From an uncultured Bacteroidales bacterium (GTDB taxonomy: Bacteria; Bacteroidota; Bacteroidia; Bacteroidales; Paludibacteraceae): a DNA stretch of 40,169 nucleotides. Positions 1-40,169 of the stretch are shown in pieces (position 1 is the stretch's first letter; each line of letters starts with the position of its first letter). The notes under the pieces are model-generated. The model was not told the origin of the DNA and did no database searches. It was given only the letters and a program-made list of their open reading frames with translations. The DNA is taken from contig CACYHE010000017.1 in the NCBI GenBank assembly GCA_902774185.1, forward strand, positions 1 through 40,169. The letters are read 5' to 3'. A program made the translations under genes and the position numbers.

Positions 1-8
1 CAAAGGTA
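1..8 (-). promoter_or_regulatory. Putative -7 box (TACCTTTG) of a leftward gene outside the window
   Basis: Read on the minus strand this is TACCTTTG, matching the Bacteroidota TAnnTTTG -7 consensus. The next 14 bases closely match the sequence beside the same box at 7071-7078. The gene it would serve lies left of the window. Confidence 0.4.
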
Positions 9-53
9 CTGCTTTTTTACGACATGACCAAATATCTGCCTTCGCAAATTCCA

Positions 54-278
54 TTAGGATGGACAAACGCTCAGATCGTACCCTGCGTACTCGCTCAGGT
101 CCTGTACTTCGGTGATGTAAAGCCAGTCTCTGTTATACACCGCCTTGCGGTATTTCTTGCCGTAGCGGCGGTAACGGAACCAACCGTAGATCAGGATGCC
201 CAAGCCCTCCTTACCGTCTTCCAATCCTACCGCTTTTGCCAACCGCCGCGCCAATTCTTCTTTGCTGATTCGTGTCAT
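54..278 (-). CDS. Small hypothetical protein, 74 aa
   Basis: I do not recognise this protein. It is basic and soluble-looking, with no signal peptide or membrane segment. It opens with a helical stretch (ISKEELARRLAKAVGL) followed by an aromatic- and arginine-rich middle (YGWFRYRRYGKKYRK). Its start lies 23 nt after the stop of the 95-aa gene at 302-589, so the two are probably co-transcribed leftward. It sits in a region with a vapE pseudogene and phage-like remnants, so an accessory-element origin is likely, but no function can be given. Confidence 0.5.
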   Translation of the reverse strand: MTRISKEELARRLAKAVGLEDGKEGLGILIYGWFRYRRYGKKYRKAVYNRDWLYITEVQDLSEYAGYDLSVCPS

Positions 279-301
279 TTTTTTCGGACTAAAACGGGGT
301 T

Positions 302-589
302 TTATCGGGGTTTTGAGGTACTTTTGTCGTACTTGGCAAGGATCAACTTACGCAACTCTTTCTCGTCTTCCACCTCCTGCACATGTTTGTCGTACAGATA
401 TTTCACCTTCAACCATATCTGCTGACGGTCGGCGGCTGCCTTGTCGATGCGGGCATAACGACCCTGGATCTCTGCCGTGATGGAACTCACCATCCCGAAG
501 CGTTTGCGGTGCGCGATCTCTGCCTGTGTAGGCGGTGTCGAACGATGCACAATCCCTTCTTCCGTCATACCCCGACGGGCATGTACCAC
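302..589 (-). CDS. Hypothetical protein resembling Bacteroidota phage-type structural proteins, 5' end uncertain
   Basis: The predicted start is GTG at 589, but the frame stays open upstream to about 654 and adds SGKVGNLQFRTLKSGRT before the annotated residues. The combined pattern (GKVGN...F...KSGRT...R...TPPTQAEIAHRKRFG) resembles small Bacteroidota proteins of the DUF6266 type by memory of motif only. No ATG exists in the upstream extension: it begins just after a stop inside the REP-like hairpin at 665-679, so the original start may have been lost when that palindrome arrived. The C-terminal half is charged and helical (KHVQEVEDEKELRKLILAKYDK). The gene is likely co-transcribed with the 74-aa gene downstream. 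Confidence 0.5.
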   Translation of the reverse strand: MVHARRGMTEEGIVHRSTPPTQAEIAHRKRFGMVSSITAEIQGRYARIDKAAADRQQIWLKVKYLYDKHVQEVEDEKELRKLILAKYDKSTSKPR

Positions 590-664
590 CGTCCTGCCGC
601 TCTTAAGCGTCCGAAACTGCAGGTTTCCTACTTTGCCGGATATCGAATTACTTTGTTTATTGTT

Positions 665-749
665 CCGGCATCATGCCGGTTTTATCTTTCGTTTATTGTC
701 CGGCATGGGATGCCGGTTCTCCGTCCATTCCGCCGGATAGTATCCGGCG
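665..749. repeat. Cluster of three REP-like palindromes
   Basis: Three perfect short-loop hairpins lie in a row: CCGGCAT-c-ATGCCGG (665-679), CCGGCAT-ggg-ATGCCGG (700-716) and CGCCGGAT-agt-ATCCGGCG (731-749). Similar arms and regular spacing look like a REP/BIME cluster. A RAYT gene lies about 2 kb to the right. Confidence 0.7.
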
Positions 750-751
750 TC

Positions 752-853
752 TAGGTGAACAGGTGAACGGGTGAACACCCTTTTTCTAAAATACACACAC
801 GCACGTGTGTGAGTTTATACAGAAGGGTGTTCAGGTGTTCAGGGTGTTCGCCC
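752..853. repeat. Opposed 8-bp tandem repeats flanking the 3' end of the vapE remnant
   Basis: Units of AGGTGAAC/GGGTGAAC (752-778) face units of the inverse type GGGTGTTC/AGGTGTTC (825-849). Between them is a CACACAC/GTGTGTG inverted repeat (about 796-812). The facing AACACCC and GGGTGTT tracts could pair into one long hairpin. The right-hand array spans the stop codon of the vapE remnant. Confidence 0.6.
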
Positions 854-2000
854 TTCTATGTTTCTATTCGCATTGATTTCATCTGTGCTACGCTCGCGCA
901 CTAACCAACCTCGCGTACGGGAAGGACCGCATTGTTTGCTTTGGAAGCCACTTTTCTTAAGTAACATCCCAAGTTGTACCATATTCATCGGCTTCTTGAT
1001 GGAGCCTTTTATGACGAGTTTATCGCTGATCTCGGCAGTCGTCATGAACGTACCGTACCCGTCTGCCGGCACATCGAAATAGACGGCAAGCAACTGCTCC
1101 TCGTTCTCCTGCTTCGTAAGGCAAAGTGATATAGAACGGATTCTGGATATTCTCCACCTGGAACGGCAACCACCGCCGGTTACCCGTCAGGTCGGTTAGG
1201 AACTCCTGTTTGTTACCCGACGCACAGAACGATGCCAGACGGATCCTACGCTCCTTGGTGTACCCGTACGCAGCTCTTTCAGAGATATCCGAAGCCGTGA
1301 TGACGGATTTCATCACGTTCAGTTCCTTTGGTCCCATCGCGTCTATCTCATCCAAGGCTATCAGGCCGTACTCGGCGATACGGAGACGCTCGTCTTTGTT
1401 CAACTGCGTACTGTTCGCCATCTTGCAACTGTAAGCACGTAACTCCGGCGGCAGCAGATGTTCGAGCCACGTGGTCTTGTAGATGCCCTGCCGCCCGATG
1501 AGCACCAGCACCTGCTGGTTGACGGCCTCATCCTTCAGCCAACTGGCTACCATTGCCACGAACCATTTGGTAAAGCATATGCGCCATAGTTTCTGCGCCT
1601 CTTCCCCTCCTTCGACCGTCACTTGCTCTGACAACCACCCTATCCAGTCATGCGACCCGGGTTCCCAGGGTTTGCAGTCCAGCACATACTCGCGCAGCGG
1701 ATGCACGTCCGGAATACGATGCGACTGGAGCACCGCCAGCACCTCCCGTGCCGTGATCTGCAAACCGCTCTCGTTCGAGCAGTCGCAGACGATATCATTG
1801 ATGTCGCTGGTCGTGATATCCCGCCACCGCGCAGCTTGCATCATTTCATCATTGAGCGGCGACGCCGCGCTCATTTCATCATTAATCTGCACTTTATTGG
1901 AGATCACGTCATGCCGCAGCCGCTCAAACTGCACATAGTTGTCATAGATGTAATCACATACTATCTGTTGCCTGTTGTCTGATACTTTCTTTCTTGCCAT
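839..2000 (-). pseudogene. VapE/VirE-family helicase gene, broken by an internal out-of-frame deletion
   Basis: The first 296 or so codons read as a virulence-associated-E P-loop ATPase of the kind found in Bacteroidota phages and islands: Walker A GRQGIYKTTW (169-178), Walker B LIALDEID (213-220), then CASGN and LTGNRRWLPF. After NPFYITLPYE (junction near 1110) the frame runs into nonsense ending at 1020. In the adjacent frame, QENEEQLLAVYFDVP continues into a DUF3874-type C-terminal domain (FMTTAEISDKL...LGMLLKKSGF) to a stop at 839. Family members normally have roughly 40 residues between those two segments, so an internal piece has been lost. Residues 38-54 (VQINDEMSAASPLNDEMM) are a repeat shared with rdgB. 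A TAATTTTG box at 2018-2025 remains upstream. VapE proteins act in mobile-element replication or excision. Confidence 0.85.
1839..1884. repeat. NDEM repeat element, copy inside vapE
   Basis: Two copies of TCATTTCATCATT flank a GC-rich core (AGCGGCGACGCCGCGC). The element is in frame and encodes NDEMSAASPLNDEMM. A close copy lies inside rdgB at 21982-22023. Confidence 0.75.
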
Positions 2001-2017
2001 AATCGTTAGATTTTATG

Positions 2018-2025
2018 CAAAATTA
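2018..2025 (-). promoter_or_regulatory. Putative -7 box (TAATTTTG) of the vapE remnant
   Basis: The minus strand reads TAATTTTG, matching TAnnTTTG, 18 nt upstream of the vapE ATG at 2000. Confidence 0.5.
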
Positions 2026-2050
2026 CTGCTTTTCATGCATACACGCAAAT

Positions 2051-2095
2051 CCATCTGCCACAAAATAAAGCGACCCCTCTCTTTGTGGCAGATGG
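2051..2095. repeat. Strong inverted repeat (14-bp arms)
   Basis: Arms 2051-2064 (CCATCTGCCACAAA) and 2082-2095 are perfect reverse complements around a 17-nt loop. It lies between the small regulator-like gene and the vapE promoter. No T-tract follows on either strand, so it is not a classic terminator. It may be a terminator without U-tract, a protein site or a small-element end. Confidence 0.65.
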
Positions 2096-2108
2096 AAGCA
2101 TTTCACCG

Positions 2109-2357
2109 TCATCCGGCGATGATTTCACGTATGCGTTCCGTTACTTTTCGGTCAAAAGGTTGTACACGTTTTAACTGACGACTAAGCGACCGATAGTCCA
2201 ACTCCCAGCCCACTTCCGCACTGATGATACGTGCCAGTTCGGCTTGGGACGACCACGGTTGTTCCGGCCATCGCTTGTGCGTGATAGCCAATACAGAAGA
2301 TGAATTACGGGCGTAAAACTCGATAGCGAGATTACGATAACAATTTCTTTTTGCCAT
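2109..2357 (-). CDS. Small basic hypothetical protein, 82 aa, vapE-cassette partner
   Basis: I chose ATG 2357 (MAKRNCYRNL) rather than the longer open frame because a -7 box lies at 2464-2471 and the intervening bases are a repetitive leader, not convincing protein. The protein is small and basic, with a predicted helical C-terminal half ending in LDYRSLSRQLKRVQPFDRKVTERIREIIAG. Small helical proteins of this size commonly precede vapE genes in Bacteroidota islands (DUF4248 type), but I cannot confirm that family from residues alone. It has its own promoter and a decamer-repeat leader. Confidence 0.6.
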   Translation of the reverse strand: MAKRNCYRNLAIEFYARNSSSVLAITHKRWPEQPWSSQAELARIISAEVGWELDYRSLSRQLKRVQPFDRKVTERIREIIAG

Positions 2358-2370
2358 AATGATTAAATTG

Positions 2371-2407
2371 TTTGATGTCGTTTGATGTCGTTTGACATCG
2401 TTTGACG
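2371..2407 (-). repeat. CAAACGACAT decamer array in the 5' leader of the 82-aa gene
   Basis: On the minus strand the leader reads roughly four consecutive 10-bp units of CAAACGACAT/CAAACGATGT, ending 13 nt before the ATG. It is the same repeat class as at 7255-7374 and 11035-11077. Confidence 0.75.
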
Positions 2408-2463
2408 GTTTAAAAATTATGGCTGGCGCCAGCCGTTTATTAGCTGTAAATCGATTTCGAGTG

Positions 2464-2471
2464 CAAAGGTA
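2464..2471 (-). promoter_or_regulatory. Putative -7 box (TACCTTTG) for the 82-aa gene
   Basis: The minus strand reads GTACCTTTGCA, a strong TAnnTTTG match, giving a leader of about 100 nt that contains the decamer array. Confidence 0.55.
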
Positions 2472-2574
2472 CAAAAAATATTTGAAATGGCAAAAGACAC
2501 GTTTTTTGCACTTCAAAATTACCTATATACCTATATTTTTATTGCAAACACCCACTAATTTTGCAATTTTACAT

Positions 2575-2604
2575 AAAAAACGGCATTTCATGTTTGAAAT
2601 GTCG
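2575..2604 (-). terminator. Rho-independent-type terminator of the RAYT gene
   Basis: On the minus strand a hairpin with nearly perfect 10-bp arms (CGACATTTCA / TGAAATGCCG) is followed directly by TTTTTT. It lies about 75 nt beyond the RAYT stop codon at 2678. Confidence 0.65.
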
Positions 2605-2677
2605 TGTTACACGTGTTACAAAAAGGACAAAGTGCCCTCTGAATTTATAGCGATTTTTGATTTATTTTATTAGTGCT

Positions 2678-3667
2678 CTATTTCATGCATATTTCTTCTG
2701 CCATTTTATTCATTTCCACACATTCAGTGCGGCTGACATGATTTTTATGCGAATCATAGTCCCAAGGACTCAAGATGAGCACCTGTTTTTTGGCAACAGC
2801 ATCAAAGAGACTGTCTTGCGGTTTGTAATAATCCCGAAAGCCGTTATCGGCAATGTAGATGAAAGGCAGTCCTTCTTTGAGTAATACCGCCATCACGTCT
2901 TTCTCTTTGGGAGAAATAAAGGGCGAGACCATTACTGTGCCCTGCCGGGCAGCCAGCACACAGCCGTTCATGTAATCGCGCAGGCGCTGATTATCCCCGT
3001 GCTCTGCTTCCTCCACCATCGTGCGGCGCACATGAACGGGCATATATTTTGCTCTTTGCAGCAAATCTGCATTGCCAACGCCGCTGTAGATACGACCGGC
3101 TATCTCGATACCCTCCTGTACGCGGAAAAATTCCGGCATAAGATGTTTGGTAGCAAGGCGTTGGGGATTCATCTGTACATAACGGATCATCGTTTGGAAC
3201 TGACCTTTGCGGGACATCGGGCGGATGAATGGAATCTCGGTAAAGATCTTTTCTTCGTCTGTTTTCTCTGAATTCAATTCAGAGTGAATGAACGGAGGTT
3301 GACTATGCTCTATATAAGCGCGCCCTATCTTCTTAACCCCCTGCCAAAGTCCCCGTATCACCGACTTAATGCTTGCATCCATCGGCTCTGTCACATAGTA
3401 GATAATATGCAGATGGTCAGGCATCAAGCAATGCTGTATGACCCGAATCTCCGGATAATACCGATTGATTCGCAATGCTTCTTCCGTTATCCTGTCTCCC
3501 AGTTCTGTCCGATCCACATAAGCTTGTTTGGGGTCATTCTCCGGAATAACAAGCTTGCCCAACAACGGTTCACGACTTGGCACAGTCAACGTCACATGGT
3601 AGATGCCTATTCCATACCATGCCTTACTTGTTTGCCAATGCCATTTCTTATTGTCGTCCGTCTCCAT
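2678..3667 (-). CDS. RAYT-type (Y1) REP-associated tyrosine transposase
   Basis: This 329-aa protein has the HUH-nuclease hallmarks of the Y1 transposase family: MPDHLHIIYY gives the H85-L-H87 metal-binding pair, and IRYVQMNPQR carries the likely nucleophile Tyr163. Such proteins nick single-stranded DNA at REP palindromes and are thought to spread them. The start METDDNKKW is an ATG at 3667. It is transcribed alone, leftward, with a terminator at 2575-2604. A 42-bp palindromic element lies just upstream (3683-3724) and a second copy, 40/42 identical, lies inside the gene (3256-3297). That copy encodes residues about 124-138 (FIHSELNSEKTDE), between the HUH motif and the catalytic tyrosine. 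The frame is intact across it, so the gene may still be active. Confidence 0.88.
   Translation of the reverse strand: METDDNKKWHWQTSKAWYGIGIYHVTLTVPSREPLLGKLVIPENDPKQAYVDRTELGDRITEEALRINRYYPEIRVIQHCLMPDHLHIIYYVTEPMDASIKSVIRGLWQGVKKIGRAYIEHSQPPFIHSELNSEKTDEEKIFTEIPFIRPMSRKGQFQTMIRYVQMNPQRLATKHLMPEFFRVQEGIEIAGRIYSGVGNADLLQRAKYMPVHVRRTMVEEAEHGDNQRLRDYMNGCVLAARQGTVMVSPFISPKEKDVMAVLLKEGLPFIYIADNGFRDYYKPQDSLFDAVAKKQVLILSPWDYDSHKNHVSRTECVEMNKMAEEICMK
3256..3297. repeat. 42-bp palindromic element inside the RAYT gene
   Basis: The core is a perfect 9-bp-arm palindrome, CTCTGAATT-C-AATTCAGAG (3266-3284). The whole 42-bp unit matches 3683-3724 with two mismatches. At 14 codons, its insertion preserves the reading frame. 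Confidence 0.85.
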
Positions 3668-3682
3668 CGGTTTTTCTTTCTC

Positions 3683-3724
3683 CGTCAGTTTTCTCTGAAT
3701 TTAATTCAGAGTGAATGAACGGAG
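3683..3724. repeat. 42-bp palindromic element upstream of the RAYT gene
   Basis: The core palindrome is CTCTGAATT-T-AATTCAGAG (3693-3711). It starts 16 nt upstream of the RAYT ATG and ends 7 nt before the next gene's stop codon, a placement typical of RAYT-associated REP sequences. Confidence 0.85.
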
Positions 3725-3730
3725 TATAGA

Positions 3731-3988
3731 TCATCCTTCTATTACTTTTATCTCTTCTTCTGTTAATCCATACAACGCATATACCCGCTCATCTATCTCC
3801 TTATCCGTCGCACTTATCTGCGCGCTTATCTCCTTCAGCGCCGCTTTATACTGTCCGAAGTACTCTTCCCATTCGTCTTGTTGAACGAGGGAGAGTTTGA
3901 TTTTCTGCTTTTTGAGTTCGGCGACAAAGCCTGCGAAATCCAGGGTATCGAAGGTCTCTAATGTGCCGGTGATCTTGATGTCCGGCAT
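3731..3988 (-). pseudogene. C-terminal fragment of an Eco57I-like (type IIG) restriction-modification enzyme
   Basis: The 85-aa frame resembles the extreme C-terminus of Eco57I/TaqI-type restriction-methyltransferases: LKKQKIKLSL..QDEWEEYF followed by ATDKEIDERVYALYGLTEEEI. The full enzymes are usually over 1000 residues. The methylase, nuclease and most of the specificity region are absent here, so it cannot have the enzymatic activity. A start codon and a -7 box (4023-4030) remain upstream, so the stub may still be expressed. A truncated remnant is the most likely reading; a repurposed small protein cannot be excluded. Confidence 0.75.
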
Positions 3989-4022
3989 ATTATCATGCTA
4001 TCGCCTCACACCTTTGCGGCTG

Positions 4023-4030
4023 CAAAGGTA
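4023..4030 (-). promoter_or_regulatory. Putative -7 box (TACCTTTG) for the restriction-enzyme stub
   Basis: The minus strand reads TACCTTTGCA 35 nt upstream of the ATG at 3988. Confidence 0.5.
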
Positions 4031-4104
4031 CAATATTTTTCTGAATTATGCAAGAGGTAAAAGAATTTTTGGCTCATTTTAGGTCATTTTGGACACACAC
4101 AAAA

Positions 4105-4131
4105 AAGCGGCTCACGTGATGTGAACCGCTT
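4105..4131 (-). terminator. Rho-independent-type terminator, minus strand
   Basis: The minus strand forms AAGCGGTTCAC-atcac-GTGAGCCGCTT (one mismatch) followed by TTTT. It would end transcription of the ORF6N/ATPase remnant to its right. Confidence 0.65.
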
Positions 4132-4146
4132 ATTACCTGTCACCCG

Positions 4147-4189
4147 GTTTTACGTCATGGGCAGCTGACGCTCCTGTTTTACGTCATGG
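4147..4189. repeat. 14-bp direct repeat, 29 bp apart
   Basis: GTTTTACGTCATGG occurs at 4147-4160 and again at 4176-4189, in the non-coding stretch after the ORF6N remnant. Beyond this I see no gene between 4132 and 4237. Confidence 0.6.
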
Positions 4190-4237
4190 ATGGGACGTGT
4201 ATTTTCAACATCGCAATTTGCGACCTTGAAAGTAATG

Positions 4238-4440
4238 CTACAATTGATTCAGTTTTAAATTCTTATCCAGCCCCATCTTATCAAAAGCAAACAAGCGTTT
4301 TCCTAATTCATTGAAGGACGCTATGAAGTATAGCCGAAAGCATGGCTACGCCTTGTTCGGTAAAAGCGTATGGAGTAGTGGAGGAATGTTTGAGGGATTG
4401 GAACCTATCACATTTTGTGATTAGTTCATCTTCAACCGAC
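4238..4440 (-). pseudogene. ORF6N/RhuM-type regulator remnant with internal deletion
   Basis: One frame reads VEDELITKCDRFQSLKHSST followed by TPYAFTEQGVAMLSAILHS, the signature middle of ORF6N-domain proteins. It then stops, but a frame shifted by one continues as ASFNELGKRLFAFDKMGLDK...LNQL to a TAG at 4238. That is the conserved tail (IGAS.K/NELGK..FAF) of the same kind of protein. The region normally between 'AMLSAILHS' and 'GAS' is missing, so an internal deletion joined middle to tail out of frame. The N-terminus is also absent and replaced by an ATPase scrap. Confidence 0.7.
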
Positions 4441-4528
4441 GAGTCTCTTTGACGCGATCTGTGAAGTTATTTCCTGCCACAGAAACGCCATACACAAATG
4501 TCTTGTTAATCTCTTTAACCATGACCAT
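4421..4528 (-). pseudogene. N-terminal stub of an AAA-family ATPase
   Basis: From ATG 4528 or 4522 the frame reads MVKEINKTFVYGVSVAGNNF then TDRVKETRRLKMN and stops. This is the start of Bacteroidota ATP-binding proteins of the ATPase_2 type (FVYG..V.G..F.DR..E...L..N), which normally continue straight into a Walker A motif. Here it ends at that point and the DNA runs into the ORF6N remnant, so only about 35 residues of a protein usually near 380 remain. A -7 box survives at 4582-4589. Confidence 0.65.
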
Positions 4529-4581
4529 AACTGATTTGTTTATACCGCTTTATCTGGTTCACTGTTTGGTAGTCCACGCTG

Positions 4582-4589
4582 CAAAGGTA
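4582..4589 (-). promoter_or_regulatory. Putative -7 box (TACCTTTG) for the ATPase stub
   Basis: The minus strand reads GTACCTTTGCAGC, giving a leader of roughly 45-50 nt to the stub's ATG. Confidence 0.5.
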
Positions 4590-4696
4590 CAACTTTTATT
4601 TAATATATGTAAATTATTTTGCAAAAATTTAAAGTATATTTAATATTTTGTGTATTTCATCAAAAATATTAAGTATATTTACCATTAATACAACAC

Positions 4697-4730
4697 ACGG
4701 GCGACTCATTCTTTGAGCCGCCCGTTTTTT
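4697..4730 (+). terminator. Strong rho-independent terminator, plus-strand orientation
   Basis: The stem ACGGGCG-a-CTCA / TGAG-c-CGCCCGT is followed by about nine T. No plus-strand gene ends upstream, so it either insulates the LRR gene or belongs to an unrecognised plus-strand transcript from the 4530-4690 region. That region is AT-rich and otherwise empty. Confidence 0.7.
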
Positions 4731-4760
4731 TTTCTTTGTACTTGGTACTTAGTCCCTTAG

Positions 4761-6527
4761 TCACTTTACGAACGCGCCTTGCGCATTATAAACCTTCTCT
4801 CCGCGGAGGATGAAGATCTGGCCGTTATGGAGGATAAGCCTACCTCTGTCTCCTCCCTGAAGAGAAGAGGAAACATTGTCAATTCCTGTTGGCATCTGCG
4901 ATGCCCCTTGGATGTCGAACTCCTGCCAATAGGTATCGTTCTCATAAGCCGAAACAGCCTCGTCCGGTACATAGACAGGGATCTGGCGCTTCACATCGAA
5001 GAAGGTCTTGGCTTGAATAGAAGGAGGCGTAACGGAATTGACGGTAATCTTCTGCAGTTTGGCGCAGAGTGCAAAAGTATTATCTCCGATAGTCTGTACT
5101 GACGACGGCAGAACCATCTCTTCCAGATACGTACAGCCATAGAAAGCTCCATCGCCGATTTCCGTTACACCTTCGGGAATAACGAGATTCTGCAGTTCGT
5201 GTGCGTTATAGAACGCCCAGTTGCCGATGCGGCGGAGTTGGCTGGCAGAGGCTGCAGGCGCATTGAATCGTCCGGGAGCGCCGGCAGGTGCGCCACCAAA
5301 AGTGATGGACTTGATACTACGACAATCCTCAAAAGCGGATTGCTCAATTTCTTCTACTGAAGCAGGAATGTCGATGGATTGCAGGTTCTTACAACCGGCT
5401 ACCATCATATAACTTACTTTCTGCAGACCTTCCGGCAATACCAATTGTTGCAGGTTATAGTAACCTTTGAAAGCCTCGTCCGCAAACTCCGTGTTCGTTA
5501 CACCTGACACATCCAATGTCTGGAGTGTCTTGTAAGAGCGGTTGATGAACAATAATGCATTCTCCGTTAATTCGCCGCCATTGACAGTTACATGGTTTAA
5601 GATCTTCGTATAAGAAGGCCAGTTACCTTCCGGAATATCAAAGAATCCTGCCGGAGCCTCCATAGTGGTCAAACCGGTGCAACAATAGAAAGCATAATTT
5701 CCAATGCTGGTGACGCTATTGGGAATGGTCACAGAGGTCAAACCGGTGCAATTATAGAAAGCCCCCTCTCCAATGCTTGTGACACTATTGGGAATGGTAA
5801 CAGAGGTCAAACCGCTGCAACCATAGAAAGCACTACTTACAATGTTTGTGACGCTATTGCCAATCGTCACAGAGGTCAAACTGCGGCAATTATAGAAAGC
5901 AGCATATCCAATGCTGGTGACGCTATTAGGGATCATCACAGAGGTCAAACCGGTGCAATCACGGAAAGCCTCATCTCCAATGCTTGTGACGCTATTGGGA
6001 ATCTCAATATCACCTTTAGCAGCCTTAGAACACGCAAGTAAATTTGTTTTTGTTGCATCGCCATAGACTAAATATCCCTCAACATATCCATTCACGTTCT
6101 TTGCTCCCCATGGCGAACCGGTTGCAGAGCCAGAATAGACTATATTTGGGACACCACTGAAAGCATAATCTCCAATGCTTGTGACGCTATTGGGAATAGT
6201 CACAGAGGTCAAAGCGGTGCAATTCCGGAAAGCATAATCTCCAATACTAGTGACGCTATTGGGAATCGTCACAGAGGTCAATCCGGAGCAATACTGGAAA
6301 GCATAATTTCCAATGCTGGTGACGCTATACGATACGGAATCGCCAGTCACAGAGGAAGGGATAATAATTTCTCCGCTCGCACTGCTATTTCTAGCCACTT
6401 CAGCCGTATGGTTGGTGGCATCGAGGTTGTAATACAGGTTGCCGATTTGGACTCTTTCATAGTCCCAAGCGAACAAAGTTCCTACGCTGGCTGCTACAGC
6501 GAGCAATAGGGTAAAGAGTTTTTTCAT
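4761..6527 (-). CDS. BspA-type leucine-rich-repeat secreted protein
   Basis: The 588-aa protein begins with a Sec signal peptide ([20 protein letters not shown]). It is then built of 23-residue treponemal/BspA-type LRR units of the form [23 protein letters not shown]: about eight near-identical units at residues 65-285, one interrupted by a spacer around 130-175. Diverged units follow up to about residue 510. The C-terminus, from TGIDNV through [25 protein letters not shown], is a module common at the end of exported Bacteroidales proteins; the 126-aa protein at 38277-38657 ends similarly. BspA-like proteins are surface adhesins in oral and gut Bacteroidota; the exact ligand cannot be told. 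No clear TAnnTTTG box is seen immediately upstream. Confidence 0.9.
5690..6310. repeat. 69-bp tandem DNA repeats encoding LRR units
   Basis: Near-identical units containing AATGCTTGTGACGCTATTGG and CACAGAGGTCAAACCGGTGC recur every 69 bp, with one interruption near 6000-6150. DNA-level conservation makes unit gain and loss by recombination likely. Confidence 0.85.
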
Positions 6528-6630
6528 ATTTATTACTTGTCTTTATTTTAATATTCGCTTTTATGTCACCGCTTTTTACGCTGCTGAGCTCAGCTATTTT
6601 TTATGGTCACAAATTGTGATATCAAAGATC

Positions 6631-7013
6631 TTACAGCTTGCTCAGCAATTCATCTGTGGTCTGCTCCAGTTTGACAAAGCCAAACCACTTCTTACCGAGA
6701 TCTTTGAGGCTTGCGCCGATAAGATAAACGGTGTCATCAAGACACAAGAACCTATCATGTGAACCAGATTATATGCTTTAGTTGTATAGAGTTGCTTTCC
6801 GTCATGCCCCATATATTCCAAAATGGAATACGTGCCCTCTTCTTCTAATTCGCCTGATTTATAGATATTTGCGATGTGTTTTGAAATCGCAGGTTGCTTC
6901 ACTCCGAATAAATCTGCGATTTGTTGCTGTGTAAGCCACACGGTTTCATCTTTCAAATGAACCTCCAATTGGATCGTCTCATTAGGCTGATATAAAACTA
7001 TTTCGTCTTTCAT
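6631..7013 (-). pseudogene. RhuM-type DNA-binding protein gene with internal out-of-frame deletion
   Basis: From ATG 7013, MKDEIVLYQPNETIQLEVHL then DETVWLTQQQIADLFGVKQP is the N-terminal helix-turn-helix of RhuM-family proteins, continuing to TTKAYNL. At about 6760 the frame switches. The adjacent frame reads HDRFLCLDDTVYLIGASLKD then LGKKWFGFVKLEQTTDELLSKL to a TAA at 6631, a conserved tail of RhuM/ORF6N-type proteins with an H-x-R/K...D...GAS pattern. The full-length family is well over 250 residues, so the middle is deleted. The in-frame reading yields a 125-residue product with a nonsense tail. The same head-to-tail deletion is seen in the ORF6N remnant at 4238-4440. Confidence 0.8.
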
Positions 7014-7070
7014 TGTCTTGTGGGGTATAATTCTTGTTATGTGCAAATTTTGCTACAACTAAATCCGCTG

Positions 7071-7078
7071 CAAAGGTA
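7071..7078 (-). promoter_or_regulatory. Putative -7 box (TACCTTTG) for the RhuM-type gene
   Basis: The minus strand reads AGCAGTACCTTTGCAGCGG, 58 nt upstream of ATG 7013. It repeats the promoter sequence at the left edge of the window. Confidence 0.55.
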
Positions 7079-7170
7079 CTGCTTTTTTATGACATATGCA
7101 AATTATTCCGAATATTTTTATATTTTTGACGTATGCAAATTTTTTGGCACGAAAATAGTACTGATGCGAA

Positions 7171-7241
7171 AAAATACGAAAAAATCACAGAAAAATGGCA
7201 TACACTATTGTGTATGTCAAATTTTTTTCGTATCTTTGCAG
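7171..7241 (+). promoter_or_regulatory. Repeated promoter/operator module, copy 1 (FISUMP lipoprotein)
   Basis: This contains a perfect inverted repeat CATACAC-tatt-GTGTATG (7199-7216), a T-tract and the -7 box TATCTTTG (7231-7238). The right half of the palindrome covers the place where the -33 element should be, so a bound protein would be expected to block or modulate transcription. Near-identical copies lie at 8371-8441 and 8797-8862. Confidence 0.75.
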
Positions 7242-7254
7242 CCGATTGTAAAAA

Positions 7255-7374
7255 CAAACAACATCAAACCATTTCAAACAACATCAAACAACATCAAACC
7301 ATTTCAAACAACATCAAACAACATCAAACCATCTCAAACAACATCAAACAACATCAAACCATCTCAAACAACAT
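7255..7374 (+). repeat. Twelve-unit decamer array in the 5' leader
   Basis: Twelve consecutive 10-bp units alternate as CAAACAACAT, CAAACCATTT (or CAAACCATCT), CAAACAACAT, giving a 30-bp higher-order period. The array fills the leader between the promoter and ATG 7381, ending 6 nt before it. Confidence 0.9.
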
Positions 7375-7380
7375 ACCATT

Positions 7381-8340
7381 ATGAACAAATTCTTCTACTT
7401 CATTGCTGCCACATTGATAGCTGTCAGTTTCGCTTCTTGCGAACAAAACAAACCGTCTCAACCCAAAGACGATGATGACGATTCCCCCAAGGAACCGACG
7501 TACTATCACAAGGATCCTGTGGAAGGCTGTCTGCCGGGTTTGTTTGCGGTCAGTGAGACCCAGCAGGTTTATTTCTCCAAGGGTAATTTATGGTACTCCA
7601 AACTGAATTTCGATAGTCGTTGGGAGTTTGCGGTACAACAATACCGCGTGTTGGGTGAGAGTAATTTGGACATAGCAGACATGCCGAGTTACAGTGCCAT
7701 CGACCTCTTTAACTGGAACACCGCCAATGATCCGACGCGTCATGAGGCAGATGATTATGTTGGTGATTTTGAAGACTGGGGTGACAAGCCTATTTATAAC
7801 GGTGGTAATACCGAAGGTCTCTGGCGTACGCTGACGGGCGATGAGTGGCTTTACCTCTTCCATGGTCGTCCCAATGCAGACAAACTCTTCGGTCACGGAT
7901 GTATCGCTGAGAATGAGATCGATACCGTGAATGGTGTCTTCCTCTTCCCGGATAACTGGGAGGAAATCAAACCGGAAGGTTTTGAGTTCCAATCCTGTGC
8001 AGACATGGGTATGGTATGGGGAAAGCAGGATGGTGTAGTGGCAGAAGGTTATTACCAAAACATATTCTTCTACGGCTATAGACAAAACGTGTACGATATG
8101 GATATGTGGCAAAAACTGGAGGAACTCGGCGTTGTCTTCCTGCCGGCTGCCGGTTTACGTACTTGGAAACAGGATACCTATATTGTATCTTTGGATTTTA
8201 TTAATACATATGGTTATTATTGGTCTGCTTCCGCTGCGGGTGATAGGTCTGCATACAACTTGCTATTCGCATGGTTTGCGCTTTGTCCCAAAGCGTATAA
8301 TGGTCCGCATTACGGTTGTGCCGTTCGTTTAGTGCGTTAA
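7381..8340 (+). CDS. Secreted lipoprotein with FISUMP/C-type-lectin-like domain
   Basis: The 319-aa protein has a lipoprotein signal with the cysteine in VSFASC (about residue 20), then an acidic linker (DDDDDSP). A single domain follows with the pattern VYFSKGNL, IDLFNW, DWGD, DEWLYLFHGRPNADKLFG, VNGVFLFPDNW, GVVFLPAAG, YYWSAS and CAVRLVR. It resembles the Fibrobacter-succinogenes-major-paralogue type of C-type-lectin-like domain. The protein at 37348-38280 carries the same domain. It is expected to be anchored in the outer membrane; its ligand is unknown. The gene stands alone behind promoter module copy 1 and a 120-bp decamer leader. Confidence 0.8.
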   Translation: MNKFFYFIAATLIAVSFASCEQNKPSQPKDDDDDSPKEPTYYHKDPVEGCLPGLFAVSETQQVYFSKGNLWYSKLNFDSRWEFAVQQYRVLGESNLDIADMPSYSAIDLFNWNTANDPTRHEADDYVGDFEDWGDKPIYNGGNTEGLWRTLTGDEWLYLFHGRPNADKLFGHGCIAENEIDTVNGVFLFPDNWEEIKPEGFEFQSCADMGMVWGKQDGVVAEGYYQNIFFYGYRQNVYDMDMWQKLEELGVVFLPAAGLRTWKQDTYIVSLDFINTYGYYWSASAAGDRSAYNLLFAWFALCPKAYNGPHYGCAVRLVR

Positions 8341-8370
8341 AGAAAGAACACAAAGCAAAGAGCGCAGATT

Positions 8371-8441
8371 AAAATACGAAAAAATCACAGAAAAATGGCA
8401 TACACTATTGTGTATGTCAATTTTTTTTTGTATCTTTGCAA
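8371..8441 (+). promoter_or_regulatory. Repeated promoter/operator module, copy 2
   Basis: It has the same palindrome (8399-8416) and -7 box TATCTTTG (8431-8438) as copy 1, with only a few changes over about 70 bp. It precedes the 32-codon ORF at 8468. Confidence 0.75.
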
Positions 8442-8467
8442 CTGATTTGGGATAAGGAACACAAGGA

Positions 8468-8566
8468 ATGAAAATTCTATTGATTGTTGTCGGAATAATC
8501 GTTTTAATCGCAGGAGTGGTGGCAGGTGTGTTGGCACATCCGGCTTTTGGACGCAAGAATAGGTGA
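8468..8566 (+). CDS. 32-aa membrane micro-ORF, possibly the N-terminal remnant of an MBL-fold hydrolase
   Basis: The frame starts with ATG 8468, about 30 nt after the -7 box, and encodes one hydrophobic helix (MKILLIVVGIIVLIAGVVAG) followed by VLAHPAFGRKNR and TGA. A membrane helix followed by HPxFGR is how Bacteroidota NAPE-PLD-like metallo-beta-lactamase-fold proteins begin, so this may be the leftover head of such a gene. The alternative is a genuine small membrane protein, since promoter and start are intact. There is no continuation of an MBL domain in the next 220 nt. Confidence 0.5.
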   Translation: MKILLIVVGIIVLIAGVVAGVLAHPAFGRKNR

Positions 8567-8790
8567 AAAAGTAGAATTTTAAACAAAAAATGCAGGTAAT
8601 TTTTTAATTAGTAACAATTTTATTACTAATTTATTTGTTAGTTTGAAAGTGCAGCAACTGAGTTGGCTAGTTTGGGCGCGTACAACGGGCGAAGTAAACG
8701 AGGAGATCTTATCCGATCTTCATTCATTGGCTGCGCAGAAATACGCATTTGTTGGTATAATATTTACCAATAATCTATTATCTTTTTGCG
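8567..8790. other. Intergenic stretch with no confident gene
   Basis: A plus-strand frame from 8643 (MKVQQLSWLVWARTTGEVNE...) is open, but it runs through the gyrB promoter module and matches no family I know. I treat it as non-coding or remnant DNA. Confidence 0.4.
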
Positions 8791-8796
8791 AAAAAA

Positions 8797-8862
8797 TGCG
8801 AAAAAACACAGAAAAATGGCATACACTATTGTGTATGTCAATTTTTTTTTGTATCTTTGCAG
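8797..8862 (+). promoter_or_regulatory. Repeated promoter/operator module, copy 3 (gyrB)
   Basis: Palindrome CATACAC-tatt-GTGTATG is at 8820-8837 and the -7 box TATCTTTG at 8852-8859. It is followed by GCAGCCGATT, as in copy 1. This is the likely gyrB promoter, about 95 nt before the ATG. Confidence 0.75.
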
Positions 8863-8914
8863 CCGATTTTCGTGCGCGTGCGTTTGGCGCGCCCGTACAT
8901 ACCTATTATTATAG

Positions 8915-8941
8915 GAATTGATAATTGATAATTGAGAATTG
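8915..8941 (+). repeat. AATTGATA-type tandem leader repeat before gyrB
   Basis: GAATTGATAATTGATAATTG and a further partial unit lie in the gyrB leader, 17 nt before the ATG. Similar units occur at 31184-31218 and 35194-35214. Confidence 0.8.
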
Positions 8942-8942
8942 A

Positions 8943-10988
<2,046 letters not shown>

Positions 10989-10997
10989 ATATTGGCA

Positions 10998-11077
10998 TGT
11001 TTGAAGGTTTGAAAGTTTGAAGGTTTGAGATTGTTCAAACTACATCAAACGCGAAGCGTCAAACAACATCAAACAAA
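10998..11077. repeat. Facing GTTTGAAG and CAAACAACAT repeats in the gyrB-LOG intergenic region
   Basis: Four GTTTGA(A/G) units (11000-11027) are followed by four TCAAAC units with CAAACTACAT and CAAACAACAT decamers (11035-11077). The two halves are complementary and could fold into a long hairpin that may attenuate or terminate the gyrB transcript. Confidence 0.7.
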
Positions 11078-11085
11078 CGAAATTT

Positions 11086-11619
11086 ATGAGAATAGCAGTC
11101 TATTGTAGTGCCAAAGATGCGATCCCGGAGGAGTACTTGATGCTCGGTGACGCATTGGGTCGGTGGATCGGTGAGCATGGGCACACCTTGATCTACGGTG
11201 GTGCTACAGGTGGGCTGATGTCCCGCACGAGCGATGCGGCGAAGGCAGCCGGTGCGCATGTGATAGGGGTTATCCCTCCGCGCATCAAAGCAGCAGGACG
11301 CTTAGCCACCAACTGCGATTATCTCATCGAGGTAGCGAACATGTCCGAACGCAAGCAGCGTATGCGTGACGAAGCCGATGTCATCGTATGCCTGCCCGGC
11401 AGTTACGGCACGTTGGACGAGATGATGGATGCGACCTCTTCGGCAATCGTAGGTGAGCATAAGAAACCGACGTTCGTAGTGAACTACAAAGGTTTTTATG
11501 AACCGCTCAAGCAGCAGATAGAAGTGATGCGCAGCCTGCATTTTATTCCCGAACAAGAGGCCTACAAACCCATCTTCGTGGACACATTGGAAGAATTATA
11601 TAACAAAATAAATAATTAA
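11086..11619 (+). CDS. LOG-family (TIGR00730) nucleotide 5'-monophosphate hydrolase
   Basis: The 177-aa Rossmann-fold protein starts MRIAVYCSAKD and carries LIYGGATGGLM (res. 35-45), the catalytic-region SERKQRM and PGSYGTLDEMMDA. The last is the LOG signature PGGxGTxxE with Ser in place of the second Gly. LOG enzymes release free cytokinin-type bases from nucleoside 5'-monophosphates; in bacteria the natural substrate is often a purine nucleotide. Older databases call these lysine decarboxylases, which is wrong. It lies 97 nt downstream of gyrB and only 3 nt before the next gene. Confidence 0.85.
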   Translation: MRIAVYCSAKDAIPEEYLMLGDALGRWIGEHGHTLIYGGATGGLMSRTSDAAKAAGAHVIGVIPPRIKAAGRLATNCDYLIEVANMSERKQRMRDEADVIVCLPGSYGTLDEMMDATSSAIVGEHKKPTFVVNYKGFYEPLKQQIEVMRSLHFIPEQEAYKPIFVDTLEELYNKINN

Positions 11620-11622
11620 TTT

Positions 11623-12942
11623 ATGAACCTATTTGCAGCCAGACTAACCGGTAAAATGCTCTCGACGGATGCGTTCGAGAAAGAAATTGCGGACATGCAA
11701 GCGCGTGTCAAACGTTGGCGTGCCATTGAGAAATCGCCCGAGTTGGCGGAGTACAATGAGCTGAAGAAGATCGTTGAGAGTCCCGATTTTCAGGAGCACA
11801 AGAACGAGCTTGAGAAGCGTAAGTACAAAGACACGCAAGAAGGAAAGAAGATGATGGAATACGAGGCATTAGCCAACTCTTCCAGCATTCGCAGTTACCG
11901 TCGTGCGCTCAATGACAAGGAGTTTCAGGACTTCCTCGTTTTCCGCGAGTCAGAGGATTTCCAGAAGATCAAGAGCCTCAAAGCGGTTCTTACCGATCCG
12001 GTAATTCGCAAGTACAACATGTTGTACTACTCGTCCAAATACAAGAACTATCTGAAGATGCTCAATTCGCCGGACTTGAAGCGCTTGGCTGATTTGGAGG
12101 AGGAAGTACACACGGAGGATTTCCAGAAGCGTCATGCCGTATGGGCAGACAGCAAGCGCTGGCAGCACTCGGATGATTACAAGACCTATGCACGTTTCCA
12201 GGAGTTGGCGAACTCGGAGGACATCAAGTTCTTCTTTGAGTCCCGCAACGAGAAAATCGACTGGGCTGAGTTGTACCGTCCGGCTTTTGACGACGACATG
12301 TCGGGCAACAAGAACTGGAAGCCGGGTTACGGTTACGCCAATCCGGCGATGAAAGACGGTCATTCGCGCACCAACGAATTGCAGGCTTACAACAACGGCA
12401 AGAACACTTTCTTCGCTGAAGGACGTATGGACCTGGAGACCCGCAACGAGAGCAAGAAAGCTATCGCTTGGGACGAGAAGAAAGGCTTTGTAGAGCATAC
12501 GTTTGCCTATACCTCCGATGTGATGAACACGAAAGAAGCGTTCATGCAAGAGGAAGGTTTGTTCATGGCGAAAGTGCGCAGTCAGGGAAGTGGTCATCAT
12601 TTCTTCGGTCTCTCGACCGGCAAGCCGGGCAATCCGATGATCGCATTGTATCACTTCAACGGCAGCCGTCCTCAGATGGGTCTGATTCAGGGCGACCGCA
12701 CGCAAATGGCGGATCTGACCGGTTTACTGCCTGCCAACTATTTCTACTTCATCTATTCCTTCCGTTGGACGAAGCACGAGTTGATCTGGTACGTCAATAA
12801 TCTGGAGTTGCTCCGTTTGCCGAACAGTCTGCCGAAAGAGGCGATGTTCATGCTGGCGCAGTCGTTCCTGCCGGCAACCGAGAAAGGCGGCGAAGGCAAG
12901 CTGAAAGTGCGTTGGGCAAGAGTTTACCGCTCGGTTGAGTAA
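11623..12942 (+). CDS. Helical-repeat protein with C-terminal ConA/GH16-like beta-sandwich domain
   Basis: The 439-aa protein has no signal peptide. Residues about 25-215 are charged helices with a recurring short motif (SPELAEY, SPDFQEHK, SEDFQKIK, SPDLKRL, TEDFQKRH, SEDIKFF), about every 20-30 residues. Residues about 230-435 look like a laminarinase-type jelly roll (WAELYRPAF, FFAEGRMDLETRN, LFMAKVRSQGSGHHFFGLST, FYFIYSFRWTKHELIWYVNN), but I see no ExDxxE catalytic motif, so it is probably a binding fold. Architectures like this occur as conserved hypothetical proteins in Bacteroidales. It follows the LOG gene by 3 nt. Confidence 0.75.
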   Translation: MNLFAARLTGKMLSTDAFEKEIADMQARVKRWRAIEKSPELAEYNELKKIVESPDFQEHKNELEKRKYKDTQEGKKMMEYEALANSSSIRSYRRALNDKEFQDFLVFRESEDFQKIKSLKAVLTDPVIRKYNMLYYSSKYKNYLKMLNSPDLKRLADLEEEVHTEDFQKRHAVWADSKRWQHSDDYKTYARFQELANSEDIKFFFESRNEKIDWAELYRPAFDDDMSGNKNWKPGYGYANPAMKDGHSRTNELQAYNNGKNTFFAEGRMDLETRNESKKAIAWDEKKGFVEHTFAYTSDVMNTKEAFMQEEGLFMAKVRSQGSGHHFFGLSTGKPGNPMIALYHFNGSRPQMGLIQGDRTQMADLTGLLPANYFYFIYSFRWTKHELIWYVNNLELLRLPNSLPKEAMFMLAQSFLPATEKGGEGKLKVRWARVYRSVE

Positions 12943-12975
12943 ATCGTAAATGGTAAATGACTAAATCGTAAATAG
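12940..12975 (+). repeat. AATCGTAA-type leader repeat before kdsA
   Basis: TAAATCGTAAATGG, TAAATGAC and TAAATCGTAAATAG run from the previous stop codon to 4 nt before the kdsA ATG. The first TAA is the stop codon of the upstream gene. Confidence 0.7.
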
Positions 12976-12979
12976 ATTT

Positions 12980-13765
12980 ATGTTTTTGATTGCAGGTCCT
13001 TGTGCCATTGAAAATAGAGATGTCGTGATGACGACTGCAGAGACGCTGAACCGTCTCTGTTATGACTTGGGTATCACCCTCTATTTCAAGTCCTCGTTCG
13101 ACAAAGCCAACCGCACTTCTGCGTCGGCACGTGGGGTAGGGATGGACGAAGGGTTGCGTATCCTGCAGGAGGTGAAGACGCAGTTTGGTCTGCCTATCGT
13201 GACCGATGTCCATGAGAGTCATCAGTGCGCGCCGGTAGCCGAAGTGGCAGACGTGCTGCAGATACCTGCTTTCTTAAGTCGGCAGACGGACCTGCTGCAA
13301 GCAGCTTCGGTGACAGGACGAACGGTCAATGTGAAGAAAGGACAGTTCATGGCGCCCTGGGACATGGGAGGGGCTATCCGTAAGATCGAACAGGTAGCAC
13401 CGAACGCCGCCAAAGAGGGACGCGTATGGTTGACCGAACGGGGTTCATCCTTCGGATACGGCCGTCTGGTGGTTGATATGACTTCTCTGGTGGAGATGCG
13501 TCGTTTCGGTTGCCCGGTCATCTTCGATGCCACCCACTCGGTGCAGCAACCTTCTTCGCAAGCCGGTATCACCGGAGGGAACCGGGAGATGGTGCCATAC
13601 TTGATGCGTGCTGCCTTGGCGGTAGGCATTGACGGACTGTTCATCGAGACACACCCGAATCCCGACCAAGCTATATCAGACGCCGCTAACCAAGTACGGT
13701 TAAGCGACATGGAGCGTTTGCTCAAACAAGCCATCGAAATAGACTCTCTTTCCACGAATCGTTAA
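12980..13765 (+). CDS. kdsA: 3-deoxy-8-phosphooctulonate (KDO-8-P) synthase
   Basis: The 261-aa TIM-barrel enzyme condenses PEP with arabinose 5-phosphate to KDO-8-phosphate, for the inner core of LPS. Visible motifs are IAGPCAIEN (4-12), [67 protein letters not shown] and GITGGNRE. The Cys in GPCAIE with His in ATHS, Glu in FIETHP and Asp in [12 protein letters not shown] marks it as the metal-dependent class (class II). Length is normal. The C-terminal STNR and stop codon lie in a small repeat (CACGAATCG twice, 13754-13780) that forms the leader of the next gene. Confidence 0.95.
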
Positions 13766-13786
13766 TCCCTAATCACGAATCGAATA

Positions 13787-15481
13787 ATGGAGCAGACAAT
13801 CACCGTTTATTGCAAGAACACGCACACCTATCATGATGTACCACGCGGTATCTCGTTGATAGAGCTCAAAGACCTGTTGCATGTCGAGTTGAAATACCCG
13901 ATTATTGCGGCACATGTCAATTACAAAGAGGAGAACCTGGACTTCCGTCTGTACAAACCCAAAGATGTGGAGTTTCTGGATGCCAGTTCGCCTTCCGGCA
14001 TGCGTGTTTATGTGCGTACCTTGGGTATGGTGTTGGCTTGTGCGGTCAATGAGTTGTATCCGAAAATGGACTTGCGTGTCGAGCACCCGATCAGCAAAGG
14101 TTACTACTGCACGCTCCAATGGCATATAGACAAAGATGAGCAGATAGAGGGGGAGATCGTGCCGCCTGAGGTGACGCCGGAAATGATTGAAGCCATCAAA
14201 CAGCGCATGCTCCAGATCATTGCGGAGGACAGACCCATCGTGGAGGAAGAGAAGCAGACCAAAGAGGTGATGAAGATGTTCGCTGCGCGGTATAACAACG
14301 AGAGTTCGATCTTCGAAGTGTTGGGTAACCCCTATTGTCGTTATTTCCGCATGGGTGATTTCATCGATTACTACAGCAATGTGCTGCTTCCCAGTTCGGG
14401 TTATATCACCCTTTTCGATATCGCACCCTTCAAGGACGGTATGTTGGTTCGAATCCCGAACCGTACGAACCCGCTTATCTTGGAGGACTCGATACAGCAG
14501 GAGAAGATGTTCTCGATCTTCCAGGAGTATAACCGTTGGAACAAGTTGCTGCATATCAATAACGTCAGCGATTTCAACGTAGCCTGCAAAGATAAGAAAT
14601 CGTTCGAGATGATCAAGTTGGCAGAGGCCCTGCACGAGAAGAAGATCGCGCAGATAGCCGATGCGATCGCTGAGAAGCGTCCGAAGATCGTCTTCATCTC
14701 CGGTCCTTCGTCTTCCGGTAAAACCACCTTCTCCAAACGTCTGCAGATACAATTGTTAGTCGATGGTATCAAGCCGGAGGTATTGAGTATGGATGACTAT
14801 TTTGTCAACCGTGTCGATACACCGAAGGATGCGAACGGAGAGTATGATTTCGAGACCGTAGAAGCCGTTGACCTGCCTTTCTTCCGGCAACAGATGCATG
14901 CGTTGTTAGACGGTCAGGAGGTTGATCTGCCTACTTTCGACTTCACCATCGGTGAACGTGTTTTCAAGGGAAAGAAACTGAAACTGCAGAAAGACAGTGT
15001 GCTGGTCATTGAGGGCTTGCATGCGCTCAACCCCTGCGTGCTGCCCGACGTGGACAAGGAGCTGACCTTTAAGATCTTCGTATCCGCTTTGACCACCATC
15101 AATATCGATAACCATAACTGGATCCCGACTACGGATATCCGTCTGTTACGTCGTATCGTGCGGGACTATAAGTACCGTGGTTTCTCCGCCAAGGAGACCA
15201 TCGCCCGTTGTCCGTCCGTCATACGCGGTGAGCAGAAATGGGTCTATCCGTTCCAAGAGGAGGCGGATGTGATGTTCAACTCGGCGCTGATCTTCGAGTT
15301 CGCTGTGCTCAAACGTCATGCGGAACCGATCCTGTCGGAGGTGCCTAAGTTCTGTGAGGAATACACCGAGGCGCACCGCCTGTTGAAGTTCCTGCAGTAC
15401 TTCATGCCGATACCGGAGAAAGAGATTCCGCCTACATCGTTCCTGCGTGAGTTCGTCGGTGGTTCGTCCTTCCGTTATTAA
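13787..15481 (+). CDS. Nucleoside (uridine) kinase with N-terminal TGS/ThrRS-like region
   Basis: The 564-aa protein has a TGS-like beta-grasp start (ITVYCKNTHTYHDVPRGISL), then a region like the second domain of threonyl-tRNA synthetase (about 65-200, with HPISKGYYC). A phosphoribulokinase/uridine-kinase domain follows, with Walker A GPSSSGKTTFSK (about 304), the substrate loop SMDDYFVNR and VIEGLHALNP. Bacteroidota carry this fusion as a putative nucleoside kinase; the preferred nucleoside is not established from sequence. It is 21 nt downstream of kdsA and on the same strand as the SPOR and folE genes. Confidence 0.85.
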   Translation: MEQTITVYCKNTHTYHDVPRGISLIELKDLLHVELKYPIIAAHVNYKEENLDFRLYKPKDVEFLDASSPSGMRVYVRTLGMVLACAVNELYPKMDLRVEHPISKGYYCTLQWHIDKDEQIEGEIVPPEVTPEMIEAIKQRMLQIIAEDRPIVEEEKQTKEVMKMFAARYNNESSIFEVLGNPYCRYFRMGDFIDYYSNVLLPSSGYITLFDIAPFKDGMLVRIPNRTNPLILEDSIQQEKMFSIFQEYNRWNKLLHINNVSDFNVACKDKKSFEMIKLAEALHEKKIAQIADAIAEKRPKIVFISGPSSSGKTTFSKRLQIQLLVDGIKPEVLSMDDYFVNRVDTPKDANGEYDFETVEAVDLPFFRQQMHALLDGQEVDLPTFDFTIGERVFKGKKLKLQKDSVLVIEGLHALNPCVLPDVDKELTFKIFVSALTTINIDNHNWIPTTDIRLLRRIVRDYKYRGFSAKETIARCPSVIRGEQKWVYPFQEEADVMFNSALIFEFAVLKRHAEPILSEVPKFCEEYTEAHRLLKFLQYFMPIPEKEIPPTSFLREFVGGSSFRY

Positions 15482-15524
15482 TGGCATGGAAATTGTTGAA
15501 TGTTTAGTGTGTAAGGTTTAGAGA

Positions 15525-15914
15525 ATGAACATCCTTTTAGTCATTATATTATCTGTTTTTGACTCCATCCCGGGCGTGCAGGTGTTGCAGGACTCCACGG
15601 TGAGTGTGCTGATGGAGGAAGCGATGTACGGCAAGAAAGAGTTGGTCACTATCGACGGATTCCGTGTGCAGATATACTCCGCCAATAATCAGCAGAAGTC
15701 GAAAGCGGAAGCCCTGGATCTGGAGATGCGACTCAAGGATCGTATCAGTCAGACTGTTTATGTGCAGTACCAACCGCCGTTCTGGAAAGTGCGTTTAGGC
15801 GACTTCCGTACCTACGACGAAGCGAAAGAGTATAAGAAAATCTTCGTGCAGCAATTCCCGCATCTACGGGGTGATACCTATATTGTGCGCGATAAAATAC
15901 AAGTGAAGCAGTAA
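15525..15914 (+). CDS. SPOR-domain protein
   Basis: A short N-terminal hydrophobic segment ([12 protein letters not shown]) precedes about 35 linker residues and a SPOR domain from about residue 45 to the end: [40 protein letters not shown] and [19 protein letters not shown] domains bind denuded peptidoglycan strands, often at division sites, so a periplasmic cell-wall role is likely. The stop codon overlaps the start of folE (TAATG), indicating translational coupling. Confidence 0.85.
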
Positions 15915-16498
15915 TGGATTTGCAAGCATTTACGCCGGATCCGGCAGTAACCGCAGCGATCGCGAAAGCGGTAGAGAGCACCTTGGCGCAGATAGGTGAA
16001 GACCCGCAGCGTGAAGGTTTGAAACGTACCCCGCATCGGGTAGGTAAAGCCTTGCAGTTCTTGACAAAAGGCTATCAGGAAGACCCCGAAGCGATCCTTC
16101 GTTCGGCGCTGTTCGAAGAGGACTATCGTCAGATGGTGGTGGTCAAAGATATCGATTTCTACTCCCTATGCGAGCACCATATGTTACCGTTCTTCGGAAA
16201 AGTGCATGTGGCATATATCCCGAACGGCCGTATCACCGGGCTGAGTAAGATCGCACGTGTGGTGGATGTCTATGCCCGTCGCTTGCAGGTACAGGAACGG
16301 TTGACGACACAGATCAAAGAGTGCATCCAGAAGACCTTGGATCCCTTAGGTGTGATGGTTGTCATCGAAGCCGAACACCTCTGCATGCAGATGCGAGGCG
16401 TGCAGAAACAACACGCGATGACCGTCACGTCGGACTTCACCGGAGCCTTTAATCGCCAAGAGACGAGGGAAGAGTTTCTGAAACTGATTCGTGGTTAA
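15914..16498 (+). CDS. folE: GTP cyclohydrolase I
   Basis: The 194-aa enzyme converts GTP to 7,8-dihydroneopterin triphosphate, the first step of folate synthesis. Zinc ligands are visible in [10 protein letters not shown] (Cys and His) and [11 protein letters not shown] (Cys). Other motifs are [40 protein letters not shown] and TSDFTGAF. Length is that of the standard type IA enzyme. It starts inside the stop codon of the SPOR gene. Its last 50 nt overlap the 3' end of the convergent membrane-protein gene. Confidence 0.96.
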
Positions 16499-17591
16499 GA
16501 CCCCAAACTATCGTGTATAGATAGAAGGGTAATGCCATGTTGAAATAAGTGATGTCGTACGACGAACTGTACAGATCTCCATTGCCGGTACGCACGATAT
16601 CATAGCCGAAAGCCAGCACCACAAGAATCGTAAGCAGTCCGCCTGCCGCATAATGAAAATGCTGCAGGTGGTCTTTTTTATACACCGTCCATGCGATCGC
16701 TACCAAGGCGAAGATGGCAAAAACGAGTGGACTGCCTTGTCGTGTCTGCAGGACGAAGGGATTATATTCGAAGAACAGTAATTGGTGTCCTCCCCATACT
16801 AAGAACGGAACGAAGGTACACACGAAGGTGCCGCATGCCGTAAGCACGAACAGCAGTTGTTTCTTCCAACCGGATTGTAAGAAAGCGTAGCCGTACAGCA
16901 ATGCCAGCGGAATCACCGCAGCCAGACGGGTGGAAGCGCATAAACCGGCGATGATAGCGAGAAGCAAGGTGTGGTCGGTAAACCGAACGGACTTATACCG
17001 CAACCATTCGCACAAGGCGCAGACGCACATGAAATTTGTGAACAAGTCACTTCGTACCACTATCTCATACTGGATAGCAGGGGATGCCATCAGCAGGATC
17101 AGCGTCAAGAGTGCGAAATGAGCGGAACGACTGCGTGCGATGACGAATAAGAAGAGCGCCAAGGCAGCAAAGAAGGATAGTCCTACGTTTCCTATCGCAT
17201 AAAACGGGATATGAAGCACCTGCCATACGGGGAAAGGAGAACCGTATCCGCCTAAGTGCGTCTGGGCAGCGTAGGGATAGATGCCTTGGAATAAGTTATC
17301 CAGGAAATAATGGATAGCGGACCAACGGTCCACTTGCAGTCCGAGCGGGTCGATCTTGTACTGCAAAGCGATCAGCAATGCGGAATACCCCAAACCGGCA
17401 CTGTACAAGAGTATCATGGAGGTCTTTGGACGCGGTTTCCAATAGTATAGTCCGACCATCAATGCGCACGCGACACACACATATAGCGCATCCAGGATAT
17501 AATGCCACTCCGTGACGCGCAGGGTGTATTTGTCCACAAACAGAACGTTGATGAACAAATAGAAAAGTATGGGCAGGAGATACTTACGCAT
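16449..17591 (-). CDS. Polytopic membrane protein, glycosyltransferase (GT-C/DUF2029)-like
   Basis: The 380-aa protein has about ten hydrophobic segments from residue 5 onwards. The loop [21 protein letters not shown] with following YGSPFPVW, and the later [20 protein letters not shown], look like lipid-linked-sugar-dependent mannosyltransferases of the GT-C class. The assignment is by general pattern, not a diagnostic motif. It begins 8 nt after porZ and is probably its operon partner. Its last 16 codons are antisense to the folE 3' end, so the two transcripts overlap tail to tail. Confidence 0.65.
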
Positions 17592-17599
17592 TTTGTTTT

Positions 17600-20500
17600 T
17601 TATCGTATCACCATGATCTTGACCACCGTATGACCGCCGTTAGCGTTACAGAGTGCGGTATAGACACCGGGTGTAGCCCTTCTGCCGTAGGCATCGTTTC
17701 CATCCCATACGGCAGTACCTCCGTGACTGCGGGTCTTACATACCAGATTGCCGGCTGCATCTACGATGTTCACCACTGTGTTATCCATCAGTCCGCAGAT
17801 GCTGATGACTCCTCCGTAGTCCGGACGAACGGGGTTCGGATAGGCGTACGCGCCGCTCATCGTCTCCGCCGGATCACTGGCATCGCTGCGATAAGATGCG
17901 ATACCTTTGCCGGTACCGACAAACACTTCGCCCGTCGTAGGCACGATCGTGATGGACTGGATACTGTTGGACGGTAACAGGCTGTTGTATTCCGTGAAAT
18001 GGGCTGCGGTGATGGTGTCATCTTCGATGAGGTACAGACCCGAGTTGGCGGTTCCTATCCACATGCGGTTTCCGCCATCTACCGCCATACAGGTCACTTG
18101 CTCATCGCCCAAGAGGTAATCGCCCAAACCCGTTCCGTCATTACGAGGGATGATGATACGGCGACATGCGTTAGACTGGAAGAAATCGACCGTCTCAGGG
18201 ATCAATATGATACCTTTCTCGGTACCTATCCAGATCCGGTTTGTATGGTCTTGTGCAAAGCAGTTGAAGTTCGATGGAGCAAGCAGCGTACCGTTCTGGT
18301 CCACGAACGAACTGCGTTTGACACAGTAGTCATCGCTGTTATTGGTAGGCGTACCTCCGTCATCGAACAGCACGACCCCTTGACTGTAACGTTGGTCGAA
18401 CATCCATTTATAACGGCTGCCTCGTCTGTCCGGCCAGATACCGGTGGGCGTGGTGAAGGCTATGTCTGTACCGTTACTGCGTAAACGCAAACCGTACCAG
18501 ATACCGTTCGGTGTGAGCACATGAACCGGTTTACCTGCCGCTGAGTTCGTTGCATTAAGTACCCACAGGTTACCTTCTTCATCCATCATCGCACCGTCCG
18601 TACGGGTGTAGAACTCCGGATTGGTAGGATCGACGGATGTTAAGGTACTATTATTCGGCATGTATTGTTTGACGGCTTTGAAATCACGGAACTCTACCAC
18701 ACCGCATCCGTACATCGCTACATAGAAATGACCGGCATCGGTGGGATCGACGGCTACGCTGACCGCATCCAAGGTCCAAACACCCAGATCGGCTAAGATA
18801 TCATATGCCGAGATGCCTCGCCAGTTATATCCGTCGAAGATGTTGATTCGTGCTTCACGAATGAACTCGGTGGACCATCTGCCGCCTACCGTCGAGTAGA
18901 TATGTCCGTTAGCCGCATGCATGCTGTAACCGAAATTACTGTTCGGACCTTCGGTATGGAAGATATGATCCCCGTTTACGTCTAACTTGATCAATCCCCA
19001 ATTCAACTCAGCCACCCAGTATTCACCTTTGGTGAAACAAGCTGTGTTCATGGCGTAGCGGTCACTCAGCCCTTCGGGTGTATAATCATCCTTCAAGCGG
19101 AACAAGCCTTTGTCCGTATAGACGAGCATCTGTCCGTCATTCGCACTCATCCATCGGATCGGTTCGCCGAGCACCAGTTGCCACGTGTCTCCTGTTTGGC
19201 GATAGAGCGAGTCGTGCTGCAAGATATATAACTGGTTCTGCCAAGCAGCTGCCTGCTGTACGTCTCCTCCCTGAATCGTATCGGCAGACCAGAAAGCGTA
19301 ATCTACCAGATTATCGCTCAATGCCGCTTTGTACAGTTTATTGGTGGAGAAAACATAGAGCGAGTCTCCCTGTTCGATGATGGCACGCACATCGACCGAC
19401 GATGCCTCCTGCCCGATATAATAGGTATCTGCTACTTCGCCCTTACGGGTATTGATGGCGATGATACCGAAACTCGTTCCGGCATAGGTGTAACGCGAAC
19501 CGGCAGTCAGGCAGTTGATGGTGACCGCTATCGAACCTGCTTTCATGTACAGATCCGGCATCTGGGTCACATCATCGTCATCGCTCAGCAGGTCAATACG
19601 CCCGTCATTATAAGCGATCACCAGTTGGTTGGACTGCTCGTCGTACGCGATATGCGACACGCTTGTTCCGTTCAGACCGGTCGATTTACTCCAGTAATCG
19701 ATACTCTCATCGGCTCTGTTCACGCAGAAGAGCGCACCGTTAGCGGCTGCATAAACCCGTTTGTCAGAAGCGGCTATCTCTTGGGGATCGGAATAACAGA
19801 AATGCAGTCTCCATCGTTGCATACTTCCATCCTCTAATCCATTCTCTCCTTCATCCTCTGAGCCGTTCAAGCCTTCACCCCATCCGTTTGCATCGTATTC
19901 TACCAAGCCTTCTGCAGTACCGATGAAGATATGTCCGTTGTCGGCACACGCCAGGGACAAGATACCATTAGCCGGCATGGCGGAGTTATCGGTAGTGAGA
20001 TGTTTTGTGATCTCCGTAGCATCCTCGTTCAGTACGTAGATACCTAAGGTCTCCGTACCTGCCCATATAGACCCGTCGCTTGCTTCGCAAAGAGCTTTGA
20101 AGATCAACGAACGAGTGGGGTTCTCTCCGTTGTTATCCATCACAACCGGTCGAACGATGGCATCCGAATGAAAATAATCGGTGGTTTCGATATAAGCGAT
20201 ACCTTGATCCGTAGCCATCCAGATACGTCCTTTGCTGTCTTGCATCATATCATTGATGAAGGATGGTTTGAACGTATTCCCTTCCTGATCGGTCCATTCG
20301 GAACGACGTATGGTCTTGTCGTCTGTATTGTCAAAAGGTGTACCTCCGTCGTCTAACAGGCATACGAAGGTGTTATAACGTGCAGTCGCTATCCATTTAT
20401 GGCGGGAGTTACGGTTGTCCAGAATCAGACAAGCCGGAGTGTGAGCAGCCAGCAATGAACCATCAGCTGCTACATCGACACTGTGCCAAGTACCGTTCTT

Positions 20501-21679
20501 CTCCAGACACTGCAGCTGTCCGAAAGTGGTGGCGCTCATGAACCATAACCGACCGGCTGCATCATACGTGGCAAAGTCCACACGGGTATAGCGGTCCGGC
20601 AGATTAGGATCAAGTGTGATAAGCGTGTTGTTCCCTCCGGCTATCTCTTGACGAACCACCGCATCGTTCTTGAACTCATACAGCCCCGTTCCGTAACTGG
20701 TGACGAAATAGTGCGTCTTGTCTTTCGGATCAACCGCCACGTTCATAAAATCCAAGCATACATGACCGGTCTTCGCTTCGGTGACTGCCGCTTCGACATT
20801 CGTCCATTGCTGCCCGTCGTACCGCATCACGATACCGGGTCTGTTATACTCCGAATCCCATCGACCGCCGGGCACCACCCATATGTTACCTTGTGCTGCC
20901 GTGATGCGGTAAGGTGTGTTGACGGCAGGACCTGCCGGCTTGTAACTCATCCATTGTTTGGTCGCTTTCGTATAACGTTTGATACCTTCTCCGTAACCGG
21001 CGTACCAGATATCCTTCGTGTCGTCATACTCGATCCCTTTCTTGGCGTCCGGCGTGATACGGTTTCCGCGTTTCTCCCGTTTCCAATAATTGTAATCGGA
21101 TACATTATCGTTTAACGATGCGCAGTACATACTATCTTCGGCGAACGCGTAGATACTGTCTTGGACGATACGGACATCTTGGATCGGCGTCTCCTGACCA
21201 GCGGGACGTAACCAATAGCTGTCCACTAACTTCCGCTCCTGCAGATCCATCGTCTGCACACCGTAATGCGTAGATAAATACGCCGTTCTGCCGGAAATAG
21301 TGACGTTGTAGATTGTCTTGCGTTGCGTCATCTCTTTGTTGTACAGTTCGCTGATATACTGCACTCCCTGTTCGGTCAGCACATCGATCTTACCGTCTGA
21401 GTAACAGATCAACAACTGTTTGCCCTTCGTGTCGTAATGGATACAGATGATACCTGTGCCGTGCAAACCCGACAAGCGGTTATATACCTTCACCTGTTCC
21501 GACTGCTTCTCCACGCTAAAGAGACTGCCGTCAGAGATGGCAAACACTTTGTCTTGCGACACAGCGATCTGCGTCACGTTGTTATACGCAAAATGGGTTC
21601 TCCACATCGGACCTGCCTGTACTAGTGCAGATAGCAGGGAACCCAACATAATGACTGCGATGTATTTATATTTGATCAT
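17600..21679 (-). CDS. porZ: PorZ-like type IX secretion protein, internally duplicated (two beta-propeller units plus CTD)
   Basis: After a signal peptide (MIKYKYIAVIMLGSLLSALVQA), residues 23-599 form one PorZ-type propeller unit (WRTHFAYNNVTQIAVSQDKV, RLSGLHGTGIICIHYD, YSDGKIDVL, DIWYAGYGEGIKRY, KGRIWMATDQGI). A linker encoded by 8-bp repeats (about 600-618) follows. Residues 619-1280 repeat the whole pattern (WRLHFCYSDPQEIAASDKRV, KSTGLNGTSVSHIAYDE, YNDGRIDLL, NRIWIGTEKGI). The end, AYPNPVRPDYGG...YGRRATPGVYTALC...VVKIMVIR, is a type IX C-terminal domain. PorZ acts at the cell surface with PorU in the T9SS attachment complex and is usually near 750-800 residues with one such unit; 1359 residues is about double. 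The start overlaps the rdgB stop by 4 nt. Confidence 0.8.
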   Translation of the reverse strand: MIKYKYIAVIMLGSLLSALVQAGPMWRTHFAYNNVTQIAVSQDKVFAISDGSLFSVEKQSEQVKVYNRLSGLHGTGIICIHYDTKGKQLLICYSDGKIDVLTEQGVQYISELYNKEMTQRKTIYNVTISGRTAYLSTHYGVQTMDLQERKLVDSYWLRPAGQETPIQDVRIVQDSIYAFAEDSMYCASLNDNVSDYNYWKREKRGNRITPDAKKGIEYDDTKDIWYAGYGEGIKRYTKATKQWMSYKPAGPAVNTPYRITAAQGNIWVVPGGRWDSEYNRPGIVMRYDGQQWTNVEAAVTEAKTGHVCLDFMNVAVDPKDKTHYFVTSYGTGLYEFKNDAVVRQEIAGGNNTLITLDPNLPDRYTRVDFATYDAAGRLWFMSATTFGQLQCLEKNGTWHSVDVAADGSLLAAHTPACLILDNRNSRHKWIATARYNTFVCLLDDGGTPFDNTDDKTIRRSEWTDQEGNTFKPSFINDMMQDSKGRIWMATDQGIAYIETTDYFHSDAIVRPVVMDNNGENPTRSLIFKALCEASDGSIWAGTETLGIYVLNEDATEITKHLTTDNSAMPANGILSLACADNGHIFIGTAEGLVEYDANGWGEGLNGSEDEGENGLEDGSMQRWRLHFCYSDPQEIAASDKRVYAAANGALFCVNRADESIDYWSKSTGLNGTSVSHIAYDEQSNQLVIAYNDGRIDLLSDDDDVTQMPDLYMKAGSIAVTINCLTAGSRYTYAGTSFGIIAINTRKGEVADTYYIGQEASSVDVRAIIEQGDSLYVFSTNKLYKAALSDNLVDYAFWSADTIQGGDVQQAAAWQNQLYILQHDSLYRQTGDTWQLVLGEPIRWMSANDGQMLVYTDKGLFRLKDDYTPEGLSDRYAMNTACFTKGEYWVAELNWGLIKLDVNGDHIFHTEGPNSNFGYSMHAANGHIYSTVGGRWSTEFIREARINIFDGYNWRGISAYDILADLGVWTLDAVSVAVDPTDAGHFYVAMYGCGVVEFRDFKAVKQYMPNNSTLTSVDPTNPEFYTRTDGAMMDEEGNLWVLNATNSAAGKPVHVLTPNGIWYGLRLRSNGTDIAFTTPTGIWPDRRGSRYKWMFDQRYSQGVVLFDDGGTPTNNSDDYCVKRSSFVDQNGTLLAPSNFNCFAQDHTNRIWIGTEKGIILIPETVDFFQSNACRRIIIPRNDGTGLGDYLLGDEQVTCMAVDGGNRMWIGTANSGLYLIEDDTITAAHFTEYNSLLPSNSIQSITIVPTTGEVFVGTGKGIASYRSDASDPAETMSGAYAYPNPVRPDYGGVISICGLMDNTVVNIVDAAGNLVCKTRSHGGTAVWDGNDAYGRRATPGVYTALCNANGGHTVVKIMVIR
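19826..19881. repeat. 8-bp repeats encoding the linker between the two PorZ units
   Basis: Seven consecutive 8-nt units of the type TTCATCCT/CTAATCCA/TTCACCCC encode most of GWGEGLNGSEDEGENGLEDGS. The units resemble those at 28113-28152 and 32764-32795. Confidence 0.65.
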
Positions 21680-22341
21680 TCTGAAGGATTTAACAGTTTA
21701 ACGAGTTCTGCGAGTGCTCTGGCCCGATGACTGATGTTGTTTTTTATCTCTGCAGGCAGTTCGCCGAAGGTCTTGTCGTACCCTTCGGGAATAAAGAGCG
21801 GGTCGTATCCGAAACCTCCTTGCCCGTACTCCTCTTCCGCTATCCGTCCCCGAACGATACCGCTCACCTGAATGTCTGTGTTCTCAAAAAGAATCAGCGT
21901 GATAACGGTTCGGAACTGTGCGCCTCGGTCTTCTTTGTCAGCCAGTTCGGTTAAGGCTTTCTTGCGGTTCGCCGCAAAAATCATCATTTCATCATTAAGC
22001 GCAGCGCTCATTCCGTCATTCAATCGGTACCACCTTGCCGTATAGACACCCGGCTTACCGCCCAAGGCATCGATCTCCAAACCCGTATCGTCGGCAAAAA
22101 CGCCATCAATAGATTGACGATTGGACGATTGACGATTGGACGATTGACGATTGGACGATTTTAACCATTGGCAAACGGTTTCAGCTTTGATTTTACTATT
22201 CTCTTCAAGCGTCGTACCGTTCTCTTCGATCTCTTGCTCAAAACCGATGTCGTGCAGACTCAGCACGTCGATACCGGCAGGCATAATATTTCTCACTTCT
22301 GCCAACTTATGGGCGTTATTTGATGCAAAAACAAGTGTCAT
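21676..22341 (-). CDS. rdgB: Non-canonical purine NTP pyrophosphatase (HAM1/RdgB family), with two repeat-encoded insertions
   Basis: ATG 22341 (MTLVFASNNAHKLAEVRNIM) is the family's usual start and lies just after a -7 box (22359-22366); the longer open frame is rejected. The enzyme hydrolyses ITP/dITP/XTP to monophosphates. Motifs are FASNNAHKLAEV, GTTLEENSKIKAE, FADDTGLEIDALGGKPGVYTARW, GGFGYDPLFIPEGYDKTFGE and SHRARAL. Two stretches do not belong to the family: residues about 61-77 (SSNRQ repeated three times) just before FADDTG, and residues about 107-120 (LNDGMSAALNDEMM) after the ARW loop. Both are encoded by repeats and keep the frame. Its stop overlaps the porZ start (ATGA). Confidence 0.92.
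   Translation of the reverse strand: MTLVFASNNAHKLAEVRNIMPAGIDVLSLHDIGFEQEIEENGTTLEENSKIKAETVCQWLKSSNRQSSNRQSSNRQSIDGVFADDTGLEIDALGGKPGVYTARWYRLNDGMSAALNDEMMIFAANRKKALTELADKEDRGAQFRTVITLILFENTDIQVSGIVRGRIAEEEYGQGGFGYDPLFIPEGYDKTFGELPAEIKNNISHRARALAELVKLLNPSE
21982..22023. repeat. NDEM repeat element, copy inside rdgB
   Basis: The arrangement is CATCATTTCATCATTAAGCG, core, then CGCTCATTCCGTCATTCAA, matching the vapE element at 1839-1884 apart from a shorter core and a few changes. It encodes LNDGMSAALNDEMM. Confidence 0.75.
22112..22160. repeat. 15-bp tandem repeat inside rdgB
   Basis: Three exact copies of GATTGACGATTGGAC plus a partial unit encode (SSNRQ)x3. On the minus strand the first 21 nt differ at one base from the intergenic leader at 27302-27322. 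Confidence 0.85.
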
Positions 22342-22358
22342 AAACCATAAATTTGGCG

Positions 22359-22366
22359 CAAAGGTA
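22359..22366 (-). promoter_or_regulatory. Putative -7 box (TACCTTTG) of the rdgB-porZ operon
   Basis: The minus strand reads GTACCTTTGCGCC; transcription would begin about 10 nt before the rdgB ATG, giving a very short leader. Confidence 0.55.
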
Positions 22367-22398
22367 CACTTTTTTTTGCAAATATGCAAAAATTTTAG

Positions 22399-22406
22399 TA
22401 ATTTTG
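22399..22406 (+). promoter_or_regulatory. Putative -7 box (TAATTTTG) of the DUF2147 gene
   Basis: TAATTTTGCAGCCGATTTTG resembles the sequence after the gyrB -7 box. It is divergent from the rdgB promoter, with the ATG 28 nt downstream. Confidence 0.55.
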
Positions 22407-22434
22407 CAGCCGATTTTGAGTAAAACAAGGATTT

Positions 22435-22869
22435 ATGAAACGAATAACGCTCTTTTTGGCACTACTGACGGTGACTTTGACCGTCTCTGCGCACCTCAAT
22501 GATATCTTGGGTGATTGGAAAACCGTCGATGACAAAACCGGTAATAACTACTCCATTATCACCATCTATCAAGGCGAGGACGGACTGATCTACGGCAAGG
22601 TATCCAAGATGTTGATGGGGCCCAAAGACCTGCGTTGCGAAGCGTGCAAAGGGGAAGACCATAACGCCTTGCTCGAAGGACTGATGATCATTCGGGGAAT
22701 GAGTTACAGTACCGCCCATGACGAACTGACAGGAGGTAAAGTGCTCGATCCCGAATCCGGTAAGTTCTACTATGGAAAAATATTCCCGAAGGACGGTAAG
22801 TTGGTCCTCCGGGGTTCGATTGACCGATTCAGTATCATCGGCCGAAATCAGACTTGGATTCGTCGGTAA
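22435..22869 (+). CDS. Secreted DUF2147 family protein
   Basis: The 144-aa protein has a signal peptide (MKRITLFLALLTVTLTVSA), then the DUF2147 pattern: GDWKTVDDKTGNNYSIITIY, DGLIYGKVSKM, a CxxC pair in LRCEACKGED, GLMIIRGMSY, LDPESGKFYYGKI and LVLRGSI at the end. These small periplasmic or outer-membrane-associated beta proteins have no established biochemical role; the fold suggests ligand binding. It is monocistronic and converges on the GH53 gene 12 nt away. Confidence 0.85.
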   Translation: MKRITLFLALLTVTLTVSAHLNDILGDWKTVDDKTGNNYSIITIYQGEDGLIYGKVSKMLMGPKDLRCEACKGEDHNALLEGLMIIRGMSYSTAHDELTGGKVLDPESGKFYYGKIFPKDGKLVLRGSIDRFSIIGRNQTWIRR

Positions 22870-22881
22870 GAAACCGTTTCT

Positions 22882-23955
22882 TTATTTCGTACCGGACAGC
22901 ATTATCTGCATCACTTCGGACGGTGTTCCTTCCGGGGTAAATGCACCCATCTCATAGCTGCCCCATCCCAAAGGGATGTATTCCGCCGGTCGCCAACCGC
23001 CGTACACTTCGGGTTCCCAGTAGAAGATGCCGGCACACGAATCAATGGCGGTGATGCGGTTCATGAAATCCTCCATCACGATGGCAGACTCCGGATCATT
23101 GGCAAACATACCCACTTCGGCGATCATCACCGGACAATGCCAGTCGTGAATGAGACGCTTGATATTCTCTTCGGCTAATACATTCATCTCCTGCCAACTC
23201 TTACCACCATTCCAGGCACTCATCATCGGGTAGTGACTCAAACCGATCATATCCCATTTGCCACCGTAGGCCTGCATGGATTTCCAGAACCAGTCACGCC
23301 GTTCGTATGCGTTGTCCACATGTACGATGACGTTGATATCCGGGAACGCTTCTTTGGCAGCTTCATACCCCATCTTGGTGAAACCGGCATAGTGTTCCCA
23401 ATTACCTGCTGTCTCTTTCACCCGTCCCATCGGCCATAACATCCCGTTCGGGGTTTCGTTACCGATCTGTACCCATTCGGGTTTGATACCTTCTTCTTTG
23501 AGTGCGTACAGCACATCCAGCGTGTGTTCACGAACCGCTTCCAGCATCGTCGGATAATCATAATGCTGCCAGGCTGCAGGAATAGTCTGTTGGTTGGGGT
23601 CGGCAAAGAAATCCGAGTAATGGATGTCGATCATGATCCGTTGACCGGCTTGTGCGGCACGCTTGGCAAGAACGAGCATGTCGGCTTTGTTACTCCAACC
23701 CGTGCTGTGGTTAACCCATACCCGTAACCGCACCGCGTTCATCCCCATGCCACGCAGCAGTTCAATACAGTCTGTGCTCTGTACTCTGTCAGCGCAGCGG
23801 TCGGTGTTCTTATAAAACTTCACTCCGTCGTGTTCCATCTCACTGAGCCAACTAATGTCTGCTCCTTTTGCCCATGAACCACGAGGGCTGTCCGTCTTGT
23901 GGTAACATGCCGTCAGCATCATCGCTGCGGCAAAAAGAATAAGTAGTTTTTTCAT
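22882..23955 (-). CDS. Glycoside hydrolase family 53, endo-beta-1,4-galactanase, lipoprotein
   Basis: The ATG at 23955 (MKKLLILFAAAMMLTAC) gives a lipoprotein signal with Cys17, so I prefer it to the longer frame. The TIM-barrel domain shows KGADISWLSEME, the AVRLRVWV strand, IDIHYSDFFADP, WVQIGNETPNGMLWP with the acid/base Glu, and CPVMIAEVGMF with the nucleophile Glu. GH53 enzymes cut beta-1,4-galactan side chains of pectic arabinogalactan. No SusC/SusD pair is nearby, so it is not part of a classical polysaccharide utilisation locus in this window. Its ATG overlaps the phosphatase stop codon (ATGA). Confidence 0.9.
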   Translation of the reverse strand: MKKLLILFAAAMMLTACYHKTDSPRGSWAKGADISWLSEMEHDGVKFYKNTDRCADRVQSTDCIELLRGMGMNAVRLRVWVNHSTGWSNKADMLVLAKRAAQAGQRIMIDIHYSDFFADPNQQTIPAAWQHYDYPTMLEAVREHTLDVLYALKEEGIKPEWVQIGNETPNGMLWPMGRVKETAGNWEHYAGFTKMGYEAAKEAFPDINVIVHVDNAYERRDWFWKSMQAYGGKWDMIGLSHYPMMSAWNGGKSWQEMNVLAEENIKRLIHDWHCPVMIAEVGMFANDPESAIVMEDFMNRITAIDSCAGIFYWEPEVYGGWRPAEYIPLGWGSYEMGAFTPEGTPSEVMQIMLSGTK

Positions 23956-24758
23956 TGTAACAAATATCTTTTTCGAAGCGTTTGTATATCCTCGTGCGTA
24001 AGGCACAAAATGTCTTGTAAGTAATGGGTCATCCCGCCGTATTCACGGTCAATGAGGTCCAGAGTAGTTATAAAATTGGCGGTGCTGACCCCCATAAACG
24101 CCTGAATAACAGCTTTTTCGGCATCTCCTCCGCCTCGTTCGTCGATGTCGTGATTCAACTTATTCACGATAGGCAGGTAGGCTTCGTTACTCAAGTCAAA
24201 ATCGGCAATGACCGCTTCTCTTTCCACCCCCAATGCGAACATCAGGAAGGCTGCACCCCAACCGGTACGGTCCTTGCCTTGCGCGCAGTGCCAAAGGATT
24301 CCTCCGTCTTCGAGTGCCTCCACGATCAGTCTTAAAAAAGCCGCGTACTGTAATTGCGAAAACTCCGATTGTATCAGCGATGGATACATGTTCCGCGCCA
24401 TCATCTGTACCTCCGGATAAAAGGAGTAGTTGACGATATGTCGGTCCAACTCAAAGAACGCCTCATCGGGAATCGGTTTACCCGTCTGTTGTTCTGCTCG
24501 CATGTCGATGGTTGGTAACAGATGATGCTGTACCCCTTCTATCTCCCGATCCGGCACCACCTTGAACTCGTTCATGGACCGGAAATCGAAGATCCGGCAG
24601 AGGTTATACTCCTCTTTTAGTCGTGCCACATCGGCATCACTCGCATCGTGCAGATGGGCAGTACGGATCAAGCGGTGGGGACGTATCTCCCGACCTCCGG
24701 CTCCGATCATTCCGCCCAAATCCCGGGCATTGTCAATATGTTCGAAAACAATATTCAT
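23952..24758 (-). CDS. Tyrosine-protein phosphatase (dual-specificity-like, Y_phosphatase3)
   Basis: The 268-aa cytosolic protein has the NARDLGG N-terminal motif of this family (11-17) and the CX5R active-site loop HCAQGKDRTGWG, in which Cys is the nucleophile and Arg binds phosphate. FDFRSMNEF precedes it. Relatives dephosphorylate phosphotyrosine, and some act on phosphoinositides. Four-nucleotide overlaps with both neighbours show it is translated as part of the HD-phosphatase-GH53 cluster. Confidence 0.85.
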   Translation of the reverse strand: MNIVFEHIDNARDLGGMIGAGGREIRPHRLIRTAHLHDASDADVARLKEEYNLCRIFDFRSMNEFKVVPDREIEGVQHHLLPTIDMRAEQQTGKPIPDEAFFELDRHIVNYSFYPEVQMMARNMYPSLIQSEFSQLQYAAFLRLIVEALEDGGILWHCAQGKDRTGWGAAFLMFALGVEREAVIADFDLSNEAYLPIVNKLNHDIDERGGGDAEKAVIQAFMGVSTANFITTLDLIDREYGGMTHYLQDILCLTHEDIQTLRKRYLLQ

Positions 24759-25378
24759 GATACCGGTATACCGGGATTCCGGGATCCCGGAAAAACTTCG
24801 TCTATCAAGCGCACGAACTCCTGATATGCAAACGTATCTTGCAGTTCACTTAGCGAAGCGGCAAGGCCTCGGTAATGCCATTCGTGGGAGGCTTTGTCTT
24901 TGACGTGGAAGATATTCCAAATGGCATCGCCGATCACCTGATAGTCCCGCCAGATGGCACGCATGTTACTTAACTTATCACCCAGCGCTATGATCTTCGC
25001 ATCGTGACTGGCTGCTGCCAAACGGTCTATCGCTGCCTGCTTACGGGCATGCCAAGTGGATTCTTCATCACCATTCGCACCATTAAACAATTCACCATTA
25101 ATCTGGTCACTCTCTGCATGCACCAAGTCTGCCACACGTTCTCCAAACGCTTCCCGGATCTGCTCTACCGTCACGTCGGTATCTTCCACCGTGTCATGTA
25201 ACGCGGCCGCAGCCAGTAACTCCTGATCGGACGTCATCGTCGCCACGATTTCTACTGCCTCCATCGGGTGAACGATATACGGAAAACCTTTTCCTCTTCG
25301 CTCCGTGTTATGGTGTGCCTGCACGGCAAACACTATCGCCCGATCCAATAAATCTGTGTCTATATATTTATTCGCCAT
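24755..25378 (-). CDS. HD-domain hydrolase of the MESH1/SpoT-hydrolase type
   Basis: I place the start at ATG 25378 (MANKYIDTDLLDRAIVFAVQ), because the upstream in-frame residues (MTNGQLTIKRF) come from a leader repeat. The 207-aa protein has the HD pattern AVQAHHNTERRGKGFPYIVHPMEAV, AAALHDTVEDTD, then ALGDKLSNMRAI, as in the (p)ppGpp hydrolase domain of RelA/SpoT. A synthetase gene lies two genes upstream. Residues about 92-105 (QINGELFNGANGDE) and the C-terminal GSRNPGIPVS are encoded by repeats or palindromes. The substrate could be (p)ppGpp or another nucleotide. Confidence 0.85.
   Translation of the reverse strand: MANKYIDTDLLDRAIVFAVQAHHNTERRGKGFPYIVHPMEAVEIVATMTSDQELLAAAALHDTVEDTDVTVEQIREAFGERVADLVHAESDQINGELFNGANGDEESTWHARKQAAIDRLAAASHDAKIIALGDKLSNMRAIWRDYQVIGDAIWNIFHVKDKASHEWHYRGLAASLSELQDTFAYQEFVRLIDEVFPGSRNPGIPVS
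24763..24790. repeat. Overlapping CCGG palindromes encoding the HD protein C-terminus
   Basis: CCGGTATACCGG (24763-24774) and CCGGGATCCCGG (24779-24790) are perfect 12-bp palindromes separated by the related CCGGGATTCCGG. They encode GSRNPGIPV just before the stop. Confidence 0.7.
25065..25103. repeat. CACCATT repeat inside the HD gene
   Basis: CATCACCATTCGCACCATT, then AATTCACCATTAATCTG, encodes QINGELFNGANGDE. The ending CATTAATCTG is shared with the NDEM element in vapE. Confidence 0.6.
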
Positions 25379-25411
25379 AAATCGTTTAATCGTCAATTGT
25401 CCATTCGTCAA
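25379..25411 (-). repeat. Leader repeat before the HD gene
   Basis: On the minus strand GACGAATGGACAATTGACG and ATTAAACGATTT fill the gap from the upstream stop codon to the HD ATG. It is a degenerate member of the AATCGTTA/GACGATT class. Confidence 0.5.
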
Positions 25412-26250
25412 TATATTGTTCCTTCCAGCATCGCTCTAAAATTCGGCATCGGACAGTGGGTGTCGCGTTCAATCATAATGGTCTTCAGTCCGGCGTAGAT
25501 CTTCACCTCTTTCATCACCTCTTCCATGTTGGCGTCCGGACCAAAATACTCCGCTGCAAAACCGTCCCAGAAACGGGCAGCCGTCGCATTACTCATATGG
25601 TTCATCTCCATCGTCCATGCCTCGTCATTCAGGCAGCAACACAGATACACCATACCGATATCGAACATAGGATAACCGTAACAGAAATCACCCAAGTCAA
25701 TGAAATACTGCGTCTTCTTACCGTTCTCTTCCACAAAGATACCGTTGCCGAACTGCAAGTCGCCGTGTATCGCCGTATCGGTATCGGGCGCTGCGGCGAT
25801 GAAGTCACGGAGTTTCGCTTTCTGCTCTGCCGTAAAATCGGGATTGGCGTCTAACATCTTGTACAAACGGTCCTTCACGCACTCAAACTGCGTTGTATCG
25901 ACATGCGTAGCATGCAGTTTCTTGCATAGCTGCGCAAACTCACGTCCGTACTCTTCCGCTTTCTCGGGATTATCGCCGCAGGCACGGGAGTAACTCTTCT
26001 TACCTACGATCCTTTTAAAACGGATACCCATGCGTTCTCCGTCCGTTACCAAGTCACCAGGTTCCGGTGTCGGGATACCGGCATTATACACTTTCTTCGC
26101 CAACTCCAATTCCAATGCGGCCGCCTCAAAATTACGGAAATACATCTTCATCATGATGTTCGGGTCGGTCTTATGGTTATAACTCGCACCGTTCGCACCT
26201 TCACCGGTACGTACGTAGTCATTCAAATTAATCAAAATAGGTTCTATCAT
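25408..26250 (-). CDS. Aminoglycoside-phosphotransferase-fold kinase (TIGR02172-like)
   Basis: The 280-aa protein has a kinase-like fold: GEGANGASYNH as the glycine-rich start, MMKMYF with the likely ATP-binding Lys, the catalytic loop IHGDLQFGNGI with catalytic Asp, and the metal-binding IDLGDFCYGYPMFDIG. It resembles the family first noted as a Fibrobacter succinogenes paralogous family. The substrate is unknown and antibiotic resistance should not be assumed. It overlaps the alarmone-synthetase gene by 4 nt upstream (ATGA). Confidence 0.8.
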   Translation of the reverse strand: MIEPILINLNDYVRTGEGANGASYNHKTDPNIMMKMYFRNFEAAALELELAKKVYNAGIPTPEPGDLVTDGERMGIRFKRIVGKKSYSRACGDNPEKAEEYGREFAQLCKKLHATHVDTTQFECVKDRLYKMLDANPDFTAEQKAKLRDFIAAAPDTDTAIHGDLQFGNGIFVEENGKKTQYFIDLGDFCYGYPMFDIGMVYLCCCLNDEAWTMEMNHMSNATAARFWDGFAAEYFGPDANMEEVMKEVKIYAGLKTIMIERDTHCPMPNFRAMLEGTIY

Positions 26251-27284
26251 AACTGTAAATTTTTGGCTAAATTAAACGTCATTTCGGCGATCGCTTCGTT
26301 CTGGGTGTTGTGACCGTTGATGGCATCGAAGAATCGAACGAGCCCCATCTTTCCTCCACCGCTTGCCAAGATACACACGATGCAGATGTTCTGTACGCCT
26401 ACCGCCGAAGAGATGATATCCAGATCCGTGTTGCCCAACTGATGACGTGCCAGACGGTAAGCATCCTCTTCGTAATGCTTCACCAAACGTTGTACGTCAC
26501 CCAAGGTCTTGCAACCGAAGGCGCTGAACACGCGCAGGTAGCGGTTCAACGGAACCTCCTGTATCTCAGCCTGGTTGATGGCTGCGATACGTCTGTTGAG
26601 CGCATCGAACGGACGTGCCTGCAGATAACTGCTGAAGGTATCACCATCCAACTGCACATCGTCCAACTTACCGTTCTGAACCAGTTGGTGTACACGTCTG
26701 CGGTAATCGGTGATCTCGGTACGGATACGACTGAACTCATCGTCGGCCATCTCCAGAATACCCGCCAAACGGTTGATACGCCGTAAGTACTCTCGGGGAA
26801 TCTCCACGCCGGTCTTGTAACCGATATCGTGGTTGATGGACGCCCAAGCGTGCTGTAAGGTCGTGCGGAGTTGTAACTCAAAACGGAAATCATACTCCGG
26901 CATCTTACATACGTAATGCAGCGAGTTATACCCGAAACTGTCCAACTGATGCAGCATACGCTTATCGACGGAGTTGGTCCAGTCGATCTCGAACAACTGC
27001 TCCACCATCGCAGCGATACGGTCCACATCGTCCGTATAAAACGTCACGATACGGGCTCCTACCAGATCCGTGATGTCGCTTAAGGTTGCGTATTTGGCTC
27101 CCTTCAACGCCAACTTACCTTCCAGGGACTTCCGCGTCTTGACGCGTCCTTCCACGGCAGTCACCAGCATCTCGTTGCGTTCCAAGGCTTCACGTAGTTT
27201 GGCAAGCACCTCTTGCAGAAGACGTTCCAACTCCGGCAATGCGGCTTGGTACTCCTCCATCATCATCTCACAATGCAAGTCCAT
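26247..27284 (-). CDS. RelA/SpoT-type (p)ppGpp synthetase-domain protein
   Basis: The 345-aa protein has a synthetase domain at about 45-165: VEGRVKTRKSLEGKL, SDITDLVGARIVTFYTDDVD, LDSFGYNSLHYV and FELQLRTTLQHAWASINHDIGY. It lacks an N-terminal HD hydrolase and the TGS/ACT domains of long RelA/SpoT. The C-terminal 150 residues are helical, then end in a small domain (LDIISSAVGVQNICIVCILA). An HD-type hydrolase sits two genes downstream in the same run, so synthesis and hydrolysis may be separately encoded here. Its leader is an AATCGTTA-type repeat. Confidence 0.85.
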   Translation of the reverse strand: MDLHCEMMMEEYQAALPELERLLQEVLAKLREALERNEMLVTAVEGRVKTRKSLEGKLALKGAKYATLSDITDLVGARIVTFYTDDVDRIAAMVEQLFEIDWTNSVDKRMLHQLDSFGYNSLHYVCKMPEYDFRFELQLRTTLQHAWASINHDIGYKTGVEIPREYLRRINRLAGILEMADDEFSRIRTEITDYRRRVHQLVQNGKLDDVQLDGDTFSSYLQARPFDALNRRIAAINQAEIQEVPLNRYLRVFSAFGCKTLGDVQRLVKHYEEDAYRLARHQLGNTDLDIISSAVGVQNICIVCILASGGGKMGLVRFFDAINGHNTQNEAIAEMTFNLAKNLQL

Positions 27285-27322
27285 AAAATGATTTACGATT
27301 TAACGATTTACGATTGGACGAT
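27285..27322 (-). repeat. AATCGTTA-type leader repeat before the alarmone-synthetase gene
   Basis: The minus strand reads AAATCGTCCAATCGTAAATC then GTTAAATCGTAAATCATTTT up to the ATG. Its first 21 nt, counted from the preceding stop codon, differ at one base from the rdgB-internal repeat. Confidence 0.8.
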
Positions 27323-27625
27323 TTATTCGATGACGAATAGGCTCACAAATCCCGTCATCATGAATACTTGACGGATATCGGCGTTGATATTCCGAACAAT
27401 TACCTTACTGCCGTGTGCTGCGGCTTCCTTGCGGATACTGAGGAAGATACGCAAACCGCTTGAGGAGATGTATTCCAACTCCGTACAATCCAAGATGATC
27501 TCTTTGTTCGCTGCTTCCAACAAAGGTTTTACTTCTTCTGCGGTCTGTACAGCTGCGGCTGTATCTAAACGTCCGCTAAAGAACGCAAGCACTTGGTTTC
27601 CGTTCTCTTGAATAGTTGTCGTCAT
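27323..27625 (-). CDS. STAS-domain anti-sigma-factor antagonist
   Basis: This is a 100-aa single STAS domain of the SpoIIAA/RsbV class: VLAFFSGRLDT, IILDCTELEYISSSGLRIFLSI with the phosphorylatable Ser in ISSSGL, and FMMTGFVSLF. In partner switching the unphosphorylated form binds the anti-sigma kinase. The upstream gene encodes both the PP2C phosphatase that would reactivate it and an RsbW-like kinase domain, and overlaps it by 4 nt, so the three activities form one module. Confidence 0.92.
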   Translation of the reverse strand: MTTTIQENGNQVLAFFSGRLDTAAAVQTAEEVKPLLEAANKEIILDCTELEYISSSGLRIFLSIRKEAAAHGSKVIVRNINADIRQVFMMTGFVSLFVIE

Positions 27626-29658
27626 AATTTTTTAACTAAAGTTAATATGTTTTGATTATTTATTCGTTCGTATTTTACTTCATCCATGATCTGACGCACC
27701 AGATGGATACCCAGACCGCCTATAGGACGTTCTTCCGCACTCAGCGTAATGTCCACTTCTTCCTTCTGCGTCGGGTCAAAAGGCACACCGCTGTCCGTGA
27801 TGGTGAAGACAAGTTGTTCGCCTTTCGCCACTTCGACTAACACTTGTCCGCTCTGTCCCGGATATGCATACAGCATCACGTTCGTTACCGCCTCTTCGAT
27901 GGCGATGTTAATCGGTGTGTTCAATTCCTTCGGAATATCAAGGCTGTCTATCCACTCCGCCAAGGTAGGGATCTGCTGGATGTCATTGCGCATAATCAAT
28001 GCCGGCAGTTGATACCGTATCGCCATCATCGTCAAGTCATCGCTTTGTTCTGCGCCATCAACAAACGCCTCCACCTCTGCCTGCATCTTCTCCACCAGTT
28101 TGTGAGGAGCCACTAACCCCTTCATCCCTTCATCCGTTAATCTCTTCATCATTCGCTCTTCTCCGAACTGCTCGTGTGTACTGCGTTCCGCCTCAGTCAG
28201 GCCGTCGGTGTATAAGAACAAAAGGTCGTTGTATGCCATCTGTACCTGCTGTGCCTGGAACACCCATTCCCCTTCCACGCCTAAGGGTAAGTTCGGTACT
28301 ACATCCAGCATCTGTGTTCTGTGTTCTGTATTCTGTATTCTTACCGGTGCATTATGCCCTGCGTTGCAGTAATCCAACCTGCCCGTTTTGCAGTCTAAGA
28401 TACCGATGAAAAGGGTGAGGAACATGTTCTGCGTGTTCTGTTCAACAAAGGCTTTGTTCATCTTCGTCATCACCGAAGCCGCATCTTCATCGTGCGAAGT
28501 GATGGAGCGGAATAAGGACCGTGTCATTGCCATCACCAGCGATGCCGGTACGCCCTTACCGCTCACGTCACCGATACAGAAGAAGAGTCTGTCGTGCCGA
28601 ACGTAGAAATCATACAGGTCTCCGCCTACCTCTTTGGCAGGTTTCACCGTACCATAGACATTCACATTCCTCAGGTCGTTGAAGGGAGGGAAGACTTTCG
28701 GCAGCATCGCCGTCTGAATCGCTCCGGCTACGTATAACTCATTCTCCATGCGTTGGTTCTTCGCCGTCGATTCCAGAAGTTTCTTGTTCGTGCGGGACGA
28801 GTGAATCAGCATCATCGCCAAAAGCGCCAGACCCAGTAACATCAGTATGCCGACGATACGACCGGTATGGTTCAGGTCCTTGAATAACTCATCGTCCGGA
28901 ATGACAATCTCGATATGCCAACCCGTAGCATCGATCTCTTCGTTGTATGTATTGTATCTGCGCCCGGGCACTGTGTCCATTGCACGTACGATGTCACCGC
29001 CTTTGCTTGAACGAATCGAGAAATAACTGTTCTTATAAACCTGCAGATATTCCGGTAGTTTCTGTTGTAGATAATCCAGTCGCATATCGACACATACCAC
29101 GGCTACCACTTCGCCTTGTGCGTTGCAAACAGGGTAGGAACAACTGACCACCGGAGCCTCCGAACCCGAATCATCCATGTACGGTTCGCACCACCAACAA
29201 CTGTCGTGCACAAAACCGTTCTGCCACCACTCCATCTCCGTATAGTCGTGTGCGGCACTGCCTATCTGACGGGTATAGACACTATCCTCCGTGATCCGAC
29301 TACTACAGGCTTCGAAATAACGACCTGCCTTCGGGAAGTAATCCGGTACATACGCCACAGCTACACTGGTGAAGGTACGCATCGTACGAACTGCCAAGTT
29401 CGTTGCTGCATAGACCGAATCGGGACAATCGATATGTTTCTCCACCAGTAAGGCCAAGGTCTTAGCGGTCGTCTCCATCTCGATTGTGTGTAACTCAATC
29501 TCCAACTCCGCTTTGCGTAACTCCGTCTTTGCACGCATATCCGCCTCTTGACGAATTGCTGCACGACTGGTGAAATACATGAGACATGAGATGGCTTCCA
29601 GCGCAATGCTTGCCACAATCATGATCCATAATCCCGAGTGGTTCTTCTTCTGACTCAT
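27622..29658 (-). CDS. Membrane sensor fused to SpoIIE/RsbU PP2C phosphatase and RsbW-like kinase
   Basis: The 678-aa protein has TM1 (about 10-30), a periplasmic Cache-like sensor (about 35-265), TM2 (about 270-290) and a SpoIIE-type PP2C domain (about 325-540) with EVGGDLYDFY, IGDVSGKGVPASL, NAGHNAP and EQSDDLTMM. A C-terminal HATPase (about 550-678) follows, with NIAIEEAVTNVMLYAY and GGLGIHLVRQIMDEV. Fusing the phosphatase and the anti-sigma kinase with a STAS gene next door implies a self-contained partner switch controlled by a periplasmic signal. Residues about 440-449 (RIQNTEHRTQ) and 503-515 (KRLTDEGMKGLVA) are encoded by tandem repeats in frame. No cognate sigma factor is seen here. 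Confidence 0.9.
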   Translation of the reverse strand: MSQKKNHSGLWIMIVASIALEAISCLMYFTSRAAIRQEADMRAKTELRKAELEIELHTIEMETTAKTLALLVEKHIDCPDSVYAATNLAVRTMRTFTSVAVAYVPDYFPKAGRYFEACSSRITEDSVYTRQIGSAAHDYTEMEWWQNGFVHDSCWWCEPYMDDSGSEAPVVSCSYPVCNAQGEVVAVVCVDMRLDYLQQKLPEYLQVYKNSYFSIRSSKGGDIVRAMDTVPGRRYNTYNEEIDATGWHIEIVIPDDELFKDLNHTGRIVGILMLLGLALLAMMLIHSSRTNKKLLESTAKNQRMENELYVAGAIQTAMLPKVFPPFNDLRNVNVYGTVKPAKEVGGDLYDFYVRHDRLFFCIGDVSGKGVPASLVMAMTRSLFRSITSHDEDAASVMTKMNKAFVEQNTQNMFLTLFIGILDCKTGRLDYCNAGHNAPVRIQNTEHRTQMLDVVPNLPLGVEGEWVFQAQQVQMAYNDLLFLYTDGLTEAERSTHEQFGEERMMKRLTDEGMKGLVAPHKLVEKMQAEVEAFVDGAEQSDDLTMMAIRYQLPALIMRNDIQQIPTLAEWIDSLDIPKELNTPINIAIEEAVTNVMLYAYPGQSGQVLVEVAKGEQLVFTITDSGVPFDPTQKEEVDITLSAEERPIGGLGIHLVRQIMDEVKYERINNQNILTLVKKL
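28113..28152. repeat. 8-bp repeats inside the rsbU-like gene
   Basis: Five units, TAACCCCT, TCATCCCT, TCATCCGT, TAATCTCT and TCATCATT, lie end to end and encode MMKRLTDEGMKGLV. They share the unit type with 32764-32795. Confidence 0.75.
28313..28340. repeat. 7-bp repeats inside the rsbU-like gene
   Basis: TGTGTTC twice then TGTATTC twice encodes RIQNTEHRTQ, in the loop between NAGHNAPV and MLDVVPNLPLG, where relatives have a short turn. Confidence 0.85.
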
Positions 29659-29661
29659 TCG

Positions 29662-29697
29662 TCTTTCAACTTTAAACTTTCAACTTTCAACTTTAAA
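29662..29697 (-). repeat. GAAAGTT-type leader repeat before the rsbU-like gene
   Basis: The minus strand reads GTTTTAAAGTTGAAAGTTG then AAAGTTTAAAGTTGAAAGAC before the ATG at 29658. The units are like those at 32391-32439. Confidence 0.75.
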
Positions 29698-31183
29698 ACA
29701 GGTATCCCATCTTCACATAGAAATTGGCTAACTTACCGTTATCCCTGCGGTCAATGGGCATTCCCCAGTCTGCAGACAGCACGAAGTTCTCGTTCATACC
29801 GATCTTCAAACCCACACCGGCAGTCATATGCGGCATGTAGATATCCTTCGTATTGGTACTGAAATAATCTTCGTATTTGTCATTCGGTGTAGTTGCGGTC
29901 ATACTCTCCTTTAAGGTGTTGTACGAACCGTTGGTATGCCTTTGAACTAAGTCATCGAGTTGATAGGGTTGTGTGATCACACCTAAGTCGAAGAAGGGGT
30001 TCAGCCCCACGAAGAAATGTTGCCGACCTATGTCGAAGTTAACCACCCGGAACCGGAACTCTACATTCGCAAACGCAAAACCGTTCGCCAGAATTCTATT
30101 CGCCATCATACCGCGTATTGAGTTACCGCCACCCAGGCCTTCGTAATACACACGCTGGATGAACAAGGTGTTCATGTAGTTATCCATGTAAAAAGGTGAC
30201 CGACCGGCTATCAGGTTCTGCACACCCAAGCGATAGGCGAAGGTGATACGGTTTACGCCGTTCTTGTCTTTGAAACACGGTACGTAATGTCGGAAAGTGA
30301 AGTTGAACTGCAGGTGGTTATAACCCGCTGCGGCTTGTTGACCGTATTTGGCGTTAAACGCTGCCGAATAGGTGAAGAACAGGTCGGTATAGATACCGCT
30401 GTTCGGACCTTGTCGTTTGTCCCGGGTGTCATACGTGATACCGCCACGTACATACGGATGCCAACCTCCGTTCTGTTCATCTGCGCCTATCAGACCCCAG
30501 GTCTTGTATTTGTCGTACAACAAAGGCTCGTCGGGGTTCAAGGCTTTCTGATGATCCAGCGTCGGGTCATAGGTGCGCTTACCGTTCAGCATCTTGATAT
30601 TGCAGTCATCGATGATATAACCCAACACACCGATACCGGCGTTCCATTTGAGGTTCTTGTAGATCGTACCTTCGATATCACCTGCCACACGAATCAAATC
30701 GCGTTTGTACTTATAGAACACACGGGTACGATAGTCCTCTACAGACATCTTCTCGGGGTTCTTCTTCCAGGTATGCCAGGTCGGGTTATACACCGACTGA
30801 TAACCGTTGAAACCGTAGAAGTCACACATCGCGTCCGGTAGATAGGTCGCGTCTAAGGTCAACCGATAACCCGGAATCAGGTATTTCGAGTCGTAGTTGA
30901 GACGGAAGATACCGTGGTGCTTGGTTGTATAAGCACCTTCGAAATAAAGCGAATGGATATACTCCGGGTACTGCTTGCCGTCACCGTAATAATAGATGTT
31001 CGTCAGAATACCGCCTTGAAAACCATAATCGGCATCGTATGCAATAGACGGTAAGATACCGAAGTTCCAACCCGTCTTGATCTTATTACCCAAGGAATCC
31101 ACTTCCTGTGCCTTCTTCTCTTTCTTGGCGTAAACCGGAACAAGGAACAAAGAGCAAAGAACAATAATTAAATATCTCTTCAT
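29693..31183 (-). CDS. Omp85/BamA-like outer-membrane beta-barrel protein
   Basis: ATG 31183 (MKRYLIIVLCSLFLVPVYA) gives a clean signal peptide; the longer frame relies on a TTG within a leader repeat. The mature protein is rich in alternating aromatic strands (FGILPSIAYDADYGFQGGIL, GGWHPYVRGGITYDTRDKRQ, FAFANVEFRFRVVNF) and ends in a terminal strand LANFYVKMGYLF with the usual C-terminal Phe. GGGNSIRGMMANRILANG corresponds to the Omp85 (V/I)RG motif of loop 6. There are no visible POTRA domains, so it is a short barrel-only member whose function (assembly, transport or lipid handling) is unknown. Confidence 0.8.
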   Translation of the reverse strand: MKRYLIIVLCSLFLVPVYAKKEKKAQEVDSLGNKIKTGWNFGILPSIAYDADYGFQGGILTNIYYYGDGKQYPEYIHSLYFEGAYTTKHHGIFRLNYDSKYLIPGYRLTLDATYLPDAMCDFYGFNGYQSVYNPTWHTWKKNPEKMSVEDYRTRVFYKYKRDLIRVAGDIEGTIYKNLKWNAGIGVLGYIIDDCNIKMLNGKRTYDPTLDHQKALNPDEPLLYDKYKTWGLIGADEQNGGWHPYVRGGITYDTRDKRQGPNSGIYTDLFFTYSAAFNAKYGQQAAAGYNHLQFNFTFRHYVPCFKDKNGVNRITFAYRLGVQNLIAGRSPFYMDNYMNTLFIQRVYYEGLGGGNSIRGMMANRILANGFAFANVEFRFRVVNFDIGRQHFFVGLNPFFDLGVITQPYQLDDLVQRHTNGSYNTLKESMTATTPNDKYEDYFSTNTKDIYMPHMTAGVGLKIGMNENFVLSADWGMPIDRRDNGKLANFYVKMGYLF

Positions 31184-31218
31184 TTTAATTATCAATTATC
31201 AATTGTCAATTATCAATT
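31184..31218 (-). repeat. AATTGATA-type leader repeat before the Omp85-like gene
   Basis: The minus strand reads AATTGATAATTGACAATTG then ATAATTGATAATTAAA before ATG 31183. The array includes the stop codon of the upstream DUF819 gene. Confidence 0.8.
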
Positions 31219-32385
31219 CAAAATATATGCAATCAATACTCCCAAATAGGTACCTACGGCATATCCGACTAATCCTATCGCGATACCCGAGATCAGCACT
31301 TTCTTATTCTTCATCGCTCCCACTACCGGCGGAACGAAAGGCGGTGAACAGAGTAAGGCAATCTGACTGACGCAGAACAGGTCCCCGCTCACCCGCATGA
31401 TCCGGCAAAGCAACAAATGCAGACCGGCTGCACAAAGCATCACCCATGCTACGAACCCGCCGATCATCAGACTACCGCCGTTCACACTGTTTATATCGAA
31501 CAGCGAGGCTACGATGACCGAGAAGATCAGGATGAAGAACATACCCAACTCGAAGGTCTTCGGCAGTTCGCGCACTTTCTTGAAGAACGATGCGATGATG
31601 GACAGCGTGGTGATGGTCAGGATCACAACTAACTCATTCAAGGTACCGGTCAGTAACATCGCCAGACCCGCTCCGATCACCAAGAACAGTACACTCAGTC
31701 CCAGACCGGCGAACATACCGCCTATGTTCTTCTTTTGGAACATACCCTGGTATATCTCGATATCTTTCGTCTCCGCCTCTTCGTCCTTACGTCCCTTGCG
31801 CGTCACATCGTCGTAAGGTAGGATCTTACGGAATACCTTATACCCGCCTCCGATGATGAAGAAGATATACGGGGTCGTCAGTACCATCTCAAACGCCAGC
31901 ACGATCGGTATCACGTTCGCATCGACATGCAAGGATGCACCCAGCGCATTGAAGTTCATCGTACCACCCGTATAGATACCCGTCATCATGGCGGCTATCT
32001 TATTGAACTCCGGTACTTCCGGCGTGCGGAAGATGAAATAACCGCTGATCACGGCTACCAACACTGCCGCCAAACCGCCCACCAAGGACCATAAGGTCTT
32101 CGGCAAGGCCTTTGTCCATAACTTAAAATCGCAGTTGAACAACATCAACGGTATCGCCAAGGGCACCGTTACCGACATCAACATCTTTTGGATCCCTCCG
32201 AACGATGCCGCTTCTAAGGTACCGGCATCGAAATGCACAAATCCCGTTAGGGCAAAGATAATCCCCACCGCGTACGCTGCTACCACCGTGCCGATTTTCT
32301 TCATCCAGCTCCAGCGCTTGAAGCACTCAATAATCATCACCGGCACCAACACATACAGCGCCAACACCAAATACACTCTTATCAT
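31213..32385 (-). CDS. DUF819 family membrane protein
   Basis: The 390-aa protein has about eleven hydrophobic helices and a charged cytosolic loop around 195-225 (RKGRKDEEAETKDIEIYQGM). The signature MTGIYTGGTMNFNALGASLH and a second half-site, FCVSQIALLCSPPFVPPVVG, fit the DUF819 (YjcL) family of inner-membrane proteins related to transporters. The substrate is unknown. It lies between an acyltransferase gene and the Omp85-like gene, in the same direction. Confidence 0.85.
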   Translation of the reverse strand: MIRVYLVLALYVLVPVMIIECFKRWSWMKKIGTVVAAYAVGIIFALTGFVHFDAGTLEAASFGGIQKMLMSVTVPLAIPLMLFNCDFKLWTKALPKTLWSLVGGLAAVLVAVISGYFIFRTPEVPEFNKIAAMMTGIYTGGTMNFNALGASLHVDANVIPIVLAFEMVLTTPYIFFIIGGGYKVFRKILPYDDVTRKGRKDEEAETKDIEIYQGMFQKKNIGGMFAGLGLSVLFLVIGAGLAMLLTGTLNELVVILTITTLSIIASFFKKVRELPKTFELGMFFILIFSVIVASLFDINSVNGGSLMIGGFVAWVMLCAAGLHLLLCRIMRVSGDLFCVSQIALLCSPPFVPPVVGAMKNKKVLISGIAIGLVGYAVGTYLGVLIAYILN

Positions 32386-32390
32386 ATATC

Positions 32391-32439
32391 TTTAAACTTT
32401 CACCTTTCAACTTTCACCTTTCAACTTTCACCTTTCAAC
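32391..32439 (-). repeat. 14-bp leader repeat that also encodes the acyltransferase C-terminus
   Basis: Three copies of CTTTCAACTTTCAC (with CACC variants) span the intergenic gap. The last copy encodes the acyltransferase end QLKGES and its TGA at 32421. Confidence 0.85.
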
Positions 32440-33377
32440 TGATACAGGTATTCCTGTACAAACATCCAAAACGGTAACGGAATCAACAGTGTGATGGTCA
32501 AAAACACCAACTGCCAGACATACATCACCGAGTTATGGAACGCCCGATCTTTCACTTTATGCTGTATATACAGCCACATGCCCCATAAGGGTATCGTCAC
32601 CACCGCACTTACCGCAAACACCGGACTCAGCACGATTGCCAAGGGGATGGCTAACCAGCGTGGTAACTTCCCTTCACCTCTAACCTCTAACCTCTCACTC
32701 ACTAACCCGTTCATCCGCTTGGTCAACTCCTCTCGCAGCGCCATCATCAGTCGGGGTTTACATTCATCCGTTAATCCGTTCACCCCTTCATCCCTTACGA
32801 ACGCCGTCACGTTTATCGCCTCGCCTATCGTCACCTTCACGCTCGTCCATAGATGGAAGAAATCGCCGTACTCGATGCCTACCGGCACGATATAGATCGG
32901 TTTGTCTTGTCCGAACGAATCATTGGCTTGCAGCGCAATGCGGAAGATACCCTTACTCAACGGTAGTATCGTTCGGTCGGGGTGGTGGGTTCCTTCTGCG
33001 AAGATACAAAACGGCACGCCGTCCCGTAACACCTCCACCGCCTTGTTTATCGTCTCGTCGTTATGCCTTACCTCTTCCCAACCGTCGCGCACCCGATTGA
33101 TCGGCATAATCTTCAACCAGTTTAAGATCTTCGCTTTCTTCGGGTCCTTGAAGATATCCGCTCGGGCAACAAACACTTTCTGTCCGTGGTCGATCCCCAA
33201 TACCGCCATGGCGTCGCAGAGTGCGTTCGTGTGGTTCGGCGCAAAGATAACCGCCCCATCGGTAGGTATCTTCTCCAAACCCTCATACCGAAAACTGCGA
33301 TACGACTGCCGGAACAACCAATCGACATACGGCCTCAAAAAAGCATACAACCCATCCTTATCCTGTATCTTTCCCAT
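32421..33377 (-). CDS. PlsC-type glycerophospholipid/lysophospholipid acyltransferase
   Basis: The 318-aa protein has the acyltransferase blocks NHTNALCDAM (His and Asp of the catalytic motif, residues about 49-56), KKAKILNWLKIMPINR and FCIFAEGTHHPDRTILPLSKG, followed by a helical pair near the C-terminus (LAIVLSPVFAVSAVVTIPLW and VWQLVFLTITLLIPLPFWMF). It likely transfers acyl chains to glycerol-phosphate lipids at the inner membrane. Residues 194-205 and 220-234 are encoded by 8-bp and 7-bp repeats, and the last residues (QLKGES) by the leader repeat of the next gene. It lies 6 nt after the SLC13 gene. Confidence 0.9.
   Translation of the reverse strand: MGKIQDKDGLYAFLRPYVDWLFRQSYRSFRYEGLEKIPTDGAVIFAPNHTNALCDAMAVLGIDHGQKVFVARADIFKDPKKAKILNWLKIMPINRVRDGWEEVRHNDETINKAVEVLRDGVPFCIFAEGTHHPDRTILPLSKGIFRIALQANDSFGQDKPIYIVPVGIEYGDFFHLWTSVKVTIGEAINVTAFVRDEGVNGLTDECKPRLMMALREELTKRMNGLVSERLEVRGEGKLPRWLAIPLAIVLSPVFAVSAVVTIPLWGMWLYIQHKVKDRAFHNSVMYVWQLVFLTITLLIPLPFWMFVQEYLYQLKGES
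32677..32718. repeat. 7-bp and 8-bp repeats inside the acyltransferase gene (element 1)
   Basis: CCTCTAA twice and CCTCTCA are followed by TAACCCGT and TCATCCGC. It encodes MNGLVSERLEVRGEG. Confidence 0.8.
32764..32795. repeat. 8-bp repeats inside the acyltransferase gene (element 2)
   Basis: TCATCCGT, TAATCCGT, TCACCCCT and TCATCCCT are contiguous and encode RDEGVNGLTDEC. Units match those in the rsbU-like gene. Confidence 0.8.
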
Positions 33378-33383
33378 CTGCTA

Positions 33384-35189
33384 TCAAGGTAACGGCGTCA
33401 ACGGATACACCAAGTTAACAATCAATATGTTCGCTGCCAGGATGATCAGGTTCATCAGCAGACCTATCTTTAAGAAATCGCTGAACCGGTATCCGCCCGG
33501 ACCATACACCAGCATATGGGTCGGGGAACCGATAGGCGTAGCAAAACTACTACTTACAGCGATCATCAGGGCTATCAGGAAGGGATAGGGTTCGTAACCC
33601 AATTTGATAGCCGCTTCGTACATGATCGGGAAGAACATCGCACCTGCGGCGGTGTTCGAGATAAACTCCGTGATGAACGTACCGGCGAAACAGATAGCGG
33701 TCATCACCACGATCGGATTCGTACCACATATATCCAGAATACCGGTTGCCATGCGTTCGGCGATACCTGTCTTCTGAATAGCGAGACCCAACACAGCGCT
33801 GCAAGCAAAGATCATCAGGATATCCCAGTTGACTGAACGCATTGCCTGTTCCGGCGTGCAACAACGGAAGATAAGCATTGCAAAGACCGCCAAGATTGCA
33901 CATTGCAGTAACGGCATTACACCTAAGGCGGACAATGCCACCATCGCGATCATCACCGCACTCGAGACGAACGTACCCCATCCGATATTCGGGATATCTT
34001 CGGAATCAAAGAAATGCAGATCCCTGCTCATCGCTTGCGTATCGGCCTTGAACTCCTGCAGACTCTCCAGCAGCAAGGTGTCACCGGCTTCTAATTTCAC
34101 CTCACGCGGTGACTCTTCGAGACGGATACCGCGACGACTGACCGCCACTAACGTCACTTGATGCTCTTTCTCAAAACCGTTCGTACCCATCGTCGTTCCG
34201 ATCAGATGACTGCCGAAATTGATATACGCTGTACGCAGATGATGTCCGCTCTTTGCCTCATCGTCGTAATGGAACACAGGATGATCCGCATTCACCAAAC
34301 CGTGGGACTTCTCCAGCTCCAATAAATCGCCTATCTGACCGGCATAGATCAGTCGGTCACCACCCATCAGCGGTTCGTCGTCAGGCACCGGCGATAAGAT
34401 CTTTTCGTCATCGAAATGGCGAACCTCAATCAGACTGCCGCCCTGCACGTTGTTCAGCCCCAACTCACCGATCGTCATTCCGATATGCTTGTTGTCCGAA
34501 GGAACCAACATCTCCACCGTGTAATCGCCCGTACTCTCGAATGCAGCTTCGGGGGACTTACGGTCCGGCAATAACTTACGCAACGCGATTATACTGAGCA
34601 CACCTACTGCCAAGCAGAACAAACCCGGTACGGTCGTTGCCATAATATTCATCGCCTCACCCGTCTTCTCTTCGTACAGACCACTGATGATCAGGTTCGG
34701 CGGCGTACCGATCAAGGTACATACACCACCCATACCCGAAGCGTAACTCAGCGGAATCAATAACTTTGAAGGCGATATGCCTAATTTCTTGGACCACATC
34801 TTGACGATGTTTACAAACAGCGCTACCACCGTCGTGTTGCTCAAGAACGAACTCAGTGCAGCCACCGGTAACATCAGTCGAAGAACCGATCGGGCGTAAC
34901 CCTTCGGGGTACCTAACAGATGCTTCACGATCCATTGCAGCACACCGGTATGCATCAGACCGGCGATCACTACAAACAGCACGCCCACTACAGCGACGGA
35001 CGTCTGACTGATACCCGATAAGGCCTCCTTCGCGTCCAACACACCGGTGATGTACAAGATACCTACTGCACACAAAAACACCACGTCCGAACGCATTCGT
35101 GTGAACAGCAACACGCTGAACATCGCAAACACAGTCACAAGCGTGATCCAGGCATCTATTCCAAAACCCAAAAATACAAATGAATCCAT
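33384..35189 (-). CDS. SLC13-family permease with two TrkA-C (RCK_C) domains
   Basis: I place the start at ATG 35189 (MDSFVFLGFGIDAWITLVTV); the two extra residues upstream depend on a TTG in the leader repeat. About 600 residues: N-terminal helices with SSFLSNTTVVALFVNIV, two cytosolic RCK_C-like domains (about 210-390, e.g. IGMTIGELGLNNVQGGSLIE and LIGTTMGTNGFEKEHQVTLV), then C-terminal helices with TEFISNTAAGAMFFPI and SFATPIGSPTHMLVYGPGGY. The paired SNT motifs are the sodium/anion sites of this divalent-anion symporter family. Substrate is probably sulfate or a dicarboxylate. Confidence 0.9.
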   Translation of the reverse strand: MDSFVFLGFGIDAWITLVTVFAMFSVLLFTRMRSDVVFLCAVGILYITGVLDAKEALSGISQTSVAVVGVLFVVIAGLMHTGVLQWIVKHLLGTPKGYARSVLRLMLPVAALSSFLSNTTVVALFVNIVKMWSKKLGISPSKLLIPLSYASGMGGVCTLIGTPPNLIISGLYEEKTGEAMNIMATTVPGLFCLAVGVLSIIALRKLLPDRKSPEAAFESTGDYTVEMLVPSDNKHIGMTIGELGLNNVQGGSLIEVRHFDDEKILSPVPDDEPLMGGDRLIYAGQIGDLLELEKSHGLVNADHPVFHYDDEAKSGHHLRTAYINFGSHLIGTTMGTNGFEKEHQVTLVAVSRRGIRLEESPREVKLEAGDTLLLESLQEFKADTQAMSRDLHFFDSEDIPNIGWGTFVSSAVMIAMVALSALGVMPLLQCAILAVFAMLIFRCCTPEQAMRSVNWDILMIFACSAVLGLAIQKTGIAERMATGILDICGTNPIVVMTAICFAGTFITEFISNTAAGAMFFPIMYEAAIKLGYEPYPFLIALMIAVSSSFATPIGSPTHMLVYGPGGYRFSDFLKIGLLMNLIILAANILIVNLVYPLTPLP

Positions 35190-35193
35190 CCCC

Positions 35194-35214
35194 AATTATC
35201 AATTATCAATTATC
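35194..35214 (-). repeat. AATTGATA-type leader repeat before the SLC13 gene
   Basis: The minus strand reads GATAATTGATAATTGATAATT directly before GGGGATG. The array starts within the stop codon of the upstream gene. Confidence 0.8.
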
Positions 35215-36667
35215 TCTCTTCCGGTTCTTTCTTAATATAGTGAATAACAACCGGATTTACCTGATTTTTGATCTTCAGATCCAACTCCAGTGTGTCATCC
35301 ACATCGTGGATAAACCGCTTCGCATTCTCCGGTATATTGTAATCATCAACAGTCTTTATCCAAGCCGGCATATAGATAAACACCGCCTTTTTCATTATGT
35401 TTCCGAGGCTATCTACTACGTAACGCTTGCGATAATTTTTTGGATACTCCTCGCGCTGATAATTCCAGTCGGAGTGTTGGTAGAAATTACTGCCTAATAC
35501 GATGTATCCCGGATTATTCTTCAAATCTTTCATTGAATCTTCTTTATAGAAAATCTGACGGGTGGCTTTGAGTTTATCTTTCTCTTTGATAAAAAGGCTG
35601 TCCAGTATATTCAGGTACGTCACGTACGTACCGCTGTTATCACGCGTTGTAAAGAAGGTTAAGGTAGGGTCGTTTCTTAGAAGACTTTTTAACTCTTCCA
35701 CCGTGATCGTTGTGCTGTCTTGCAACGACTGGAAACGAGTTCCTTTCGGATCGTAGAAGGATACACTCAGCGTGTCGTATCCCATGAAATAGGCGAGTAC
35801 AATACCTTTATTTGTTAACACCGTGTCCGATTTCAGATTCTTCGTAAAATCCTCCGGTTTCGCTTTGGATGCTGATAGCGAGATAGGAAAGAAGAAGTTA
35901 TTCCCATCTTTTATATTGTCGGTATTCGAGTGCTCCAAGATCCAATCGGTCAGCAGCGAATAACTGTCCCCGCTCGGCATGTTGATAAACACCGATTTCT
36001 GCTCTTTGGTGTTCTGAATCACATCGTAATCATAGATCGAATCCAGATACGAAGCCGCTGAACCGCCTCCTGCAAACACCAACATCGGTTCCGGTTCGTA
36101 CTGATTCACCCTGTTCAGCACAAAAGCAGTAAAGAAACTCGCCAACATCAACAATACCACAACCGCCGCAGCGATACCCCTGCGGATGAGGTTGATTCGG
36201 TGCTGGTACTGGTTCACATACTGCAGAATACGATCCTTCGCTTTCGAGCATAACTCCTCGTTCGTCGCGTACGAGATATAATAGAAATGCGGACCGAAAG
36301 CCTCCTCCAGTAATCCCTCAATCTTTTGGATCTGTTCGGTATGCTCTTTGAACTCCTTGAGGAACACATATACCTGCGGCACTTTGTCCTTTTTGAATTC
36401 CGATACTGCCAGACGAAACTCCTCTTCCGTGTGCGTACCGATCGAACCGTCCAGCACGAAGATCACCAGATCCGCCACATCCGCAATGAACTGGTTATAC
36501 TCCTCCTGGTGATCGCCGAAGTTATCGTATGAGCACATATAGAGCACGGCGTTTTTCTTCTGCTCCGTGAACTCCGTATTCAGGTCGTTCGCCATAGCTT
36601 TCAACGCCACACGTTGCTCCCGAAAACTCTTCGCACCTGCTATAAAAATAGGTATCTGTTTTTTCAT
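35210..36667 (-). CDS. TIR/DUF4062-like domain - transmembrane helix - solute-binding-protein-like domain
   Basis: I do not know this 485-aa architecture as a named family. Residues 1-155 are a cytosolic flavodoxin-like alpha/beta domain (IPIFIAGAKSFREQRVALKA, ADLVIFVLDGSIGTHTEEEF, KVPQVYVFLKEF) resembling TIR-like/DUF4062 signalling domains of Bacteroidota. Glu in THTEEEF sits where TIR domains have a catalytic Glu, but that alignment is uncertain. One membrane helix (about 164-185) follows. Residues 195-485 look like a periplasmic phosphate-type binding protein (PMLVFAGGGSAASYLDSIYD, INMPSGDSYSLLTDWILEH, TVEELKSLLRN, FFTTRDNSGTYVTYL). It has its own promoter (36694-36701) and no obvious partner gene. 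Confidence 0.7.
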   Translation of the reverse strand: MKKQIPIFIAGAKSFREQRVALKAMANDLNTEFTEQKKNAVLYMCSYDNFGDHQEEYNQFIADVADLVIFVLDGSIGTHTEEEFRLAVSEFKKDKVPQVYVFLKEFKEHTEQIQKIEGLLEEAFGPHFYYISYATNEELCSKAKDRILQYVNQYQHRINLIRRGIAAAVVVLLMLASFFTAFVLNRVNQYEPEPMLVFAGGGSAASYLDSIYDYDVIQNTKEQKSVFINMPSGDSYSLLTDWILEHSNTDNIKDGNNFFFPISLSASKAKPEDFTKNLKSDTVLTNKGIVLAYFMGYDTLSVSFYDPKGTRFQSLQDSTTITVEELKSLLRNDPTLTFFTTRDNSGTYVTYLNILDSLFIKEKDKLKATRQIFYKEDSMKDLKNNPGYIVLGSNFYQHSDWNYQREEYPKNYRKRYVVDSLGNIMKKAVFIYMPAWIKTVDDYNIPENAKRFIHDVDDTLELDLKIKNQVNPVVIHYIKKEPEER

Positions 36668-36693
36668 CTCTCGTTATTGCACGATTTTGCGTG

Positions 36694-36701
36694 CAAAATT
36701 A
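36694..36701 (-). promoter_or_regulatory. Putative -7 box (TAATTTTG) of the TIR-like receptor gene
   Basis: The minus strand reads TAATTTTGCACGC, 27 nt upstream of ATG 36667. Confidence 0.55.
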
Positions 36702-37024
36702 CAAAAAAAATCTCATATATGCAAGAGTCGAAAGAAAAAAGTCGAAAGGAAAAAGCAAAAAGACAGAAAAATCGCCCGTTTTGGACGATTTTTTATGATT
36801 CAAAGGGGTGCGTTTGTTTGTATTCAAATTGGAGAGAGTTGAATTTCCACGACCAATGGGTTCCGTTTTTTTTGCTGTGGATCCTATTGATCGCGGATGC
36901 TGTTTCTGTTTTTGCCATATAAAAGATGGTTTAAATGTATATTATATATAAATATATAATATAGTAAATATTGCTTAAAAATGGGTTCATTTTTAGTCTG
37001 ACAGATGCTTGACGTTACTATTGA

Positions 37025-37068
37025 CTGTCGGTTGACCGTCGGTTGACCGTCGGCTCACTGTCGGTCCA
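37025..37068. repeat. Four 11-bp tandem repeats
   Basis: CTGTCGGTTGA, CCGTCGGTTGA, CCGTCGGCTCA and CTGTCGGTCCA lie end to end, downstream of the 310-aa secreted-protein gene. Confidence 0.8.
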
Positions 37069-37160
37069 GATAGCTAATTGAGAGTGCATAGATACTAAAA
37101 ACATTCGACTTGTGCAAATTATTTGCAGATTGTCGGTCAAAAAAGGTAGATTGCTATGAA

Positions 37161-37240
37161 ATCTGCATAAAATTGCGGAAAAAGGACGAAGAGATGGAAG
37201 ATCCGCATAAAATTGCAGAAAAAGAACGAAGAAAATGGAG
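37161..37240. repeat. Two 40-bp direct repeats
   Basis: 37161-37200 and 37201-37240 share GCATAAAATTGC, GAAAAA, ACGAAGA and ATGGA blocks in register, with about six differences. No coding signal is apparent. Confidence 0.8.
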
Positions 37241-37347
37241 CTTTCGCGCCTCATCGGGAATGTAATCTGTTGCGTGATTGGAAGTCACACGCAAAGAATA
37301 CCATTCGGGATAATGGACATAGCGAGGCAGAATAGTATTCGGGGAAG

Positions 37348-38280
37348 TTATTTGACTTCCTTCACCAGACGGACGGATTTGGCGCTGTACAAAGCGTAAT
37401 CGTTCGAGGGGTTGAGATCGTGCGAAGCGAAATACAGGAAGTACGCATTGTTTTCATTCTTCAGTGAAGACGACCAATAATAACCGTCCGAGCCGGGCCA
37501 GTTCACATTGGTGGTATAACGATTGCCTGCGGCAGGCAAGAAGACGGATCCTGCTTCTTCCATCACGGACCATTGTTCGGCCGTATAGGTATTATGTGTG
37601 TAGTTATTATTATCGGCATTAGAGTAATACTTGTCATTATCCCGAACGATGCCTTTTGCTTTTGCGCTGTTGAACGTAAGACCGGCAGGTAAGGTCCAAT
37701 CATCGGGCAGGATGAACGTACCGTTCACACCATTGACCGTACCGAAACCGAATAACTCGTCCGCATTCGCGCGATCCAGGAACAGATACTGCCATTCCGT
37801 ATTGCTCAAGGTGAACCATCCTTCTCCTATCGTCTCGCCCCAATCCTTAAAAACGCCTTTATAATAGTAGTTAGTCGATTCCTTATGAATGCCGTAATAG
37901 GTTTTGTTGCTGCTCCAACAGAACAGATCGACCGTACCGTAGGTAGAGGCTGTACCGTTCCCGGTGATGGTATTGTTGGCAGCCGCATTGCCGATAAAAG
38001 TCCATTGATTAGGCGCAAAATCCCAAGACCAATCGGTCCCGTTAAAAGTGGCCTGCAGATTACCCTGTGCGAAATGCACTTTCTTCGTATCGCTGACTGA
38101 GAACGAACCGTTTAACATTCCGTCGGGAATATCCACAAACACGATACTATCCACATGACTGTAGTACCGTTCGAACACGACCTTTTCGCCCTCATACACA
38201 CGTACTTTTTTTACCGTTCCTTGCGCGAACGCGCCCGCTACCATTATAGCGGCAACAATTATCAGTAGAGATCTTTTCAT
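37348..38280 (-). CDS. Secreted FISUMP/C-type-lectin-like domain protein
   Basis: The 310-aa protein has a signal peptide (MKRSLLIIVAAIMVAGAFAQ) and a short Bacteroidales-type N-terminal strand module (KVRVYEGEKVVFERYYSHVD, SIVFVD). The same domain as the 319-aa lipoprotein at 7381 follows: VHFAQGNLQATF, TVDLFCW, DWGETIGEGW, TEWQYLFLDRANADELFG, VNGTFILPDDW, GSVFLPAAGNR, GYYWSSS and SVRLVKEVK. It lacks a lipobox, so it is exported rather than lipid-anchored by this route. Its start overlaps the stop of the 126-aa gene (ATGA), so the two are coupled and probably act together. Confidence 0.8.
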   Translation of the reverse strand: MKRSLLIIVAAIMVAGAFAQGTVKKVRVYEGEKVVFERYYSHVDSIVFVDIPDGMLNGSFSVSDTKKVHFAQGNLQATFNGTDWSWDFAPNQWTFIGNAAANNTITGNGTASTYGTVDLFCWSSNKTYYGIHKESTNYYYKGVFKDWGETIGEGWFTLSNTEWQYLFLDRANADELFGFGTVNGVNGTFILPDDWTLPAGLTFNSAKAKGIVRDNDKYYSNADNNNYTHNTYTAEQWSVMEEAGSVFLPAAGNRYTTNVNWPGSDGYYWSSSLKNENNAYFLYFASHDLNPSNDYALYSAKSVRLVKEVK

Positions 38281-38657
38281 CGTATTGCGTTTTTGATGAT
38301 TTGTCCTTGAATCGAATACATGGTCCCATTATACAAAATATAGATTTGTCCGTTGTGGAGGATTTTTGTGGGTTGGGTATCGTCCATTGGTACGGCAGGG
38401 AAGGAAGTAGGCGTGCTTTCGCTGTCGGTCAACTCTACACGTACGATGTCCGAAACCGGCACGCTTAGTAACACGGAGCCTTCGTTATTCACGACCTCCA
38501 CGACCGTTGAGGTCAAGACCAGTTTGTGTATCTTGTCGATCGCAATGTCCTTGTCGGCTCCTGCGGCATCCACGATTCGAACGACCGGTGCTCCATTTGC
38601 AGCCAAAACGGCTAGCAATAGCGGAAGGAAAAGCCATCTTTTACTATGTATATACAT
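38277..38657 (-). CDS. Small exported protein with ILHNGQI-type C-terminal module
   Basis: The 126-aa protein has an N-terminal signal segment (KRWLFLPLLLAVLAANGAP). A short beta-rich region (IDKIHKLVLTSTVVEVVNNE, VPVSDIVRVELTD) is typical of small Bacteroidales surface proteins. The C-terminal module KILHNGQIYILYNGTMYSIQGQIIK matches the tail of the LRR protein at 4761-6527. That tail may be a sorting or anchoring signal; the presence of PorZ suggests the type IX route, but this is inference. It overlaps the following gene by 4 nt. Confidence 0.75.
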   Translation of the reverse strand: MYIHSKRWLFLPLLLAVLAANGAPVVRIVDAAGADKDIAIDKIHKLVLTSTVVEVVNNEGSVLLSVPVSDIVRVELTDSESTPTSFPAVPMDDTQPTKILHNGQIYILYNGTMYSIQGQIIKNAIR

Positions 38658-38675
38658 ACTTTTTTGCGATTATGC

Positions 38676-39902
38676 CTATTCGCTTGTTTGTAATGCTTGA
38701 ACAAACCCGTCGATCTTTGCCTTCGTTACATGTTGCATCACTACCACGTGTGCCAACTCGCCACCGAAAGACTCGTCTACACCCAAAGCCAAGTTATATA
38801 GGCTGCATATCTCTTTCGACGGCCGTTTGAAGAACACGGTGTTGCTGTATTCGTTCCGCCAGCAAGGCCAACCGATATTCTCCAACTCGCTTTGCAGATA
38901 CTTCGTGCATTCCATCATCCCGTTAGCCTGCTCTGACCAGCCGTCGTAACCCACTTTCTGGATCAACCACCAGAACTTAAGCGGTTGTACCGCGTCCCGC
39001 GAACAGTTGATCATCTTCATGTTACCGTTCAGGTAGGTCACGTTGAAGTTGTTCTGGTTGTCATACACCTTGCGCGTGCATAAGAACAAACCCGACGGCG
39101 AATCAATGCCGAAGAACTTATGTCCGCTGACGGCGATTGACTCAAAATGCATGTCCTTGCTGCTCACCATCTTCCGGTACTGCGTGAACGGCAGGTACCC
39201 GCCGAACAGCGCTGCGTCCACATGACGATAAATCGCCATCTCGGGATGCTTGTCCAGTACCGCGTTCAGCGCTTCTATATCGTCGATGGCACCCTTGAAG
39301 GTCGAACCCATGGCATACACCATCAGCGCAGGACGCGTCGTGTCCAGCGCTTTCTCTAACTCCTCAGGAATCATACGACCCATCGGGTCGCTCTTGATCA
39401 ACCGTACCTCGAGGTTCTGCAGGTCACACAACCGCATATTGGAGTAGTGCGCCTCGTCGCTCACATAGACTATCGGCATCTTACCCGTGCGGTTATACAG
39501 ATCATTCGCCCCGAAATAGATACCGTGATTATTGCCGTCGGTACCGCTGTGCGTCACGATGCCCCAGACGTTGTCTCTGTCAAACCCATATAGCGGTGTG
39601 AAAAACTCGATTACCTCCTTCTCAAACGCCTGTGTGGACATACTCCACGGCTTGTCCGTCATCGGGTCACCGGCGTTGTTCAGGTTCACCCGGTCCATCC
39701 CCGTTCCTACGTACCACTCGTAGAACTCGTGCAAAGGGGACTCCTGGTTCGCCGGATAACCGAAATAGGTCTGCTGACCTGTCTTCCAAACCTCCGTCCA
39801 TGCGTCCAGCTTGTCAAAGCCCGAACTTTTTTGCCATCCGGCACCCAGCGAGCACCCGAATAGGGTGACTACGGCTATTACTAAAAGAAAAAACTTTTTC
39901 AT
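38676..39902 (-). CDS. PLP-dependent decarboxylase (histidine-decarboxylase-like) with a lipoprotein signal
   Basis: The 408-aa protein starts with a lipoprotein signal (MKKFFLLVIAVVTLFGC, Cys17), then a complete group-II PLP decarboxylase fold: SGTDGNNHGIYFGAN (119-133), the PLP-stacking His in DEAHYSNM (His152), GSTFKGAIDDIE (199-210), HVDAALFGGYLPF with Asp229, and SGHKFFGIDSP with Schiff-base Lys262. The residue pattern is closest to bacterial PLP histidine decarboxylases, though the amine product is unproven. PLP enzymes of this class are normally cytosolic; a lipobox would place it in the periplasm or on the surface. A -7 box lies at 39934-39941. Confidence 0.8.
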   Translation of the reverse strand: MKKFFLLVIAVVTLFGCSLGAGWQKSSGFDKLDAWTEVWKTGQQTYFGYPANQESPLHEFYEWYVGTGMDRVNLNNAGDPMTDKPWSMSTQAFEKEVIEFFTPLYGFDRDNVWGIVTHSGTDGNNHGIYFGANDLYNRTGKMPIVYVSDEAHYSNMRLCDLQNLEVRLIKSDPMGRMIPEELEKALDTTRPALMVYAMGSTFKGAIDDIEALNAVLDKHPEMAIYRHVDAALFGGYLPFTQYRKMVSSKDMHFESIAVSGHKFFGIDSPSGLFLCTRKVYDNQNNFNVTYLNGNMKMINCSRDAVQPLKFWWLIQKVGYDGWSEQANGMMECTKYLQSELENIGWPCWRNEYSNTVFFKRPSKEICSLYNLALGVDESFGGELAHVVVMQHVTKAKIDGFVQALQTSE

Positions 39903-39933
39903 ATATCGTTTTGTCTTTATGCAAAATTGCGTG

Positions 39934-39941
39934 CAAAGTTA
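39934..39941 (-). promoter_or_regulatory. Putative -7 box (TAACTTTG) of the PLP decarboxylase gene
   Basis: The minus strand reads TAACTTTGCACGC, 32 nt upstream of ATG 39902, the same spacing style and GCACGC tail as at 36694-36701. Confidence 0.55.
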
Positions 39942-39986
39942 TAAAAAAATTTTGATACTCGCAAGAAAAATTTTCATTTTGCAAGC

Positions 39987-40010
39987 AAAACGGCCGCAAT
40001 AATGCGACCG
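39987..40010 (-). terminator. Possible rho-independent terminator, minus strand
   Basis: The minus strand forms CGGTCGCA-ttat-TGCGGCCG (one mismatch) followed by TTTT. It would end a leftward transcript entering from beyond the right edge. Confidence 0.5.
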
Positions 40011-40024
40011 AGATGCAAAATAGG

Positions 40025-40039
40025 CGGGATACAATCCCG
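40025..40039. repeat. Short REP-like hairpin CGGGAT-aca-ATCCCG
   Basis: Perfect 6-bp arms around a 3-nt loop, in the style of the 665-749 cluster. The rest of 40040-40169 shows no gene. Confidence 0.5.
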
Positions 40040-40169
40040 AATCAACGGACGAAACCTGACCGGAATACGATTCTTAGCCGCAAGGGCACGAACTATATTA
40101 AAAAAAGTTATAAAAAGTTAATTTTTAAGCAAAAGATGATACGTATCCATCTATATAAGGTCGATTGTT

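Follow-up and report, generated by a model that had tools for sequence, protein, structure and literature searches.

The rdgB locus and its two inserts

The window, i.e., the whole stretch of 40,169 nucleotides analysed here, carries an rdgB gene (Table 1) whose product is matched by the Ham1p_like family PF01725 over residues 3-215 with a score of 191.5 bits (cut-off 22.5). The protein retains the columns that are invariant over 55 sequences, e.g., D84 D85 T86 G87 and H205 R206, and is thus a member of this family. Gaps are opened at two sites in its alignments to the three solved relatives shown. Judged from the alignments, both stretches are insertions with respect to these relatives and to orthologues outside the clade delimited below, and the reading frame is kept at each; their initial description as foreign to the RdgB family is therefore upheld.

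The first insert (site 1) is an exact in-frame tandem array, as had been proposed, for which TRF returned a period of 15, 3.3 copies and 100% matches over 22112-22160, with the three SSNRQ copies encoded by positions 22114-22158. Its unit is composed of a heptamer and an octamer (GATTGAC + GATTGGAC), and its self-match of 34 bases at lag 15 compares with a maximum of 12 (lags 5-30) among 50 Markov-1 randomisations of the window. The fold of this array gave a z of -0.57, and its unit is not palindromic as are those of Rickettsia palindromic elements (RPEs). The initial annotation had also pointed to the leader of an ‘alarmone synthetase’ gene as nearly identical to this insert. The gene label is fair, the gene that follows the leader being a RelA_SpoT match, and the likeness of one mismatch in 21 bases holds for 27303-27323 against 22125-22145, whereas the placement at 27302-27322 that accompanied the claim gives two mismatches.

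The second insert (site 2), for which relatives carry the longer form NDGMSAAAPLNDEMM, is a weak repeat when the window alone is examined (best lag run 8), and is recognised as a repeat element because copies are present in other species. It is a different, hairpin-centred element and not a leader repeat, and the suggestion that a sequence of leader type had entered RdgB twice is consequently not supported.

Table 1. Location of rdgB, its inserts and further short-unit arrays in the window
Position	Strand	Feature	Remarks
21676..22341	-	rdgB, non-canonical purine NTP pyrophosphatase (Ham1p_like), 221 aa	stop included; Pfam match and solved relatives
22112..22160	-	site 1, exact 15-bp (7+8) tandem array	residues 62-76, SSNRQ x3, directly before DGVFADDTGL
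21982..22023	-	site 2, insert LNDGMSAALNDEMM	residues 107-120, after TARW; AATGATG-type units around short GC stem
27285..27325	-	array of the site-1 unit family	intercistronic, between STAS gene and RelA_SpoT gene
28311..28329	-	heptamer array, ACAGAAC family	in frame in SpoIIE-domain gene 27622-29658
32676..32695	-	heptamer array	in frame in acyltransferase-domain gene 32421-33377
29663..29694	-	CTTTCAA heptamer array	intercistronic
31187..31218	-	AATTATC heptamer array	intercistronic
32390..32440	-	CTTTCAA/CTTTCAC array	intercistronic, extends into neighbouring ORF as listed
35193..35214	-	CAATTAT heptamer array	intercistronic
12939..12973	+	GTAAATC-type degenerate heptamer array	intercistronic

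Seven-base arrays in gene gaps and open reading frames

The wider distribution of such arrays was determined in a 440 kb sample of the window genome, comprising the window and a further 400 kb of this draft assembly, in which ORFs were called crudely. A total of 106 arrays were listed, i.e., 28 intergenic, 32 at ORF edges and 46 well inside ORFs of at least 100 aa, although two of the latter, one a Q-rich run and the other a 21-mer, appear to be unrelated. There is a clear excess of period 7: lag-7 runs of at least 11 number 88, compared to 2 in a Markov-3 null and to 1, 4, 12, 9, 10 and 10 at lags 5, 6, 8, 9, 10 and 11, respectively, and periods of 7, 14 and 21 are prominent in both gaps and ORFs. 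The 88 lag-7 arrays, which comprise 41 unit classes, prefer gaps, with 40 being intergenic (0.976 per kb) and 43 located in ORFs (0.108 per kb); similarly, bases in lag-7 runs of at least 9 amount to 22.5 per kb in gaps and 2.30 per kb in ORFs (2.1 and 0.35, respectively, for lag 6). The orientation of the intergenic arrays yielded no clear bias (35 sense and 23 antisense, by our own labelling).

Seventeen of the 43 in-ORF arrays have a unit class in common with an intergenic array, well above the sharing obtained when letters were shuffled within units at constant composition (mean 2.2, maximum 7 of 2000) or when coding heptamers were drawn instead (mean 0.54, maximum 4 of 2000), which bears out the claim that the unit family of the first insert also sits between genes. 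In eleven of the 43, a unit read through all frames would include a stop. RdgB is not the singular case that it had been taken for, as 18 of 20 chosen array-bearing ORFs had a Pfam match, including DXR, RsmH/MraW, Mfd, an enzyme with both GT28 domains, a SpoU methylase and FBPase_2. For example, RsmH of the window genome possesses extra repeat-rich residues in three loops when compared to the two solved relatives shown, and among its homologues, which were found in all 41 genus genomes (30 aligned), those of other species carry other repeat-like inserts at the same three loops. The array-bearing DXR exceeds its best solved match by four residues and the second by none; it is thus barely longer than its solved relatives, and an array is therefore not always an insertion by length.

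The 15-mer of site 1 has 19 occurrences in the window genome, distributed over 14 sites, eight in ORFs (two in one ORF) and six in gaps as delimited by the crude ORF caller, so the proposed direction from leader to protein is not supported. It is read in several frames, yielding the peptides SSNRQ, IVQSS and NRPIV and the antisense peptide DDWTI, and is present in 6 of the 41 genus genomes, with 16 hits in G002 and four in G030. When the 12 stretches of G002 and the four of G030 were compared to the 14 sites of the window genome together with their 1.5-kb flanks, no orthologous pair was observed, the comparison returning only short matches (34-79 bases) and one protein match of 26% identity. 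Such a pattern might be produced if, within this clade, short tandem arrays were actively copied from one locus to other, unrelated ones, also in coding DNA, with loops of the proteome being continually rebuilt from repeat DNA. We regard this reading as rather less likely than not; if it is true, the distribution of the 15-mer over 14 sites of one species and 12 stretches of another, among which no orthologous pair was seen, would represent the footprint of copying. The clustering of arrays into a few unit families could come from sequence-dependent slippage instead of copying. As a separate observation, the 15-mer encodes NRPIV x3 in the ORF of locus L291 (G002:C3:58743-61944), which presumably encodes an aspartate kinase (VVVSAMGKTTNALE).

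Turnover of repeat families at the two RdgB sites

Of 61 genomes, that of the window included, 56 yielded an RdgB, and 80 named loci of 214 were kept, titled Paludibacteraceae or Bacteroidales and in many cases derived from ruminant guts according to their titles. An RdgB ORF was present in 110 loci, 109 of which were aligned (L087 was excluded owing to its open frame of 1211 aa), corresponding to 93 distinct sequences. Site 1 comprises only three to four residues (YHC-like) in 12 rows, approximately ten plain residues in much of the genus (e.g., LVGRQMQDKI and LTDNSLLDSV) and up to 28 residues in repeat-bearing rows, while site 2 adopts short AGEPAA-like forms in 51 of the 93 and elsewhere spans 13-44 residues. 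Lag runs of at least 9 were recorded at site 1 in 18 of the 93 distinct orthologues and at site 2 in 8, as against 33 of 3504 core windows. Repeat types labelled by eye at site 1 in different species are the NDG hairpin element, another 15-mer, and AATCGTC, AATGGAC, GTCGAAA, GTGAAAG, CAGTCAG-type and GGTTACG units, while those at site 2 are NDG, EPTLTLP, NTDRSADRTQ, RSPQK, AATGGAC and AAGG; in total, 40 of the 93 rows were labelled as repeats by eye at site 1 and 23 at site 2. Both sites are thus hot spots that hold many unrelated repeat families.

The plain loop of about ten residues bears on whether site 1 is simply an ancestral variable loop that looks repetitive and never received an insertion. 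This loop is common in the genus outside the repeat-bearing clade and to that extent favours such a reading, yet repeats at site 1 are about twentyfold above the core windows, near relatives carry different families, and the units are common to gene gaps, making this explanation very improbable. The initial annotation had named ancestral loops as the finding that would overturn it, and this applies to the loop and not to its repeat residues: site 1 is an older plain variable loop which has been overwritten by repeats.

In a tree built from core columns, every repeat-labelled row falls within one 55-row clade with a support of 96/95. Full repeat-family labels, which were set by eye with weak cases included, require at least 30 state changes at site 1 and at least 28 at site 2, while a plain yes/no label requires 11 and 14, respectively, on a topology whose bootstrap is unsettled and which recombination may distort. 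Among close pairs, the site-1 arrays of L080 and L082 (core 96.2% identical) are exactly 21 bp, i.e., three heptamers, apart in length, and their site-2 sequences are of different types; the former is the only clean unit-step indel seen within RdgB, and further copy-number changes between relatives were seen in the leader of the gene next to rdgB. Clear heptamers are present in L075 and L127 where L028 and L056 show blurred ones. L074 and L088 (core 95.6% identical) carry different site-1 families, with the site-2 insert missing in one of them, which, on comparison of the sequences, suggests exchange between species rather than slippage. An octamer array of the AATGATGG type and of variable length spans the end of rdgB and the leader of the next gene in L065, L074, L088, L095 and L097, and units of this type are also present at RdgB site 1 in L095 and L097. 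Octamer indels of 48 bp and 24 bp, considered as in-ORF changes, were rejected as such, being located at the end of RdgB and in the leader of the next gene.

Rapid turnover of both loops in a conserved enzyme, with gene exchange seemingly mixing them, might also be expected of an adaptive tuning or contingency device in which loop length alters the activity or interactions of RdgB. Similar arrays occur, however, in many unrelated enzymes, and frame switching is impossible with a 15-bp unit; we therefore judge this to be improbable. Since the window genome and its relatives are draft assemblies, in which tandem repeats are error-prone, the arrays might in principle represent artefacts of metagenome bins, but near-identical genes from separate records agree fully or almost fully in their arrays (L024/L067, L058/L098 and L066/L069), and an artefactual origin appears extremely improbable.

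The taxonomic extent of the arrays was assessed for 32 genus genomes, 26 of which were assigned to the clade or outside it by their RdgB in the tree while six were placed by us (G006 counted in; G011, G023, G024, G028 and G029 out): the 14 genomes counted to the clade, excluding that of the window, contain 37 lag-7 arrays in 494 kb, 26 of them in ORFs, and the 18 counted outside contain 11 in 426 kb, two of them in ORFs. Four of the 14 are without any lag-7 array in their 20-40 kb, while outside the clade G019 and G017 possess four and two, respectively, in 20 kb, none in ORFs. Nine other families of the order presented a single lag-7 array in 660 kb of stretches.

Hairpin elements and the origin of the arrays

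Certain elements at the RdgB sites contain hairpins. The hairpin GAATGAGCGCGGC..GCCGCTYAATGATG is represented by nine copies in 6 of the 41 genus genomes, with none in the window genome and none in a reversed control. All nine copies are located in ORFs, five in RdgB and four in other ORFs, and are read in the same frame (GMSAA-PLND), a count obtained with a strict pattern that may favour the coding form. Three of the non-RdgB hosts are presumably a mannose-phosphate guanylyltransferase, an RluA-type synthase and Mfd, and the fourth is a 601-aa ORF. In some species, site 2 of RdgB holds a 108-bp two-hairpin element (L075:1034-1141), with diverged relatives elsewhere in four genomes (G061-G064); the window genome contains one short match to it. 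Ten copies of this element were retrieved, three in RdgB, three in no ORF of at least 60 aa and four in ORFs of 63-190 aa that are unconvincing as genes.

The nine hairpin copies in ORFs with their single frame and peptide, together with the dispersed relatives of the 108-bp element, an 80-base part of which folds with a z of -4.05, would be in keeping with protein-coding mobile elements like RPEs, i.e., discrete palindromic cassettes with a fixed frame and a set peptide. Against this stand the heptamer arrays, which are without a palindrome and occur in several frames and on both strands, the short NDG hairpin, which is no more stable than shuffles (z -0.97 and -1.05), and the 108-bp element, of which the copies other than those in RdgB lie outside convincing genes. 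Elements of this kind are therefore a rather unlikely explanation.

We consider it probable that the inserts result from slippage at the DNA level with some copying of arrays, tolerated in unconstrained loops. Under this explanation, tandem repeats of 7-8 bp units would arise and spread at the DNA level within the clade that includes the window genome, and the arrays would grow and shrink by unit steps via slippage or unequal recombination, a process which is suggested by the one RdgB pair described above. The recurrence of unit families at unrelated places in the genome points to some copying between arrays. Array density is about nine times lower in coding DNA than in the array-rich gaps, and the frame-keeping remainder in coding DNA may be what selection leaves. 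A unit of 7 bp cycles through three frames, and the frame is therefore kept by a 7-bp array at changes of 21 bp and by the 7+8 compound at changes of 15 bp. Sites 1 and 2 of RdgB would tolerate repeat DNA, with families repeatedly gained, blurred and replaced, and SSNRQ x3 would represent a fresh, i.e., exact, array of a family found in gene leaders too; no RdgB function would be needed to account for the inserts. Weighing against this explanation are the four clade genomes whose sampled 20-40 kb contain no lag-7 array, the arrays of G019 and G017 outside the clade, the eleven in-ORF arrays with a stop-containing unit and the near-normal length of DXR. Mismatch-repair loss was rejected as a cause, mutS1 matches being found in 40 of the 41 genus genomes (38 above cut-off).

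Heptanucleotide SSRs have previously been described. TAACTGA heptamers are reported from one Beggiatoaceae genome, mostly in positions immediately preceding start codons, and two heptamer sets from Paludibacter; in another Bacteroidetes strain, a putative PurC gene contains one two-copy set close to its end, so that in-gene cases are known (PMC4679880); the same paper cites Mrazek 2007 for heptamers being the commonest class, with slippage proposed. Heptamers are also described between genes in Xanthomonas (GGGAATC) and, with similar units, in Nostoc, with the G-rich repeats of these genera being under-represented in coding regions (PMC4692102). As described in these two papers, such SSRs resemble the present arrays in consisting of 7-bp tandem units that are repeated over numerous loci and frequently lie in gaps close to genes; those of the window genome differ in that about half of the lag-7 arrays are within ORFs, several in conserved enzymes, and in the coexistence of as many as 41 unit classes. 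According to a review, RPEs are approximately 150 bp in length, each with an ORF that gives a conserved peptide, and are inserted in frame within unrelated genes (PMC10969869). By that description, the likeness is one of repeated DNA in frame inside unrelated genes, while the present arrays consist of non-palindromic 7-15 bp units in several frames, and any resemblance to an RPE is confined to the hairpin element, which is shorter. The 108-bp element is akin to REP/MITE sequences in its hairpins and dispersed copies, but a REP-associated transposase is not supported as the mover, no Y1 transposase (PF01797) match being found in the window genome (87% complete); PF01797 was matched in 16 of the 41 genus genomes, 12 above cut-off. 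The RdgB case is best classed as a variant of heptanucleotide repeats, in which SSR-type DNA has an RPE-like placement, rather than with the RPEs. A search of titles and the starts of abstracts, in a library with few subscription journals, found no paper that deals specifically with in-frame heptamer arrays of Bacteroidales.

This clade offers a natural experiment on how non-coding repeats become protein: with exact, blurred and replaced repeats in two loops of one enzyme across many species, the birth, tolerance and loss of protein segments become measurable, and the old question of why bacterial repeats favour seven bases can now be tested in coding DNA. It also serves as a warning that, in such genomes, orthologues may differ in their loops merely through repeat noise.

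The window contains further repeats, i.e., four near-perfect 30-bp repeats of 10-bp units (CAAACAACAT) at 7255-7374, which immediately precede the ORF at 7381; two arrays at 5667-6328 in ORF 4761-6527, with a repeat length of 69 bp (23 codons), probably encoding a repeat-domain protein; and four copies of the 11-bp unit TTGACCGTCGG in a gap at 37021-37065.
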